Shown here piece after piece: positions 1 to 64,000 of a stretch of 64,000 nt of DNA (position 1 is the stretch's first letter; every line of letters starts with the position of its first letter). This DNA comes from Pseudoalteromonas distincta (GTDB lineage Bacteria; Pseudomonadota; Gammaproteobacteria; Enterobacterales; Alteromonadaceae). Both the position numbers and the translations under genes were made by a program. The stretch lies in the NCBI RefSeq assembly GCF_000814675.1, contig NZ_JWIG01000025.1, forward strand, positions 124,001 through 188,000. Reading direction: 5' to 3'. The notes below the pieces were generated by a model that saw nothing but the letters and a program-made list of their open reading frames with translations, did no database searches and was not told the DNA's origin.

Positions 1-1022
<1,022 letters not shown>

Positions 1023-1197
1023 CTATGGTTCCAGACTTCTTGCAAACTAATAAAAAATTGCCATTAGGATACCCCAAATAAAGTGCTATTCACAGCTTCA
1101 AAAACGCGGTTTTGATAAATTCTAACCTTCAGTTCAGGTTAACCTATACTTATCTAAGTTGTAGGGTGATTTAACAGCAATTTTGAAGGAGTAAAAA

Positions 1198-1656
1198 ATG
1201 GCAGATTATAAAGCATGGCTTGGCGATTTAACCAAATGGCTAAAAGATGTAAAAGATCATGAAGTAAAAGACGCAGTTACTCGATTTGTTGAATCTGAGC
1301 AGGCACTTAAAGATTTAGGGCAAGAAAGATACGCTTTATATAAAAGTTATTTACAGCGCGATATAGAACATGTCCAAGAAAACGAATCGCACTATAATTC
1401 GCTTGCATGGCAAGAGCTTAAAGAGTCCTTATGGTTTGAGCTTTCGCACATAGAAGATAAAACTCAGCTTGAGTGGCAATCACTTAGTCAAGATTTTAAG
1501 CACAATGGTGTGTATCACGCAGGCGAATGGATAGCCATGGGCACATTAGTATGTAAGAATTGCACCCATAGTTACGATGTTTATCACGCGACACAAATTA
1601 CACCGTGTATTGAATGTGATGGAATCTATTTTAGTCGTAAGGCGCTGCACCCTTAA
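1198..1656 (+). CDS. ybeL: Zinc-ribbon protein of the YbeL (DUF1451) family
   Basis: A 152-residue cytoplasmic protein of unknown biochemical role. It has a long charged, helical N-terminal part (about residues 1-105). The C-terminal zinc ribbon has two cysteine pairs, CKNC near residue 119 and CIEC near residue 137. Length and architecture match the YbeL/DUF1451 family, and E. coli ybeL also sits near leuS, which supports the symbol. The start is preceded by GAAGGAG at good spacing. The gene stands just before the Lon-like protease gene (77-bp gap to its likely start). No catalytic motif is seen; the ribbon suggests nucleic-acid or protein binding, which is inference. Confidence 0.85.
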   Translation: MADYKAWLGDLTKWLKDVKDHEVKDAVTRFVESEQALKDLGQERYALYKSYLQRDIEHVQENESHYNSLAWQELKESLWFELSHIEDKTQLEWQSLSQDFKHNGVYHAGEWIAMGTLVCKNCTHSYDVYHATQITPCIECDGIYFSRKALHP

Positions 1657-1733
1657 ATATAAGTATTAAGTGGCTGCGGGCCACTTAATACGCCCAAAGG
1701 CCAGCGAATATGCTGGTAAAAAAAGAAGTTAGA

Positions 1734-4157
1734 ATGACGAAAAAATTGCTGCCACTATCTGTTTCAAAGCTCGCACCGAGTATTTCTACTAATCACGTAC
1801 ATACGTGTATGAGCAATCCATACCCCGAGCAACTAACATTTATAGGCCAACAACGCGCCCAAAGTGCCTTAGATTTCTCTTTAGGGATGGAACTGCCGGG
1901 TTATAACGTTTATGTAATGGGCGAGGCTGCCCATGGGCGCTTTACGCTTGTTAAAGATAAACTTAAGCAACACGCAAAAGACCGCCCAACCCCAAACGAA
2001 TGGTTATACGTAAATAATTACGATGACCACAGAGAGCCTATCGCGTTGTTTATGCATGCAGGGCAAAGTAAGCAACTTAGTGACGACATAGATTCATTTT
2101 TAGATGAAGTACTCGACACATTTCCTGCTGCATTTGATAACCCAGGATACCAACGCAAAAAAAAATCAATCGACCGTGAATTTAACGATGCCTACGACAG
2201 TGCTATTACCGCAGTAGAAATTGCGGCATTTGAGCAAAGTGTTGCATTAGTCGAAGAAAAAAATTCAGTTGGGTTTGCACCGCTAGTAGATGGTAAACAA
2301 TTAAGCGATAGCGAATTTGGCGAACTTGAAGAAACGTTACGCGAAGAGTTTTTTGAAAAAATTGAAAAGCTAGAAGATGCATTAATAGAAGCGTTAATTG
2401 AGCTGCCACGCTGGAAGCGCGAATCAAAAGAAAAACAGCGTAATCTTAAAAAGTCGACTGCAGAGCAGGCCACAAAACCGCTTTTAAAAGACTTAGAACA
2501 TAAATATGCAACTCATATTGGCGTACTGCGTTATTTAAAAGATATACGCGTTGAAATTATAGACGCGGTACTTGAGTGGCTCGATGACGAAGACGAAAGC
2601 GAAGAAAGCAAAGAAGACTTTGATCGTAAAGGCATGCTTACCGACTTTTTTGCACCTAATATTTTAGTTGAGTTTAAAGAAGACGATGCAGCACCCGTGG
2701 TGTACGAGCCCAATCCAACATTTGGTAATATATTTGGTAAAATTGAGTATTCCACATCGCAAGGGTCTTTAATTACCAGTTATCGTTCTATTCAGCCAGG
2801 AGCATTGCACCGTGCTAATGGCGGTTATTTAATTATGGATGCTGAAAAGGTAATGGCTAACCCTCAAGTGTGGGATGGTTTAAAACTTTCGCTTAAAACG
2901 CATCAAATTAAAAACGACTTACCGTATCAAGATAGCTCAGTAGGCAGTAGTTTTACACTTCGCCCGCAGCTTATACCGCTTGACGTGAAAATTATTTTAT
3001 TAGGCTCGCGCGAACTGTATTACACCATAGGTGAATACGATGAAGAGTTTGCAGAGTTATTTAGAGTATTAGCTGACTTTGATTACTACTTACCAAGTAG
3101 CGATAAATTACAGTACCAATTTATAACTAAAGTAACCGAGTACTGCGAGCAAATATTAAAGTGCACTACCACGCAAGCTGCTATGGTGCGTTTACTTAAG
3201 TTTAGCTACCGCCAAGCAGAGCATCACAATAAGCTTTCTGCGCGTTTTGCTGATGTACTTGAATTAGTTGCAGAGGCAAGTTACTACGCAAAACAGGATA
3301 AATTAACTGTTATAGATGCGCATCATATTGATGAAGCCATTGAAGGTAAGCAATACCGTACCGGCCAAATTAGTGAAAACATGCTAAGCGATATAAAAGA
3401 AGGTCACACACTTATTGCAACCGACGGCCAAGCCATTGGTAAAGTAAATGGCTTAACCGTATTACACATTGGCGATACTTCTTTTGGTACCCCTGCGCGT
3501 ATTACGGCAACGGTTTATGCTGGCGCCGATGGCGTAATAGATGTTGAACGTGAAGCCGAGCTTGGTAAAGCAATTCACTCAAAAGGGGTAATGCTACTTA
3601 CCGGTTATTTAGGTAATAAATACGCGCAGCACTTTAGCTTAACGCTTAGCGCTAATATAGCTATTGAGCAAAGCTACGGTTATATAGATGGCGATAGTGC
3701 ATCTTTGGCAGAGTTGTGTGCGCTTATTTCGTCTATTACAAGCCTACCTATTAGCCAATCAATTGCACTGACAGGCTCTATTAACCAACATGGTGATGTA
3801 CAGGCTATTGGTGGCGTAAACGAAAAAATAGAAGGCTTTTTCAAACTGTGTAAAATGCGTGGCTTAACAGGTTCGCAAGGCGTTATCATTCCTAAATCAA
3901 ACCAAGTTAACTTAGTGCTTGATGATGAAATACTTAATGCAGTTGAGGCGGGTAAATTTAATATTTACGCAGTTGAAACCGTAGACCAAGCGCTTAACCT
4001 GTTAATGGATATAGAAGCTGGCGATATTATTGATGACCAGTATCCAGAAAACTCAGTAAACGGAATTGCGCTTGCTCGCCTTAAAGAAATTGCCGACATA
4101 GTTAATGGCGATAACGATGACGAAAAAGACGAAGAACTAGATAACGAAAAAGGTTAA
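1734..4157 (+). CDS. LonB-like ATP-dependent protease (YcbZ / AAA_32 type)
   Basis: An 807-residue Lon-family protein distinct from classical LonA. An N-terminal P-loop-like region (GEAAHGRFTLV, about residue 65) is followed by a long helical insert rich in Glu and Lys (about 110-300). Next comes an AAA-type module with the HRANGGYLIMDAE block, then the C-terminal Lon peptidase domain. The Ser/Lys dyad is visible: Ser in GDSASLAEL (about residue 655) and Lys in GGVNEKIEGF (about residue 698). The P-loop lacks the usual Lys, as in many members with GR instead of GK. I chose the ATG at 1734, behind GAAG, over an in-frame ATG at 1710. The stop almost touches the FKBP gene. It probably degrades damaged or regulatory proteins; substrates are unknown. 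Confidence 0.9.
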   Translation: MTKKLLPLSVSKLAPSISTNHVHTCMSNPYPEQLTFIGQQRAQSALDFSLGMELPGYNVYVMGEAAHGRFTLVKDKLKQHAKDRPTPNEWLYVNNYDDHREPIALFMHAGQSKQLSDDIDSFLDEVLDTFPAAFDNPGYQRKKKSIDREFNDAYDSAITAVEIAAFEQSVALVEEKNSVGFAPLVDGKQLSDSEFGELEETLREEFFEKIEKLEDALIEALIELPRWKRESKEKQRNLKKSTAEQATKPLLKDLEHKYATHIGVLRYLKDIRVEIIDAVLEWLDDEDESEESKEDFDRKGMLTDFFAPNILVEFKEDDAAPVVYEPNPTFGNIFGKIEYSTSQGSLITSYRSIQPGALHRANGGYLIMDAEKVMANPQVWDGLKLSLKTHQIKNDLPYQDSSVGSSFTLRPQLIPLDVKIILLGSRELYYTIGEYDEEFAELFRVLADFDYYLPSSDKLQYQFITKVTEYCEQILKCTTTQAAMVRLLKFSYRQAEHHNKLSARFADVLELVAEASYYAKQDKLTVIDAHHIDEAIEGKQYRTGQISENMLSDIKEGHTLIATDGQAIGKVNGLTVLHIGDTSFGTPARITATVYAGADGVIDVEREAELGKAIHSKGVMLLTGYLGNKYAQHFSLTLSANIAIEQSYGYIDGDSASLAELCALISSITSLPISQSIALTGSINQHGDVQAIGGVNEKIEGFFKLCKMRGLTGSQGVIIPKSNQVNLVLDDEILNAVEAGKFNIYAVETVDQALNLLMDIEAGDIIDDQYPENSVNGIALARLKEIADIVNGDNDDEKDEELDNEKG

Positions 4158-4159
4158 TA

Positions 4160-4636
4160 ATGATCAATATAATTTTGGCGGTGGTTATCGCCATTTTTTG
4201 TTTTTTAATATTTCAAAATAGTAAAAAAGCAAAACAACAAGCAGGCATAAATGCACAAATAGGGGCAGATTACTTAGCCGCTAACGCAAAAGTAGAAGGT
4301 GTAGTAGAAACAGCTTCTGGCTTGCAGTACAAAATAGTACACAAAGGTGAGAGTGAAAACACACCAAGCCCAACAAGTATGGTTAACGTGCATTACCACG
4401 GCACACTAATCGACGGCACGGTGTTTGACAGCTCAGTAGAGCGTAAAACACCGATTAGCTTTGGCTTGCACCAAGTGATTAAAGGCTGGACTGAGGGCTT
4501 ACAACTGATGAGCCCAGGCGATAAATACACCTTTTATGTACCGCACCAATTAGCGTACGGCGAAAAACGTGTAGGGAGTATTCCTCCTGCCTCAGTACTT
4601 ATTTTTGAAGTAGAGCTACTGGCAATTGAGTCTTAG
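4160..4636 (+). CDS. Membrane-anchored FKBP-type peptidyl-prolyl cis-trans isomerase
   Basis: A 158-residue protein with one N-terminal hydrophobic helix (about residues 2-19). A short linker resembles the FklB/FKBP22 neck (LAANAKVEGVVETASGLQY). A complete FKBP fold covers about residues 50-156, with VNVHYHGTLIDGTVFDSS, the VIKGWTEGL segment and the AYGEKR loop. These are hallmarks of an active proline isomerase that speeds folding at Xaa-Pro bonds. The long dimerisation helix of FKBP22 is replaced by a membrane anchor. Two bases separate it from the protease stop, so the two genes are probably cotranscribed and translationally coupled. Whether the domain faces periplasm or cytoplasm cannot be decided from sequence. 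Confidence 0.92.
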   Translation: MINIILAVVIAIFCFLIFQNSKKAKQQAGINAQIGADYLAANAKVEGVVETASGLQYKIVHKGESENTPSPTSMVNVHYHGTLIDGTVFDSSVERKTPISFGLHQVIKGWTEGLQLMSPGDKYTFYVPHQLAYGEKRVGSIPPASVLIFEVELLAIES

Positions 4637-4661
4637 TGATTAAATAACAAGGAAGTAAATT

Positions 4662-4916
4662 ATGAATAAAGATGAATTACTTAAAATAGCCAAAGGTGAT
4701 ATTAACTTTACCTTTCAATCTATTATTTATGCATTAGCGCTGTGCTTACTCGTTGCAGCTGTTTTTTTACTAGAGATGAGCGTTAACCTACAAATGGGTT
4801 TAATAGTTTGTATTATCGGTGTGTTTGGAATGACTATTTATAATAATTTAAATACTCGTCTAAATGCAGCCCTTGCTCTTATTGCGCTCTCACAAGATAA
4901 CCAAAGCACTAAGTAA
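4662..4916 (+). CDS. Small two-helix membrane protein, function unknown
   Basis: An 84-residue protein with a short charged N-terminus, two predicted membrane helices (about residues 20-37 and 43-59) and a polar tail. GGAAG lies 6 bases before the ATG. It follows the FKBP gene by 25 bp and is followed by a clear terminator, so it looks like the last gene of the zinc-ribbon/protease/FKBP series. I do not recognise a named family. Clean frame, good ribosome site and codon use like its neighbours support a real gene. Confidence 0.75.
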   Translation: MNKDELLKIAKGDINFTFQSIIYALALCLLVAAVFLLEMSVNLQMGLIVCIIGVFGMTIYNNLNTRLNAALALIALSQDNQSTK

Positions 4917-4947
4917 GCAACGAGTTAGTTTAATAAATTGGTATAAG

Positions 4948-4974
4948 CCCTACTTTACTAAAGTGGGGTTTTTT
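4948..4974 (+). terminator. Rho-independent terminator
   Basis: A 9-bp stem (CCCTACTTT with AAAGTGGGG, one G-T pair) with a 3-base loop is followed by six T. It closes the series ending at 4916. Confidence 0.85.
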
Positions 4975-5062
4975 GCTTTTAGCTAACAATAAAATTTACT
5001 CAAGGATTTTAATACGAGGTCGATACCCATAATAGTTACAAAGCTATTTTAGGGATAAAATA

Positions 5063-5599
5063 ATGAAGATTTTAGCGGCTTCCATTCCATACCAAGTACA
5101 CAGCTCAAATACTCAACCTTTAGCGCAATCAGATAAACTAACTGTTGAAAAAGCGAGTGAAGAAAAGAGCGAGGAAGAGAATGAGGAAGAGCCAAAATAT
5201 GTGTTATCAAAGTTTTTAGATACCAAAGCCGAAGAGTATAGTGAAGATAACGCTACGTTTGGCAATCAATATAAAAACCTAGAAAAAGTATACAAGCACT
5301 TCACTGGGCGAGTTATTGCGCTGCAAGAACAAATTAACAAACTTAAACAAAGCCCCGTACAACGTAGTTTAACTATAAACACTTCTGTAAGTGAGCTAAA
5401 TAAAAGTGATGCGAGTTTAACTTTAGATGCAGAGCACCTAGGTGCAAAAAAATATAAAAACACACAACAGCAAGAACAAATAGATATGTTAGAGCTGCAA
5501 CTCGGGGAGTTAAAATCAGAGCAAGCGGCAATAAAGCAACAAATGGTTGAACTGGTTATTAGTGAACTAAAGAGGCGGGGCGACGACTATACTATTTAG
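5063..5599 (+). CDS. Orphan acidic coiled-coil protein
   Basis: A 178-residue protein I do not recognise. After MKILAASIPYQV comes a very acidic segment (about residues 29-45, mainly Glu, Ser, Lys), then long heptad-like helices: ALQEQINKLK near residue 90 and a Gln/Glu/Leu-rich stretch from about 133 to 172. There is no cysteine, membrane segment or signal peptide. AGGGAT lies about 7 bases before the ATG. It stands alone between a terminator and the convergent CIA30 gene. The N-terminus (variants of IPYQV followed by polar residues) hints at a cytoplasmic or flagellar-type structural accessory, but this is speculation. The clean frame and composition support a real gene. Confidence 0.65.
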   Translation: MKILAASIPYQVHSSNTQPLAQSDKLTVEKASEEKSEEENEEEPKYVLSKFLDTKAEEYSEDNATFGNQYKNLEKVYKHFTGRVIALQEQINKLKQSPVQRSLTINTSVSELNKSDASLTLDAEHLGAKKYKNTQQQEQIDMLELQLGELKSEQAAIKQQMVELVISELKRRGDDYTI

Positions 5600-5603
5600 C
5601 GCG

Positions 5604-5617
5604 ACCAACATGTTGGT
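5604..5617. terminator. Short palindrome between convergent genes
   Basis: A perfect 14-bp palindrome, ACCAACATGTTGGT, lies between the stop codons of two convergent genes. It could fold as a CCAA/TTGG hairpin, but there is no T-run directly after it on either strand, so terminator activity is uncertain. Confidence 0.3.
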
Positions 5618-5620
5618 GGG

Positions 5621-6145
5621 TTAGCTTTTAAACTCAATTTTACCCACTTCAAGCTTAAACTTACCTTCTTGCTTACCTGCAATCATAAAGCCTAGCTGTT
5701 TTATATCATCAAAATCAATAATCGGTTGTTGCTCAAGCACGCGGCCGCGATACGTTAAAGTAAAATCACTCGGAGCAAAGTTGATATCTACCCATTCATT
5801 TTTTACTGTTTTAAATGAGTGAGTGTACGCTGCGCCATCAAGGTAATTAGTTGTTCTGAGCCTGAGCTGATAGATTTGTCCATCGCCTTTAACACGCAGC
5901 GCTATAGCTTTAGTATTTTGGCTTTGTGTATTTAGCTCTGTACGTATTGATGCAAAACCGCCGTTATTATCAAGCGAAACATTGCCTGTAAAAAGCAAAC
6001 TTTCTTGAGTTTGTGTTACTTGGCTATTAGATACACCGCCCATTACTGAGTCGTTAATAACGTACCAGCGCTGGTTTGCATTCGCGTGTGCACTTACAAC
6101 TAATAAATTAAATACAAAAAGTGAGGATAGTTGTTTGGTGATCAT
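5621..6145 (-). CDS. Secreted CIA30-domain protein
   Basis: A 174-residue protein with an N-terminal signal peptide (hydrophobic core about residues 5-18, AHANA cleavage region). A single CIA30 / galactose-binding-like beta domain follows, with hallmarks WYVINDSVMGGVSNSQ and GFASIRTEL. The family is named after mitochondrial complex I assembly factor NDUFAF1; bacterial secreted members have no proven role. AGGAG lies 6 bases before the ATG. It shares strand with the TonB-like gene upstream (67-bp gap), so the two may be one unit. With a signal peptide, a role in cytoplasmic complex I assembly is unlikely. Confidence 0.85.
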   Translation of the reverse strand: MITKQLSSLFVFNLLVVSAHANANQRWYVINDSVMGGVSNSQVTQTQESLLFTGNVSLDNNGGFASIRTELNTQSQNTKAIALRVKGDGQIYQLRLRTTNYLDGAAYTHSFKTVKNEWVDINFAPSDFTLTYRGRVLEQQPIIDFDDIKQLGFMIAGKQEGKFKLEVGKIEFKS

Positions 6146-6212
6146 GGCTTACTCCTAATTACTTTAAGCTTATCAATACGGATAAACATATTATTTGTTC
6201 ACTTATTTAAAG

Positions 6213-6989
6213 TTAATTATTTTTACGGCTCCATTTTTTCATGATTTTTTCAAACATAATTTCTTTATCAGTTTTATCCTCAGGACAGGGTTTACCGCTA
6301 CCTTGAGGCATGCCATTACTACCAAATACGGTTGAAGTATCAATTAAATAGCATTTACCGTTAAATTTTTCTAATCGTCGTGTGCCAGTTGTATTTTGGC
6401 TAATAACTTCTGAATTATCAGATTTTACTGGCGTTTTAATTGTGGGCTTATTGTTTATCTCATCATTTTCAGAGTTTTTATCTTCACCAAAGGAGACCAT
6501 TTTTTTATGAGTCATATTATTTACAGGAGTGCCAAATAGCGGCGCGTATGGATTTAGCTTTTTAAATGTTTGAGAGGCTTTTGTTATAGACTCTGAAGGC
6601 GCGGCTACCAAGGGGGCAACAGGTTTTACAGGGGCTTTTTTAAGCTCTGTTTGTGCCTTTGGTAACGTGATGGTTTTGGCTTGCGTTTTTTTAGTCACCT
6701 TTACTTTGGCTTTTGTAGAATCTTTTTTTATAGGTGTAGTGTTAGAAGTCGCTGAATTTGGTGCATCAGTTTTAGTGTTTACAGGTTTTATATCAGGCGC
6801 ATTGGTTGTTGTAACAACTGAGCTTGGCTTAGGTAGGCTTGCTAAATTAACCGTAACATAGGCCTGTATTATTTCGTTTTTTTCCTCCTTTGGCGGCGCA
6901 ACTTTAATAGATTGCGAAAACAAAAAGTACAACACAATAGCGTGTATACACAACGAGATAACCCACGGCCATGCATTCCCTTTATTCAC
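6213..6989 (-). CDS. TonB-like membrane-anchored protein with atypical C-terminus
   Basis: A 258-residue protein starting at GTG (GAGGG six bases before). Its single N-terminal helix reads WVISLCIHAIVLYFLF. It keeps the Ser and His spacing (S12, H16) found in the TonB transmembrane helix, where these residues face ExbB/ExbD. A long Pro/Lys/Thr-rich region follows (about 30-150), as in the TonB periplasmic spacer. The C-terminus lacks the recognisable TonB beta domain. Instead it has a small Cys-containing segment (NGKCYLIDTSTVFG, then GSGKPCPEDK) and a basic helix at the very end. It may be an unusual energy transducer or a simple periplasmic scaffold. No exbB/exbD or receptor gene is nearby; the CIA30 gene is immediately downstream. 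Confidence 0.7.
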   Translation of the reverse strand: MNKGNAWPWVISLCIHAIVLYFLFSQSIKVAPPKEEKNEIIQAYVTVNLASLPKPSSVVTTTNAPDIKPVNTKTDAPNSATSNTTPIKKDSTKAKVKVTKKTQAKTITLPKAQTELKKAPVKPVAPLVAAPSESITKASQTFKKLNPYAPLFGTPVNNMTHKKMVSFGEDKNSENDEINNKPTIKTPVKSDNSEVISQNTTGTRRLEKFNGKCYLIDTSTVFGSNGMPQGSGKPCPEDKTDKEIMFEKIMKKWSRKNN

Positions 6990-7169
6990 ATCAAACCCTC
7001 AACTTAATAGTGCTGTTAAGAGTCAATAAAATACATTTAGTTCACCTAAAGTTAATGTGTTTTACTTTGTGGCTTTATTGCAGATACAACAAAACTATTT
7101 TGCAGTTTTTGTTGTTTTTGCATGTGCTTGGTTACGTTATTATGAGCGCAATCAAACTTAGGAGGCATT

Positions 7170-8255
7170 ATGACATTACTTTTTGAACCAATAGAACTTG
7201 CAGGTAAAACATTAAAAAACCGTATTGTTATGCCCCCAATGACTCGCTCGCGTTCAACGCAGCCTGGCGATATAGCTAACGACTTAATGGCAACATATTA
7301 CGCACAGCGCGCAAGTGCCGGGCTAATTGTAAGCGAAGGCACACAAATTAGTGAGCTTGGTAAAGGTTACGCTTGGACTCCGGGTATTTATTCAAATGAG
7401 CAAGTTGCAGGCTGGAGTAAAGTAACCAACGCAGTACATAGCGCTGGTGGCGTTATGTTTGCTCAGCTTTGGCATGTTGGCCGTGTAACTCATAGTGACA
7501 ACACCGGTGGCGTGCAGCCTATTTCAGCCTCGGCCATTGCTGCAAAAGACGTAAAAGTATTTGTAGATACAAACGGCGCACCGGGGTTTGTAGACACCCA
7601 ACTCCCACGCGAAATGAGCAAACAAGATATTACGCATGTCATAGGCGAATTTCGCCAAGCAGCTAAAAATGCAGTTAATGCAGGGTTTGATGGCATAGAG
7701 CTTCATGCTGCAAATGGTTACCTCATTAATCAATTTTTAGACTCAGAGTCAAATGCTCGCACCGATGAATATGGCGGCAGTGTGCAAAACCGAATACGCT
7801 TTTTAATTGAAGTGGTAAATGCTGTTAGCGACGAAATTGGTAGCAGTAAAGTAGGCGTAAGACTTGCCCCGTTAACAACTCTTAATGGCACAGTAGACGA
7901 AAACCCTGAAGAAACTTACTTAGCGGTTTCTGAGGCATTAAATAAAGCCGGTGTAGGTTACATGCATATAGCCGAAGCCGATTGGGATGACGCACCTTTA
8001 ATGAGTGTTGAATTTAAAAAATCGATTCGCAAAGCCTACAGCGGTGTATTAATTTACGCAGGCAAGTACACAAAAGAGCGCGCAGACAAAGCACTTAGCG
8101 AAGGCTGGGCTGACATGATTGGCTTTGGTCGCCCATTTGTATCAAACCCAGACTTACCAGCACGCTTAAAGCAAGGCAAGCCTCTTAACAGCCACAACCC
8201 CGACACTTTGTTTGGTGGTGCAGAGCAAGGCTATACCGATTATCCAACGGTATAA
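7170..8255 (+). CDS. nemA: Old yellow enzyme family alkene reductase (NemA-like)
   Basis: A 361-residue FMN-dependent NADPH oxidoreductase that reduces activated C=C bonds and electrophiles such as N-ethylmaleimide or nitro compounds. Family features run in order: KNRIVMPPMTRSRS near the N-terminus, AQLWHVGRVTHSD, the catalytic HAANGYLINQFL, FMN phosphate-binding GFGRPFVSNPDL near the C-terminus. Length matches E. coli NemA. AGGAGG lies 4 bases before the ATG, an unusually strong ribosome site for this window. In E. coli nemA follows the repressor gene nemR; no TetR gene is adjacent here, so regulation would differ. A strong terminator follows. Confidence 0.92.
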   Translation: MTLLFEPIELAGKTLKNRIVMPPMTRSRSTQPGDIANDLMATYYAQRASAGLIVSEGTQISELGKGYAWTPGIYSNEQVAGWSKVTNAVHSAGGVMFAQLWHVGRVTHSDNTGGVQPISASAIAAKDVKVFVDTNGAPGFVDTQLPREMSKQDITHVIGEFRQAAKNAVNAGFDGIELHAANGYLINQFLDSESNARTDEYGGSVQNRIRFLIEVVNAVSDEIGSSKVGVRLAPLTTLNGTVDENPEETYLAVSEALNKAGVGYMHIAEADWDDAPLMSVEFKKSIRKAYSGVLIYAGKYTKERADKALSEGWADMIGFGRPFVSNPDLPARLKQGKPLNSHNPDTLFGGAEQGYTDYPTV

Positions 8256-8290
8256 TTGCTAGTAAGTAATTAACATTGAGTAAAAACATG

Positions 8291-8319
8291 AAGGGCTGCA
8301 TTTTATGCAGCCCTTTTTT
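8291..8319 (+). terminator. Rho-independent terminator of the alkene reductase gene
   Basis: A 10-bp perfect stem (AAGGGCTGCA with TGCAGCCCTT), 5-base loop and a continuing T-run. Confidence 0.93.
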
Positions 8320-8407
8320 GTGCACTGATTCTATTAGCTTTATCTTGAGCAAAAAATAAAAAACGCGTAAGTTAAACGGGTTACCTATTTTAATAACAAG
8401 AAAACAA

Positions 8408-9418
8408 ATGAAAGCCAAAGAGATAGAACAATTAGAATTATCAAATTCTGAAACCCGAGAAGTTGTTACCCCCTACGCCTTTAAAATTGACAGTGCTTTA
8501 CTGGGCTTGCCTTTAGCTACGCCAATTCGGCGTGCACTAGCGATTATTATTGATGTTGCGCTGATATTTTTAGCGGCCAAGCTTAGCGCTGCTTTAATAG
8601 CGTTTGTTGCTGCAATGGCTTTTTATAAAGGTACGGCACAGCAATACCTTCCAAAAATGTCGAATGTGTGGAGAAGAATATTAAAAATAACGGCAGCAAG
8701 TATTTTATTTGTAAGTGCACTTACTGTGCTTTCAATTGGCATTGATTACCTAGAAGACGATAACGCTGATCAAGGTTTAGCTGTTCAGGGCGTAAAAATA
8801 CAAGATGAAATTCAGCTTACCGCTACAGAAAAACAACAGGTAAATACTTATTTAGCGCAAACAGCCGATGACAGCTGTGAGCAACCTTGCCAACAAAACG
8901 CGTTTGATAATTTAATTGGGCAAGTTCCCAAATTAGCAGAAATGGACGACCTACAAAGCCCACAACTTGCTACCGTACTTTTACAGCTATTGGTGCTCAG
9001 TGAAAATAACGAAATAAAGCCTGCACAGTTAATAGAAGAAAAACCTGCACAAACAAGCACAAATAGTATTTTGCAGTGGAGCAAAGGCATTATTCAAGAC
9101 TTAGGCTTAGGTTTTGGCTGGGCTGCTGTTTACTTTACGTTGTTCTCGTTACTTTGGCGAGGCCAAACACCGGGTAAAAAGGTATGTAATATTCGTGTGG
9201 TTGCCTTAAGCGGTGAGCCATTAGGTTTATTAGATTGTTTTGGTCGCTACGGCGGCTACGGCGCAGGCTTTGCCACAGGCTTGTTAGGGTTTTTACAAAT
9301 ATATTGGGACCCAAATAGACAAGCCATTCAAGATAAAATATCAGCGACTGTGGTTATTAAAGGTAACTTGAATCAAGTTGTAAATGTTGAAACGGTAGAA
9401 GAGACTGTAAAAAGTTAA
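8408..9418 (+). CDS. RDD-family membrane protein
   Basis: A 336-residue inner-membrane protein. The RDD domain is split. The first helices near residues 38-70 carry the Arg and Asp of the family name (PIRRALAIIIDVALIF). A further helix lies at about 93-112. A soluble, acidic, Cys-containing loop of about 100 residues interrupts the domain (two cysteines in DSCEQPCQQ). The C-terminal part has GQTPGKKVCNIRVVALSGEPL followed by a membrane segment and the DPNRQAIQDK ending. RDD proteins are of uncertain role; some act in ion or solute transport. The large periplasmic-type insert with a possible disulfide is uncommon. The next gene starts 29 bases later, so the two may be cotranscribed. Confidence 0.85.
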   Translation: MKAKEIEQLELSNSETREVVTPYAFKIDSALLGLPLATPIRRALAIIIDVALIFLAAKLSAALIAFVAAMAFYKGTAQQYLPKMSNVWRRILKITAASILFVSALTVLSIGIDYLEDDNADQGLAVQGVKIQDEIQLTATEKQQVNTYLAQTADDSCEQPCQQNAFDNLIGQVPKLAEMDDLQSPQLATVLLQLLVLSENNEIKPAQLIEEKPAQTSTNSILQWSKGIIQDLGLGFGWAAVYFTLFSLLWRGQTPGKKVCNIRVVALSGEPLGLLDCFGRYGGYGAGFATGLLGFLQIYWDPNRQAIQDKISATVVIKGNLNQVVNVETVEETVKS

Positions 9419-9447
9419 CTTTGCTCTTATTAATTACAAGGATGGTT

Positions 9448-10296
9448 ATGAAAGCTTTATTAATGGCGTTTAGTTATCTGTATTTTATTACAGCTTCGTA
9501 TGCGTCAGAAAATATTGTGTTAGCAAAAAAACATCAGCTTAAGTCTATTATTTTAGGTGAGCATCGCAGTTATAGTGTTTATTTACCACCAAGCTACAAG
9601 CAAAACCTCGAGCGAGTATATCCTGTTATTTACTTGCTTGATGGCGACCCAACCCATTTAAAAGCCTTAGCGGGGCTTGTTGAAGCACTCAGTACTGAGC
9701 GGCTAGAAAAACAAATTCAACAAGCAATTATTGTCGCTGTTCCTAATAGTAAAAATGCGATAAGAGAGCGCGACTTTACCCCTACCAATGTCGATTGGAC
9801 TTTTAACGGCAAGCTACTCGAAAAATTTGAAAACATTGGCAATGCCGCAAACTACACCGCTTTTTTTGAAAAAGAACTTATTCCCTTCATTAATAAAAAT
9901 TACCGTACATCAAATAAGCAGGTATTAATTGGGGAATCTTTCGGCGGCTTGTTCGCAAGTTATGTTTTACTTACAAATCACTCTTTATTTACTGATTACT
10001 TAATTATTGATGCAACCTACCTTTGGGATAATAATTATCTCAATCGTTATTTTGACGAGCAACAGCTTATAAATAAGCAGCTTAAAGGCAATGTATATTT
10101 TACTTTTGCTAATAATGCAGCTTTTGGTGAAATTGGAGAGGCTAATTATAAATGGGGCTTAGAGCTTGCTAAAAAACTAAAAGCGCACCCGAGTAACAGT
10201 TTATATATAAATCAACGTTACTTTGAAGAAGAAACTCATGGCACGGTGGCAGCGCTTAGTTGGTACTATGGTTTAAAAAGCTTATTACAAAAATAA
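9448..10296 (+). CDS. Secreted esterase-type alpha/beta hydrolase
   Basis: A 282-residue protein with a signal peptide (MKALLMAFSYLYFITASYA) and an esterase D / Fes-like alpha/beta hydrolase fold. Visible features are RSYSVYLPPSY, VIYLLDGD (oxyanion region), the nucleophile elbow GESFGGLFASY, and a late His in EETHGTVAALSWYYGL. It probably cleaves esters of a carboxylic acid, possibly siderophore or lipid esters, in the periplasm. The frame extends upstream to TTG at 9421. ATG at 9448 is preferred because AAGG sits 6 bases before it and the signal peptide then starts correctly. Confidence 0.87.
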   Translation: MKALLMAFSYLYFITASYASENIVLAKKHQLKSIILGEHRSYSVYLPPSYKQNLERVYPVIYLLDGDPTHLKALAGLVEALSTERLEKQIQQAIIVAVPNSKNAIRERDFTPTNVDWTFNGKLLEKFENIGNAANYTAFFEKELIPFINKNYRTSNKQVLIGESFGGLFASYVLLTNHSLFTDYLIIDATYLWDNNYLNRYFDEQQLINKQLKGNVYFTFANNAAFGEIGEANYKWGLELAKKLKAHPSNSLYINQRYFEEETHGTVAALSWYYGLKSLLQK

Positions 10297-10334
10297 GTCT
10301 TAATTTATATACTAGGTTAGTGAAAGGAGTAATT

Positions 10335-10385
10335 TTGGGTATATTGTTAACGAAATTTAGTAGTGAAAAATTAAAAGGGAATTAA
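10335..10385 (+). CDS. Possible 16-residue leader peptide
   Basis: A TTG-start frame of 16 codons preceded by AAAGGAG five bases upstream. Its stop TAA is followed directly by the ATG of the next gene (10386). The tight abutment and the good ribosome site suggest translational coupling or the remnant of an older start. There is no codon-usage or conservation evidence, so it may not be translated. Confidence 0.22.
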   Translation: MGILLTKFSSEKLKGN

Positions 10386-10835
10386 ATGAGTAATAATTTT
10401 AATGAGGCTATAAAGGGCTTTTTTTGGGGGATAGGGTTTGTAATAGCAACACTCGGTGGTATCAGTGTGTACGCGCTAACAATAGCCGCAGAAGTTGATA
10501 GTGGCTTTAAAGAGCAGGTATCAAATAAAGCATTGGAGGGCACTGACGACTTAAATAGTGATTATAAACTTACCCTTTCTGATATCTTTAAAGAAAATGG
10601 GCGAGTAAGAATAACTGCCGAGTTAAAAAATATCACCAATGAAAGCATATATGCAGGTGGTGTTATAGCATCTACATTCGATAAAAACGGAAAGTTTGTT
10701 GGTAATTGTTTAGGTAAAAGCGATGATATTTTTATAGAACCAAATAAAAGTAGCTATATTGATATTCATTGTAATCTACTGAGGCCACAGGTGAGCAGAG
10801 TACACTCAGCAAAGCTAAAGTTTAAGTGGTTTTGA
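10386..10835 (+). CDS. Membrane-anchored FxLYD-like domain protein
   Basis: A 149-residue protein with a single N-terminal helix (about residues 12-33) and a soluble beta domain. The segment VRITAELKNITNESIYAGGV followed by ATFD-type residues resembles the FxLYD domain of bacterial envelope proteins. The C-terminus has two Cys (NCLGK and DIHCNLLR) that may pair. Function is unknown. The ATG follows an AAAAGGGAATTAA stretch and directly abuts a small upstream frame. The downstream 480 bp hold no intact gene. Confidence 0.7.
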   Translation: MSNNFNEAIKGFFWGIGFVIATLGGISVYALTIAAEVDSGFKEQVSNKALEGTDDLNSDYKLTLSDIFKENGRVRITAELKNITNESIYAGGVIASTFDKNGKFVGNCLGKSDDIFIEPNKSSYIDIHCNLLRPQVSRVHSAKLKFKWF

Positions 10836-10885
10836 TAGTTGCTGTAAACTACCCCCATAGAAAGCAAAAAGCATAACGAGTAGTT

Positions 10886-11217
10886 ATGACTAAAAAGTTA
10901 TTTAGTTGGGAGCGAGGACGCCAATAGTCGGGTTACGATAAAATGTTACTATGCTGTATGCTAACTTCATTTAAATTTGATACTTAATTAAACTCCCGCA
11001 AGTAAGTGAAATAAAGTCGCATACCGATAAAGTTAAAGTCGGTCGGCATTTAGGCTCAATCTCAATATTGTATTGATGTATGCCGTTAAAGGTGGTGAGT
11101 TTATCTGTGAAAATCCAATTATAAATTACAGTCGAGTTTAACTTTTTAAACCTGATATTGAGCAACACCAAGCATTAAAAATAGAACAAAGCTCGTTATA
11201 TTTTTAGCATAGGCTAG
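10886..11217 (+). pseudogene. Decayed small 2OG-Fe(II) oxygenase-like gene
   Basis: Translation in shifting frames gives consecutive blocks that resemble a roughly 110-residue 2OG-Fe(II) oxygenase-like family. MTKKLFSWERGRQ (10886-10924) is followed by an in-frame TAG at 10925. The same frame then gives SGYDKMLLC. A shift near 10981 gives YLIKLPQVSEIKSHTDKVK, including the HxD iron-ligand motif. After a TGA at 11074 and another shift, GGEFICENPIINYSRV appears (11091-11138). Then come TAA (11139) and LFKPDIEQHQA with the distal His (11166). A last shift gives RYIFSIG ending at TAG 11215. At least three in-frame stops and three shifts show it is inactive. The order of motifs makes chance unlikely. 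The family name rests on my memory of related proteins. Confidence 0.72.
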
Positions 11218-11233
11218 ATTAAAAAGTAAATTT

Positions 11234-11266
11234 GCGTAGGTTGGGTAGAGCGAAGCGAAACCCAAC
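11234..11266. repeat. GTTGGGT/ACCCAAC palindromic intergenic repeat
   Basis: A 33-bp unit with arms GTTGGGT and ACCCAAC around a core AGAGCGAAGCGAA. Similar sequences are scattered between genes in many gammaproteobacteria. Only one copy is in this window, so its repeat nature is from general knowledge. It lies just beyond the pseudogene and near the 3' end of lnt. Confidence 0.6.
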
Positions 11267-11282
11267 AATAAACACTTTTTTA

Positions 11283-11306
11283 AATAGCTGTCCACCGACA
11301 GCTATT
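11283..11306. terminator. Perfect hairpin at the 3' end of lnt
   Basis: A 10-bp perfect stem (AATAGCTGTC with GACAGCTATT) with loop CACC, 10 bases beyond the lnt stop on the minus strand. The downstream minus sequence is A-rich rather than T-rich, so it may work as an RNA 3'-end stabiliser or a weak terminator. Confidence 0.5.
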
Positions 11307-11315
11307 AATTTTAAT

Positions 11316-12878
11316 TCACTTTCTCAACCTAACCCCAAACCCAACAACTCCCATCAACAACACAAATCCCCACACAAACACATTGCCGTATTGGCTGTAC
11401 ACGCTGTCGCCTTTTATAAGCTTAATTTTGGCTTTCAATATGGTAGCTTCAAACTGAGGCATGGTTTGTTGAGTGTGGCTTATAGGGTCGTATACGGCGC
11501 TTACACCATTGTTAGTAACACGCACTAGAGGGCGTTGTAGTTCGAGCGCGCGCATACGGGCTATTTGCATGTGTTGCAAAGGCCCAATAGAGTCACCAAA
11601 CCAGGCATCGTTACTGACCGTAAAGAGTAGGTCGGAATCGCTTTTGTAATTACCGCGTACTAAGTCGGCAAAAACAATTTCGTAGCAAATAGCAGGGAGT
11701 AAGTTATAGCCATTGGCGCGTAAGTTGTTTTGCACTTTGTCGCCACGGGTAAACGATGACATAGGTAAATCGAATAATGGGGCAATAGGGCGCAAAAAGT
11801 CTTGAAATGGTACAAATTCGCCAATAGGTAGTAGCTGGTGTTTTTGATAGCGGTTTTTATCAAGGTAATGGTAATGCCCATGCTCGTCGCCACGTTCTTT
11901 ATTACCGACCACAATAAGTGTGTTGAATATATTTTTGGTGTCTCGCTGGTAGTCAACAATACCGGTTACAAGGGCGGTTTGATTAAACGAGGCGGCACTG
12001 TCTAAATTGGCTAGGTAGGAATCGGCAAGCATTTCTATTTCAGGCACTGCGGCTTCTGGCCATACTATTAAGTCGGCATCCCAATGTGGACGTGTCATGT
12101 CTTGGTATTTGCTCATTGTGGTCCAAAACTCACTTGGCTCAAAGCGCAGGTGTTGCTGTATGTTGCCTTGTACGAGCAATACTGACATGTTTTTATCTGT
12201 GTAATGAATGTTGCCTGTGGTATTTGCGCCTGTAAAAATAAGCGCAACAGCTGTCGCAGTAACCGCCGGGGTTTTAAAATCTTTTTGGGTAAGTCTATAT
12301 AGTGCAAAGCCAATAGCCACACACGTTAGTGTTAAGCCAAACTCGCCAATATAAGGGGCAAGCAGCCTTAAAGGTCCGTCGGTTTGTGTGTAGCCAAAAC
12401 TTAACCACGGGAAACCGGTAAGTACGGTGCCACGTAAATACTCACTAATTGCAAAGCAGGCAATTAGTAATGCGCCAAAGCTTTTAGGACCACTAGCAAA
12501 GCGTGTAGTTGCCCAAAAGGCAAGTGCGGGAAATAATGCTAAGTATGAGCACAAAAAAGCCATTAACGAGAGCGACGCTATAAGCGGCATACCGCCAAAG
12601 GTGGCAATAGAAACATGTACCCAGCTTATACCTGCACCAAACCAGCCTAGGCCAAATATAAAGCCATATTTAGCGGCGGTTTTTGCGTGTGCTTTACCGG
12701 TACTATTGGGATTAATGCAAAAAATTATGGCGCCAAGACTAATAAATACGATGGGCCAAATTTCAAAAGGGGCATAGCCAAAAGTTAAAACAAGGCCCGC
12801 AACGAGTGCGAGCCATGCTTTTTTATCTTTTGCTAATAGGGTAAGTCTAGTTAGCAGTTTCTTCACTGTCGTTATCAT
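11316..12878 (-). CDS. lnt: Apolipoprotein N-acyltransferase
   Basis: A 520-residue inner-membrane enzyme that adds the third acyl chain to the N-terminal Cys of lipoproteins, needed for Lol-dependent sorting. Several membrane helices occupy the N-terminal half (residues about 15-215), with the family stretch SGISW-like GAGISWVHVSIATFGG. A periplasmic nitrilase-like domain follows with the catalytic set: Glu in VWPEAAVPE, Lys in YQKHQLLPIGEF, Cys in PAICYEIVF. A final helix sits at the C-terminus. The start overlaps the end of corC by 32 bases, so the two genes are coupled. A GTG at 12866 is an alternative start. lolB at 26.1 kb works in the same lipoprotein pathway. Confidence 0.95.
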   Translation of the reverse strand: MITTVKKLLTRLTLLAKDKKAWLALVAGLVLTFGYAPFEIWPIVFISLGAIIFCINPNSTGKAHAKTAAKYGFIFGLGWFGAGISWVHVSIATFGGMPLIASLSLMAFLCSYLALFPALAFWATTRFASGPKSFGALLIACFAISEYLRGTVLTGFPWLSFGYTQTDGPLRLLAPYIGEFGLTLTCVAIGFALYRLTQKDFKTPAVTATAVALIFTGANTTGNIHYTDKNMSVLLVQGNIQQHLRFEPSEFWTTMSKYQDMTRPHWDADLIVWPEAAVPEIEMLADSYLANLDSAASFNQTALVTGIVDYQRDTKNIFNTLIVVGNKERGDEHGHYHYLDKNRYQKHQLLPIGEFVPFQDFLRPIAPLFDLPMSSFTRGDKVQNNLRANGYNLLPAICYEIVFADLVRGNYKSDSDLLFTVSNDAWFGDSIGPLQHMQIARMRALELQRPLVRVTNNGVSAVYDPISHTQQTMPQFEATILKAKIKLIKGDSVYSQYGNVFVWGFVLLMGVVGFGVRLRK

Positions 12879-13731
12879 CAGCCTTAGGAACGGTGACTTG
12901 CAGTTGCAAAATACGACGATTGTCGGCGTTGGTTACTTTAAATTGGTAACCTTCTATGTCAATCGTTTCACCACGGCTTGGCATATGGCCAAATGCGTGC
13001 AGTACAGTTCCGCCAATAGTATCGGCTTCGTCTGTGCTGTAGCCTGTTTTAAAATGCTCGTTAAAGTCATCTACAGGTGTGAGTGCTTGCACTACATGGA
13101 CATGTTTAGCAAGTTGACGAATATCTTGATGTTCTTCTTCTTCGTCGTGCTCATCTTCGATTTCGCCAACAATTATTTCAAGAATATCTTCAATCGTTAC
13201 TAAGCCAGATACGCCGCCGTATTCGTCAATAACAACAGCCATATGGTAGCGTTGCTGACGGAATTCGTTTAGCAATGTATCAACACGTTTGCTTTCAGGT
13301 ACTACCATTGCTGGGCGTAAATAATCGCGTATTGATGGTAAATGCTCGTCTTTATTTAAGATCAGTGGCAATAAATCTTTAGCGAGTAAAAAACCTTCTA
13401 CATGATCTTTGTCTTCAATCACCACTGGAAAACGTGAGTGAGTTGAGTCAACCATCATTGGAATTAGTTCTTCAAGCGGGCTGTCGATCTCAAGAGTGAT
13501 CATTTGTGAGCGCGGAACCATTATGTCTCGCACTTTAAGCTCAGACACGCCAAGCACACCTTCTATCATCTCTTTTGTTTCTGGATCGATTACGTCTCGT
13601 TCTTGCGCATCGGCAATAACTTCGACCAGCTCTTCTCTATTCTGGGGTTCCCCTTGCAACATTTGGGCTATTCTGCCCAACCACGTTTTGCCAGAAGAAC
13701 CCTGGCTAGATTGCGAGTTACCGTCGCTCAT
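12847..13731 (-). CDS. corC: CorC/HlyC-family CBS-domain protein
   Basis: A 294-residue cytoplasmic protein with two CBS repeats (about residues 70-190; VRDIMVPRSQMITLE opens the first). An acidic stretch near 197 (EIEDEHDEEEEH) precedes the C-terminal CorC_HlyC domain (about 205-280). It lacks the DUF21 membrane part, so it is the short form, as in E. coli YbeX/CorC. The family is linked to Mg2+/Co2+ efflux and more recently to ribosome metabolism, fitting its place between ybeY and lnt. The stop lies inside lnt; 22 bases separate it from ybeY. Confidence 0.94.
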   Translation of the reverse strand: MSDGNSQSSQGSSGKTWLGRIAQMLQGEPQNREELVEVIADAQERDVIDPETKEMIEGVLGVSELKVRDIMVPRSQMITLEIDSPLEELIPMMVDSTHSRFPVVIEDKDHVEGFLLAKDLLPLILNKDEHLPSIRDYLRPAMVVPESKRVDTLLNEFRQQRYHMAVVIDEYGGVSGLVTIEDILEIIVGEIEDEHDEEEEHQDIRQLAKHVHVVQALTPVDDFNEHFKTGYSTDEADTIGGTVLHAFGHMPSRGETIDIEGYQFKVTNADNRRILQLQVTVPKADDNDSEETAN

Positions 13732-13753
13732 TGCGTCTAATTGCTCCGTTAAT

Positions 13754-14212
13754 TTAAATATCGTCCCGGTATGGGTCTGCTATGTTTAGCTCTGCAAGTA
13801 ATTGCTTTTCGATGCTTTCCATCTCTAAAGCATCGTCACTCTTTATATGGTCAAATCCAAGCAAATGCAAGCATCCGTGAATAACCATGTGAGCAAAGTG
13901 GTCATGAAATGACTTCTCTTGCTCAATTGCTTCAGCAAATACAATGGCTGGGCAAATAATTAAATCACCAACCAAAGGAATATCTATTCCTGGTGGTGCT
14001 TCAAATTCGAACGACAGTACGTTGGTCGGTTTATTTTTACCGCGATAGTCGTTATTAAGTTGTTGCGATTGCGCTTCGTCGCTAATAACGATACTGAGTT
14101 CGGACTCGTCACGGTATTGGCTAAGGGCTTTGTCGGCCCATAGTGCAAATTGTTCTTCGCTTGGGAGGTTGTCAAACTCACAGGCTATTTGTAAATCAAG
14201 TTCGGTTGTCAA
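13754..14212 (-). CDS. ybeY: Endoribonuclease YbeY, TTG start
   Basis: A 152-residue single-strand endoribonuclease for 16S rRNA 3'-end maturation and ribosome quality control. The metal-binding signature with three His is clear: HGCLHLLGFDH near the C-terminus. The long open frame runs up into ybeZ, but the true start is almost certainly the TTG at 14212. It lies 4 bases after the ybeZ stop, with AAGAG at correct spacing, and gives a length close to the 155 residues of E. coli YbeY. No ATG is available between the ybeZ stop and the conserved N-terminus. Confidence 0.94.
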   Translation of the reverse strand: MTTELDLQIACEFDNLPSEEQFALWADKALSQYRDESELSIVISDEAQSQQLNNDYRGKNKPTNVLSFEFEAPPGIDIPLVGDLIICPAIVFAEAIEQEKSFHDHFAHMVIHGCLHLLGFDHIKSDDALEMESIEKQLLAELNIADPYRDDI

Positions 14213-14216
14213 AGTA

Positions 14217-15275
14217 TTACTCTTTAGTAGTAGGCTGTTGAAGAGCAGCGAGTGCGTCTTTTGCATTTTGCTTTTCAATGCGCTTAAGTCGCTCGCTTTC
14301 GTCGTTACGCTCGTAGGCTTCAACTATGCGTGCTACAACAGGGTGGCGTACTACGTCGTGGGCTTTGAAGTAGTTAAAGCTAATTTCGTTTACGCCATCA
14401 AGTACTTCAATTGCATGGCGAAGGCCTGAGCGTGTGCCACGAGGTAAATCGACCTGTGTAATATCGCCTGTAATCACCGCTTTTGAGTTAAACCCTATAC
14501 GGGTTAAAAACATTTTCATTTGCTCGGCGGTGGTATTTTGGCTTTCATCTAAAATAATAAAGGCATCGTTTAAAGTACGTCCGCGCATGTAAGCAAGCGG
14601 TGCGACTTCGATGATATTTTTTTCGATGAGCTTTTCTACTTTTTCAAAACCTAGCATTTCAAAAAGAGCATCGTAAAGAGGGCGCAGGTATGGGTCTATT
14701 TTTTGACTTAAATCGCCAGGTAAAAAGCCAAGCTTTTCGCCAGCTTCTACAGCAGGGCGCGTTAGTAATATACGGCGTATTTCTTGGCGCTCAAGAGCGT
14801 CGACGGCGGCTGCAACTGCAAGGTAAGTTTTACCAGTACCTGCAGGGCCAATACCAAAGGTAATGTCGTGGTTTAAAATATTAGCTACATAAACACCTTG
14901 GTTGTCGTTACGTGGTTTAATAACACCACGGCGGGTTTTAATAACCATTTCTTTGCCATAAGCGCTGCTGGATGCATCTTGCTCTAAGGCTTTTGATTCG
15001 GTAATAGCTAAATGAACGGCGTCGGGTTCTATTTCGCCTAAAACACCACGAACTGGCTGAGTATCAACATAAAGGTTTTTTAAGATTTCTACAGCGCCGG
15101 CGCAGTTGTGTAGTTTACCGGTTACTTTAAAAAAGTTGTCACGGTGAATTATTTCAACAGCCAGGTGGCGTTCAATTTGTTTGATGTTTTCGTCAAACGG
15201 GCCACATAAAGAAGATAGGCGTTTGTTATCGGCAGGTTCTAAATAAATCTCTAATGTTTTTAACTGATTACTCAA
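14217..15275 (-). CDS. ybeZ: PhoH-like ATPase YbeZ, TTG start
   Basis: A 352-residue cytoplasmic ATPase of the PhoH family that partners YbeY in rRNA processing. An N-terminal KH-like region (about residues 1-110) precedes the ATPase core with Walker A GPAGTGKTYLAV and Walker B FIILDESQN. The frame begins at TTG 15275, preceded by GGAAG at 5-base spacing; this is the second TTG start in the operon. The stop is 4 bases before the ybeY start, so translation is probably coupled. The last 30 residues are charged and variable. Confidence 0.95.
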   Translation of the reverse strand: MSNQLKTLEIYLEPADNKRLSSLCGPFDENIKQIERHLAVEIIHRDNFFKVTGKLHNCAGAVEILKNLYVDTQPVRGVLGEIEPDAVHLAITESKALEQDASSSAYGKEMVIKTRRGVIKPRNDNQGVYVANILNHDITFGIGPAGTGKTYLAVAAAVDALERQEIRRILLTRPAVEAGEKLGFLPGDLSQKIDPYLRPLYDALFEMLGFEKVEKLIEKNIIEVAPLAYMRGRTLNDAFIILDESQNTTAEQMKMFLTRIGFNSKAVITGDITQVDLPRGTRSGLRHAIEVLDGVNEISFNYFKAHDVVRHPVVARIVEAYERNDESERLKRIEKQNAKDALAALQQPTTKE

Positions 15276-15325
15276 AATTGCTTCCTATAGTACTGCGCCA
15301 GCGTTAACTGGCGCTAATTGTGTGA

Positions 15326-16774
15326 CTAAGGAACGAAAGTAGCTACGCCAATTTCGTTAACAGTGTCTGGTTTTGGCTCTGCAGCTGCAGCTTTAGTTAA
15401 AATAGCTGAAGGAGCGACTTCACGTCGTAAATTCATTTCTGATTCTGTACGAATTAAGTCACCACGTAAAGAGTTAGGTAGTGCTTCGGTAATACGTACA
15501 TCAACAAACTGTCCGATCACTGTGTGCGGGCCAACAAAGTTTACTACACGGTTGTTTTCGGTACGGCCACGTAATTCCATAGGGTTCTTCTTAGAAGGAC
15601 CTTCAACAAGTATACGTTGCTCTGTATCGAACATTTGACGACTAATTTGCTGCGCCATTTGTGTAATACGGTTTTGTAGTAAGTATAAGCGTTCTTTTTT
15701 CTCTTGCTCTGTTACGTCATCCGGCAAATCTGCCGCTGGCGTACCTGGGCGTGCGCTGTAAATAAAGCTAAAGCTCATATCAAAACCTATGTCGCTAATA
15801 AGCTTCATGGTTGCTTCAAAGTCTTCTTTGCTTTCGCCTGGGAAACCAATAATGAAATCTGACGACATGCTTAAGTTAGGACGAATTTTACGTAACTTAC
15901 GAATTGTCGATTTGTATTCAATTGCCGTATGGCCACGTTTCATTAGGTTTAATATACGGTCTGAACCACTTTGTACTGGTAAATGTAAGTGATCTACAAG
16001 CTCTGGTACATCGGCGTAAACGTCGATTATATCTGGGGTAAATTCTACCGGGTGCGATGTGGTGTAACGAATACGGTCAATACCATCAATAGCTGCTATA
16101 AGACGAATTAAATCAGAGAAGTAACAAATTTCGCCATCATGCGTATCGCCGCGGTATGCATTTACGTTTTGACCTAAAAGATTTACTTCACGTACGCCTT
16201 GCTCTGCAAGTTGTGCAACTTCAAGTAGTACGTCATCTACTGGGCGACTAACTTCTTCACCGCGAGTATAAGGTACAACACAAAAAGTACAGTACTTAGA
16301 ACAGCCTTCCATAATTGATACGAAAGCAGATGGGCCATCTGCTTTTGGCTCTGGCAGGCGGTCAAATTTTTCAATCTCTGGGAATGAAATATCAACAACC
16401 GATGAGCCTTTGTCGCCTTGCACTTGTTTAATCATTTCTGGTAAACGGTGTAGCGTTTGCGGACCAAAAATAACATCTACAAATGGCGCACGTTGGCGAA
16501 TAGAGTCACCTTCTTGTGAGGCAACACAACCACCTACACCAATGATTAAATCTGGCTTGTCGTCTTTTAATAACTTCCAGCGACCTAATTGGTGAAATAC
16601 TTTTTCTTGTGCTTTTTCACGAATTGAACAGGTGTTAAGTAAGATTACGTCGGCATCTGTTGCATCTTCAGTTAGCTGGTAGCCGTTGGTGGCATCTAAA
16701 AGTTCAGCCATTTTCTGAGAGTCGTATTCGTTCATCTGACAACCCCAGGTTTTAATATGCAGCTTTTTGCTCAT
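15326..16774 (-). CDS. miaB: tRNA-2-methylthio-N6-dimethylallyladenosine synthase
   Basis: A 482-residue radical-SAM methylthiotransferase that converts i6A37 to ms2i6A37 in tRNAs reading UNN codons. Three N-terminal cysteines for the auxiliary cluster lie in [20 protein letters not shown] and GVGGCVASQ. The radical-SAM CxxxCxxC is [22 protein letters not shown] domain is near residues 380-440. A C-terminal extension of about 30 residues is variable. It is the first gene of the minus-strand operon running to lnt and is divergent from ubiF, as in E. coli. Confidence 0.97.
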
Positions 16775-16865
16775 TGAAATATAGCCTCGTGTTCAATTCG
16801 ATAGTGGCACAAAAATGTGCTTGAAACAGGATTAAGGAGCAAGCATGCTCACTTAAAGGAGGCGT

Positions 16866-16894
16866 ATTTTAGCTGGATACCCGTCCAGATCCAA
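16866..16894 (-). promoter_or_regulatory. Likely sigma-70 promoter of the miaB operon
   Basis: TTGGAT and TAAAAT separated by 17 bp, about 90 bases before the miaB start. The spacer contains an inverted repeat, CTGGA ... TCCAG, that could bind a regulator. Confidence 0.6.
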
Positions 16895-17018
16895 GTATAG
16901 TTTTCATGTTTGTGATCTCAAATCAATACGAGGCGAGTTTAATCAGCAGTTAGGGATATCCTCTGGTATAAAACAAATTAATTTTGATACAATCAAAACA
17001 GACTCAAGTAATAATAAA

Positions 17019-18200
17019 ATGATGAAAAACATGACTAAAAATAATGTGATAGTAGTTGGTGGTGGCATGGTTGGCGCGGCTATGGCGATAAAGCTTGCTC
17101 AACAGGGCTTTGGCGTACGCATAATCGAAAAACACCTAATAGACCCATCACAGATTCTTAGTAGTGATAAGGTTGATATTAGAGTGTCGGCTATTAATCG
17201 TTTTTCAGAAAATTTACTTGATGAATTAGGAGCAATGCCGCTTTTAAGGCAAAACCGCATAGCGCCTTATCAGCAATTAGAGGCATTTGAGCGCGGTGGT
17301 GATAATTTATTGTTTGACTGCGCCGATATAAACACCACGCATTTAGGCCACTTAATTGAAAATAGTTTAATTCAAGCAAGTTTATGGCAGCAATTTGATC
17401 ATTATAAAATTGAGGTTATTGAGCAAGCCACACCTATTACTAAAATAGAGCAAACGGATGATTTAATTACGCTTGTGTATGGAGCTCAAACCTATACCGC
17501 TGATTTAGTGATTGCAGCCGATGGCGGACAATCGCAGCTGCGTGCTAAAGCTAATATAGGAATTACCGGCTGGCAGTATCAGCAACATTGCATGGGGGTA
17601 TTAATTAAACTCGATGCGCCGCAACAAATTAAAACATGGCAGCAGTTTACGCCAAGTGGGCCACTCGCATTTTTGCCAATGCAGGCACCATACGCTAATT
17701 TAATTTGGTACGACGATGCAAATACACTGCAAGCATTTAAAGGGCTAAACCCAGCTGAGCTAAAAATGCACATACTTAATAAATTTCCTGAACTTGCTGG
17801 AGACTTTGAAGTACAGACTCATGCAATATTTCCGCTTACTCGCCAACATGCTAACAACTATTCACAAGGGCGCTTAGTTTTAGTAGGCGATGCAGCTCAT
17901 ACAATAAATCCCCTTGCAGGGCAGGGCGTTAATTTAGGTTTTCAGGACGTAGTGGCACTTGCTGAGGTTTTATACAAAGCAGGAGATATAGGTTGCCCAC
18001 TAAAACTTAAAGAATACGAGCGAGCTCGCCGTAAAGCTAATTTATTAATGATGAGCATGATGGATGCCTGTTACTTTGGCTTTTCTAACCAAGTTGCGCC
18101 ACTTAAATGGGCACGTAGCCAGTTTTTAAAAATGGCTAATAATACAGGCCCTATAAAAAACTGGGTTTTAAAATACGCAATTAGCGGTGATTTAGGCTAA
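17019..18200 (+). CDS. ubiF: FAD-dependent ubiquinone biosynthesis hydroxylase (UbiF type)
   Basis: A 393-residue flavoprotein monooxygenase of the UbiH/COQ6 family. It has the N-terminal Rossmann motif VVGGGMVGAAMAIKLAQQG, the mid DG motif VIAADGGQSQLR and the FAD-ribose motif LVGDAAHTINPLAGQGVN. In E. coli ubiF, which hydroxylates the C6 position of the ubiquinone ring, is divergent from miaB exactly as here, so UbiF is favoured over UbiH or UbiI. An ATG at 17031 is an alternative start; neither has a good Shine-Dalgarno. A terminator follows. Confidence 0.88.
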   Translation: MMKNMTKNNVIVVGGGMVGAAMAIKLAQQGFGVRIIEKHLIDPSQILSSDKVDIRVSAINRFSENLLDELGAMPLLRQNRIAPYQQLEAFERGGDNLLFDCADINTTHLGHLIENSLIQASLWQQFDHYKIEVIEQATPITKIEQTDDLITLVYGAQTYTADLVIAADGGQSQLRAKANIGITGWQYQQHCMGVLIKLDAPQQIKTWQQFTPSGPLAFLPMQAPYANLIWYDDANTLQAFKGLNPAELKMHILNKFPELAGDFEVQTHAIFPLTRQHANNYSQGRLVLVGDAAHTINPLAGQGVNLGFQDVVALAEVLYKAGDIGCPLKLKEYERARRKANLLMMSMMDACYFGFSNQVAPLKWARSQFLKMANNTGPIKNWVLKYAISGDLG

Positions 18201-18216
18201 ATTTAAAGTAGAGATT

Positions 18217-18245
18217 AAAAAGGCTCATTTATGAGCCTTTTTTTA
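18217..18245 (+). terminator. Rho-independent terminator after ubiF
   Basis: An 11-bp stem (AAAAGGCTCAT with ATGAGCCTTTT) on a very short loop, followed by T residues. Confidence 0.9.
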
Positions 18246-18355
18246 TGTCTGTTTTTTAAGTGAACAAATAGTGACCCAGTTATATTAAATAAAATTTTAA
18301 TTTGACTAGGGTTATATCACTAAACCGCAATTTAATAATTTTAAAGAGCCTATGT

Positions 18356-19939
18356 GTGGATAATTTTTTTTCAGTAATAATTATTTTAGGTGCGCTACTG
18401 CTAGTTGCTAGCTTAAAAACAACCTTTAAAGTTTGTAAAAAAACATCGCAAAGAGCGTGGAGTGTACTGTTATGCGCTATTGTCTGTTTTATTTTAGGGT
18501 ATTGGTGGATACTTTATTACTTTTCAAATTACGATACGGCACCAATAATAAGAAATGCAGTTGCCACAATATTATTTGGTGGTGCAGGGTTTGTTTTCTT
18601 AGTTGTCAAACTGAGTTTAAAAAGCATCCTTAAAATAGAGCAAGCAACGCAGTATCAAAAATATCAAACTGAGCACGATAACTTAACAACCTTACCCAAC
18701 CGCAATAACTTTTTTAAATCCTTGAGTAAACAAGTCGATTACCCTTCTTCATTTGCATTATTTTATATTGATTTAAATAATTTTAAACAAATTAATGATG
18801 CGTTTGGTCATCAATGTGGTGATCAGCTACTGGCTGCTTTTGCTAATAAGTTAAGCAAAGAGCTATGTGGCATTGCTAAGTTATATCGAATAGGCGGGGA
18901 TGAGTTTGCGTTTTTACTGAATACCGATACTGATGAAAGCATGGCTCACTGTGTAAATATTATAAACTCAGCCGTCAAAGCTCCGTTTTGTACGCATGAG
19001 CAAATGGTTAAAATACAATTAAGCATAGGCGTAAGCCGTTTTCCTGATGATAGCCGATTACCCGACCAGTTACTAAAAAAAGCCAACTTGGCACTGCATG
19101 AAGCAAAAAAGACATTTCAACCTTTAGTAAATTACTCATCTGAAATAGGTAAACGAGCAGAGGACTTTTTTGATTTATCAGTCAAAATTAAAGCCGCGTT
19201 ACACAAAGGGGAGTTCGAGCTTTATTTACAACCAATAATGGACTCCAAAGATATTCAATTGCATGGCTTAGAAGCGCTGATCCGATGGCCGCAAGCTGAT
19301 GGTAGCTTTATTAGCCCTGAAAAGTTTATAAGTGTAGCTGAGCGTACAGGGCTCATTTTTGTTTTATCGAAATGGGTTGTACAAGAAGCAGTTAACCATA
19401 TTAGAAAACTTAAACTCTTTGGGTTCACCGGTACTATTCATGTCAACTTATCAACAAAAGATATTGAAAGCAGCGAGTTTTACGAATTTATAATTAGCTT
19501 ACTTACTACTGACCCGACTTTAAGTGATTCACTAATATTTGAAATTACAGAAGGGGCAATGATGACAAACATACCCGCAGCAAGAAAAATGATGCAGCAG
19601 TTAAGTATGCGTGGATTTAAATTTAGTGTTGATGATTTTGGTACGGGGTTTTCGTCACTGTCGTTATTAAGGGAGTTGCCCATAAACCAGATAAAAATAG
19701 ATCAATCGTTTATCAAAGACATGCTTATTAATCCGCCTGATTACGCTATTGTAGAATCTACGTTGTTTTTGGCGAGCCGATTAAATTGCGATGTAGTAGC
19801 TGAAGGAATAGAAACCAAAAAAGTAGAGCAAGCGCTATTGAGTATGAACTGTGATTATTTACAAGGGTATTTATATAGCAGACCAATAAATATAGACGAA
19901 TTTATAAATGTATATTTAAGTACAGAAAAAGTAAGCTGA
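18356..19939 (+). CDS. Membrane GGDEF-EAL cyclic-di-GMP protein
   Basis: A 527-residue protein with about three N-terminal membrane helices (to about residue 95). The GGDEF domain is intact (TTLPNRNNFF, then IGGDEFAFLL). The EAL domain is also intact, with LEALIRWPQ, the NLSTKDIES metal region, EITEGAM, DDFGTGFSSL and AEGIETK. Both catalytic motifs are kept, so it could make or break c-di-GMP, probably in response to a membrane signal. The frame opens at TTG 18302. I prefer GTG 18356, which has AAAGAG upstream and places the first helix at the N-terminus. The start is the least certain part. Confidence 0.85.
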   Translation: MDNFFSVIIILGALLLVASLKTTFKVCKKTSQRAWSVLLCAIVCFILGYWWILYYFSNYDTAPIIRNAVATILFGGAGFVFLVVKLSLKSILKIEQATQYQKYQTEHDNLTTLPNRNNFFKSLSKQVDYPSSFALFYIDLNNFKQINDAFGHQCGDQLLAAFANKLSKELCGIAKLYRIGGDEFAFLLNTDTDESMAHCVNIINSAVKAPFCTHEQMVKIQLSIGVSRFPDDSRLPDQLLKKANLALHEAKKTFQPLVNYSSEIGKRAEDFFDLSVKIKAALHKGEFELYLQPIMDSKDIQLHGLEALIRWPQADGSFISPEKFISVAERTGLIFVLSKWVVQEAVNHIRKLKLFGFTGTIHVNLSTKDIESSEFYEFIISLLTTDPTLSDSLIFEITEGAMMTNIPAARKMMQQLSMRGFKFSVDDFGTGFSSLSLLRELPINQIKIDQSFIKDMLINPPDYAIVESTLFLASRLNCDVVAEGIETKKVEQALLSMNCDYLQGYLYSRPINIDEFINVYLSTEKVS

Positions 19940-19980
19940 ATTTAATGAATATTGAGAAGTTTTAGAGAAGGAAGTCAAAT

Positions 19981-20055
19981 TGGCTGGGATACCAGGATTT
20001 GAACCTGGGAATGCCAGGATCAAAACCTGGTGCCTTACCGCTTGGCGATATCCCA
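19981..20055 (-). tRNA. tRNA-Gln (UUG)
   Basis: 75 nt including encoded CCA. Acceptor stem TGGGATA/TATCCCA; anticodon loop TTTTGAT gives UUG. Last gene of the ten-tRNA operon. Confidence 0.97.
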
Positions 20056-20095
20056 ACTATAAATTTGATATTAATTTTAGTTCTTAATAAGAACA

Positions 20096-20180
<85 letters not shown>

Positions 20181-20251
20181 ATCACTAATGTGCTCATTTA
20201 ACCTCTAAGCTAGAGTAATTCTTTTATTCAACTTTCCTTGGTAGAAGAAGT

Positions 20252-20326
20252 TGGCTGGGATACCAGGATTTGAACCTGGGAATGCCAGGATCAAAACCTG
20301 GTGCCTTACCGCTTGGCGATATCCCA
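20252..20326 (-). tRNA. tRNA-Gln (UUG)
   Basis: 75 nt including CCA, identical to the other Gln copies, anticodon TTG. Confidence 0.97.
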
Positions 20327-20365
20327 ACAAAGAATTCTTTTATAATTTTAGTTCTTATCAGAACA

Positions 20366-20450
<85 letters not shown>

Positions 20451-20521
20451 ATCATTAATTTGCTCATTTAAACTCTAAGCAAGAGTTATTCTTTTATTCA
20501 ACTTTCCTTGGTAGAAGAAGT

Positions 20522-20596
20522 TGGCTGGGATACCAGGATTTGAACCTGGGAATGCCAGGATCAAAACCTGGTGCCTTACCGCTTGGCGATATCCCA
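20522..20596 (-). tRNA. tRNA-Gln (UUG)
   Basis: 75 nt including CCA, anticodon TTG. Confidence 0.97.
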
Positions 20597-20636
20597 ACAA
20601 AGAATTAATTGATATTTTTAGTTCGTATCAAGAACA

Positions 20637-20721
<85 letters not shown>

Positions 20722-20810
20722 ATCGTTTGTGTTATAAAACACAGGTAGTTATTTTAGACTCTTCATTGAGTGCAATTTAACTCTTGCAGAGCCACTTCTA
20801 AAAAAAGAAA

Positions 20811-20887
20811 TGGTGGCTAAGACGGGATTTGAACCTGTGACCCCATCATTATGAGTGATGTGCTCTAACCAGCTGAGCTACTTAGCC
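20811..20887 (-). tRNA. tRNA-Met (CAU), elongator
   Basis: 77 nt including CCA. Acceptor GGCTAAG/CTTAGCC fully paired at position 1, which marks the elongator rather than the initiator. Anticodon CAT. Confidence 0.96.
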
Positions 20888-20892
20888 ATTGT

Positions 20893-20967
20893 TGGCTGGG
20901 ATACCAGGATTTGAACCTGGGAATGCCAGGATCAAAACCTGGTGCCTTACCGCTTGGCGATATCCCA
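20893..20967 (-). tRNA. tRNA-Gln (UUG)
   Basis: 75 nt including CCA; only 5 bases separate it from the tRNA-Met downstream of it in the transcript. Confidence 0.97.
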
Positions 20968-21006
20968 ACAATAACAATTGATAGTTTTAATTCTTATCGA
21001 GAATTA

Positions 21007-21091
<85 letters not shown>

Positions 21092-21137
21092 ACACAAGGT
21101 AGTTATTTTAAACTCTTCATTGAGCAACAAAAAAATA

Positions 21138-21214
21138 TGGTGGCTAAGACGGGATTTGAACCTGTGACCCCATCATTATGAGTGATGTGCTCTAACCAGC
21201 TGAGCTACTTAGCC
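21138..21214 (-). tRNA. tRNA-Met (CAU), elongator
   Basis: 77 nt including CCA, identical to the other Met copy. First gene of the operon, about 40 bases after the promoter. Confidence 0.97.
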
Positions 21215-21254
21215 ATCTTTTTTTGTTAGCACTTCATCGCTGAGTGCGGGGCGT

Positions 21255-21283
21255 ATTATGCTGATATGACCCAAATTCGTCAA
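21255..21283 (-). promoter_or_regulatory. Strong promoter of the tRNA operon
   Basis: TTGACG and CATAAT separated by exactly 17 bp, followed by a GC-rich discriminator (ACGCCCCGC). That discriminator type is typical of stable-RNA promoters under ppGpp control; the growth-rate control itself is inference. Confidence 0.85.
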
Positions 21284-21605
21284 CACCTTTTTTGCAAAAA
21301 AACACTTAACTGTGTTTGTTTGCAGGAAAATTAAGCTAAGCGGCTAAATTTTAATAAAAATGATGATTTTTTGAGTGCAATTCACATACAAAATTTGTCG
21401 CTAAATAAAAAAAGCAAAAACCAATCGTTTGAAGCTGTTTGATTATTCAACAAATTATTACGCTCTGGTTAAATCTTAACATTAATTTGTTTAAGAGGTA
21501 CTTATTTTTGAGGTTTGATCTTCTGCTTAGGGTGTATTTTTAGATTAAACGTAGGTATTTAGGTTGGGGCTATATCAATTTTATAAGTTTATAACGTTGG
21601 AGGTA
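21284..21605. other. AT-rich gap upstream of the tRNA operon, no gene
   Basis: About 320 bases with no credible frame in any reading. The part next to the promoter could hold an UP element or Fis sites (A/T tracts near 21290-21300). A small AAACAC/GTGTTT hairpin lies at 21300-21317. Nothing else recognised. Confidence 0.5.
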
Positions 21606-21633
21606 CAAAAAAGGCTCGTAAAAACGAGCCTTT
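21606..21633 (-). terminator. Rho-independent terminator of ychF
   Basis: A 10-bp perfect stem (AAAGGCTCGT/ACGAGCCTTT) followed on the minus strand by a run of T. Confidence 0.92.
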
Positions 21634-21669
21634 AAAATTATTACCAATACTAATTTGGTTTCATTTGAC

Positions 21670-22761
21670 TTATACGTTGAACAAGAAGTTCATTACATCG
21701 CCGTCTTTAACAATGTACTCTTTACCTTCTTGACGCATCTTACCTGCTTCTTTTGCGCCGCTTTCACCTTTAAAGGCAACAAAGTCGTCAAAAGCAATCG
21801 TTTGCGCACGAATAAAGCCACGCTCGAAGTCGGTATGGATTTTACCCGCTGCTTGTGGCGCTGTTGCACCTACAGGGATTGTCCATGCACGCACTTCTTT
21901 AACACCCGCAGTGAAATAAGTTTGTAATTGTAGTAATTCATAACCACCACGAATAACAAGATTAAGGCCGGGCTCTTCTAAGCCAAGATCAGCCATAAAC
22001 TCAAGCTTGTCTTCGTCATCTAATTCTGAAAGCTCAGATTCGATAGCAGCACATACAGGAACGACAATCGCATCTTCTGCTGCAGCAATAGCGCGTACAC
22101 GGTCAAGGTATGGATTATTTTCAAAACCATCTTCAGCAACGTTTGCAATATACATAGTTGGTTTAATAGTTAAGAAGTTGATAGAGCTGATTGCTGCTTT
22201 TTCTTCTTTAGTTAATGCTAAAGCGCGTAAAGTTAAGCCTTCATCAAGATGCACTTTTACTTTTTCAAGTACGGCATTTTGCTCTTTGGCGTCTTTATCA
22301 CCACCTTTTGCTTTTTTTGCGTTACGGAAAAGGGCTTTTTCAGCGCTATCCATATCAGCAAGTACTAACTCAGTGTTGATTACGTCAATATCGTCAGCAG
22401 GGTCAATAGTGCCTGCTACGTGAATGATGTTTTCATCTTCAAAACAGCGAACTACGTGGCCAATTGCATCGGTTTCACGAATGTTAGCTAAAAACTGGTT
22501 ACCAAGGCCTTCACCTTTAGATGCGCCCTTTACCAAGCCAGCAATGTCTACAAATTCCATACTAGTGGTAAGAACTCGTTGAGGATTAACAATTTTAGCA
22601 AGTTCGTCTAGACGAGGATCTGGCACAGGTACCACACCTGTATTAGGCTCAATGGTACAAAAAGGAAAGTTAGCGGCTTCAATACCCGCTTTAGTTAGTG
22701 CATTGAAAAGCGTTGATTTACCTACGTTAGGCAAGCCAACGATGCCACATTTAAAACCCAT
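21670..22761 (-). CDS. ychF: Ribosome-binding ATPase YchF
   Basis: A 363-residue Obg-family P-loop protein that binds ATP rather than GTP and associates with ribosomes; it affects oxidative-stress responses. It has the G1 motif [14 protein letters not shown], the G3 region [21 protein letters not shown], a coiled-coil insert near 130-200 and a C-terminal TGS domain (about 280-360, ending [12 protein letters not shown]). The G4 region is the NxxE type typical of YchF. It lies 53 bases downstream of pth, the usual gammaproteobacterial pair. Confidence 0.97.
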
Positions 22762-22814
22762 AGTAAGATACCTTGTTTAGAATTCGTTTAAACGGTGTAC
22801 TTGGACCCAAGTTA

Positions 22815-23399
22815 CTAGGGTTTAAACGAATGTAGTCTGTTTTGTGCTTTTAACACACCATCTTTTGCAAGTATTTCCATGCAACGAACTGCTTCATCAA
22901 CAGCAGCATCCATTTTTTCTTGGTCTTCTTTGGCCGCTTTTCCAAGCACCCAACCAGTTACCATTTCACGATGCCCCGGATGACCTACACCAATGCGCAA
23001 GCGCATAAAGTCTTTTTGATTTGCCATTTTTGCAATAATGTCTTTTAAACCATTATGACCGCCATGCCCGCCACCTTTTTTTAATTTGGCAACGCCTGGG
23101 TCTAAATCCAATTCGTCATGGGCAACTAAAATGTCCTCGACAGGGATTTTGAAAAAATTAGCTAAACTACTGACCGCTTTACCACTTAAATTCATGTAAG
23201 TAGTGGGGATCAATAATTTGAATTCTTGGCCTTGAATGATCACTTTGCCTGTAAGGCCGTGATATTTAGGATCGTGTTTTAGAGTGCAGTTATAGCGTGC
23301 AGCGATTTGCTCGATGAACCAAGCACCTGCATTGTGGCGTGTGTTTGCGTATTCGGGGCCTGGATTAGCCAGGCCCACAAGCATTTGAATAGAATTCAA
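22815..23399 (-). CDS. pth: Peptidyl-tRNA hydrolase, TTG start
   Basis: A 194-residue cytoplasmic enzyme that frees tRNA from peptidyl-tRNA dropped off ribosomes. Conserved residues are visible: Asn in GLANPGPEY, catalytic His in [30 protein letters not shown] and [13 protein letters not shown]. The start is taken as TTG at 23399, because the ATG at 23384 would cut into the first beta strand (IQMLVGLA). A purine-rich AAGG lies upstream. It is cotranscribed with rplY (19 bases before) and ychF. Confidence 0.95.
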
Positions 23400-23418
23400 G
23401 GTTGCGAGACCTTAAATA

Positions 23419-24030
23419 TTATTCTGCTGCTGCAGCGTCGTCTTCAACTGGAGCTGCTTTGTTTGCTTTGATAGTCAGGATAGACTGATCATGGCCTTCG
23501 CCTTTAGCTAAATCTACAGAGCTAACGCCTTTAGGGAAAGTTAGGTCAGAGATATGAACTGAATCGCCAACAACAAACTTAGAAACATCTACTTCAATGA
23601 ATTCTGGAAGTGCTTTTGGAAGACACGTAATTTCAACTTCAGTTAACTGGTGAACAACAGTTGCGCCAGCTTTAGTTACAATCTCTTCACCGATGAAGTG
23701 TAGAGGAACTTTAGTTTGAAATTTATGAGTAGCATCTACACGTTGGAAATCAAGGTGAGTAAGCTTAGGCTTGAATGGGTGACGTTGGATATCTTTTAAG
23801 ATTACTTCAACAGCTTCGCCATCAACGTTAAGCGTAAGGATATGCGTGTAGAAACCTTCGTCTTCTTGAGCTTTGATCATATCTTTATGAGCAAAAGTAA
23901 GAGATAAAGCTTCTTTATCAGCTCCGTAAAGGATTGCAGGAACTTTGTCTTCGCGACGTAGGCGGCGGCTCGCACCAGTACCAGTTTCTACGCGAAGTTC
24001 AGCGTTATACGTATAAGTTTTGTTAGACAT
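23419..24030 (-). CDS. rplY: Ribosomal protein L25, long CTC/TL5 form
   Basis: A 203-residue 5S-rRNA-binding protein of the large subunit. It has the N-terminal L25 domain (about 1-95, with SRRLRREDKVPAILYG) plus the C-terminal TL5-type beta domain (about 100-190) absent from the short E. coli form. The C-terminus is acidic and Ala-rich. GGAGA lies 4 bases before the ATG. It leads pth, with which it is probably cotranscribed. Confidence 0.96.
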   Translation of the reverse strand: MSNKTYTYNAELRVETGTGASRRLRREDKVPAILYGADKEALSLTFAHKDMIKAQEDEGFYTHILTLNVDGEAVEVILKDIQRHPFKPKLTHLDFQRVDATHKFQTKVPLHFIGEEIVTKAGATVVHQLTEVEITCLPKALPEFIEVDVSKFVVGDSVHISDLTFPKGVSSVDLAKGEGHDQSILTIKANKAAPVEDDAAAAE

Positions 24031-24095
24031 GATGTCTCCAGTTATTTAAATGTGTAGGGCCTTTGCGACCAAGGTCCCTAGCCAAAAGGCGCGCT

Positions 24096-24124
24096 ATCAT
24101 ACCACCACGCCCAGATAAAATAAA
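24096..24124 (-). promoter_or_regulatory. Possible sigma-70 promoter of rplY
   Basis: TATGAT lies 17 bp downstream of TTTATT on the minus strand, followed by the GC-rich AGCGCGCC. The -10 is good and the -35 weak. It lies between the prs terminator and the rplY start. Confidence 0.45.
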
Positions 24125-24133
24125 CATCGCTTA

Positions 24134-24159
24134 CAAAAAAAGCGCCAAAAGGCGCTTTT
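24134..24159 (-). terminator. Rho-independent terminator of prs
   Basis: A 9-bp stem (AAAAGCGCC/GGCGCTTTT) with a TTTT loop, T-run continuing on the minus strand. Confidence 0.9.
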
Positions 24160-24179
24160 ATATTCAGGAATGTTTAATT

Positions 24180-25127
24180 TTAGTGTTCAAACATCGCTGA
24201 GATAGATTCTTCGTTACTAATACGACGAATAGTCTCTGCTAACATGTCAGCAAGCGTAAGTACCTTAACTTTATCAAGGGCTTTAAGCTCATCAGATAGC
24301 GGAATTGAGTCAGTTACAATTACTTCATCAATCATTGAGTCACGTAAGTTTTCGGCTGCTTTACCTGAAAGGATAGGGTGCGTTGCGTATGCAAATACAC
24401 GCTTAGCGCCATGTTCTTTAAGTGCTTCTGCGGCTTTGCACAATGTACCACCGGTATCAATCATATCATCTACGATAATACAATCACGACCTTCAACGTC
24501 ACCAATAATGTGCATTACTTGAGAAACATTTGCTTGAGGGCGACGTTTATCAATGATTGCTAAATCGGTATCGTTTAGTAGTTTTGCAATTGCACGAGCA
24601 CGTACAACACCACCAATATCTGGAGATACAACAACGACGTCTTCAAAGTCGCGTTCTTTCATATCTTCAAGTAATACAGGGCTGCCAAATACGTTATCTA
24701 CAGGTACATCAAAGAAGCCTTGGATTTGTTCAGCGTGTAAATCAACCGTAAGAACACGGTCAACACCAACACTTGATAAGAAATCTGCAACAACTTTAGC
24801 GGTAATTGGAACACGAGCAGAACGTACACGACGGTCTTGGCGCGCATAACCAAAATAAGGAATGACGGCAGTAATACGACCTGCAGATGCACGACGTAGA
24901 GCATCAACCATAACGATAAGTTCCATAAGGTTATCGTTTGTAGGGGCACAGGTTGATTGCAAGATAAAAACGTCCGAGCCACGAACATTTTCATTTATTT
25001 GAACACTGATCTCACCGTCGCTAAAACGGCCAACAACAGCATCGCCTAATTCAATATATAAACGTTTTGCAACTTTTTGAGCTAACTCAGGTGTTGCGTT
25101 ACCAGCGAAGAGCTTCATGTCAGGCAC
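24180..25127 (-). CDS. prs: Ribose-phosphate pyrophosphokinase (PRPP synthetase), GTG start
   Basis: A 315-residue enzyme that makes PRPP from ribose 5-phosphate and ATP for purine, pyrimidine, His, Trp and NAD synthesis. It has the flexible loop [15 protein letters not shown], the Mg site [12 protein letters not shown] and the PRPP-binding [17 protein letters not shown]; it ends [13 protein letters not shown] like the E. coli protein. The frame continues upstream to 25169. The GTG at 25127 ([10 protein letters not shown]) gives exactly the E. coli length and start residue, with AGGA upstream. ispE lies just upstream, as in E. coli. Confidence 0.97.
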
Positions 25128-25215
25128 GGTAGGGTTCCTCAGGCACTGAATATTTGGACTAACGGGCAATGATAAATATCACTGCGGGTTAACTTATGAT
25201 TACTTGTACGTTACT

Positions 25216-26073
25216 TCATTGATCGAATATGGCGGTTAACTCCGTTTGAGCAGGTGAGACATTTGCGCTTGAAGCCACAAAACCCTGCCAAGTATGGGGG
25301 AGATTTTCAAGTACATCTTGTGCTTGAACTTGACTAGCAAATTCGACAAAACAACATGAACCTGTTCCGGTCATCTTCGACGGGGCGTATTTTAGCAACC
25401 ACTGGAGGGTTTTTTCAACCTCGGGGCAAAGCTTTTTAACTAAAGGCTCACAATCGTTGGTCAAAGTATGGTGTTTCCAGTCGCCTATTATTTTTGGTGT
25501 GTCGCGTTTTAAATCTGGATGTGTAAATATTTTTGCGGTACTTACATGTTGGTTAGGGTGTACAACGCAGTACCATTTTTGTTCAAGTGTTACGTGGTGT
25601 AGTTTTTCACCAATACCGTGCGCTATGGCGCTTTGACCTTGTATGAACACCGGAACATCTGCCCCTAACTTGAGCCCTAATTGAGCTAGTGTTTCTAAAT
25701 TTAGTGCCAATTTCCATAACTTATTTAGGGCTAATAAAGTACTCGCTGCGTCAGATGAACCTCCTCCAACACCGCCCCCCATCGGCAAGCGCTTAATTAA
25801 ATTTATTTTTACACCCAAAGAGCTTTTACAGTGTGTTTGTAATAATAAAGCCGCTTTATAGATGAGATTATCATTTAGAGGGATGTCTTTAGTATCACCA
25901 TCGACAGAAATACTCCCATCTGTTGTTAACTCAAAATGCAGCTCATCACCAAAATTTAAAAAAGTAAATAAGGTTTCAAGTTCATGATAGCCATCTTCTC
26001 GGCGAGCATTAATATGTAAAAATAAATTGAGTTTTGCCGGAGCAATAAGTGAAAAAGAGGTTTTGTTATTCAT
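25216..26073 (-). CDS. ispE: 4-diphosphocytidyl-2-C-methyl-D-erythritol kinase
   Basis: A 285-residue GHMP kinase in the non-mevalonate isoprenoid pathway; it phosphorylates CDP-ME. Family motifs are APAKLNLFLHI at the N-terminus, the ATP-binding GGGVGGGSSDAASTLLALN near residue 100 and the late MTGTGSCCFVEF. It starts 2 bases after the lolB stop, so the two are translationally coupled. Confidence 0.96.
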   Translation of the reverse strand: MNNKTSFSLIAPAKLNLFLHINARREDGYHELETLFTFLNFGDELHFELTTDGSISVDGDTKDIPLNDNLIYKAALLLQTHCKSSLGVKINLIKRLPMGGGVGGGSSDAASTLLALNKLWKLALNLETLAQLGLKLGADVPVFIQGQSAIAHGIGEKLHHVTLEQKWYCVVHPNQHVSTAKIFTHPDLKRDTPKIIGDWKHHTLTNDCEPLVKKLCPEVEKTLQWLLKYAPSKMTGTGSCCFVEFASQVQAQDVLENLPHTWQGFVASSANVSPAQTELTAIFDQ

Positions 26074-26075
26074 AC

Positions 26076-26684
26076 TTATTTAAACTGCCAATCGTATAGT
26101 TGAATTTTAATTTTTATTTGTTGGTGCTTTAACGTCAGTTTAGTAGGTAACCAGTAACCTGCGTTTTGTACATAAGTGCCATAATCTATTTGCCATTTTT
26201 TGCCTGTATTATCAAACCATAATACTTGCTTTGCACGCCCAAGCTCATCAACAATTAAACTTTCATCGTCAATAGTGCCTTTAAGCCAGTTATCGGCATT
26301 ATCAACCGGTAGTGTAAAACCCGTTAATCGTTTTAAAAGCTCTGCAGCGTTAGTATCAAAGTATTGTTCACCGTCAAACTCTAATTCAGCACCGTTAGCT
26401 GTTTGTTTAAGCGACAAAATACGAGTACCAATAAAAGTAGTCAGTATTAAATTATTGGAATTTGTTGTTTGCTGCCAATTTAAGTTTGCAGATTGACGCT
26501 CTTCAGGGCTAATAAATGCTAGTTTACCTTCTACTTGCCAAGTTTTTTGAGCAGCTAAACGTGGTTTCCAATCATCATAAAGTGTTGTTTTTGTATCAAT
26601 TTGATGAGCACAGCCACCTAAAAACAAAAAAAACATGAATAAAATCAAATATTGTCGAATCAAATGTTGTTCCTTACTTTCCAT
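26076..26684 (-). CDS. lolB: Outer-membrane lipoprotein receptor LolB
   Basis: A 202-residue lipoprotein that receives lipoproteins from LolA and inserts them into the outer membrane. Signal peptide with lipobox LGGC near residue 25, then the LolB domain (WQVEGKLAFIS, ELLKRLTGFTLPVDN). The open frame reaches back into hemA, but ATG 26684 is the sensible start. A TTG at 26663, with AAGGA seven bases before it, gives a shorter typical signal peptide and is a real alternative. Divergent from hemA with only 62 bases between the starts. Confidence 0.93.
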   Translation of the reverse strand: MESKEQHLIRQYLILFMFFLFLGGCAHQIDTKTTLYDDWKPRLAAQKTWQVEGKLAFISPEERQSANLNWQQTTNSNNLILTTFIGTRILSLKQTANGAELEFDGEQYFDTNAAELLKRLTGFTLPVDNADNWLKGTIDDESLIVDELGRAKQVLWFDNTGKKWQIDYGTYVQNAGYWLPTKLTLKHQQIKIKIQLYDWQFK

Positions 26685-26746
26685 ATTCCGCTGATTTTTG
26701 GTAAAATTACCGCCTTTGAAGTAGGGCTCAGCAATATTTGGCAAAT

Positions 26747-28003
26747 ATGACCATAATAGCACTAGGTATAAATCACAAAACCGCATCCGTAGAATTACGT
26801 GAAAAAGTGGCTTTTTCGCCTGAGCAAATTTCAGAGGCGTTGCAACAATTAAGTGGCCATGCCGACTTTAATGAAGCGGTTATTGTGTCTACCTGCAATC
26901 GAACCGAGATCTATTGTAGCCTCGCTCAGCAAAATTCCCAAACACTGTTGAGCTGGCTTGCCAGTTTCCATGGTTTGGATGAACATGAACTGAGCAAAAA
27001 CATTTATTGTTACGAAGATAACGATGCTATTAATCACTTAATGCGCGTGGCGTGTGGGTTGGATTCTTTAGTGTTGGGCGAACCGCAAATTCTGGGGCAA
27101 ATAAAGCAATCGTTTTTTAGTGCTAAAAACCACGATGCAGTAGGTGTTACGTTTGATAGGTTGTTTCAAAAAACATTTTCGGTAGCGAAACAAGTTAGAA
27201 CTGAAACCGATATTGGCGCAAGTGCGGTATCGGTAGCGTTTGCTGCAGTTAACTTGGCAAAGCATATTTATGGCAAGCTTGATAAGACCAATGTGTTATT
27301 AATTGGCGCAGGTGAAACCATTGAATTGGTTGCTAAACATTTATATCAAAATGAGCCTCAAAATATCACTGTTGCAAATAGAACTATTGAGCGAGCTCGT
27401 AACTTAGCTGACGAAGTGTCGGCAGATGTGATTGCTTTGGCGCAATTGCCTGAGCGTTTGCATAAAGCCGATATAGTGATTAGTTCTACAGCCAGCACTT
27501 TGCCTATTATTGGTAAAGGGGTGGTTGAGCAGGCGCTAAAGCAGCGACGTCACAAACCTATGCTATTTATAGATATAGCGGTTCCGCGTGATATAGAAAG
27601 CCAAGTTGGGGAGCTAGATGCTGCCTATTTATATTCCGTTGATGACTTACAAACCATTGTAAGCGAGAATATGGCAGCGCGCGAGCAAGCTGCACAGCAA
27701 GCGCAAATAATTATTACTGAACGCACCAAAGAATTTGCAATGTGGATGCGTTCACTCGATTCGGTAGATTTAATCCGCCATTATCGAAACGATGTACAAA
27801 CAATTAAGTCTGAACTTGTAGAGCGTGCTGTTAGTCAGCTCAATACAGGTAAAGATGCAGAAAAAATTATATTAGAGCTCGCCAATAAATTAACCAATCG
27901 CTTAATGCACGCGCCTACCCGTGCAATACAAGATGCAGCGAAAAAAGGTGAAGTGGCGCAGCTAAACCAGTTGAAAAAAATGTTAGGTATTGATCAGGAA
28001 TAA
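26747..28003 (+). CDS. hemA: Glutamyl-tRNA reductase
   Basis: A 418-residue enzyme that reduces glutamyl-tRNA to glutamate-1-semialdehyde, the first step of tetrapyrrole synthesis by the C5 route. MTIIALGINHKTAS opens the protein; the catalytic Cys50 lies in STCNRTE; GLDSLVLGEPQILGQ and the NADPH-binding LIGAGETIELVAKHL follow. ATG 26747 is chosen over TTG 26738 to match the family start. The N-terminal degradation signal region is conserved in type. prfA follows after 7 bases. Confidence 0.96.
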   Translation: MTIIALGINHKTASVELREKVAFSPEQISEALQQLSGHADFNEAVIVSTCNRTEIYCSLAQQNSQTLLSWLASFHGLDEHELSKNIYCYEDNDAINHLMRVACGLDSLVLGEPQILGQIKQSFFSAKNHDAVGVTFDRLFQKTFSVAKQVRTETDIGASAVSVAFAAVNLAKHIYGKLDKTNVLLIGAGETIELVAKHLYQNEPQNITVANRTIERARNLADEVSADVIALAQLPERLHKADIVISSTASTLPIIGKGVVEQALKQRRHKPMLFIDIAVPRDIESQVGELDAAYLYSVDDLQTIVSENMAAREQAAQQAQIIITERTKEFAMWMRSLDSVDLIRHYRNDVQTIKSELVERAVSQLNTGKDAEKIILELANKLTNRLMHAPTRAIQDAAKKGEVAQLNQLKKMLGIDQE

Positions 28004-28010
28004 CCGTTAA

Positions 28011-29096
28011 ATGAAAGAGTCTGTTTATAATAAATTAGAAACCTTAGTAGAGCGTTACGAAGAAGTACAAGCGCTGCTAAGCGACCCGTCGGTCATTAGT
28101 GATCAAAACCGTTTTCGTGCGCTTTCAAAAGAGTATTCTGAGCTTGAAGAGATTGTAAAAACGTTTTTAAACTATAAAGAAACGCAAGACGATTTAGCCA
28201 GTGCAGAAGAAATGCTTAAAGATTCTGACCCTGAAATGCGTGAAATGGCGCAAGAAGAATATAAAGAAGCAAAAGCACAAATACTAGTGATTGAAGATCA
28301 AATTCAAGTATTAATGTTGCCAAAAGATCCGCGAGATAACAACAACGTGTTTGTTGAAGTACGAGCAGGGACGGGCGGGGATGAAGCTGCTATTTTTGCT
28401 GGTGACTTATTTCGTATGTACAGCCGCTACGCAGAAAATAAAAAATGGAAAGTAGAAGTTGTAAGCACCAATGAAGGTGAGCATGGCGGTTACAAAGAAG
28501 TTATTGCAAATATCAGTGGCGAAGGCGTTTACGGTCAATTAAAGTTTGAATCAGGCGTACACCGCGTACAACGTGTACCAGAGACTGAATCACAAGGTCG
28601 TGTTCATACCTCAGCGTGTACTGTTGCGGTTATGGCAGAAGTACCAGAAGCTGAAGCGATACAAATTAATACCGCAGATTTAAAAGTTGATACATTTCGT
28701 GCATCAGGCGCAGGTGGTCAGCACGTAAATAAAACTGATTCTGCTATTCGACTTACGCATATACCTACCGGTGTTGTGGTTGAGTGTCAGGATCAGCGTT
28801 CGCAGCATAAAAACCGTGCTAAAGCGATGTCAGTACTTGCAGCACGTTTGCAACAGGCTGAAGATGAAAAACGCCATGCGGCAGAAGCTTCTGAACGTCG
28901 TGACTTGGTAGGTAGTGGCGATCGTTCTGAGCGTATTCGTACTTATAACTACCCGCAAGGTCGTATTACCGATCACCGTATTAACTTAACACTTTATCGT
29001 TTAAACGAAGTGGTAGCCGGTGATTTAAGTGCGATTATTGACCCATTAATGCAAGAGCATCAAGCTGACTTACTTGCGGCCATGGGCGACGAGTAG
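28011..29096 (+). CDS. prfA: Peptide chain release factor 1
   Basis: A 361-residue factor that terminates translation at UAA and UAG. The GGQ motif lies in [17 protein letters not shown]. The PxT codon-recognition tripeptide is PET in [14 protein letters not shown], where E. coli has PAT. The gene follows hemA and precedes its modifying methyltransferase prmC, the standard arrangement. Length is normal. Confidence 0.98.
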
Positions 29097-29098
29097 TT

Positions 29099-29938
29099 GT
29101 GGCTCACACTCTTGAACAAGCAATTGCTGCAGGTGCTGACTTATTAGCACTTAGCAGCGAAAGTGCTAAATTAGATGCACAAGTTTTACTTCTTCATATA
29201 CTTCAAAAACCTCGCAGTTACCTTTTTACTTGGCCAGAACATGCGCTTAGTGATGAGCAGCAATCGCAATTTAATGTATTTATCCAAAGACGTTTAAAAG
29301 GTGAGCCCGTAGCCCATATAACTGGGCTGCGTGAATTTTGGAGCTTATCGCTTGAAGTTAACGCAACGACCCTAATACCTCGACCAGATACTGAAACATT
29401 AGTCGAGCAAGCACTTGAAATAGCGCTACCCGCTACAGCAAAGGTGCTGGATTTAGGCACAGGTACTGGTGCAATAGCGTTGGCACTGGGTAGTGAAATG
29501 CCTAATTGGCAAATTACGGCAGTAGATAGAGTAAGCGATGCAGTTGCACTTGCTACACGTAACCAGCAGCGATTAGCGATTAATAATGTACATGCTAAAC
29601 AAAGTAACTGGTTTAGTGAGTTGCATGGCGAAAAATTCAATTTAATTGTCACTAACCCTCCTTATATAGAAAGTAGCGATATACATTTAAATCAGGGTGA
29701 TGTGCGCTTTGAGCCTTTATCGGCATTAGTGGCTGATGATTGCGGAATGTCTGATATTAAACAAATAATTACACAATCACGTGACTATTTGTCATCTAAT
29801 GGCTATCTTTTAATAGAACACGGTTTTGAGCAAGGTGAAGCTGTTCGTCATTTCTTTGAAAAAATGGCGTTTATTAATATTAAAACAGTGAAAGACCTTG
29901 GTAACAATGACCGTGTAACACTTGCACTGTGGCCCTAG
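29099..29938 (+). CDS. prmC: Release factor glutamine methyltransferase, GTG start
   Basis: A 279-residue SAM-dependent enzyme that methylates the Gln of the GGQ motif of release factors. An N-terminal helical domain is followed by the SAM motif LDLGTGTGAIALAL and the catalytic NPPY in LIVTNPPYIES. It starts at GTG, 2 bases after the prfA stop, so it is coupled to its own substrate gene. Confidence 0.97.
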   Translation: MAHTLEQAIAAGADLLALSSESAKLDAQVLLLHILQKPRSYLFTWPEHALSDEQQSQFNVFIQRRLKGEPVAHITGLREFWSLSLEVNATTLIPRPDTETLVEQALEIALPATAKVLDLGTGTGAIALALGSEMPNWQITAVDRVSDAVALATRNQQRLAINNVHAKQSNWFSELHGEKFNLIVTNPPYIESSDIHLNQGDVRFEPLSALVADDCGMSDIKQIITQSRDYLSSNGYLLIEHGFEQGEAVRHFFEKMAFINIKTVKDLGNNDRVTLALWP

Positions 29939-29992
29939 AGAATAATAATTGCCTACTAGTGCGTTAAATAATGCCATGAAGGAATTTCGACT

Positions 29993-31537
29993 ATGATGGG
30001 TGATTTTTTATTTTCAGATGAACCAGAAGAAACAATCGATGAGATTGAACACGGTACCTGGAAAGTATTAATCGTTGATGATGAACCTGAAGTTCATGCT
30101 GTTACAAAACTAGCACTGAGTGATTTTGAGTTTCAAAATAAACGCTTAGAGTTTATTAGTGCCTACTCAGGTGCTGAAGCGAAAGAGCTCATAAAGGAGC
30201 ATCCAGATGCCGCTATTGTGCTACTTGATGTGGTAATGGAAACCGACGACGCTGGTTTGCAGGTTGCTAAGTTTATTCGTGAAGAAGCTAAAAATAATCA
30301 TATACGGATTATTTTAAGAACGGGCCAACCTGGCCAGGCACCTGAACGCCAAGTCATTATTAATTATGATATTAACGATTACAAATCGAAAACTGAGCTA
30401 ACGGCTCAAAAATTATTTACTGTTATTATGTCGAGCCTACGCTCGTATCGGGATATTATTTCGATTGAGCAGTCACGCGAAGGGCTTGAGAAAATAATTA
30501 TAGCGTCTCGTGATATTTTTTCTGCGCATTCAATAGAGCACTTTATTGAAGGCGTTATGCAGCAATTAACATCTTTATTGGGTATTGCTGATCAAGCTAT
30601 GTATGCCACCACTTTAGTTGCACAAAACCCAGAACATGAAATAAATAAAAAGCTAATAGTTTGCTCTGGCACTGGCGATTTTGAAAAAAGTGAAGGTAAA
30701 GAGCTTGATGAGGTATTACAAGCTGAGCAGTTAAGTGCGTGTCATCAGGCGCTTAATGATAAAAGTATTATTTATAAAGATAATTACTTATTTGCGTACT
30801 GCAGTAGTGAGTACAATCATAACTCAATGCTGTTCATATCAGGTGTCCCAAAGGATTTAACGGATACTCAGCGTCATTTAATCAAAATATTTTCTCAAAA
30901 TGTGCAACTTGCCTTTGAAAATGTGCAGCTTCAGTCTGAAATAGAAGCGACACAACAAGAGCTTGTTTATAGGTTAAGTGAAGCAGTTGAGCAGCGATCA
31001 ACCGAGACAGGTAATCATGTTAAACGTGTAGCACATATTTGTCATATTTTAGCTGAGGGCTATGGTTTATCTAAACATGATGCAGATTTAGTAAGGTTGG
31101 CGTCGCCTCTTCATGATGTAGGTAAAGTGGGCATTCCTGATGCGATTTTAAACAAACCAGCAAAGTTAGAACCTCAAGAATGGGAAGTAATGAAAACCCA
31201 TACTGATAAAGGCTATACTATTTTAAAAGACTCTCCCCATGAAATTGTGAGTACAGGTGCAATTATTGCAAAAGAGCATCATGAAAAATGGGATGGGTCT
31301 GGTTACCCACAAGGTCTAAGCGGAAACGCAATTAATGTATTTGGCCGTATAGTCGCACTTGCTGATGTATACGATGCACTTCGCCATAAACGGTGTTATA
31401 AAGAGCCTTGGACATTACAAAATGTGGTTGATGAAATTAATGCTCAAAAAGGCACACATTTTGAACCAAAAATGGTTGAAGTATTTAACGAAAAGCTTGA
31501 TGAGTTAGAGGCGGTTCTTAGCCGTTTTCCTGATTAG
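29993..31537 (+). CDS. Response regulator with DUF3369 and HD-GYP domains
   Basis: A 514-residue two-component output protein. It has an N-terminal receiver (VLIVDDEPEVHAV; phosphorylated Asp in AIVLLDVVME; conserved Lys in DYKSKTELTAQ), a DUF3369 sensor-like domain (about 165-320) and an HD-GYP phosphodiesterase. The HD-GYP core shows HDVGKVGIPDAILNKPAKL and HHEKWDGSGYPQGL, so c-di-GMP hydrolysis is expected. AAGGA lies upstream of the ATG at somewhat long spacing. The gene sits between prmC and sirB2, which in E. coli are adjacent. No histidine kinase gene is near. Confidence 0.92.
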   Translation: MMGDFLFSDEPEETIDEIEHGTWKVLIVDDEPEVHAVTKLALSDFEFQNKRLEFISAYSGAEAKELIKEHPDAAIVLLDVVMETDDAGLQVAKFIREEAKNNHIRIILRTGQPGQAPERQVIINYDINDYKSKTELTAQKLFTVIMSSLRSYRDIISIEQSREGLEKIIIASRDIFSAHSIEHFIEGVMQQLTSLLGIADQAMYATTLVAQNPEHEINKKLIVCSGTGDFEKSEGKELDEVLQAEQLSACHQALNDKSIIYKDNYLFAYCSSEYNHNSMLFISGVPKDLTDTQRHLIKIFSQNVQLAFENVQLQSEIEATQQELVYRLSEAVEQRSTETGNHVKRVAHICHILAEGYGLSKHDADLVRLASPLHDVGKVGIPDAILNKPAKLEPQEWEVMKTHTDKGYTILKDSPHEIVSTGAIIAKEHHEKWDGSGYPQGLSGNAINVFGRIVALADVYDALRHKRCYKEPWTLQNVVDEINAQKGTHFEPKMVEVFNEKLDELEAVLSRFPD

Positions 31538-31566
31538 ATTTTTATAAAACAGAAGTACAGGGGCAT

Positions 31567-31941
31567 ATGGATTATTTAGCAGTAAAGCACTCGCACATGG
31601 CAATTGCGATGTTAAGTGTAATATTATTTTATGTTCGCGCTTTTTCGCGAATGGGCAGTGGTAAATTAGCAAAAAATAAAGCGATAATGATTGGTAGTCA
31701 CAGTATAGATACTTTGTTATTAGTGTCTGCACTTACGCTTATATTTATGGCTAAAATTAATCCGTTTGAACAATATTGGCTATTAGAAAAAATAGTTTTA
31801 GTGGTTATATACATTGGTATTGGGGCTAAAAGCGCCCGACAAACTAAAATGGCGGCTAAAGTTGCTTACGTTTTAGTTAACACTGCTGTTATTTTAGCGA
31901 TAGGTTATTTAGCGACGTCTAAATCAGCTTTTTTGCTTTAA
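31567..31941 (+). CDS. sirB2: SirB2-family membrane protein
   Basis: A 124-residue inner-membrane protein with four predicted helices; HSHMAIAMLSVILFYVRA opens it and IGSHSIDTLLLVSALTL follows. The family was named from Salmonella sirB, an operon with hemA and prfA; its own function is unclear. AGGGG lies 4 bases before the ATG. Its place between prmC and sirB1 matches the conserved hemA-kdsA gene string. Confidence 0.9.
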   Translation: MDYLAVKHSHMAIAMLSVILFYVRAFSRMGSGKLAKNKAIMIGSHSIDTLLLVSALTLIFMAKINPFEQYWLLEKIVLVVIYIGIGAKSARQTKMAAKVAYVLVNTAVILAIGYLATSKSAFLL

Positions 31942-31954
31942 GTAATACCTGACT

Positions 31955-31989
31955 ATTTGAGCTTTATAGTTGTTTTGTAAAGCTCAAAT
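31955..31989. other. 12-bp hairpin between sirB2 and sirB1
   Basis: ATTTGAGCTTTA pairs perfectly with TAAAGCTCAAAT across an 11-base loop. No T-run follows on the plus strand, so it is more likely a processing or attenuating structure than a simple terminator. Confidence 0.5.
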
Positions 31990-32091
31990 ACAACCCCCCT
32001 CTCAGAAAATATTCAAATACACCTCTATATTGGTATATAGCTTTAAAGTTAGGTAAACTACGCCTTCGTTTTCTAAAATGTTGCAGTATTA

Positions 32092-32919
32092 ATGACTACC
32101 CTCGGGTTTGACGAACACGATGAATCTTATCTTGATGATGCTTACGATGAATTTACACCTCCAGCGATTTACCGCTGTATTAAAGCAGAGTCAAAGTGGG
32201 ACCCTCAGATAGATTTAACACCATGTTATGAAACTTTAACTGACTTTGAACAGCAAATTTCAGCGCTGTGTTTAAAAGTGAGTGATGAGCACGATCGCCT
32301 CGAAAAATTATTAGATATGTTTTACAGTGATTGGCTATTTAGTGCATCAGGTTTAAAAGTGCCTGAATATAAATTAAATACATTAAGCTATACGCTTTCT
32401 ATGCGCAGTGGTTCACCTACAATACTGGCAATTATACTTTGTCATTTTTTACAACAAGCTAACTGTGACGCGAACCTTAGTCTTACCCAAGGTGATGTTG
32501 GCGTACATGTGGCGATTAGTGATGAAGAAGGCTACATAATAGAGCCAAGTAGTGGACAACAAAGTTGGTATATTATCCCTGAAAACGCAGATGAAGATGA
32601 TGGTCAAGAGCAAGAGCCACTCGAACTGATTTTTGATGACGAAGTATATAAGTTATTTTTAGCTCAGCAAAAATGGTCTTTCATTAGCGAAAATAAATTT
32701 GGTCATGCTTTAACCTGTGTAGAGATGCTAATGGAGTTAATAGGCGACGACCCGTATGAGAGACGCGACAGAGGTTACTTATTAAATCAGCTCGGTTGCC
32801 CTAAAATGGCACGTGATGATTTACAGTTTTTTGTAGATGAGTGTCCGGACGATCCTGCAATAGAGATTATTCAACACCAAATAGAAGAGCTAGAAGATAA
32901 TAATAAAACGCACCATTAA
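32092..32919 (+). CDS. sirB1: SirB1-family protein (transglutaminase-like with TPR)
   Basis: A 275-residue cytoplasmic protein of the SirB1/YchA family. A transglutaminase-like N-terminal half (about 45-185, with RSGSPTILAIILCHFL and VGVHVAISDEEGYIIEPSSG) is followed by a TPR-like C-terminus (GYLLNQLGCPKMARDDLQFF). The usual catalytic Cys of true transglutaminases is not obvious, as in the family generally. The N-terminus is very acidic (DEHDESYLDDAYDE). It is in the hemA-kdsA gene string; role unclear. Confidence 0.9.
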   Translation: MTTLGFDEHDESYLDDAYDEFTPPAIYRCIKAESKWDPQIDLTPCYETLTDFEQQISALCLKVSDEHDRLEKLLDMFYSDWLFSASGLKVPEYKLNTLSYTLSMRSGSPTILAIILCHFLQQANCDANLSLTQGDVGVHVAISDEEGYIIEPSSGQQSWYIIPENADEDDGQEQEPLELIFDDEVYKLFLAQQKWSFISENKFGHALTCVEMLMELIGDDPYERRDRGYLLNQLGCPKMARDDLQFFVDECPDDPAIEIIQHQIEELEDNNKTHH

Positions 32920-32933
32920 GAATAGGAATAATT

Positions 32934-34187
32934 ATGGTTGAAACTCAAAGCGCATTAATTACAAATGATGCCGTTGTGCTTGGTTTGCTTGCTATTATTT
33001 TGGGGTTTATTTTTAAAACCTCAAACAGTGAGCGTCCAGCTTTAAAACGATTTTATAAATACGTACCTGCTTTATTACTGTGTTACTTTTTACCATCGTT
33101 ATTAAATACCTTTGGTATTGTAGATGGTAATAAATCTAATGTTTATTATGTGGCTTCGCGCTACTTACTACCTGCCTGTTTGATACTACTTACCATTAGT
33201 ATTGATTTAAAAGCGATTATTAACTTAGGCCCTAAAGCACTTATTATGTTTTTAGTGGGTACTTTAGGCATTGTTATTGGTGGGCCATTAGCTATTTTAG
33301 TAGTGAGCGCATTTGACCCAAGTATTGTTGGTGGGCATGGCCCAGATGCCGTATGGCGCGGTATGACAACTGTTGCAGGTAGCTGGATTGGCGGCGGTGC
33401 TAACCAAGCATCAATGAAAGAAATGTTTGAAGTTGGTGGTGATATATTCTCAGTAATGATTACAGTCGATGTAATTGTCGCTAATATTTGGATGGCTGTT
33501 TTATTGTTAATGGCAGCAAATCATAAGAAAATTGATGCAGCGACGGGTGCTGATACAAGCGCAATTGAAGATTTGAAAAAGCGTGTGGAAGAATATCACG
33601 CAGAACATGCACGCATCCCAACTCTTAATGATTACATGACGCTGATTGCAATTGCATTTGGTATAACTGGCTTAGCACACTTTTGCGCTGACTTTTTGGG
33701 GCCGTACTTTGGCACTACTTATGAATGGGCAAAAGAATACAGCTTAAACAGTAAATTCTTTTGGCTAATTGTTATATCAACAACGATTGGTATAGGCTTA
33801 TCGTTTACTAAAGTGAGGCAAATAGAAGCGTTTGGCGCTTCAAAAGTAGCTTCTAGCTTTTTATATATTTTGGTTGCATCGATTGGTTTACACATGAATG
33901 TAACCGCTATTTTCAATAACCCCGGGCTATTTTTAGTGGGCGCAATTTGGATGTTAGTGCATGCAAGCATTATGTTAATTGTGGCTAAACTGATTAAAGC
34001 ACCGTTATTTTATATGGCTGTGGGTTCTCAGGCTAATGTGGGCGGTGCAGCGTCTGCACCTGTTGTAGCATCAGCGTTTCATCCGTCATTAGCGCCTGTT
34101 GGTGTTCTGTTAGCTGTACTGGGCTATGGTGTGGGTACGTATATGGCTTATATTTGTGGATTAATGATGCAAGCAGTTGCACCGTAA
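32934..34187 (+). CDS. DUF819-family membrane protein
   Basis: A 417-residue inner-membrane protein with about eleven hydrophobic helices. Repeated small-residue motifs are typical of DUF819/YjcL: TTVAGSWIGGGANQASM near residue 150 and VGSQANVGGAASAPVVA near 365. The two related motifs suggest an internally duplicated transporter fold. Substrate is unknown. AGGA lies before the ATG. It is inserted between sirB1 and kdsA, which are neighbours in E. coli. Confidence 0.88.
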   Translation: MVETQSALITNDAVVLGLLAIILGFIFKTSNSERPALKRFYKYVPALLLCYFLPSLLNTFGIVDGNKSNVYYVASRYLLPACLILLTISIDLKAIINLGPKALIMFLVGTLGIVIGGPLAILVVSAFDPSIVGGHGPDAVWRGMTTVAGSWIGGGANQASMKEMFEVGGDIFSVMITVDVIVANIWMAVLLLMAANHKKIDAATGADTSAIEDLKKRVEEYHAEHARIPTLNDYMTLIAIAFGITGLAHFCADFLGPYFGTTYEWAKEYSLNSKFFWLIVISTTIGIGLSFTKVRQIEAFGASKVASSFLYILVASIGLHMNVTAIFNNPGLFLVGAIWMLVHASIMLIVAKLIKAPLFYMAVGSQANVGGAASAPVVASAFHPSLAPVGVLLAVLGYGVGTYMAYICGLMMQAVAP

Positions 34188-34196
34188 GGAATTTAA

Positions 34197-35051
<855 letters not shown>

Positions 35052-35070
35052 TTAAGCATGATGTTTATTA

Positions 35071-35095
35071 AAAAGCGACTCAGGTCGCTTTTTTT
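35071..35095 (+). terminator. Rho-independent terminator after kdsA
   Basis: A 9-bp stem (AAAAGCGAC/GTCGCTTTT), TCAG loop, then T-run. Confidence 0.93.
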
Positions 35096-35172
35096 ATGCC
35101 TTTAATATACACAAACTTATATGATGTATATAATCTCACGCATAAGAAAAACTAATTCTAAGCTTGGTTATT

Positions 35173-36075
35173 ATGTCAAGACGGGTACCTCCATTAAACG
35201 CATTAAAAGCCTTTGAAGCGGCTGCACGCCATTTAAGTTTTACAAAAGCTGCAGAAGAGCTTTATGTAACGCAGGCGGCAGTAAGTCATCAAATAAAAAC
35301 ACTTGAAGAGCATTTAGGGCTGAAGTTGTTTTTACGTAAAAATCGCTCTTTATTATTAACTGAAGAAGGCCAAGGCTATTTTTTAGATATTAAAGAGATT
35401 TTTACTCAGCTTATTGATGCAACTGAAAAGCTATTAGCTCGTGGCGCTAAGGGCTCACTAACGGTAAGCCTAACCCCTAGTTTTGCTATTCAGTGGTTAG
35501 TGCCTCGTTTGAGTTTGTTTAATGAGTTACATCCAGAGATAGATGTGCGAATAAAAGCACAAGACCAAGATGAAAACTCACTCACTGATGACGTAGATAT
35601 TGCTATTTATTATGGAAGGGGTCATTGGAATGGCGTACAAGCGTACAAGCTTCATACCGAATATTTAGTACCACTTTGTAGTCCTATGTTATTAAGCGGA
35701 TTAAAGCCGCTTGATCAACCTAGTGATTTAGCGCATCACACACTATTACACGACACTACACGTAAAAACTGGAAAACGTGGATGAAAACCGCAGGCGTGC
35801 GTAACATCCAGGTAAATCAAGGGCCTATATTTAGCCACTCCTCTATGGTGTTACAAGCAGCGGTACATGGACAAGGTGTGGCAATTGGCAATAGTGTATT
35901 AGCTAAACCCGACATAGACGCAGGGCGTTTGGTAATTCCGTTTAATCATAGCCTAGAGAGTAAAAATGCGTATTACTTAGTGCTTCGTGAGTCGCAAACA
36001 GAGCTTGGTAAAATAGTTTCGTTTAAAGAGTGGATGCTGAGCTTAGTAGAGCATGAGCAAGAACATGAGTATTAA
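35173..36075 (+). CDS. gcvA: LysR-type regulator GcvA
   Basis: A 300-residue transcription factor of the glycine cleavage system. The helix-turn-helix (LSFTKAAEELYVTQAAVSHQ) and RVPPLNALKAFEAAARH start match E. coli GcvA very closely, as do FSHSSMVLQAAVHGQGVAIGN and ESKNAYYLV in the effector domain. ATG 35173 is chosen over TTG 35164 to match the family. The order gcvA - ygdD - rlmM is kept as in E. coli with one extra gene inserted. Its target, the gcv operon, is outside the window. Confidence 0.94.
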   Translation: MSRRVPPLNALKAFEAAARHLSFTKAAEELYVTQAAVSHQIKTLEEHLGLKLFLRKNRSLLLTEEGQGYFLDIKEIFTQLIDATEKLLARGAKGSLTVSLTPSFAIQWLVPRLSLFNELHPEIDVRIKAQDQDENSLTDDVDIAIYYGRGHWNGVQAYKLHTEYLVPLCSPMLLSGLKPLDQPSDLAHHTLLHDTTRKNWKTWMKTAGVRNIQVNQGPIFSHSSMVLQAAVHGQGVAIGNSVLAKPDIDAGRLVIPFNHSLESKNAYYLVLRESQTELGKIVSFKEWMLSLVEHEQEHEY

Positions 36076-36077
36076 TA

Positions 36078-36713
36078 ATGATTGAATGGTTTAAAAGCAT
36101 GGAGCAACCTGCAATAGCACAGTTTATATTTGCACATGGCGCAGGTGCTGGTAGCGATTCTGACTTTATGCAGCACATGGCAAAATTAATAAGCGAGCAG
36201 GGTGTTGATGTTGGTTTATTTGATTTTGAATATATGCAAATCGCTAAACAAACTAATAAACGCAGGCCTCCTGAGCGAGCACAAAAGTTACTTATTTATT
36301 ATGAACGAGTGCTAACGAATGCGCAGCCAGATTTACCGTTGTTTATAGGTGGTAAATCGATGGGCGGTCGCATGGCATCAATGCTTGCATGTAGTTCAGA
36401 GCAAAGCCTTTCAGGTGTTATAGCATTTGGTTATCCATTTCATCCGCCGGGTAAGCCAGAAAAATTACGCACCGATCATTTTGCTGATATTGTTTGCCCT
36501 TTTTTAGTATTACAGGGCGAGCGAGATACATTTGGTACACGTGAAGAACTTCTTACTATGAAAATGCCAAAGCAGCCTTTGTTTACTTGGCTGAGTGATG
36601 GCGATCACTCATTAAAACCACGTAAAAAAAGTGGCGTAACTGAACTGCAAAATAGAGAAACAGCAGCGTTAAGTGCCGTTGAATTTATTAAGCAACAAAT
36701 TGAGATGCGTTAA
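36078..36713 (+). CDS. KANL3/TEX30-type alpha/beta hydrolase
   Basis: A 211-residue cytoplasmic alpha/beta hydrolase. Motifs are FIFAHGAGAGSDSDFM (oxyanion/HG region), nucleophile elbow GGKSMGGRMASML, FGYPFHPPGKPEKLR and a late catalytic His in LSDGDHSLKP. The family occurs from bacteria to animals; enzymatic role unproven. It starts 2 bases after the gcvA stop, so translation is coupled. The next gene follows after 19 bases. Confidence 0.9.
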   Translation: MIEWFKSMEQPAIAQFIFAHGAGAGSDSDFMQHMAKLISEQGVDVGLFDFEYMQIAKQTNKRRPPERAQKLLIYYERVLTNAQPDLPLFIGGKSMGGRMASMLACSSEQSLSGVIAFGYPFHPPGKPEKLRTDHFADIVCPFLVLQGERDTFGTREELLTMKMPKQPLFTWLSDGDHSLKPRKKSGVTELQNRETAALSAVEFIKQQIEMR

Positions 36714-36732
36714 GACTCGAGCAGGGGGTTAG

Positions 36733-37101
36733 ATGATTAAATTATTTTTAATGACCGGTAGTATTTTTTGTATGCTTTCGGTGATGTTAGGTGCATTTGC
36801 TGCCCATGGTTTAAAAAGCCGCTTATCGGAGTATTCATTAGGCGTTTTTAAAACGGCTGCTGAGTATCAAATGGTACATGGACTTACACTTATTGCGGTG
36901 GCTATTTTAATTAAATGGGGCATAAACCTGAGTTGGGCTGGTGGCTTTTTTATAATGGGCACACTACTTTTTAGTGGTAGTTTATATTTACTCGCTCTAA
37001 CAGGAATGAAGTGGCTTGGGCCTATAACACCGCTTGGTGGGTTGTGCTTTATTATTGGTTGGATTGTTATTTTAGTGCAAGTTGCACGATTTAAGTTTTA
37101 A
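36733..37101 (+). CDS. ygdD: DUF423-family membrane protein (YgdD)
   Basis: A 122-residue inner-membrane protein with four helices; it opens with the typical GAFAAHGLKSRLSEYSL and contains the TAAEYQMVHGL segment. Function unknown. A purine-rich GGGGG lies a few bases before the ATG. Same position between gcvA and rlmM as in E. coli. Confidence 0.9.
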   Translation: MIKLFLMTGSIFCMLSVMLGAFAAHGLKSRLSEYSLGVFKTAAEYQMVHGLTLIAVAILIKWGINLSWAGGFFIMGTLLFSGSLYLLALTGMKWLGPITPLGGLCFIIGWIVILVQVARFKF

Positions 37102-37118
37102 AGAGTTTAAGGGTTAAT

Positions 37119-38204
37119 ATGTCTAGTGTTGTGATTTTTTGTCGTAGTGGTTTTGAAAACGATGCCGCTGCTGAAATAACGTTTCATGCTGCAGAGCAAG
37201 GTTTTGCAGGGTATGTAAAAGCAAAACCAAATACAGGTTATGTTGTTTACGAATGTTTTGAAGCGCATCACAGCGACGAAATAATCAAAAAAGTTGATTT
37301 TAAAAACATGGTGTTTGCACGTCAATGGTTTGCCGGCACATTACTTGAAAACATGCCAGTAGAGGACCGTGTGGGCGCAGTAGTTGAAGCTGCTAAAGAT
37401 TTTACATTATGCTCAGAACTGCGCGTTGAAACGCCAGACACAAACGAAGGCAAAGAGCTTTTAACGTTCTGTAAAAAAATCTCAACACCGCTTAAAAAAG
37501 CCCTCGAAAAACAAAATACTGTACTACGTGAGCCAAAAGCAAATCGCCCAGTAATGCATGTCATGTTTTTAACAAACAATACGGCTTATGTTGGTTACTC
37601 GTATAGCTTTAATAATTCTCCATTCTTCATGGGTATTTTGCGCCTTCGTATGCCAAGCGATGCACCGAGTCGCTCAACGTTAAAACTCGATGAAGCATTT
37701 AACGTATTTATACCTGAGCAACAACGCGAGTCACGCGTAGCTGCCGGTATGCGCAGTGTTGATTTAGGTGCATGCCCAGGTGGTTGGACTTATCAGCTTG
37801 TACGCCGTGGTATGTTTGTAAGTGCGATTGATAACGGCCCAATGAATGACGATTTAATGCAAACTGGGCAAGTTAAACATTTTAGAGCCGACGGTTTTAA
37901 ATATCGCCCAGAAAAAAGAAATATTACTTGGTTAGTATGCGATATGGTGGAAAAACCGACCAAAGTGACTACGCTAATGATTGACTGGGCAGTAAATGCA
38001 TACGCAAAAGAGTTTATATTTAACTTAAAACTGCCTATGAAAAAACGCTTTGATAGTGTTTATGAATGTCTTTCGATGATCAGAAAAGAGCTTGAGAAAC
38101 AAGGTATCAATTACGAGTTGCAAGCTAAACATCTATATCATGATCGTGAGGAAATAACCGTTCATTTAAACGTTACTAAGGTGCCACAAAATTTGTATAG
38201 TTAA
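37119..38204 (+). CDS. rlmM: 23S rRNA (cytidine-2498-2'-O)-methyltransferase
   Basis: A 361-residue SAM-dependent enzyme that 2'-O-methylates C2498 of 23S rRNA. An N-terminal THUMP-like domain (about 1-170) precedes the Rossmann-like methyltransferase domain, with DLGACPGGWTYQLVRRG as the SAM motif and WLVCDMVEKP as motif IV. The catalytic KDKE-type Lys in FNLKLPMKKR is visible. Length matches E. coli YgdE. The lipoprotein gene begins 16 bases later but is functionally unrelated. Confidence 0.96.
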   Translation: MSSVVIFCRSGFENDAAAEITFHAAEQGFAGYVKAKPNTGYVVYECFEAHHSDEIIKKVDFKNMVFARQWFAGTLLENMPVEDRVGAVVEAAKDFTLCSELRVETPDTNEGKELLTFCKKISTPLKKALEKQNTVLREPKANRPVMHVMFLTNNTAYVGYSYSFNNSPFFMGILRLRMPSDAPSRSTLKLDEAFNVFIPEQQRESRVAAGMRSVDLGACPGGWTYQLVRRGMFVSAIDNGPMNDDLMQTGQVKHFRADGFKYRPEKRNITWLVCDMVEKPTKVTTLMIDWAVNAYAKEFIFNLKLPMKKRFDSVYECLSMIRKELEKQGINYELQAKHLYHDREEITVHLNVTKVPQNLYS

Positions 38205-38220
38205 TATGTAGAGGCTAAAA

Positions 38221-41200
38221 GTGGTAAAAAACAATATTAATAAATGGCTAAGTTTACTTTTTTTATCACTTTTAATCACAGGTTGTGGCGGGGGAGGCGA
38301 AAGTAGTGATACAACTACGCCCTCTGGTAACGCTGCGCCCAGTGTTACGCTTTCGGTTAGCAGTAACGTTATTACTTCTAATCAATCATTTACTATTACA
38401 GCGCTTGCAAGTGATAGCGACGGACAAATTGCCAGCTATCAATGGCAACAACTTAGCGGGCCCGAGTTTACGTTTACCTCTAACGGTAACACGCTTACAG
38501 CCACTGCACCTAGTGTAACAACCGATACGACCTTTAGCTTTTCGGTTACAGTTACTGACAACTCAGGTGCTACTGCACAACAAGTTTTTTCAGGCACTAT
38601 CACCTCTCAAAATAATGCTCCTACAGTTAATATAACAGGCCCAAGTAGTGCACTTGCCAGCACACAAGTTAGTTTAGTTGCTAACGCTCAAGATACAGAT
38701 GGCACTATAAGTAATATTAATTGGATTCAGTCTGCTGGGGACAATGTTGAGTTTTCACAAACTGATGGAGTCCTTAGTTTTACCGCCCCTAATGTATCTG
38801 AAAATACAACACTAGGTTTTAGCGTAACCGTAACTGACAATGCAGGTAAAAGCGCTCAAGCGAGTAAAACGGTTTTAATTAATCAAGTAAATAGCGCGCC
38901 AACAGTCATTGTTACAGGCCCTGAAGAAGCTGAAAAAGGTGACAGTGTAACCTTAGTTGCAGATGCACAAGACAGCGATGGTAGTATTAATAGCATAACT
39001 TGGCAGCAAATAAGTGGTCCTGTAGTTGAACTTACTCAAACACAAACAAGCATTAGCTTTAATGCGCCCACTGTTTCACAAAATACCAATGTTACATTTG
39101 TGGTTACTGTAACCGATGACGATAATGCTACAAATAGCGCTCAAAAAACAGTTGCAGTATTAGCACCAAACAATCCACCAACTGCAGATGATGTAAGTAT
39201 TAGCGTGCAATATAATCAAGCCACAGAATTTAGTTTAGTAGTTAGCGATGCCGATAACGATACCGTTCAGATTGATTTTGGTGATGATTTAAATGGTGCA
39301 AAAATTAGTGTTATTGATGCACAAGCCTTACTTTTTAGCTACACACCTCCTGCAAACAGTATAACTTCACAAAGCTATACGTTAACTGCGTCTGATTCAA
39401 AAGACACAACCGAATTTACCCTGAATATTACTGTGGTTGATTCAACGCCCGCTACAATTAGTAATGTAACACCCCAAAGTAATAATGACCCAGTTCTTGT
39501 AGATAGCCCTGTTAGTATTACATTTTCAGATATTATGCTAACGAGCACTTTAGCAGTTAATTCTAGTAGTGGTGCTTGTACAGGAAGTGTACAAGTGTCG
39601 GCAGATAATTTTACTACTTGCTTGGCCTTAAATATTGAAAGTTTGTCGGGTACTACTAGTGACACAAGTACTTATTTTCATACTGTAAATGTAAGCGCAA
39701 GCTTTAATGAAGATAGCCAATATATCGTCCGTGTTACAGCTGATTTAACTAATTTTGATGATACGGCCATTGAAACGCAAACCGCTACTTCTTTTACTAC
39801 CTCTAGCCAAGATATAAAAATAACTGAAGTTTCTTCTGTGCAATTTAGTAACGACTTACCTTGGATTGAAATTTATAACGGCACAGGGGCAGCTGTAAAC
39901 TTACAGAGTTATTCGCTTAAAACCCGCAGTATTAATATGATTAATAGCTCGACTAGTGCGCAGACAACTTTTTCACTGCCCAATAAAGAGCTTGAAAATG
40001 GTGAGTACCTTATTTTACAAAGCAAGTTTGGAGATGATTTTTTAGTCAATGCATCAGTTAACAACCCTAAAATAGCGCTTGTGGGTAATGCTAGTGATGA
40101 AATTAGACCTTATTGGTACATAAACGGTTTCGTAGAATTACTTAATAGTGCAGGTACACAAACAATCGACTTTGTAAAATTTGGTAACTCAGTACAAGAA
40201 CCAGTAACGCCATCACAATGGCAAGGTGGTAACGCAGAGCAAATCATCTCCGAGCAAGGAGGCAGCTTAAAGCGCGAGCTTAATGCGACAGACACTAATC
40301 AAAGTACTGATTGGAGTTATTCTGTGTTTAACACACCCGCTGGGCCAAACAATATAAATTGCACAATAGATGATGATGAGGATGGTATTCCTGATTGCGC
40401 TGAGCAACAGGGTACAACATTCGCGGGTTTACCACTTTATGAGTGGGGGGCGCGTACCTCACAAAAAGATATATTTATTGAAGTTGATTATATGGACAGC
40501 ACTGATGTAGGTATTACTCCACATCGAACTGCACTTGAAAAAGTAGCCACTGTTTTTGCAGGAAAAGGCTATACAGTCCACTTTGACGTAGGTGATTTGT
40601 TTGATCGAAATACAAATACAGCACCGCAAAACTTTGATTTAGGTGGCGGAAATCTTGTCCCTTTTAACAGCTATACCCCGTTTGAATACGATTTAAGTAG
40701 CCCTAATTTATTTGCTTATAAAATGGAATTTAGCGATATAACTCGCAGGCCCATTTTCCATTATTTATTAATGGCAAGTAGTGGTAACGAAGACGGTAGT
40801 ATTAGTGGGTCGGGTATTGCTGAGATAAGCGGTAATGATTTAATGGTAACTATGGGGGGCTGGGGTTTAACGCTTGATACGCAGGTAGCAACCAATGTAA
40901 CTTATAATTATCAAGCATCAACAATATTTCATGAGTTAGGTCATAACTTAGGTTTATACCATGGCGGTGATGAAGAAGTTAATTTTAAGCCTAATCATTT
41001 AAGCTCTATGAACTATTTATATCAATTAGCGGGTTTATCAACAATAGGTAATAACGAAGGCGATCGCTACTATGAGCGTTTTTACCCAGGCAATGCTAGT
41101 TGCGATATTGCACCAAATACTAATAGTCATTTAGGCTCTACGGATGATTTTATTATTGATTATTCAAATGGTAGTTCAGCAGATTTAAATGAAAGCACCA

Positions 41201-41529
41201 TACTTGAAGTACAGGGGTTAAATAGAAATAGCTCACTACCAGTTGATTTTAATTGTAATGCAATTAACACCGAAAGCTTAACCAGCTTTGATACTAACCA
41301 AGATAATACAATATCAATACTGAGTGATGTAGATGAGTGGAGCGTGCTTAATTTACAGTTTTATATGCAAAGTGCAGGTAATCGATTTGGCGTGCCAAAT
41401 ACAAATAACAGTAAGGTGCATAATTTACAAAGCTCGCCTGCTAATATTGAAACGCTGCCCAGTTATATAAAAGAAGCACAGCCAAGTAGTGCAATTATTG
41501 CTGAATTAAAAGCAATTAAAGAGCAATAG
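38221..41529 (+). CDS. Lipoprotein metzincin protease with PKD-like repeats and lamin-tail-like domain
   Basis: A 1102-residue surface lipoprotein starting at GTG. Lipobox LLITGCGGGG (acylated Cys about residue 22). Three PKD-like repeats follow (about 38-122, 128-220, 221-310), each with a DxDG and a V-TVTD pattern. Next come a cadherin-like segment (about 315-405), an SbsA-like Ig domain (about 410-520) and a lamin-tail-like domain (ITEVSSVQFSNDLPWIEIYN, about 525-700). A Ca-binding DDDEDGIPDCAEQQG leads to a protease domain. That domain has HELGHNLGLYH (His904, Glu905, His908, His914) and a metzincin Met-turn SSMNYLY about 20 residues on. It likely digests proteins or polymers at the cell surface. 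A 1-base gap leads to the partner gene. Confidence 0.85.
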   Translation: MVKNNINKWLSLLFLSLLITGCGGGGESSDTTTPSGNAAPSVTLSVSSNVITSNQSFTITALASDSDGQIASYQWQQLSGPEFTFTSNGNTLTATAPSVTTDTTFSFSVTVTDNSGATAQQVFSGTITSQNNAPTVNITGPSSALASTQVSLVANAQDTDGTISNINWIQSAGDNVEFSQTDGVLSFTAPNVSENTTLGFSVTVTDNAGKSAQASKTVLINQVNSAPTVIVTGPEEAEKGDSVTLVADAQDSDGSINSITWQQISGPVVELTQTQTSISFNAPTVSQNTNVTFVVTVTDDDNATNSAQKTVAVLAPNNPPTADDVSISVQYNQATEFSLVVSDADNDTVQIDFGDDLNGAKISVIDAQALLFSYTPPANSITSQSYTLTASDSKDTTEFTLNITVVDSTPATISNVTPQSNNDPVLVDSPVSITFSDIMLTSTLAVNSSSGACTGSVQVSADNFTTCLALNIESLSGTTSDTSTYFHTVNVSASFNEDSQYIVRVTADLTNFDDTAIETQTATSFTTSSQDIKITEVSSVQFSNDLPWIEIYNGTGAAVNLQSYSLKTRSINMINSSTSAQTTFSLPNKELENGEYLILQSKFGDDFLVNASVNNPKIALVGNASDEIRPYWYINGFVELLNSAGTQTIDFVKFGNSVQEPVTPSQWQGGNAEQIISEQGGSLKRELNATDTNQSTDWSYSVFNTPAGPNNINCTIDDDEDGIPDCAEQQGTTFAGLPLYEWGARTSQKDIFIEVDYMDSTDVGITPHRTALEKVATVFAGKGYTVHFDVGDLFDRNTNTAPQNFDLGGGNLVPFNSYTPFEYDLSSPNLFAYKMEFSDITRRPIFHYLLMASSGNEDGSISGSGIAEISGNDLMVTMGGWGLTLDTQVATNVTYNYQASTIFHELGHNLGLYHGGDEEVNFKPNHLSSMNYLYQLAGLSTIGNNEGDRYYERFYPGNASCDIAPNTNSHLGSTDDFIIDYSNGSSADLNESTILEVQGLNRNSSLPVDFNCNAINTESLTSFDTNQDNTISILSDVDEWSVLNLQFYMQSAGNRFGVPNTNNSKVHNLQSSPANIETLPSYIKEAQPSSAIIAELKAIKEQ

Positions 41530-41530
41530 T

Positions 41531-42052
41531 ATGAAGCCAATGCTAAGCACTAAGTTTATTATCTTGAGTAGTTTTTTTAGCTTACTAATAGCGTGTAGTG
41601 ATACTAACAATGCACGTGAGTGGTTACTAAAAAATGATAATTTGTATTATAAAAATACAGCTGTTGACTGGCGAATTGAATCAGTAAAGGACTGTAATAC
41701 ATGCGTTATAAGCCAAGATGTTGTTTATCAGCCTGAAGGTATTAGTCGTTATAATACGTTAATGCAGAGTAAGAATTGGGTCGCGGTACATGAACTAAGT
41801 AAAATCAATGTCATTCGTTTAAAGATGCCAGACCAAACACCTTATTTATACGTAGAGCGTGTAAAAGGTCAAATACTAAAGCTGTTTGATCAGCATCAAA
41901 ACTACAGTATAAAAATTGGTGAAGTTACAGCCGTTAATATTAATAATCAGCGCTTTAGTATTTTGATTAAAAAATTTGAAGAAGTAGATAAACAAAGCGA
42001 TGCATTACCAAGGCGTGCATCGCTTGAGTTTATTGCTTTAAAAATAGATTAA
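41531..42052 (+). CDS. Small lipoprotein coupled to the metzincin gene
   Basis: A 173-residue lipoprotein with signal peptide and lipobox LIAC (Cys about residue 22). The mature part has a Cys pair in DCNTCVIS and a beta-rich, basic body. I do not recognise a domain. It begins one base after the stop of the protease gene, so translation is coupled. That suggests a role together, perhaps as inhibitor, chaperone or surface partner; this is inference from position only. Confidence 0.7.
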   Translation: MKPMLSTKFIILSSFFSLLIACSDTNNAREWLLKNDNLYYKNTAVDWRIESVKDCNTCVISQDVVYQPEGISRYNTLMQSKNWVAVHELSKINVIRLKMPDQTPYLYVERVKGQILKLFDQHQNYSIKIGEVTAVNINNQRFSILIKKFEEVDKQSDALPRRASLEFIALKID

Positions 42053-42073
42053 AAAGCACCTTAGGTGCTTTTT
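42051..42073. terminator. Bidirectional terminator between convergent genes
   Basis: AAAAAGCACC/GGTGCTTTTT stem with a 3-base loop. T-runs flank it in both directions, so it can serve the lipoprotein gene and cysZ. Confidence 0.8.
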
Positions 42074-42123
42074 AATCTAGGGTGCGGTGTCCTTCGAATA
42101 TTGAAAAGTCAGCAACCTTTTAA

Positions 42124-42852
42124 TTAACTGCGATATTTTGGACGATAGTTATCTACCCATAAACGTGTTGCGCCGCACACTGCGACTGGCATAACTATTA
42201 AGTTTATAAAAGGGATAGCAGTTAACAACATAACAGCAAAACCAAATCCGTATGACAAACCTTGCTTAGATTTTAAATCGTCTTTCATTTGCTTAAAGTC
42301 AATTTTATGATTATCAAACGCATAGTCTTCGTATTGAACTGCGTACATCCAACAAGTAAACAACACCCATAGTATTTGACCAATGACCGGTAAAACCCAT
42401 AACAATATAAAAAAGCCAATTGCGCGAGGAAGGTAGTAGCATAGTTTTGTCCACTCACGGGCAAGCATGCGAGGTATATCTTTAACTAGTTCGGTAAAGC
42501 CGTCATCGTTAATTTTTTGACCTGTTAGGTAAAGCTCAACTTTTTCACTCAAGAGCGCATTGAAAGGGGCTGCAATAAAATTAGTGATAACTGTAAAGAG
42601 CATACTATAGCTAAACAAAACAACTAATACAGCAATAGGCCACATTAGCCACTCTAACCAGCTTAACCACTCGGGGAGCATGTTGTTTATGTAGCTAAAA
42701 CTATCACTTAACCAGCCAACTAAAAAAAACAGCGAGCTACCAAACAGCAAAATATTAATTAATAGCGGAATAAGGACAAAACGCTTTAGCCCTTTTTGGC
42801 TAATTAATTTAAACCCCGAAAAAAAGTATTCCATACCTTGTGTGATCTGCAC
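42124..42852 (-). CDS. cysZ: Sulfate uptake protein CysZ, GTG start
   Basis: A 242-residue inner-membrane protein of the CysZ/EI24 family that takes up sulfate for cysteine synthesis. It has the N-terminal GMEYFFSGFKLIS, several hydrophobic helices, and the AVQYEDYAFDNHK and GLSYGFGFAVML stretches. GAGG lies 5 bases before the GTG start. E. coli cysZ lies next to zipA and ligA. Here zipA and ligA are in the same window but 19 kb away and next to smc. Confidence 0.92.
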   Translation of the reverse strand: MQITQGMEYFFSGFKLISQKGLKRFVLIPLLINILLFGSSLFFLVGWLSDSFSYINNMLPEWLSWLEWLMWPIAVLVVLFSYSMLFTVITNFIAAPFNALLSEKVELYLTGQKINDDGFTELVKDIPRMLAREWTKLCYYLPRAIGFFILLWVLPVIGQILWVLFTCWMYAVQYEDYAFDNHKIDFKQMKDDLKSKQGLSYGFGFAVMLLTAIPFINLIVMPVAVCGATRLWVDNYRPKYRS

Positions 42853-43144
42853 TGTAACCTCAAAAAATATTTACCATTACTTATAGTATAAATAGCTTAA
42901 AAATTTTGAACAGTACTTTTAAGTAACAAAGTGTTAGCTTTAATATTGTGGTTTTGTTTATATAGTAACAATAGGTGTTCAGTAATATGCAACTATGATT
43001 ATTTAAGACAGGCCCGATTATTTTTTGCCAATAAAATAAAAAACTTACTAATCATGACTATACTGAACTTTACTGCGTAAGAAAAAAGCGCTTGATTAAA
43101 GCTTTTGTTGTTTCAATGTGTATAAATAATACGGGTAAAGGAAA

Positions 43145-45397
43145 ATGGGTACGGATAGGTTAAAAAAGTTATTATCTCACCAGCAAGGCATTTTATCTAA
43201 AATAGCATTAGGGGTACCTTTAAGTGAGGTGCTTACTGAAATTTGTTCATCAATCGAGCAGATTATTGATGATGAATCCGCTAGGTGTTCAATCTTATCA
43301 GTTAAAGGCCAGCAGCTTTTTCATTGCGCAGCTCCTAATATTCATCCAGAGTACTGTAGTTTGCTTAATGGAGTCTATATAGGGCCAAAAGTGGGCTCAT
43401 GTGGTACTACTGCATTTTCGAAATCGCGCACTATTGTTGAAAATATCGAAACTTCACCGCTGTGGGAGGACTTTAAAGACTTAGCACTAAAGTTTGGTCT
43501 TAAGTCATGTTGGTCAACGCCTATTTTTTCAACTCAAGCCGATTTATTAGGCACCTTTGCTATCTATCACAGCACTCCTAAATCACCATCAAAGCAAGAT
43601 TTAGAGTTAATCGATTTTTTTGTGCACTTTTCTAGTATCGCTCTTGAAAAAAGTAACGAATTTAACAAAGCAAAACAGCTTCTCGCGAATTTACAGCAAA
43701 GTAATGAAAAGTTTAAAGCCTTCACTAAGGTAATGCCCGATCTCATCCTTATTTTAAGTGAAGAGGGAATTTATACCGATGTGTATGGTACCTCTAATGA
43801 GTTACTGCTTGATTCAAGCAAGGACCTTATTGGTCAAAGTGTTAAGGACCTGCTCTCCCAAGACGATGCACAAATGATAATGGACGTTATTAAAAAAACA
43901 CTCTCGACTAACGAGACGCAAATTTTTGAATATGAATTAGCTGTACCAAAGGGCAATATAGTTTTTGAAGGCAGGGCTGCTGCATTAGATCATTACCACC
44001 CCAATAGTCCTACAAAAAGGCACGTAGTATGGATGGCCAGAGATATTTCAATAAAGAAAAAGGCCGAACAAGAAGTACATAAGCTTGCCTTTTACGACCC
44101 ATTAACGAATCTTCCAAATAGAAGAATGCTTAGCGACAGATTAAGCATGTGTGTGGAGAGTGTTAAGCGAGATAAAAATATAGGGGCGTTATTATTTTTA
44201 GACCTAGATAATTTTAAGCGTATTAATGACTCACTTGGGCACAGTGCGGGTGATGAAGTACTTGTGGAATTATCAAAAAGGTTAAGCGCAATAATAAAAG
44301 GATCTGATACGTTGGCCAGAGCGGGTGGCGATGAGTTTATTATTTTACTAAAACACGTTGGAGAAAATACACAGCAGGCGAGCATCAAGTGCAAAATAGT
44401 AGCCAAAGAGATTCAAAGAGCTTTTCATGATAAATTTGAAGTGGGCAACCTTGCATTTCAAGTAAGCTGCAGCATAGGTATTTGTCTAATTGATAGCGTA
44501 AATGCGCAGGCAGGCAATATATTAAAATTTGCAGACACGGCTATGTATCGTTCTAAAAATAAAGGGGGGAATAGCAGTAGCTTTTACGATCCAGCCTTAC
44601 AAACACTGCTTGAAAAACAAACTGAACTAGAAACCGATATAGTCAGAGCGATTGCATCTGATGAGTTTTGTGCTTATTTTCAGCCTCAGGTAAATACGTA
44701 TGGTGATGTTATTGGTGCTGAAGCACTCATTAGGTGGAACCATCCTCAAAAAGGGTTAATAGCGGCAAACGAATTTATACCAATTGCAGAGCAATACGGG
44801 CTTATTCAAAAACTACAAAATATTGTTTTACATGATATATGTATTTTAATAAACGAACTTAAAGCAGATAACATAATTGACGACTCGTTTAGTGTTTCAA
44901 TTAATATTAGTCAAAGCCAGTTTAATTCATCAAATTTAAAAGGAGAGCTGTTTAGCACTATCAATAAATTTGATATTCGAGCGCAGCAAATTAAGTTAGA
45001 AATAACTGAGTCAATGCTCTCAAGCGATATAGATTATACAATTAGACAAATGAAAGAACTCATTGCCGCTGGCTTTTTATTTTCGATTGATGATTTCGGA
45101 ACCGGTTACTCCTGCTTAGCGTACTTAAGTGCGTTTCCTGTTAAAGAATTAAAAATAGATAAAAGCTTTATTGATAAAATTTTAGATAGCACGGTTGGCT
45201 TTAATATTGCGCAAACAATTATCAGCCTAGGAAAAAGCTTAAACTTAGAGGTAGTTGCTGAGGGCGTAGAAACAACAGAACAATATGACTTACTTAAAAA
45301 AATGAATATTGACGCCATGCAAGGCTACTTAATTGCAAGGCCGATGGATAAAGAAGGCTATGCAAAATGGCATAGCGCTAATACCAATGCGCAATAA
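43145..45397 (+). CDS. GAF-PAS-GGDEF-EAL cyclic-di-GMP protein
   Basis: A 750-residue cytoplasmic signalling protein. A GAF-like domain (about 18-165, with GPKVGSCGTTAF typical of this GAF type) and a PAS domain (about 190-300) precede GGDEF and EAL modules. Both catalytic motifs are complete: ARAGGDEFIILL and GAEALIRWNHP, with DDFGTGYSCLAYL and AEGVETTEQYDLL. It lacks membrane segments, so it senses a cytoplasmic cue. AAAGGA lies before the ATG. It could make or hydrolyse c-di-GMP; the net activity cannot be read from the sequence. Confidence 0.93.
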   Translation: MGTDRLKKLLSHQQGILSKIALGVPLSEVLTEICSSIEQIIDDESARCSILSVKGQQLFHCAAPNIHPEYCSLLNGVYIGPKVGSCGTTAFSKSRTIVENIETSPLWEDFKDLALKFGLKSCWSTPIFSTQADLLGTFAIYHSTPKSPSKQDLELIDFFVHFSSIALEKSNEFNKAKQLLANLQQSNEKFKAFTKVMPDLILILSEEGIYTDVYGTSNELLLDSSKDLIGQSVKDLLSQDDAQMIMDVIKKTLSTNETQIFEYELAVPKGNIVFEGRAAALDHYHPNSPTKRHVVWMARDISIKKKAEQEVHKLAFYDPLTNLPNRRMLSDRLSMCVESVKRDKNIGALLFLDLDNFKRINDSLGHSAGDEVLVELSKRLSAIIKGSDTLARAGGDEFIILLKHVGENTQQASIKCKIVAKEIQRAFHDKFEVGNLAFQVSCSIGICLIDSVNAQAGNILKFADTAMYRSKNKGGNSSSFYDPALQTLLEKQTELETDIVRAIASDEFCAYFQPQVNTYGDVIGAEALIRWNHPQKGLIAANEFIPIAEQYGLIQKLQNIVLHDICILINELKADNIIDDSFSVSINISQSQFNSSNLKGELFSTINKFDIRAQQIKLEITESMLSSDIDYTIRQMKELIAAGFLFSIDDFGTGYSCLAYLSAFPVKELKIDKSFIDKILDSTVGFNIAQTIISLGKSLNLEVVAEGVETTEQYDLLKKMNIDAMQGYLIARPMDKEGYAKWHSANTNAQ

Positions 45398-45431
45398 TAC
45401 TTGAAGACTACTATTTATTAATTAGTAATAA

Positions 45432-45467
45432 CCTAGCAAAATTTACACACTTGCTAGGCCACTTTTT
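45432..45467 (+). terminator. Likely terminator after the GAF-PAS-GGDEF-EAL gene
   Basis: CCTAGCAA pairs with TTGCTAGG over an 11-base loop, followed by CCACTTTTT. Confidence 0.65.
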
Positions 45468-45604
45468 CTCTTTTAGCTGGTGAAATGTCATAACCCATAT
45501 GCTAAATAAGGAGTAAAGATTTTTTAATTAAACAATGCTAAGCTATGACCGCTTAAATATATTATTTAAAGCTTAATAAACTTATAACAATGAATGGAAG
45601 CTTT

Positions 45605-46066
45605 ATGCAGTTAGTCGATTTGAACCCGAATGATCCCGACGTGGTAAATGTATTTGATGATATAGACCGGCTTATAAACTCTTTATATCCTGTTGCTACC
45701 GCACAGTCTCTGGAGTTAAACGAATTAACCTTACCTAATGTGTACGCTATTGGTTTAAAAACTGAAGAAGGTATTATTGCCTGCGGTGCGATTGTAGAGA
45801 AATTTGATACCCAGCCTTATGGCGAAATAAGACGTTTATATGTAAAACCAAGTCATCGTGGTAAAGGGCTATCAAGACGTATTATGCAGATTTTATTGCA
45901 TCAAGCTGGCGAAAAACAAATCCCGTTAATACGCTTAGAAACAGGCCCAAAACAAATAAAATCAATCAATTTATATGAAAATTTAGGCTTTAAACGCTGT
46001 AGCAGTTTTGGCTCATATGTAGATAATCCACAAAGTGTTTTTATGGAATTAGGGCTTAGTAAATAA
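45605..46066 (+). CDS. GNAT-family N-acetyltransferase
   Basis: A 153-residue acetyl-CoA-dependent transferase. The acetyl-CoA loop is typical: IRRLYVKPSHRGKGLSRRI, followed by LIRLETGPKQIKSINLYENLGF. Substrate unknown; small-molecule or amino-acid type members of this shape are common. The frame allows ATG 45590 or ATG 45605; GGAAG lies 4 bases before the latter, so I prefer it. No partner gene in close spacing. Confidence 0.88.
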   Translation: MQLVDLNPNDPDVVNVFDDIDRLINSLYPVATAQSLELNELTLPNVYAIGLKTEEGIIACGAIVEKFDTQPYGEIRRLYVKPSHRGKGLSRRIMQILLHQAGEKQIPLIRLETGPKQIKSINLYENLGFKRCSSFGSYVDNPQSVFMELGLSK

Positions 46067-46158
46067 GTTCATTAACGCTGCGACATGTTAAAGCTTAATG
46101 TGTCGTAAATATCTGCCTTCATTATTATCTTGTAATAAAAGTCATACTCAAACTAGTA

Positions 46159-46181
46159 ACTATAAAAGCAGCTTTTATAGT
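46159..46181. other. Perfect 23-bp palindrome between GNAT and MYG1 genes
   Basis: ACTATAAAAGC and GCTTTTATAGT around a single central A. No T-run follows. It could be a regulator-binding site or an RNA hairpin. Confidence 0.5.
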
Positions 46182-46298
46182 GATGCAAAAATACTTCACT
46201 GTTTTTAACACCTGTCTTCGTATAAAATCTGCCTCGATAATTAGTGACTAACTTACAAAGCGAGAATTTTTATCTTTTCTAAAAGTAGCAATAAACAA

Positions 46299-47168
46299 AT
46301 GAGCGAAATAACAGTAGTAACCCACAATGGTAATTTTCATGCAGATGACGTTTTTAGTATTGCGGTACTTAAACATGTTTTGCCAACGTTTAAATTGGTA
46401 CGCACACGCGATAAAGCGCTTATAGAAAGTGCCGACTACGTAATAGATGTAGGTGGGGAATACGACCCTGAAACTAATCGCTTTGATCATCATCAACGTG
46501 GTGGTGCAGGCGAGCGAGAAAATGGCATTCCTTTTTCATCATTTGGTTTAGTGTGGAAAAAATACGGCTTAGCACTGTGTGATGATAACCAGGCCGTTGC
46601 TGATAGAGTGGATTCAGGCTTAGTTTCAACTATTGACGCCATTGATTGTGGTCATGTTGAAGGTGTATCAAAAGGGATAAGCTTGAGCCAAACAATTTCA
46701 ATGTTTAACCCTACATGGGAAGAAGAAAGTAACTTTGATACCTGCTTTGATGAAGCCGTTGAATTTGCAGCACGTATGCTCATTCGTTTTATCGCCTCAG
46801 CTCACGGTAGTGTTAATGCAAAAGAGATTGTCGCCAAAGCAATTGAAAATGCAGACGATGCCAGAGTAATAGTGCTTGAAAAGTACACACCGTGGAAAAA
46901 AACAGTGCATATTTTATCAAGTGAGGCGCTATACATGGTTTACCCATCGCATTCTGGGCAATGGATATTACAAACAGTACCCGTTGAGCCTGGCTCGTTT
47001 GAAGATAGAAAACCGCTTCCTAAAGCATGGTCTGGTTTATCTGATCAAGCGTTCGTAGATGAAACAGGTATTGATGACGCAGTGTTTTGCCATAATGGTT
47101 TATTTATAGCCGGCACTAAGTCGTTTGAAAGCACAATGAAACTTGCCACTATGGCGCTTAGCGAATAA
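46299..47168 (+). CDS. MYG1-family DHH-type nuclease
   Basis: A 289-residue protein of the MYG1 family (DHH superfamily). Its metal-binding motifs are THNGNFHADDVFS, DVGGEYDPE and RFDHHQRGG near the N-terminus. IDAIDCGHVEG and SSFGLVWKKYG follow. Eukaryotic MYG1 is a 3'-5' RNA exonuclease; bacterial members are predicted to share this activity, which is inference. The terminator after it shows the end of its transcript. Confidence 0.92.
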   Translation: MSEITVVTHNGNFHADDVFSIAVLKHVLPTFKLVRTRDKALIESADYVIDVGGEYDPETNRFDHHQRGGAGERENGIPFSSFGLVWKKYGLALCDDNQAVADRVDSGLVSTIDAIDCGHVEGVSKGISLSQTISMFNPTWEEESNFDTCFDEAVEFAARMLIRFIASAHGSVNAKEIVAKAIENADDARVIVLEKYTPWKKTVHILSSEALYMVYPSHSGQWILQTVPVEPGSFEDRKPLPKAWSGLSDQAFVDETGIDDAVFCHNGLFIAGTKSFESTMKLATMALSE

Positions 47169-47177
47169 CAACACACT

Positions 47178-47218
47178 AAGCATAACAATTTGTATTGATT
47201 GTTATGCTTGTTATTTTT
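47178..47218 (+). terminator. Rho-independent terminator after the MYG1 gene
   Basis: A 12-bp perfect stem (AAGCATAACAAT/ATTGTTATGCTT), 8-base loop, then GTTATTTTT. Confidence 0.82.
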
Positions 47219-47230
47219 GCGCGGAGCATT

Positions 47231-47563
47231 ATGTTTGAATTAAAAACAATCGCACTTTTCACTATTACAGCCTTAGCAGAAATAGTGGGTTGCTATTTGC
47301 CCTACCTTTGGCTTAAACAAGATAAGAGCATTTTACTTTTAATTCCTGCAGCGTTAAGTTTGGCACTATTTGCATGGTTGCTATCTTTACATCCTACTGC
47401 TGCCGGGCGTGTGTATGCAGCTTATGGCGGCGTATATATTTGCGTTGCGCTATTATGGTTATGGGTTGTAGATGGCGTAAAGCTTACTATGTGGGATATT
47501 ATCGGTGGTCTAGTTGCACTGCTAGGTATGGCAATAATTATGTTCGCCCCAAAGTCTATTTAA
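47231..47563 (+). CDS. ynfA: YnfA-family small membrane protein
   Basis: A 110-residue inner-membrane protein with four helices, UPF0060/YnfA family, distantly related to small multidrug transporters. Conserved features are [21 protein letters not shown] and [15 protein letters not shown] 47231 with GGAG close upstream is chosen; the frame also opens at 47195, inside the terminator region, which is not credible as start. Role unknown. Confidence 0.93.
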
Positions 47564-47572
47564 TTCAAATGC

Positions 47573-47803
47573 ATGCCAAAGCTTACTCATAATGAAATTA
47601 CCCTTGAACTACCCGAAAGCCGATTTTTTGAAGATATGTTTGGGGTAGACTATCCAGGTTATCTCCCTTATTGGCTTGCCTATATGAGCCCAAAAGAGAG
47701 GCAAGAGTACCTCCTAGCTACAAAATCTGAGTATATGGATATAGTTGATGAAATGTATAGCGAAAGTTTTAATTGGCAGGAATGGCTACCTTACCCTTAT
47801 TAA
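47573..47803 (+). CDS. Orphan 76-residue acidic protein
   Basis: A small soluble protein rich in acidic and aromatic residues (several Trp and Tyr, e.g. YPGYLPYWLAYMSPKERQEYL). There is no membrane segment and no cysteine. I do not recognise it. The gene begins 9 bases after ynfA and has no strong Shine-Dalgarno, so it may depend on coupling. The composition argues for a real protein. Confidence 0.6.
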   Translation: MPKLTHNEITLELPESRFFEDMFGVDYPGYLPYWLAYMSPKERQEYLLATKSEYMDIVDEMYSESFNWQEWLPYPY

Positions 47804-47857
47804 AACATCGCAAATTGTAATACCAAACCAGCACTCATATTTTAATGGAATAAAAGA

Positions 47858-48256
47858 TTGAATATTTTATACCTTGTGATTATTTTTATATTTATAGCAG
47901 CTAGCTTCCTATTTTTTGCATTTTTAATTTATAGACTACCAAAATCCCAGCAGCAAAAATGTATTGAAGGTGAAATTGTATTTGTTTTTATTGATAAAAA
48001 TACATGTTTTAGACACTTTCTTGAAACTGTTATTTTAAGAAATAAAGTAGTTACTTTAGCTGATAATAATACGGCCTTTTATGTAAGTGCAAATGACTAT
48101 AAAAAACTCTGGGAAGTTAGCCCACATAAATTATCTACAATAGGTAATACTTACAAGTTGAGGTTAATTACTACGACTTTACTGTTTGGTGGGTATGGTT
48201 TATCTACGGTTGAAAATATGACAGAGATAGATAAAAAGCCAATAATAGTTAAATAA
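47858..48256 (+). CDS. Orphan membrane-anchored protein, TTG start
   Basis: A 132-residue protein with one N-terminal helix (about residues 4-26, Ile/Phe-rich) and a short soluble beta-rich part. It has two Cys (KCIEGE and NTCFRHF). The frame opens at TTG 47858 with GGAAT upstream. I recognise no family. It follows the 76-residue orphan by 54 bases. Confidence 0.55.
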   Translation: MNILYLVIIFIFIAASFLFFAFLIYRLPKSQQQKCIEGEIVFVFIDKNTCFRHFLETVILRNKVVTLADNNTAFYVSANDYKKLWEVSPHKLSTIGNTYKLRLITTTLLFGGYGLSTVENMTEIDKKPIIVK

Positions 48257-48743
48257 AGAGCCAGTTATACAATACTCATAAGTAGTTGTGAGTGGTTATT
48301 GGTGCTGGTGGATGTAGGCTAAGCGTTTTTGACGTGCAGTTTTTATTCACTTTGCAGAATACATAGGTATTACTTGGCCACAACACGTTGGCTCAACTGT
48401 GAGTAATTGAGGTGTTGAGAACGCCTTGCTCTAATCCATCAAAAGTAAATTTTATAAACAAAGTAACTCAAGATGAATTTTATTGAATGAGCTAATTCAT
48501 TTTTGCTAATAAAATTTATAATGAGTCATTTAAAAACAGCCATTTTTTATAACTTTTCTTATCTTTAATAATCATCAAAGTCCTGTTTTATATATGCTAG
48601 CGGGCAATAGTTGTTTGGTTATTTTTTTAACATCAAAAATCACTCGTTACGAGTAAAAATACTTGTTGGACTTGAATCTCTATTTTTCTTTTAATGCGCG
48701 GCACTAGCCGAGTCGGCATTAATTAAATAAAAGAGAAAGATAA
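48257..48743. other. Gene-free stretch before speA
   Basis: About 490 bases without a credible gene on either strand. Near its 3' end is a small alternative hairpin region (48699-48717, separate entry) and the speA ribosome site. A short ACTCG/CGAGT hairpin is at 48642-48654. A long mRNA leader for speA is possible. Confidence 0.45.
48699..48717 (+). promoter_or_regulatory. Alternative hairpins in the speA leader
   Basis: CGGC (48699), GCCG (48707) and CGGC (48714) allow two mutually exclusive 4-bp hairpins about 27-45 bases before the start. Small, so only suggestive of a switch. Confidence 0.3.
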
Positions 48744-50657
48744 ATGAAAGAGACAACATCACTAGAACAAGCTCGTACGAGCTACAATGTTCGTCATTGG
48801 AGCCAAGGTTTTTTTGGTATTAATGATCAAGGTGATGTGTATGTTGCGCCCAAGGCTCATGCCCCAGAGCAAACCATTGCACTAACAGATATCGCAAAGC
48901 AACTACAAGATAAAGGTTTAAGCTTACCTGCCTTAGTTCGTTTTCCGCAAATTTTACACCATCGTGTACACAGCTTATGCGGCGCATTTAATACTGCGAT
49001 TGAAAACTATGGTTACCCTAAAGACTACCTATTAGTTTACCCAATAAAAGTAAACCAACAACGTGAAGTGGTTGAAGAAATAGTAGCAAGCCAAGCACAA
49101 GTAGAAAAAAAGCAACTTGGTTTAGAAGCCGGCAGCAAGCCTGAATTACTAACGGTACTAGCACTGGCTGAAAAAACCAGCGCCGTTATTGTATGTAACG
49201 GCTACAAAGATAAAGAGTACGTACGTTTAGCACTTATTGGCGAAAAGCTAGGTCATAAAGTGTATATCGTACTTGAAAAGCTTTCTGAGCTAGACATGGT
49301 GCTTAGCCAAGCAAAAGAGCTTAACGTAAAACCACGCATTGGTATTCGTGTACGTTTAGCGTCGCAAGGTAAAGGTAAGTGGCAAGCGAGTGGCGGCGAA
49401 AAATCAAAATTTGGTTTATCTGCATCGCAAGTTTTACATGTAGTTAATCGTTTAAAAGGCGCAAACCAGCTTGATTTATTGCAGCTTGTGCATTTTCACT
49501 TAGGGTCACAAATGGCGAACATTCGTGATGTACGTTTAGGTGTAAGCGAAGCTGCGCGTTTTTATTGTGAGCTACGTAAATTAGGCGCAGAAATTGATTG
49601 TCTTGATGTAGGCGGTGGTTTAGCTGTTGATTACGACGGCACGCGTAGCCAGTCGCATAACTCTATGAATTACAGTTTAGCTGAATATGCGAATAACATT
49701 GTGTACACCATTGGTGATACATGTAAGCAATATGAGCAACCAATGCCGACTATTATTTCTGAGTCGGGTCGTGCGCTTACGGCGCATCATGCTGTGCTTA
49801 TTTCTAATGTTATTGGTACTGAAAGTTACACGCCAGAAGAGTTAGTAGCGCCAGCGGCAGATGCACCCCTGTTATTAAAAAACATGTGGGCATCGTTTGT
49901 ACAGTTAACTGATTTAACGGATGACCGTGCATTAATTGAGATTTATCACGACAGCCAAGGTGACTTAGCTGAAGCGCATAACCAATTTGCACTCGGGTTA
50001 CTTGATTTATCGCAACGTGCATGGGCTGAACAAATTAATATCCGTATTTGTTATGAACTTAACAAACACATGGATAATAAAAACCGTTTTCATCGTCCTA
50101 TTATTGACGAGTTAAACGTACGTTTAGCCGATAAGTTTTTTGTAAACTTCTCGTTATTTCAATCGCTTCCAGATGCATGGGGCATTGATCAAGTGTTTCC
50201 GGTATTGCCATTAAGTGGCTTAACTGAAGCGCCAAAAAAACGTGCCGTATTACTTGATATAACCTGTGATTCAGACGGCGCACTTGAGCATTACGTAGAT
50301 GGACAAGGTATTGAAAGCACACTACCAGTGCCAGAGTTTAGTGCTGATAAACCTTATTTAATGGGCTTTTTCTTAGTGGGTGCTTATCAAGAAATTTTAG
50401 GTGATATGCATAACTTGTTTGGTGATACGCACAGCGCAATTGTTAATATGGATGAGCAAGGCGTTGCAAGTATTACCGAGATAAACCAAGGTGACACTGT
50501 TGCCGATATGATGCGCTATGTACATTTAGATGTTGAAAGTTTTCAGCAATCATACGAGCAGTTAGTAAGCACTAAAATTGAAAAACACGAACAGCAAAGC
50601 GTTTTAGACGAGTTGCAAAGCGGCCTTGATGGCTACACTTATTTAGAAGAGTTATAA
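48744..50657 (+). CDS. speA: Biosynthetic arginine decarboxylase
   Basis: A 637-residue PLP-dependent enzyme of fold III that decarboxylates arginine to agmatine for polyamine synthesis. The PLP Lys is about residue 102 in [12 protein letters not shown]. Family features are [45 protein letters not shown] and the C-terminal [17 protein letters not shown] lies upstream. speB follows 3 bases after the stop and completes the route to putrescine. Confidence 0.97.
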
Positions 50658-50660
50658 GCA

Positions 50661-51584
50661 ATGTCAACTTTGTTTGGTCACGCAGATCACTCATTGTACT
50701 CAAATGGGATGACGTTTTTACGTCGTCCTATGGTGCAAAACATTAATGCAATTGATGCAGACGTAGTGGTTTTAGGCTTACCATTTGATTTAGCGACCTC
50801 GGGCCGCCCTGGTGCGCGCTTAGGCCCTGATGCAATTCGTCGTGCATCGGTTCATTTAGCATGGGAAGACACTAAATATCCGTGGACTTTCCCGTTGTTT
50901 GAGCGCTTAAAAGTGGCAGATGCAGGGGACTTTACTTACCCTGTCGGGGATCCTGAGTATTTTACTGCGCAACTAGAAATGGCTGCTGATCAAATACTTC
51001 GCCAAGGTAAAACACTATTAGGTTTAGGGGGCGATCACTTTGTAACGCTTCCGCTATTACGTGCTCATGCAAAAATACATGGCAAAATGGCGTTAGTGCA
51101 TTTTGATGCGCACACCGATACCTATAGCAATGGCTCGCGCTTTGATCACGGCACTATGTTTTATCATGCACCTATGGAAGGGCTGATTGATGTTGAGCAC
51201 AGTATACAAATAGGTATCCGTACAGACTTTGATCAAAGTAAACATGAGTTTGCTGTGATTGATGCAATGCAAGCCAACGATTTACATGCTAATGATATTG
51301 CAGCGCAAATACTTGAGCGAGTAGGAGACCTACCTGTTTACTTAACGTTTGATATAGATTGTTTAGATCCTGCGTTTGCGCCTGGTACAGGCACTCCTGT
51401 GTGTGGTGGTTTAACGTCAGATAAAGTACTTAAAGTACTGCGTGCGCTTAAAGGCATAAACATGGTAGGTATGGATGTGGTAGAAGTATCACCTTCGTAC
51501 GACCAAAGTGAGCTTACCGCTATTGCCGCAGCAACCATTGCGAGCGAATTACTGCATTTGTGGACGCATAAAAATAAGTACTAA
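50661..51584 (+). CDS. speB: Agmatinase
   Basis: A 307-residue Mn-dependent ureohydrolase that converts agmatine to putrescine and urea. The metal-binding motifs are [20 protein letters not shown] and [17 protein letters not shown], in the usual order; [14 protein letters not shown] closes the family pattern. It starts 3 bases after speA, one operon. Strong terminator follows. Confidence 0.97.
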
Positions 51585-51604
51585 TTATATAACTTAAGTA
51601 CTAC

Positions 51605-51637
51605 AAAAAAGGGTATGCGCTTGCATACCCTTTTTTT
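51605..51637 (+). terminator. Rho-independent terminator after speB
   Basis: A 14-bp stem (AAAAAAGGGTATGC/GCATACCCTTTTTT) with GCTT loop and T-run; it can also end the convergent DoxX-like gene. Confidence 0.95.
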
Positions 51638-51639
51638 AT

Positions 51640-52038
51640 TTAGAGGTATCGATTATTCAACTGCTTAATTTCTTTTAACCAAATAACGCTTAGCCCAATA
51701 AGAGGCAGGTTAGTAGTTACAGGGTTAAATGCTTCAATAAGCAATTGTGGCTGCATTACAACTACAGCAAGTAAAAGCCCCATAAGCGCCAATATATTTA
51801 AAGCTACCAAATGCTTATGTTTATAAAATACAAATAAACACAAGCCAAATATAATTTCGCCAACACCCGCCGAACGTGTAATTAAGTCAGACACTTCGGC
51901 TGAAAAACCAGCACTGCCAGTCATTAATTTTTCAAGTGGAGCTACGTGATAAAGCTTTGGAAAAAAGCCGTGGTATATCCAACTTAAACTCACTATGTAG
52001 CGAGCAAGTTGAATATAACCGCGATTATTTCCTAGCAT
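51640..52038 (-). CDS. DoxX-like membrane protein
   Basis: A 132-residue inner-membrane protein with four helices that resembles the DoxX-like family (RYIVSLSWIYHGFFPKLYH, and the SAGVGEIIFGLCLFV pattern). Function unknown. The frame opens at GTG 52059, but ATG 52038 fits better. It overlaps the end of the M48 gene by 14 bases, so translation is coupled. Confidence 0.78.
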   Translation of the reverse strand: MLGNNRGYIQLARYIVSLSWIYHGFFPKLYHVAPLEKLMTGSAGFSAEVSDLITRSAGVGEIIFGLCLFVFYKHKHLVALNILALMGLLLAVVVMQPQLLIEAFNPVTTNLPLIGLSVIWLKEIKQLNNRYL

Positions 52039-53047
52039 TGTCAATACGCTCTTGTGCACTTGGGTGGCTAGATAAGTACTCTAATAAGTCATTTACTTTT
52101 TCTAGGTGTTCGTTTTCGCTGGTATGGCTTTCTTGTAGGGCCTCTATTGCATCAGCAAAGTCATTACTCGAATACCCAAGCGATTCTAATTGAGTGAGTG
52201 CAAAGCTATCTGCCTCGCGTTCCATATCTCGTGAAAACCCTTGCTGAGCAAACGATGCACCCGTACCTAACGCAACCTCAGCAACTCCCTCTAAATCACC
52301 AAATACAACCGCTAGCACAATCGTACTTGCGGCAGATTGTGCTGTAATACGTACGCTATGCTGGTGCACTACATGGCCCATTTCGTGTAGTAATACCGCT
52401 TTTAGTGCATTGGGTCTATCGGCAAGTAAATTTGCTAAATCATCTGTGACCACGATACGGCCATGGGGTAGTGCAAACGCGTTAGCACCAAAGCTGTCGG
52501 ATTTATAAAACGATAATCTATAAACCGATTTATCAAGCGATAACGCATTAAGCATACTTGTAAAATGCGCTTGTACTTTAGCTTGCTGCTCTGCGGGCAG
52601 CTCACTTGGGTCAAGCGCAATCTTTTTAATTAGTGTAAAACTTTGCTCCCCCATTTGTTCTACAACATTACGTGGCAGGGTATCAACACTGTAAACAGCA
52701 ATGGCGGGTACTGCTTTATAAAGTACTAACCACATAAAAAGCGGTGTAAATATGACTGCAGCTAAAATTGCCCATTTACTTTTTTCAAGGCGCTCCATTA
52801 TGTGATGGTTATTTTCTTTAAATGGCCATCTGTAACTTACATCTTGAGGAATAAAACGACTGCCATCTTCAAAGTTTAGTTCGTCGGCAAGTCCTGCCAT
52901 CCCCGAGCTTAATTTAAGACTTGAGATTGCGTGGCGAGCTATAACGTGTTCATCGTTGATAACCTCAATGTGTGTGTCGCTAATAGTTGCAACACACACT
53001 TGATAGTTACTCGATGCGATGGGGAAAAAATGTCCCTTTACATGCAT
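52025..53047 (-). CDS. M48-family zinc metallopeptidase
   Basis: A 340-residue membrane-bound protease. An N-terminal beta-rich, PH-like segment (about 1-85) precedes one membrane helix (about 93-113). The M48 domain follows with zinc motif LLHEMGHVVHQHS and the downstream third ligand region EREADSFAL. The C-terminus is helical. M48 enzymes such as HtpX, BepA and LoiP do envelope quality control; the exact substrate is unknown. It lies 9 bases after the YjgN gene and overlaps the DoxX-like gene. Confidence 0.9.
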   Translation of the reverse strand: MHVKGHFFPIASSNYQVCVATISDTHIEVINDEHVIARHAISSLKLSSGMAGLADELNFEDGSRFIPQDVSYRWPFKENNHHIMERLEKSKWAILAAVIFTPLFMWLVLYKAVPAIAVYSVDTLPRNVVEQMGEQSFTLIKKIALDPSELPAEQQAKVQAHFTSMLNALSLDKSVYRLSFYKSDSFGANAFALPHGRIVVTDDLANLLADRPNALKAVLLHEMGHVVHQHSVRITAQSAASTIVLAVVFGDLEGVAEVALGTGASFAQQGFSRDMEREADSFALTQLESLGYSSNDFADAIEALQESHTSENEHLEKVNDLLEYLSSHPSAQERIDNARK

Positions 53048-53056
53048 AGTGAGCTC

Positions 53057-54166
53057 TTAAGTTAAAGAAAGGTCAATATCAAATACGTTTGCAGCTTCTT
53101 CAGCAAATGATGATTGCTGTTCTTGCGCGGTATCAATTAGGTTTAATGCACCAGGATAAATAGTGACGTTAGTTACATCAGCAAGCATTTTTGATGTACG
53201 TACTTTTGTCCATGGGTATGCAAGGCCTAAAGAAAATACAATAGCCAACATATTAGTTAATAGTAAAACAGCGAAAGGAACTGGTTTTAACTCTGATTTA
53301 AATGTAGCAACGCCTTCAAAATGGCTGTTATCAAAAATATGATTTCTAATAGCGGCATGCCATACAGCAGAAACAATGGCAATCATCAGCACATAGGCAA
53401 TCATCATAAGTATGGGTAGCATAACCATTGCAGGGGAGTTTTCTAAACCTTGTTGATTTTCAACATCTAATAAATTGAGACCAAATACCCCTAAAATCCC
53501 CATAAATACCACCATGGTGATAGAGCTCACCACAAAACAAATAAGCGCTGTTAGGTAATAGGTTTCGCCTTTTAGGTTTACAGTAAGTGGTTTGTCGCCG
53601 TAACTAATGTTGCTATGGATATAGCTATCAATACGTTTTATAACGTAAGGCATTAATAAGTAAAGCGTAAATATGCTTGCAATAGGTAAAAGTATAAAGT
53701 TAACAAAGGCTTCGCCATAACTGCCTTTAAAAGCAAAGCGAACATTACGATGGCGGGTCATACGCAGATTAAAACGTAAACCTTGGTTAATAATCCATGG
53801 CATTAAAAAGATAAAACCAAGAGCAATAAACAGCCCCAAAATAGGCAAAAAGCTAATAGAGAATGTGTAAATAAAAAATACAACAACCGCTAAAATCCGA
53901 CCTTTTAAAATTTGTATTGGTGTTGCTAAGTAGTCAAAGCTATGACCATCTATACGGGTGTGGCCGTAAAAATAGCGATGCGTACGTACTTTAGCCCACG
54001 CCGAATATATGCCAAGCGTAATAACGCTAAGTAATATATTTACAATCCAAATTCCAAAAAACTCACCACCTTTACCACTAAATTGCACTTTTCCGCTAAA
54101 AATTGGTTCAGCAGGTTCATTTATTGGTGGGGTTGTTTCAGATGGGGTAGGGTGTATTGATTCCAT
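53057..54166 (-). CDS. yjgN: YjgN-family (DUF898) membrane protein
   Basis: A 369-residue multi-helix inner-membrane protein. An N-terminal Pro/Thr-rich cytoplasmic tail is followed by two related DUF898-type repeats. The first starts FSGKGGEFFGIWIVNILLSVITLGIYSAWAKVRTHRYFYGHT; the same AWAKVRT/PWTKVRT pattern recurs near residue 335. Start taken as ATG 54166, with GGAT 8 bases before; the frame also extends to 54223. The family often lies beside a membrane M48 protease, as here. Function unknown. Confidence 0.88.
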   Translation of the reverse strand: MESIHPTPSETTPPINEPAEPIFSGKVQFSGKGGEFFGIWIVNILLSVITLGIYSAWAKVRTHRYFYGHTRIDGHSFDYLATPIQILKGRILAVVVFFIYTFSISFLPILGLFIALGFIFLMPWIINQGLRFNLRMTRHRNVRFAFKGSYGEAFVNFILLPIASIFTLYLLMPYVIKRIDSYIHSNISYGDKPLTVNLKGETYYLTALICFVVSSITMVVFMGILGVFGLNLLDVENQQGLENSPAMVMLPILMMIAYVLMIAIVSAVWHAAIRNHIFDNSHFEGVATFKSELKPVPFAVLLLTNMLAIVFSLGLAYPWTKVRTSKMLADVTNVTIYPGALNLIDTAQEQQSSFAEEAANVFDIDLSLT

Positions 54167-54558
54167 TAAATTATATCCATGTTGTTTTTTTGTTAATTTA
54201 CCCATTTTTAGTGCAAAACTCAATGTTTATAATTATCCAACCCTTCTGCAAGCAGCTATAAATAGGCGTTTTAAGTATTAAGTTGAATACTCTAATACTT
54301 TTTTGTCAATAAACCTCGCTGGTTTATGTATTTGGCTGGTAACTGGGGTCTTTAGCTTTTTAATAAGTGACTTAGCTACTATACATAGTTAGTGCTGCTT
54401 AAATGTAATGGCATTAATTATGTATTAAGCACACCTACGTACAATTAAGCTAATTGATTTATATGCCAAAATAATAGATTGTAAGAGTAGTGCGGATGTA
54501 AATTTATTTAGGTTTTACAGCTTTTATCACCGCTTTAAATAACATTAGGATATTTATT
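54167..54558. other. Gene-free divergent region before aaeX
   Basis: About 390 bases. It contains a 7-bp ATAAACC/GGTTTAT hairpin with a 5-base loop (54309-54327) and AT-rich sequence that must hold promoters for yjgN and aaeX. No credible gene and no regulator gene seen. Confidence 0.45.
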
Positions 54559-54762
54559 ATGTTTCAAGCAGTCGTGTTAGGGGGATTAGAGTTTAGCCCG
54601 CTGATTGTTTACTTCCCAATTGCATTTATTTTAACGGCGTTGACTCGTTTTGCTTTGCATCGACTAGATTGGCATGACCGTATTTGGAAAGTGGCTTGGT
54701 TTGAGGTGTCACTATTTGTTTGTTACTTGGCACTCGCCGTCTATTTATACCAATCTGTTTAA
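54559..54762 (+). CDS. aaeX: AaeX-like small membrane protein (DUF1656)
   Basis: A 67-residue protein with two helices, DUF1656/AaeX family (FSPLIVYFPIAFILTALTRF and RIWKVAWFEVSLFVCYLAL). AGGA lies a few bases before the ATG. It begins an efflux operon with a HlyD-type protein and a FUSC-type pump. The last codons and stop lie in the left arm of the palindromic element at 54747, so its C-terminus may not be ancestral. Confidence 0.88.
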   Translation: MFQAVVLGGLEFSPLIVYFPIAFILTALTRFALHRLDWHDRIWKVAWFEVSLFVCYLALAVYLYQSV

Positions 54763-54908
54763 TTAATTGAGCTATTTTGAGGCAAGAAAACCGTGTCGAT
54801 AACAAGGCAAAAATTTCGTTATTTAGTTGTTCTATATCAGAAATTTTTAACACAGTTAGCGTCAGGTTTAAGCCCTCAAATTACTCAAGTATTATTGCGG
54901 GTTGGTAT
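54747..54908. mobile_element. MITE-like long imperfect palindrome
   Basis: A 162-bp element with ends ATACCAA and TTGGTAT. The arms align over their whole length: TGAGCTATTTTGAGG near the left end matches the reverse complement of CCCTCAAATTACTC near the right. Inner AAAAATTTC blocks also match. It carries no protein gene and sits exactly between aaeX and aaeA. Repeats of this type are common in marine Alteromonadales genomes as I recall, but only one copy is here. Confidence 0.6.
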
Positions 54909-54930
54909 TACTAAGTGGAAGATAAATTGA

Positions 54931-55791
54931 ATGATTAAATATCTGCGTATTACTTTTACTATCTTGGTTGTTATAGCCGCCGTTTTTGCTGGGCGTTGGG
55001 TATGGACTGACTACATGCATACTCCTTGGACGCGTGACGGGCGTATTCGAGCCGATATTGTCACGGTTGCTCCAGACGTGTCGGGTTGGGTAACTGCTTT
55101 AAATATTAAAGATGGTCAAAACGTACAAAAAGGCGAAGTACTTTTTACTGTTGATAAAAAGCGTTATCAAGCAGCGCTTGATAAAAGTAAAGCAAACACA
55201 GAAAACGCATTGTATACATGGGAACTTGCTAAACATAAATACGAAAGACGTGTTGAGCTAAACACTCAACAGGCAATAAGTGAAGAAACGCTAGAGTCAA
55301 CACGTATCAATACTAAAATTGCTGAGGCAAATTATAACCTAGCCAAGACAGAGCAAACAATTGCGCAGTTAAATGTTGATAGAACTAAAATTGTTGCGCC
55401 TGCATCAGGGCAAATAATTAATTTAAATTTACGCCAAGGCAACTATGTAGCTCAAGGCACACCTGTTTTTGCTATTGTTCAGTCAGATTCATTTTATGTA
55501 ACGGGTTACTTTGAAGAGAGTAAAATACCGCTTATTTATCCTGATCAAAAAGCTAAAATAGCCCTTTTAAGTGGTGGTAAGCAATTAACAGGGCATGTAG
55601 TGAGTGTAGGTAAAGCCATTGCAAATACGAATACACAAAGTAACGGTCAGCTTTTACCGCAAGTGCAACAAACATTTAATTGGGTACGTTTATCACAGCG
55701 TATACCTGTTGATATTAAGTTAGATTCATTGCCCGAAAATACACAGCTTAGCGCAGGAATGACCGCCACTATACATCTCGCTACGCGCTAA
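54931..55791 (+). CDS. aaeA: HlyD-family periplasmic adaptor (AaeA-like)
   Basis: A 286-residue membrane-fusion protein with one N-terminal anchor (about 5-22). The lipoyl/hairpin part has VAPDVSGWVTALNIKDGQNVQKGEVLFTVD as the first lipoyl motif and APASGQIINLNLRQGNYVAQG as the second, with a helical hairpin between (about 75-150). It links the FUSC pump to the outer-membrane channel. GGAAG lies before the ATG; 10 bases separate it from the pump gene. Confidence 0.92.
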   Translation: MIKYLRITFTILVVIAAVFAGRWVWTDYMHTPWTRDGRIRADIVTVAPDVSGWVTALNIKDGQNVQKGEVLFTVDKKRYQAALDKSKANTENALYTWELAKHKYERRVELNTQQAISEETLESTRINTKIAEANYNLAKTEQTIAQLNVDRTKIVAPASGQIINLNLRQGNYVAQGTPVFAIVQSDSFYVTGYFEESKIPLIYPDQKAKIALLSGGKQLTGHVVSVGKAIANTNTQSNGQLLPQVQQTFNWVRLSQRIPVDIKLDSLPENTQLSAGMTATIHLATR

Positions 55792-55801
55792 GGGGAATAC
55801 A

Positions 55802-57838
55802 GTGGGCGTAGTATTCCAAAATTTGTTTTTTCCTAAAAAACAGGCAATTATTTTTGCGACTAAGGGTGTTATAGCCATGGTGATGGCGCTGACTATTGCT
55901 ATGTCGCTTAATCTTGAAAGGCCTTATTGGGCGTTAGTCTCGGCTATATTTTTGCAATTACGCCCGCAAAGCGGATTAGTTATTGAAAAAGCAATTTGCC
56001 AAATAATAGGCACCATAGTGGGTGGTTTATTTGGCATATTGCTTTTAACTCAGCTAATTCTTTACCCTTATTTAGCGCTCGGTGCACTGGCATTATGGTT
56101 GGGGGTAAACTCTGCGTTATCGGCAATGGTACGCCAAGCAAACTTTGTTTATGCGTTTGCTATGGCAGGTGTAACAGCCGCTATTATTGTACTTTTAGTC
56201 ATGGTTACTCCGGCAATGGTGAGCAGCCAGAGTATATTTGATATTGCACAAGCGCGAGTAAGCGAAATAATAATAGGCTCTGTATGTGCTGGGCTTGTGA
56301 GTCATCTATTTTGGCCTGTAAAGGTTAAACATTTACTGCAAACACAAGCGCGGTCGGTTATAAATCAAACGTTACATTATTTAGTTATTGAGCTTGATTC
56401 TAAGGGCTCGCACGAAAACCGTCACCAGCAAATAGATGGCATTATGGCAACATTGGGATCAATAAACGAAGATTCCAGCGCAGTAAGGTACGAAGGACCA
56501 AAAGGTCCAGGGCGCTCGCGTGCTGCAAATCAGTTGTCGCAAAAAGTACTTTCTTTATTGGCCTTAATTCAAATAATTGGCCGCCTACAGCGAAACCACG
56601 AAGACCTTATTACACCTACTTTAGATAAATTAATAAGTAAACTTAAGCACGTATTTGCGCAAATTAAAGAGTCTGACGATTTTGATTACTGCGCTGAACA
56701 AGTTAAAACGCTGCGTAAAGAGCTAACCGACTATAGAGCAAATACGGTGTGTGATTCGCCATTTGAATCTCACATGCTCAATGTGAGCTTAGAAGTAGCA
56801 GCCGACTTAACAATTTTACTACGCGCATACAGAGCGTTAGAAGAGCGTGATAAAACATTATTAAATGCACCCAGTATGCTTACATATCGCGACCCATTAG
56901 CTGGCATAATTGTTGGATTTAGAACTGCTTTGGTGTTTTCTATCGGCGCATTTATTTGGATTAATACAGGCTCTTCTGCTGCATTATTAATTATGATTTT
57001 ACCGGTCATATTTTCGATAATGTTGGCGAGAATACCGTTAGCTATTTTACAGGTGGTAATAAAGCGTTTATTGGTAGGCGTGGTGGTTGCTGCTATTGTA
57101 ACTATTTTTTACGCACTCAATTTATTATCACAAAGTGGTGGGCAATTAGAAATATTACTACTTGTATTAGCAGGGCCTTATTTTCTGGGTTTACTGCTGC
57201 TAGCTGATCAACAAACATTGCCATATGGCTTGGGGTTTTGTATCCCATTTACGATTTTGGTAAGACCCAGTACCGATATGAGCCTTGCGTTTTCAATCGA
57301 TTACACACTTAGCTCTGCCATGGCAATTTTTGCGGGGGTAAGTATTTTATTTTGGATTTTTCAGTTATTCACAGGCCCGAGTGTACAATTACTTGTTCAT
57401 CGTGTTTTTAAGGCCACTTATAAAGATTTACTCGAAATAAATAACCATCCAACCCCAAGTATTTGGTATAACCGCCGTATGGCCGATAGGTTAATTCGCT
57501 TAACTAATTACGATCAAGGTTCACACTCACGCGTAATTACTGATCTTGCACTAACCGCTCTAAACTTAGGGCATGCGTCGGTACGTTTAAACTCAATTTG
57601 TGAAAATTTGGCTGGTAATACAAAGCTAAAGTATTTAAATGAGTGGCAGCGTACGTTAGCCGATGCATTTATGTTGGCAACCAAGGGCAAGTTTAATAAT
57701 AAGTTTAAGCAAGCGTCAGATAATCTTTATGAGGAATTGGCTCAGACGGTTGACGATTCAAATCAATTAGAAGCAATAAAAGGCATGTTTATTCGCATTA
57801 ATCTGACCTTTGAAAGAAGTGCGAGTAAGATAAATTAG
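55802..57838 (+). CDS. aaeB: FUSC-family efflux pump (AaeB-like), GTG start
   Basis: A 678-residue inner-membrane protein with two blocks of helices (about 15-165 and 370-520) and cytoplasmic helical regions, typical of the FUSC/AaeB family. Visible features are FATKGVIAMVMALTIAM and the second-block FRTALVFSIGAFIWI. In E. coli AaeAB exports aromatic carboxylic acids such as p-hydroxybenzoate. The start is GTG 55802, with AAGGGGAA six bases before. The AaeR-type LysR regulator is absent from the neighbourhood. Confidence 0.9.
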   Translation: MGVVFQNLFFPKKQAIIFATKGVIAMVMALTIAMSLNLERPYWALVSAIFLQLRPQSGLVIEKAICQIIGTIVGGLFGILLLTQLILYPYLALGALALWLGVNSALSAMVRQANFVYAFAMAGVTAAIIVLLVMVTPAMVSSQSIFDIAQARVSEIIIGSVCAGLVSHLFWPVKVKHLLQTQARSVINQTLHYLVIELDSKGSHENRHQQIDGIMATLGSINEDSSAVRYEGPKGPGRSRAANQLSQKVLSLLALIQIIGRLQRNHEDLITPTLDKLISKLKHVFAQIKESDDFDYCAEQVKTLRKELTDYRANTVCDSPFESHMLNVSLEVAADLTILLRAYRALEERDKTLLNAPSMLTYRDPLAGIIVGFRTALVFSIGAFIWINTGSSAALLIMILPVIFSIMLARIPLAILQVVIKRLLVGVVVAAIVTIFYALNLLSQSGGQLEILLLVLAGPYFLGLLLLADQQTLPYGLGFCIPFTILVRPSTDMSLAFSIDYTLSSAMAIFAGVSILFWIFQLFTGPSVQLLVHRVFKATYKDLLEINNHPTPSIWYNRRMADRLIRLTNYDQGSHSRVITDLALTALNLGHASVRLNSICENLAGNTKLKYLNEWQRTLADAFMLATKGKFNNKFKQASDNLYEELAQTVDDSNQLEAIKGMFIRINLTFERSASKIN

Positions 57839-57914
57839 CCCCATTCGCTGCTTTTCGAGTTCAGATGTTATAACGAAATCTGTTATACTTGCTGGATAAT
57901 TTTATGGGGCTGTT

Positions 57915-58646
57915 ATGATTTCAAAAAACCAACTCAAACTTATTCGCCAACTTGGCCAAAAAAAGTACCGAAAGCAATATAATCAATACCTTGTACAGGG
58001 TGAGAAAAACGTACTTGAGTTATTAAACAGCCCATTAAATGTGGTTAATATTTTTGCTACAAACGAATTTATAAATGCGTACCAAGGTAAGTATCCGCAA
58101 GCTAACTTTATAGAAGCTGATGAAGAGACCCTCACCAAAGCCAGCACGCTAGTTAGCAATAATGCAGCCATTGCTATTGTTGATATGCCAAAAGCAGCTT
58201 TACCACAAGCAAGTGGCTTAATACTCGCACTTGATGGCGTATCAGACCCTGGTAATTTAGGCACAATAATAAGAGTGGCAGACTGGTACGGTATTAAACA
58301 TATAGTAACTAGCACCGACAGCGCAGACGCTTACAACCCAAAAACAATCAGCGCCACGATGGGCTCATTTGTAAGGGTATCGGTAAGCCAAGTAGATTTA
58401 CCTGATTACCTACAGTCTTTAAATTTACCTGTTTACGGTGCTTTTTTAGATGGGCAAAGCGTGCATAAAACCCAATTTACGGGCTCAGGCGTTTTACTAA
58501 TGGGCAGTGAGTCGCATGGAATACGCGAGACATGTGCAAAGTTAGTAACTAATAAAATCACCATCCCCGCTTTTGGTGGAGCAGAATCGCTTAATGTTGC
58601 AATGGCGACCGGTATTATTTTAGATAATTTTAAACGACAAGCTTAA
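57915..58646 (+). CDS. TrmH-family RNA 2'-O-methyltransferase
   Basis: A 243-residue SPOUT methyltransferase. The three trefoil-knot motifs are DGVSDPGNLGTIIRVADW, LLMGSESHGI and IPAFGGAESLNVAMATGI. An N-terminal substrate-binding region (KYRKQYNQYLVQGEKNVLEL) is present. RNA target unknown; rlmB- or TrmH-like specificity cannot be told apart here. A 12-bp hairpin follows. Confidence 0.9.
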   Translation: MISKNQLKLIRQLGQKKYRKQYNQYLVQGEKNVLELLNSPLNVVNIFATNEFINAYQGKYPQANFIEADEETLTKASTLVSNNAAIAIVDMPKAALPQASGLILALDGVSDPGNLGTIIRVADWYGIKHIVTSTDSADAYNPKTISATMGSFVRVSVSQVDLPDYLQSLNLPVYGAFLDGQSVHKTQFTGSGVLLMGSESHGIRETCAKLVTNKITIPAFGGAESLNVAMATGIILDNFKRQA

Positions 58647-58675
58647 CAATTTAACTGTTAATGAGTTAAATTGTT
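58645..58675 (+). terminator. Hairpin after the SPOUT methyltransferase gene
   Basis: AACAATTTAACT pairs with AGTTAAATTGTT over a 7-base loop, but only a short T-run follows, so terminator strength is doubtful. Confidence 0.5.
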
Positions 58676-58713
58676 TGTAATCAATAACAATAATAATCGG
58701 TAATAACAATAAG

Positions 58714-61700
58714 ATGCGCTTAAGCACTATTAAATTAGCGGGCTTTAAATCGTTTGTAGAGCCCACTAAAATTCCATTTCCTGATCAAATGACGTGTGTT
58801 GTTGGCCCCAATGGCTGTGGCAAATCTAACGTTATTGATGCAGTACGATGGGTGCTAGGTGAAAGCTCTGCTAAAAACCTGCGTGGCGACGCCATGACCG
58901 ACGTTATTTTTAATGGCTCAACTAATCGAAAAGCCATATCACAAGCCTCTGTAGAGCTTGTTTTTGATAACGATAAAGGAAGTCCTTCAAACACATTTGC
59001 CGATCGAAACCAAATTGCTATTAAGCGTTTAGTAACGCGCGACGGACAGTCACTGTATTTTTTAAATGGCAGTAAATGCCGTAAGCGCGATATTACCGAT
59101 ATATTTTTAGGCACCGGTCTTGGTCCACGTAGTTACGCAATTATTGAGCAAGGGATGATCTCGCGCTTAATAGAAAGTAAACCACAAGAGCTGCGCGTAT
59201 TTTTAGAAGAAGCCGCTGGCGTTTCTAAATACAAAGAGCGCCGCCGCGAAACACAAACTCGTATAAAGAGCACTCGCGAAAATCTTGAACGTTTGTTAGA
59301 TGTGCGTAAAGAACTACAAAGCCAGCTAGATAAATTGGCTGTGCAGTCGGTTGATGCAAAAAAATACCGCGAATTAAAAGCACAAGAACGTACGCTAAAA
59401 GGCCAAATTGCCGTTTTAAAATGGCAAAAGTTACATCAGCAGCAACTTGAAAAAAGTGCCCAAATTAAAAAGCTTAATGATCAAATTTTGTTTTTTAAAA
59501 CCGCTAACTCAGGGCATGACGATGTACTTGCAAGCTTAGAAGGGCAAGTACAAGCTCAGCAAGATAAACTAAGCGATGCACAGCATCAGCAACATGTAAT
59601 ACACACAGAGCTTACCCGGGCTGAGCAACAACAAATCAATGTAAAGCAGCAAACCCAAACGCTTAAACAGAGTTTAATTAAATTACAGCAACGCCAAATT
59701 CAAAGTGCTGAGGTAAAATCGCAGCAGCAAATTGTGTGCGAACAACTCAACGAAGCCCTGCAAGAGGCAAGTGAAAATGCCTTAATATGTGAAGAGCAAG
59801 TTAGTGGGTTAACGCATGAACTTGAGGAATTATTAGCACTTAAGCAGCGCCACCATACTCATTGGCAAGCTTTGTGTGAGCAACAGCAACAGCTTAATAA
59901 TAACGTGCAACTACATAGTAGTCACATTAAACAAACTCAGCAGCAAATAAGCCACGTTAACGAGCAAATTGATCAGTTAACTGTTCAGCTTAGCGAGCTA
60001 CAAAGTAGTGATGTAGAGCAACAGTTAATACAGCAAACACAGCAAACACAAACATTAACTCAAGAACTTGCCGCTAAACAAACAGCACATACGAAGTGCA
60101 CTGCTAAGCTTGAAATGCAAAATGAGCTTGTTAATAACTCACAAACACAATATTCGACGCTCACTCAAACAATAAACGAGTTAAAAGCCAGTATAACGGG
60201 GCTTAAAAGTACATTAGGGCTTGATGAAAAAAGTGAACGTACTAATGGTTTGTTTAATCAGCTAAGTGTTAAAGAAGGCTTTGAGCTTCTAATAGAGCAA
60301 GCACTTAAATCTTTAGAGCACTTAAATGTAAGTGAGCAGCAAGCTGATAACAGTGTGTGGCCAAATAGTGATAAAAGCATGCCAACAAATAGCTTAGCTA
60401 CATATATAACAAGCGGTGTTTATCCAGAGCATTTAGCACGTATTGCTTATAGTGAAAGCGGTGATTTAGAAATACTAAAAGATAGTTTTTATACAGCTGT
60501 TATGGATAAAAACGGTGCTTTATATGGTCGTAACTGGCATGTAAGTGCCGAATGTAATGCAGAAAACTCATTACTGTTAAAGCATAAGCAATTGCAGGAT
60601 AAAGCTCAGCAATTAAATAATACCGAGGACGAATTACAACAAGTAACACACACTCGTGACGAACATACAGCTGAGCAAATAAAATTAATTAACGAACAAA
60701 GCGAGCTAAAAGAAGCCATACATGAGCTTGCGCAAAATATAGCAGTAGCCAGTACGCGCAGCGATATGCTCAAACAGCAAGTAGCGCACTTTAAGTTACA
60801 ACTAGAAAAGCTACAACAACAAAAACAGCAATTAACAAATCAGCTTTTACAATTAAATACCGTGCTTGATGAGCAAGTAGCGCAATTTGAAGTGATGAAT
60901 GAGCATCAACTTAACTTAGCGGATGAAGTAGACGCTGCAAATAGCTTGCGCTCACAAAGTGATAAAAGTTATAGCGAAGCATTAAGCATGCTTGAGCAAT
61001 ATAAAACACAAGCACATAAGGCAACGCTCTCAGAGCAAAAGGCACGCAGTGAATGGCAGTTAAGCCAAACCAAATTGAGCCATGCAGAGCAAGAGCACGT
61101 TAGTGCATCAGAAGGTGCGCAAGAACTACTTAGTGAAATAGAAGAGCTGCTGATACCAGAGCAAGAACTTAGCGATGAAATTACGCAGCTCTTAGCACAG
61201 CATCAAAAAGGTGAGCAGGCATTAGTATTGCTACAAAAAGAATTAGCTCAGGCGAAAGAGAGCTTAAACACTAAGCAAATAAGCCTTAAAAATTCACAAG
61301 GTGAGCTGGTGGGCTTGCAAGAGCAGCACCAAAAGCTAACAATTGAAGAGCAAAGCTTAGTAATAAAAGCGCAAGTTGCGCTTGAGCCATTAGAAGAGTT
61401 GAAACAAAGCTTAAAAGCAATACTTGATGAATTACCAGATTCATTAAATTTGAGTGCAGCGCAAAATCAGTTAACCGGATTTACTAATCAGTTAGATAAA
61501 TTAGGTGCAGTAAACTTAGCGGCAATAGAAGAGTTTGATTTAGCCAAGGCACGTAGTGATTATCTTGATAATCAATTAGATGATTTAACAAAAGCGTTAA
61601 GTACCCTTGAAGGTGCAATTCGTAAAATTGATAGTGAGACCAAAACACGCTTTAAAGCGACGTTCGATCAAGTTAACGAAGACTTTGCTGAGCTATTTCC

Positions 61701-62115
61701 TAAAGTTTTTGGTGGTGGGAGCGCGTATTTAGAATTAACCAGTGACGATTTACTCGAAAGTGGTGTTAGTATAATGGCACGACCACCGGGTAAGAAAAAT
61801 TCAACAATTCATTTGTTAAGTGGTGGAGAAAAAGCGCTGACCGCATTATCATTAGTGTTTTCTATATTCAGGCTCAATCCAGCTCCTTTCTGTATGCTGG
61901 ACGAAGTAGATGCACCATTAGATGATGCCAACGTTGTGCGTTTTTGCCGTTTGGTTGAAGAAATGTCACAATCAGTGCAGTTTATTTATATTAGTCATAA
62001 TAAAATTGCGATGGAAATGGCAGGTAGATTAACAGGTGTTACTATGGCAGAACCTGGCGTATCGCGTATGGTTGCTGTAGATATAGAGCAAGCTGTGCAA
62101 CTTGCACACGCATAA
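58714..62115 (+). CDS. smc: Chromosome segregation ATPase SMC
   Basis: An 1133-residue SMC protein. Walker A GPNGCGKSNVIDAVRWVLGE (residues 31-50) at the N-terminus; long coiled coils (about 160-500 and 620-970) rich in Gln, Glu and Lys; a hinge near 495-610. The C-terminal head has the signature HLLSGGEKALTALSLVFSIF and Walker B PFCMLDEVDAPLDDAN. It condenses and segregates chromosomes with ScpA/ScpB, which are not in this window. The position upstream of zipA and ligA is typical for SMC-type gammaproteobacteria and excludes the enterobacterial MukB type. Confidence 0.97.
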   Translation: MRLSTIKLAGFKSFVEPTKIPFPDQMTCVVGPNGCGKSNVIDAVRWVLGESSAKNLRGDAMTDVIFNGSTNRKAISQASVELVFDNDKGSPSNTFADRNQIAIKRLVTRDGQSLYFLNGSKCRKRDITDIFLGTGLGPRSYAIIEQGMISRLIESKPQELRVFLEEAAGVSKYKERRRETQTRIKSTRENLERLLDVRKELQSQLDKLAVQSVDAKKYRELKAQERTLKGQIAVLKWQKLHQQQLEKSAQIKKLNDQILFFKTANSGHDDVLASLEGQVQAQQDKLSDAQHQQHVIHTELTRAEQQQINVKQQTQTLKQSLIKLQQRQIQSAEVKSQQQIVCEQLNEALQEASENALICEEQVSGLTHELEELLALKQRHHTHWQALCEQQQQLNNNVQLHSSHIKQTQQQISHVNEQIDQLTVQLSELQSSDVEQQLIQQTQQTQTLTQELAAKQTAHTKCTAKLEMQNELVNNSQTQYSTLTQTINELKASITGLKSTLGLDEKSERTNGLFNQLSVKEGFELLIEQALKSLEHLNVSEQQADNSVWPNSDKSMPTNSLATYITSGVYPEHLARIAYSESGDLEILKDSFYTAVMDKNGALYGRNWHVSAECNAENSLLLKHKQLQDKAQQLNNTEDELQQVTHTRDEHTAEQIKLINEQSELKEAIHELAQNIAVASTRSDMLKQQVAHFKLQLEKLQQQKQQLTNQLLQLNTVLDEQVAQFEVMNEHQLNLADEVDAANSLRSQSDKSYSEALSMLEQYKTQAHKATLSEQKARSEWQLSQTKLSHAEQEHVSASEGAQELLSEIEELLIPEQELSDEITQLLAQHQKGEQALVLLQKELAQAKESLNTKQISLKNSQGELVGLQEQHQKLTIEEQSLVIKAQVALEPLEELKQSLKAILDELPDSLNLSAAQNQLTGFTNQLDKLGAVNLAAIEEFDLAKARSDYLDNQLDDLTKALSTLEGAIRKIDSETKTRFKATFDQVNEDFAELFPKVFGGGSAYLELTSDDLLESGVSIMARPPGKKNSTIHLLSGGEKALTALSLVFSIFRLNPAPFCMLDEVDAPLDDANVVRFCRLVEEMSQSVQFIYISHNKIAMEMAGRLTGVTMAEPGVSRMVAVDIEQAVQLAHA

Positions 62116-62189
62116 ATTTTTATAACAAGTGTATTAGTTTTTCATTAATATACAGGTTTTAGGCATATCAAATAATAAAAGGTGAGGGG

Positions 62190-62957
62190 ATGGCCGAACA
62201 ATTAAGATGGGTTTTAATCGTTATCAGTGTAATTGTCATTGGTGGTTTATTAATACATGGATTGTGGTCAGTTAGAAAAAAAGACCGCCCAGAAGTATCG
62301 GATAATGAACGGGTTGAGCCATTACAACAAAGCGCACCAGCTTCATCTAAACCGTTTCGTACTGAGGCTGAGCCAAAAGAGCCAATGCAAGACGAACGTG
62401 ATGAGCCACAATTTGGCGAGCTTAACTTTGATGCAAATGAGCCGCAAATTGATACAAGCGTGCCAGAAACACCGATTGAAGATGACTTAGAAATAGTTGA
62501 TGATCTTGAAACAAAAGATCAAAGTGCTGAAGAAGCGCCTGCTCAAATGTCTGACTTTGTTATTGTGCATATTCAAATGCCAGAAGAGCTTAGTATGCAG
62601 GGCAGTAAACTATTACCAGCAGTTAATACTTTAGGTTTTAAATATTCTGAGGAAGGCTTTTTTAATCGCCACTTAGATCCGGCTGGCCAAGGTCCTGTTT
62701 TGTTTAGATTAGTAAATATGTACAACCCAGGTACGTTTGATATTGATAATATGGAACAATTTAGTACCGCTGGGGTAAGCTTATTTATGACGTTACCGTG
62801 CGACGGCGATGGTCTAGCGGCATTTAATATGTTGCACAGCGCAGCTAAAAAGTTAGCGGATGAATTTGGTGCACAAATTTTAGATGCTGAGCGAAATGAA
62901 ATGACAGTAGAGCGCATCAGGCAATATGTTGAACAGGTTCGTTCTTTTTCAGCGTAA
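62190..62957 (+). CDS. zipA: Cell division protein ZipA
   Basis: A 255-residue membrane anchor of the FtsZ ring. N-terminal helix (WVLIVISVIVIGGLLIHGLW, residues 7-26), basic patch, then an acidic Pro/Gln-rich linker (about 30-120). The C-terminal FtsZ-binding domain (about 121-250) has the FNRHLDPAGQGPVLFRLVNMYNPG pattern. GGTGAGGGG lies before the ATG. It stands directly between smc and ligA, the usual place. Confidence 0.95.
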   Translation: MAEQLRWVLIVISVIVIGGLLIHGLWSVRKKDRPEVSDNERVEPLQQSAPASSKPFRTEAEPKEPMQDERDEPQFGELNFDANEPQIDTSVPETPIEDDLEIVDDLETKDQSAEEAPAQMSDFVIVHIQMPEELSMQGSKLLPAVNTLGFKYSEEGFFNRHLDPAGQGPVLFRLVNMYNPGTFDIDNMEQFSTAGVSLFMTLPCDGDGLAAFNMLHSAAKKLADEFGAQILDAERNEMTVERIRQYVEQVRSFSA

Positions 62958-62981
62958 ATAACGCATACATTATATTTTTAT

Positions 62982-63019
62982 AAGCCACTGGACGGTGATT
63001 CGTCAAAGTGGCTTTTTTT
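62982..63019 (+). terminator. Terminator between zipA and ligA
   Basis: AAGCCACT pairs with AGTGGCTT, with an inner GACG/CGTC stem, then seven T. It ends about 20 bases before the ligA start, so ligA may have its own promoter or receive reduced readthrough. Confidence 0.85.
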
Positions 63020-63037
63020 ATGTTTATTGAGGTTTAA

Positions 63038-64000
<963 letters not shown>

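What the first reader, a model, noticed from the sequence alone, without database searches (positions are those of the whole stretch)
38221..42052. PKD/lamin-tail/metzincin lipoprotein coupled to a small lipoprotein
Seen: a 1102-residue lipoprotein ending in a HELGHNLGLYH zinc motif with a Met-turn, joined to a 173-residue lipoprotein through a one-base gap. Known: metzincins need HExxHxxGxxH plus the Met-turn. Inference: a surface-held protease with a dedicated partner, which could be an inhibitor, a folding factor or a co-receptor. The combination with a lamin-tail-like domain and PKD repeats suggests polymer or cell-surface binding.
Basis: partly seen in the sequence, partly recalled or inferred. 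Interest (0 to 1): 0.55.

Follow-up and report, generated by a model that had tools for sequence, protein, structure and literature searches.

The report
Surface protease with a dedicated partner
A marine bacterium encodes a zinc protease that is probably tethered to the cell surface, together with a small membrane-anchored partner protein that has travelled with it through much of its bacterial group and probably helps fold it or keeps it switched off until it is exported.

Summary
In detail: a 1102-residue lipoprotein (PKD repeats, lamin-tail domain, HExxHxxGxxH with Met-turn) is followed after one base by a 173-residue lipoprotein. The first impression that the small gene is unique (2 of 295 genomes at E<=0.001, the other a 28%-identical partial match) is wrong. 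It belongs to a fast-evolving, undescribed family with an invariant CxxC. That family sits directly behind the protease in 27 of 80 related loci, and as a Cys-free, non-lipidated homologue in 4 Burkholderiales loci. In 108 Pseudoalteromonas-genus genomes all 27 with the protease have the partner; in 5 of these it is on another contig. Six genomes have the partner alone. The two trees mirror each other (r 0.88). The protease has the Gly-rich post-lipobox motif reported for lipoproteins exported by type II secretion; the partner mostly lacks it. I read the pair as an exported surface metzincin with a periplasmic, membrane-anchored chaperone/inhibitor, resembling CpaA-CpaB in arrangement without detected homology. 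Against: about ten related proteases lack the partner, eleven genomes keep it alone, and the complex prediction failed.

The parts
38221..41529 (+). Protease lipoprotein, 1102 aa: lipobox, PKD/cadherin-like repeats, lamin-tail domain, Ca-type motif, metzincin-type catalytic domain
38221..38298 (+). Signal peptide and lipobox (LITG-C22), followed by the Gly-rich stretch GGGGESS
   Evidence: compared with the sorting motif described in PMC12802150
38332..39432 (+). Three K319L-like PKD repeats, then a Big_9/cadherin-like repeat
   Evidence: boundaries approximate
39799..40176 (+). Lamin-tail domain (LTD), residues 527-652
   Evidence: 35.3 bits, cut-off 34.3
40369..40395 (+). DDDEDGIPD, Asp-rich motif that looks calcium-binding, conserved in the family
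   Evidence: D27, D29, D31, I33, P34, D35 invariant in 32 rows; the calcium role is inferred
40930..40962 (+). Zinc-binding motif HELGHNLGLYH
41002..41016 (+). Met-turn SSMNY
   Evidence: M240 invariant in 32 rows
41531..42052 (+). Partner lipoprotein, 173 aa, all-beta fold predicted (pLDDT 85.6)
41693..41704 (+). CNTC: the invariant CxxC of the partner family (C55, C58)
   Evidence: invariant in 30 rows
42045..42079 (.). Stem-loop followed by T, likely terminator between the pair and the convergent gene at 42124-42852
   Evidence: seven terminator-like sites found in the stretch, shuffle mean 5.0, so weak by itself

Best explanation
The two genes form a coupled protease-partner module. The big protein is a zinc endopeptidase of the metzincin type. 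[quoted passage not shown] The small protein is a beta-sheet lipoprotein that stays in the periplasm, anchored by its lipid. It binds the newly exported protease, helps it fold and/or covers its active site until export, and so serves as a detached pro-domain. Shown: the genes, the motifs, conserved linkage, co-inheritance even when unlinked, and the difference in post-lipobox sequence. Inferred: surface location, the T2SS route, physical binding, and the chaperone/inhibitor action.
For: Partner directly behind the protease in 27 of 80 related loci, with gaps of -32 to +4 bases, several with 4- to 32-base overlaps. In 108 genus genomes: both 27, protease only 0, partner only 6, neither 75 (Fisher p 5e-20, not corrected for kinship). 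In 5 of the 27 the partner lies on another contig (two of these are two-contig assemblies) yet is kept; for the three genomes with an unlinked pair that were placed in both trees, protease and partner take matching positions beside L027/L028. Distance matrices correlate (r 0.88 for 31 pairs, 0.81 for 19 thinned pairs; 0 of 5000 permutations as high). G/S/D/N residues in the 7 positions after the lipobox Cys: mean 5.29 in the protease against 2.64 in the partner, higher in the protease in 23 of 28 pairs. This is the kind of motif required for T2SS/GspN-dependent surface lipoproteins in PMC12802150 (passages). GspN in 107 of 108 genus genomes, own genome included. The Burkholderiales homologue of the partner is non-lipidated while its protease keeps a GGGGG lipobox, so the partner need not be on the surface. 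Precedent: CpaB, membrane-anchored, encoded directly downstream of the T2SS metzincin CpaA, needed for its secretion, its tail blocking the active site (PMC4713064 and PMC7542363, passages). No pro-domain is apparent between LTD and catalytic domain (inference).
Against: Eleven of 46 rows in the near protease clade have no partner (L014, L038, L041, L046, L047, L049, L050, L051, L057, L058, L059). The genomes of nine of these were searched and had none. L038, L041, L049 and L014 carry similar lipobox tails, so the partner is not essential for such proteases in general. The partner survives without the protease in 11 genomes, odd for a pure dedicated chaperone. The fused prediction of catalytic domain plus partner gave pTM 0.55 and no confident complex. 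The partner model has no clear match in the PDB, and no relation to CpaB was detected. In L043 and L048 the protease's own motif is poor. Almost every genome of the genus has GspN, so its presence discriminates nothing.
Confidence: 0.45

Rival explanations
1. The partner is purely an inhibitor (immunity) protein. It protects the periplasm from the bacterium's own or foreign metzincins and has no role in folding or export.
For: Asymmetry in the genus: protease never without partner (0 of 27), partner without protease in 6 of 33. The nine loners read are intact ORFs that nest inside operon-linked partners in two separate places, as expected if the protease can be lost but the guard is harmless. 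Fast evolution, about 3.2 times the catalytic domain. An all-beta protein encoded directly downstream of the protease recalls the serralysin inhibitor (recalled).
Against: No member matches any Pfam inhibitor family at E<=1. About ten related proteases do without it. The same asymmetry fits a chaperone.
Confidence: 0.25
2. The partner is a surface co-receptor or substrate-capture subunit working with the protease outside the cell.
For: Both are predicted lipoproteins in most loci.
Against: The partner lacks the Gly/Asp-rich post-lipobox motif in most pairs. The Burkholderiales homologue has no lipobox, while the protease there keeps one.
Confidence: 0.12
3. The partner is an independent envelope lipoprotein, perhaps a redox or stress sensor, that is merely co-transcribed.
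For: Eleven genomes keep it without the protease. It has an invariant CxxC. Its profile reached one NlpE-type lipoprotein at E 9e-5 over 84 positions.
Against: 27 of 27 co-occurrence, retention after unlinking and matching trees. None of the 30 members matches the NlpE model at E<=1. The Burkholderiales homologue lacks the cysteines.
Confidence: 0.1

Closest known systems
CpaA-CpaB of Acinetobacter (T2SS metzincin and its membrane-anchored chaperone)
   Same: Metzincin followed directly downstream by a small membrane-anchored, periplasm-facing protein found with it
   Different: CpaA is a soluble secreted enzyme and CpaB has a transmembrane anchor; here the protease is a lipoprotein and the partner is a lipoprotein (or, in Burkholderiales, non-lipidated). 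No sequence or fold relation between partner and CpaB was detected. CpaA itself is reached only over the zinc site (6o38, E 0.1)
T2SS-dependent surface lipoproteins InvL (A. baumannii) and PulA (K. pneumoniae)
   Same: Lipobox followed by a Gly/Ser/Asp-rich stretch, GspN in the host
   Different: InvL is an adhesin and PulA a pullulanase; the passages read describe no partner gene of this type; T2SS dependence is not tested here
Serralysin and its periplasmic inhibitor Inh/AprI (recalled)
   Same: Metzincin with a small extracytoplasmic beta protein encoded next door
   Different: Serralysins are soluble and leave by type I secretion; no Pfam inhibitor model matches any of 30 partners
fn3-type relatives in Colwellia and Pseudoalteromonas (L062, L065, L068, L069, L072-L074)
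   Same: Related catalytic domain
   Different: fn3 domains in place of PKD and LTD in the one scanned (L062); no partner next door and none in four of their genomes searched, those of L062/L072, L065, L068 and L069, at E<=0.01

Membership tests
Metzincin clan | HExxHxxGxxH zinc motif | tested here: met
   HELGHNLGLYH; both H of HExxH, E and the third H invariant in 32 of 32 rows
Metzincin clan | Met-turn downstream of the zinc motif | tested here: met
   SSMNY, M240 invariant in 32 of 32 rows
Metzincin clan | Metzincin fold | tested here: inconclusive
   catalytic part of the fused model poorly resolved; VIA rows covered only the partner part
Peptidase M12B-like (PF13582 Reprolysin_3) | Score over Pfam's gathering cut-off | tested here: not met
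   window 21.4 bits, cut-off 22.4; relatives L043 24.1 and L038 24.9 pass, so a near relation is likely
Lamin-tail domain (PF00932) | Score over Pfam's gathering cut-off | tested here: met
   35.3 bits, cut-off 34.3; over cut-off in 8 of 9 further clade proteases scanned, L044 at 31.2 below
T2SS surface lipoprotein | Lipobox plus Gly/Ser- or Asn/Asp-rich stretch after Cys | tested here: met
   LITGC-GGGGESS
T2SS surface lipoprotein | GspN in the host | tested here: met
   G000:C11, E 5e-54
T2SS surface lipoprotein | Surface exposure dependent on GspD/GspN | not testable with these tools
   needs bench work
CpaB-type chaperone | Encoded adjacent to its T2SS protease and membrane-anchored | tested here: met
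   the anchor is a lipid, not a transmembrane segment
CpaB-type chaperone | Sequence or fold relation to CpaB | tested here: inconclusive
   no 6o38 chain among PDB sequence hits up to E 10, none in the 50 VIA rows shown
CpaB-type chaperone | Loss abolishes secretion of the protease | not testable with these tools
   needs bench work
NlpE N-terminal domain (PF04170) | Pfam match | tested here: not met
   none of 30 partner members at E<=1
Partner family (gamma) and Burkholderiales partner | Profile homology | tested here: met
   hhalign score 41.6, probability 86.5; 200 column-shuffled controls reach at most 18.4

The most novel reading that the evidence does not exclude
A previously undescribed, fast-evolving family of membrane-anchored periplasmic proteins acts as detached pro-domain/chaperone for a lamin-tail metzincin that type II secretion places on the cell surface. 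It spans gamma- and betaproteobacteria, and it has twice escaped its operon to become a free-standing lipoprotein that outlives the protease.
Probability: 0.4. Interest if true: 0.65.

Novelty: new variant of a known kind. Interest (0 to 1): 0.5.

Why it matters
Few dedicated chaperones of type II secretion substrates are known, and in the passages read here none serves a surface-anchored lipoprotein protease. A conserved pair with a defined partner family, including unlinked and protease-free cases, gives a natural series for asking how a cell keeps a surface metalloprotease inactive in the periplasm and how protease-partner pairs come apart in evolution. The partner family had no curated Pfam or NCBIfam match here, so it would also name many hypothetical lipoproteins.

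Tried and rejected
Plain protein searches suggested the partner was unique to this genome (2 of 295 genomes, the second a 28%-identical partial match); the neighbours of divergent proteases showed that this was lack of sensitivity. The weak HerA match of the partner and the weak Pfam and PDB matches were taken as chance. A relation to NlpE was considered because one order-level hit was an NlpE-type protein (G340); it was dropped from the partner counts. Foldseek and VIA gave no clear fold match for the partner (best Z 4.8, rmsd 4.2, 98 residues; CpaB not listed); this does not show a new fold. The fused prediction did not settle binding, and its VIA look told nothing about the catalytic domain. 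Paper searches that found nothing: metzincin with lamin tail domain, and metzincin with lipoprotein and Pseudoalteromonas (0 papers each); lamin tail domain with metalloprotease (5 papers; the one opened, PMC7457808, one passage, concerns an unrelated 258-residue protein). Searches served as background only (listings). Rows left out before counts: the second copy of L031 and the L013 row; in the protease tree (73 rows) nine of the 80 fetched loci were left out, because no usable catalytic domain was read or they were set aside in the script, and L048 was read separately while the window and L014 were added; in genus counts the four weaker protease matches G726 (E 3e-82), G732, G734 and G167 (E about 1e-4), none of which has the partner.
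Full report
What is there. Two genes on the + strand: 38221-41529 (GTG start, 1102 aa) and 41531-42052 (173 aa), one base apart. The first starts 16 bases behind the 361-residue gene at 37119-38204, and a stem-loop with T tails lies behind the second, at 42045-42079. The first protein is a lipoprotein (LITG-C22-GGGGESS) with three K319L-like PKD repeats, a Big_9/cadherin-like repeat and a lamin-tail domain (35.3 bits, cut-off 34.3). A DxDxDGIPD motif and a catalytic domain with HELGHNLGLYH and the Met-turn SSMNY follow. The second is a lipoprotein (LIA-C22-SDTNNAR) with CNTC and no Pfam match at E<=1.

Is the catalytic domain a known family? Reprolysin_3 is the best Pfam model, just below its cut-off for the window (21.4 against 22.4), seen at E<=0.01 in 31 of 32 aligned relatives and above the cut-off in L043 and L038. 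A profile of 32 relatives reaches solved snake-venom metalloproteinases (best E 8e-4), matrixins and serralysins only around the zinc site, and CpaA at E 0.1. Zinc ligands, catalytic Glu and Met-turn are invariant in 32 of 32 rows, and the third His is followed by an invariant Gly-Gly. From recall, metzincin families are told apart by the residue after the third His; Gly there is not one of the classical ones I remember.

Is the small gene really a partner? A single-sequence search found it in only 2 of 295 genomes of the family, the second hit partial and 28% identical, while the protease domain was in 5 of 295. Reading the neighbours of the divergent proteases in L012 and L013 showed a small CxxC lipoprotein behind each, overlapping by 14 bases. 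A genome-wide profile scan returned 80 loci. In 27 of the 80 the next gene is a family member, with gaps from -32 to +4 bases. Hosts include Pseudoalteromonas, Shewanella, Parashewanella, Ferrimonas, Psychromonas, Vibrio penaeicida, Saccharospirillum, Reinekea, Aliikangiella and Kangiellaceae. Some loci are near-duplicates (L042/L045, L024/L025, L021/L022). In the stretches fetched, the profile found no other convincing family member except a second copy in L031, 806 bases further on. Across 30 members only C55, C58 and G70 are invariant, with K8, C22, L38 and P68 nearly so.

A remote branch. In the four Burkholderiales loci (L052-L055) the next gene (gaps -4, -4, 11, -4) encodes a 192-204 residue exported protein without lipobox or CxxC. 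Its profile aligns to the gamma family over 140 columns (probability 86.5). Two hundred column-shuffled versions score at most 18.4 against 41.6 observed, and the reversed one 9.9. The proteases there keep a Gly-rich lipobox.

Co-occurrence. In 108 genomes of the genus the partner is in 33. A strong protease match (E below 1e-150) is in 27, and all 27 have the partner. By contig and coordinates 22 are adjacent; in 5 (G693, G698, G703, G727, G728) the partner is on another contig, two of these being two-contig assemblies. Six have the partner alone: G255, G679, G704, G705, G737, G749. Fisher p is 5e-20, without correction for kinship. Four weaker protease matches (G726, G732, G734, G167) have no partner and were not counted. 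In an order-level draw of 388 genomes, 11 match the partner profile. One (G340) is an NlpE-type protein and is set aside; of the other ten, five have the protease and five do not. All five loners share a genus code with G514, whose hits are those of the Psychromonas genome of L039. Over both draws 30 of 41 partner genomes have the protease.

Unlinked and lone partners. In P. flavipulchra, P. peptidolytica and strain HM-SA03 the protease (L032, L033, L037) has no partner next door, but the genome holds one elsewhere. In the partner tree the unlinked and lone Pseudoalteromonas copies form one clade beside the linked copies of L027/L028/G186. In the protease tree L032/L033/L037 sit beside L027/L028 as well. 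The Psychromonas-type loners fall, with the linked copy of L039, beside the linked Vibrio copies. Nine of the eleven lone copies were in that tree (those of G704 and G255 were not). So the linked state is widespread and the loners look derived, in two places. Distances in the two trees correlate (r 0.88, 31 pairs; 0.81, 19 thinned pairs; no permutation of 5000 as high), and the partner changes about 3.2 times faster.

Proteases without partner. Of 46 rows in the near clade, 11 have none. The genomes of nine of them were searched with the partner profile without a hit; those of L051 and L058 were not. Several carry a similar lipobox tail (L038, L041, L049, and L014). Hence the partner is a rule in one part of the family, not a need of the fold.

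Where do the proteins go? PMC12802150 (passages read) reports that lipoproteins carried to the surface by type II secretion have a Gly/Ser-rich or Asn/Asp-rich stretch right after the lipobox Cys, required but not sufficient, and that GspN is needed. In 28 pairs (the window and 27 loci) I counted G, S, D and N in the seven residues after the Cys: mean 5.29 in proteases, 2.64 in partners; protease higher in 23, equal in 2, lower in 3 (Wilcoxon p 4e-5, rows not independent). GspN is in 107 of 108 genomes of the genus, the window's own included; being near-universal, it permits the reading but does not discriminate. I infer a surface protease and a periplasm-facing partner.

Structure. The partner alone folds confidently as an all-beta protein (pLDDT 85.6, pTM 0.77) with no clear PDB match. 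A single chain of catalytic domain and partner, read through the in-frame stop of L021, gave pTM 0.55 and low confidence in much of the catalytic part. It is inconclusive on binding.

How it most likely works. The nearest precedent is CpaA-CpaB. In the passages read, CpaB is encoded immediately downstream of the metzincin CpaA, is membrane-anchored, is required for CpaA secretion, and blocks the active site with its tail. The present pair has the same arrangement with an unrelated-looking partner and a lipid-anchored protease. No pro-domain is apparent between LTD and catalytic domain, so a separate protein that keeps the enzyme folded and quiet before export is a natural role (inference). The asymmetry (protease never without partner in the genus, partner sometimes alone) fits chaperone and inhibitor alike. 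The non-lipidated Burkholderiales homologue and the post-lipobox sequences speak against a surface co-receptor. PKD repeats vary and are missing in L043, so they are accessories; LTD passed its cut-off in 8 of 9 further clade proteases scanned.

Verdict. 'Protease with a dedicated partner' is well supported by comparative evidence. The function of the partner is a reasoned proposal awaiting a deletion and a binding test.

Noticed in passing
L031:8043-8549: Second partner copy 806 bases behind the protease of Shewanella corallii; it keeps CxxC but has no lipobox Cys.
   Followed up: partly
L194:1684-2184, L195:5408-5959, L196:3785-4306: Psychromonas-type lone or second partner copies lie directly behind a 504-505 residue gene that looks like comM/yifB (named by eye), a different and repeated neighbourhood.
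   Followed up: partly
L198-L200, L202, L114-L116: Lone and unlinked partners in one Pseudoalteromonas clade mostly share a neighbourhood with genes that look like PHA synthase and a TonB-type receptor (named by eye; L199 differs), so the gene was moved once and mostly stayed.
   Followed up: partly
L197:4818-5288: The partner profile reaches an NlpE-type lipoprotein (PF04170, 86 bits) through its PCADC region; possibly only a shared CxxC turn.
   Followed up: partly
L071:781-7485 and L096:943-7611: Relatives of about 2230 residues with HELGHIFGLSH followed by D, unlike the HGG of the main family.
   Followed up: no
L060, L061, L064, L091: Acidobacteriota relatives form a distinct clade beside the fn3-type proteases; Sulfidibacter corallicola has two.
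   Followed up: no
window 43145-45397: A 750-residue protein that looks by eye like a GGDEF-EAL sensor follows the convergent gene at 42124-42852.
   Followed up: no
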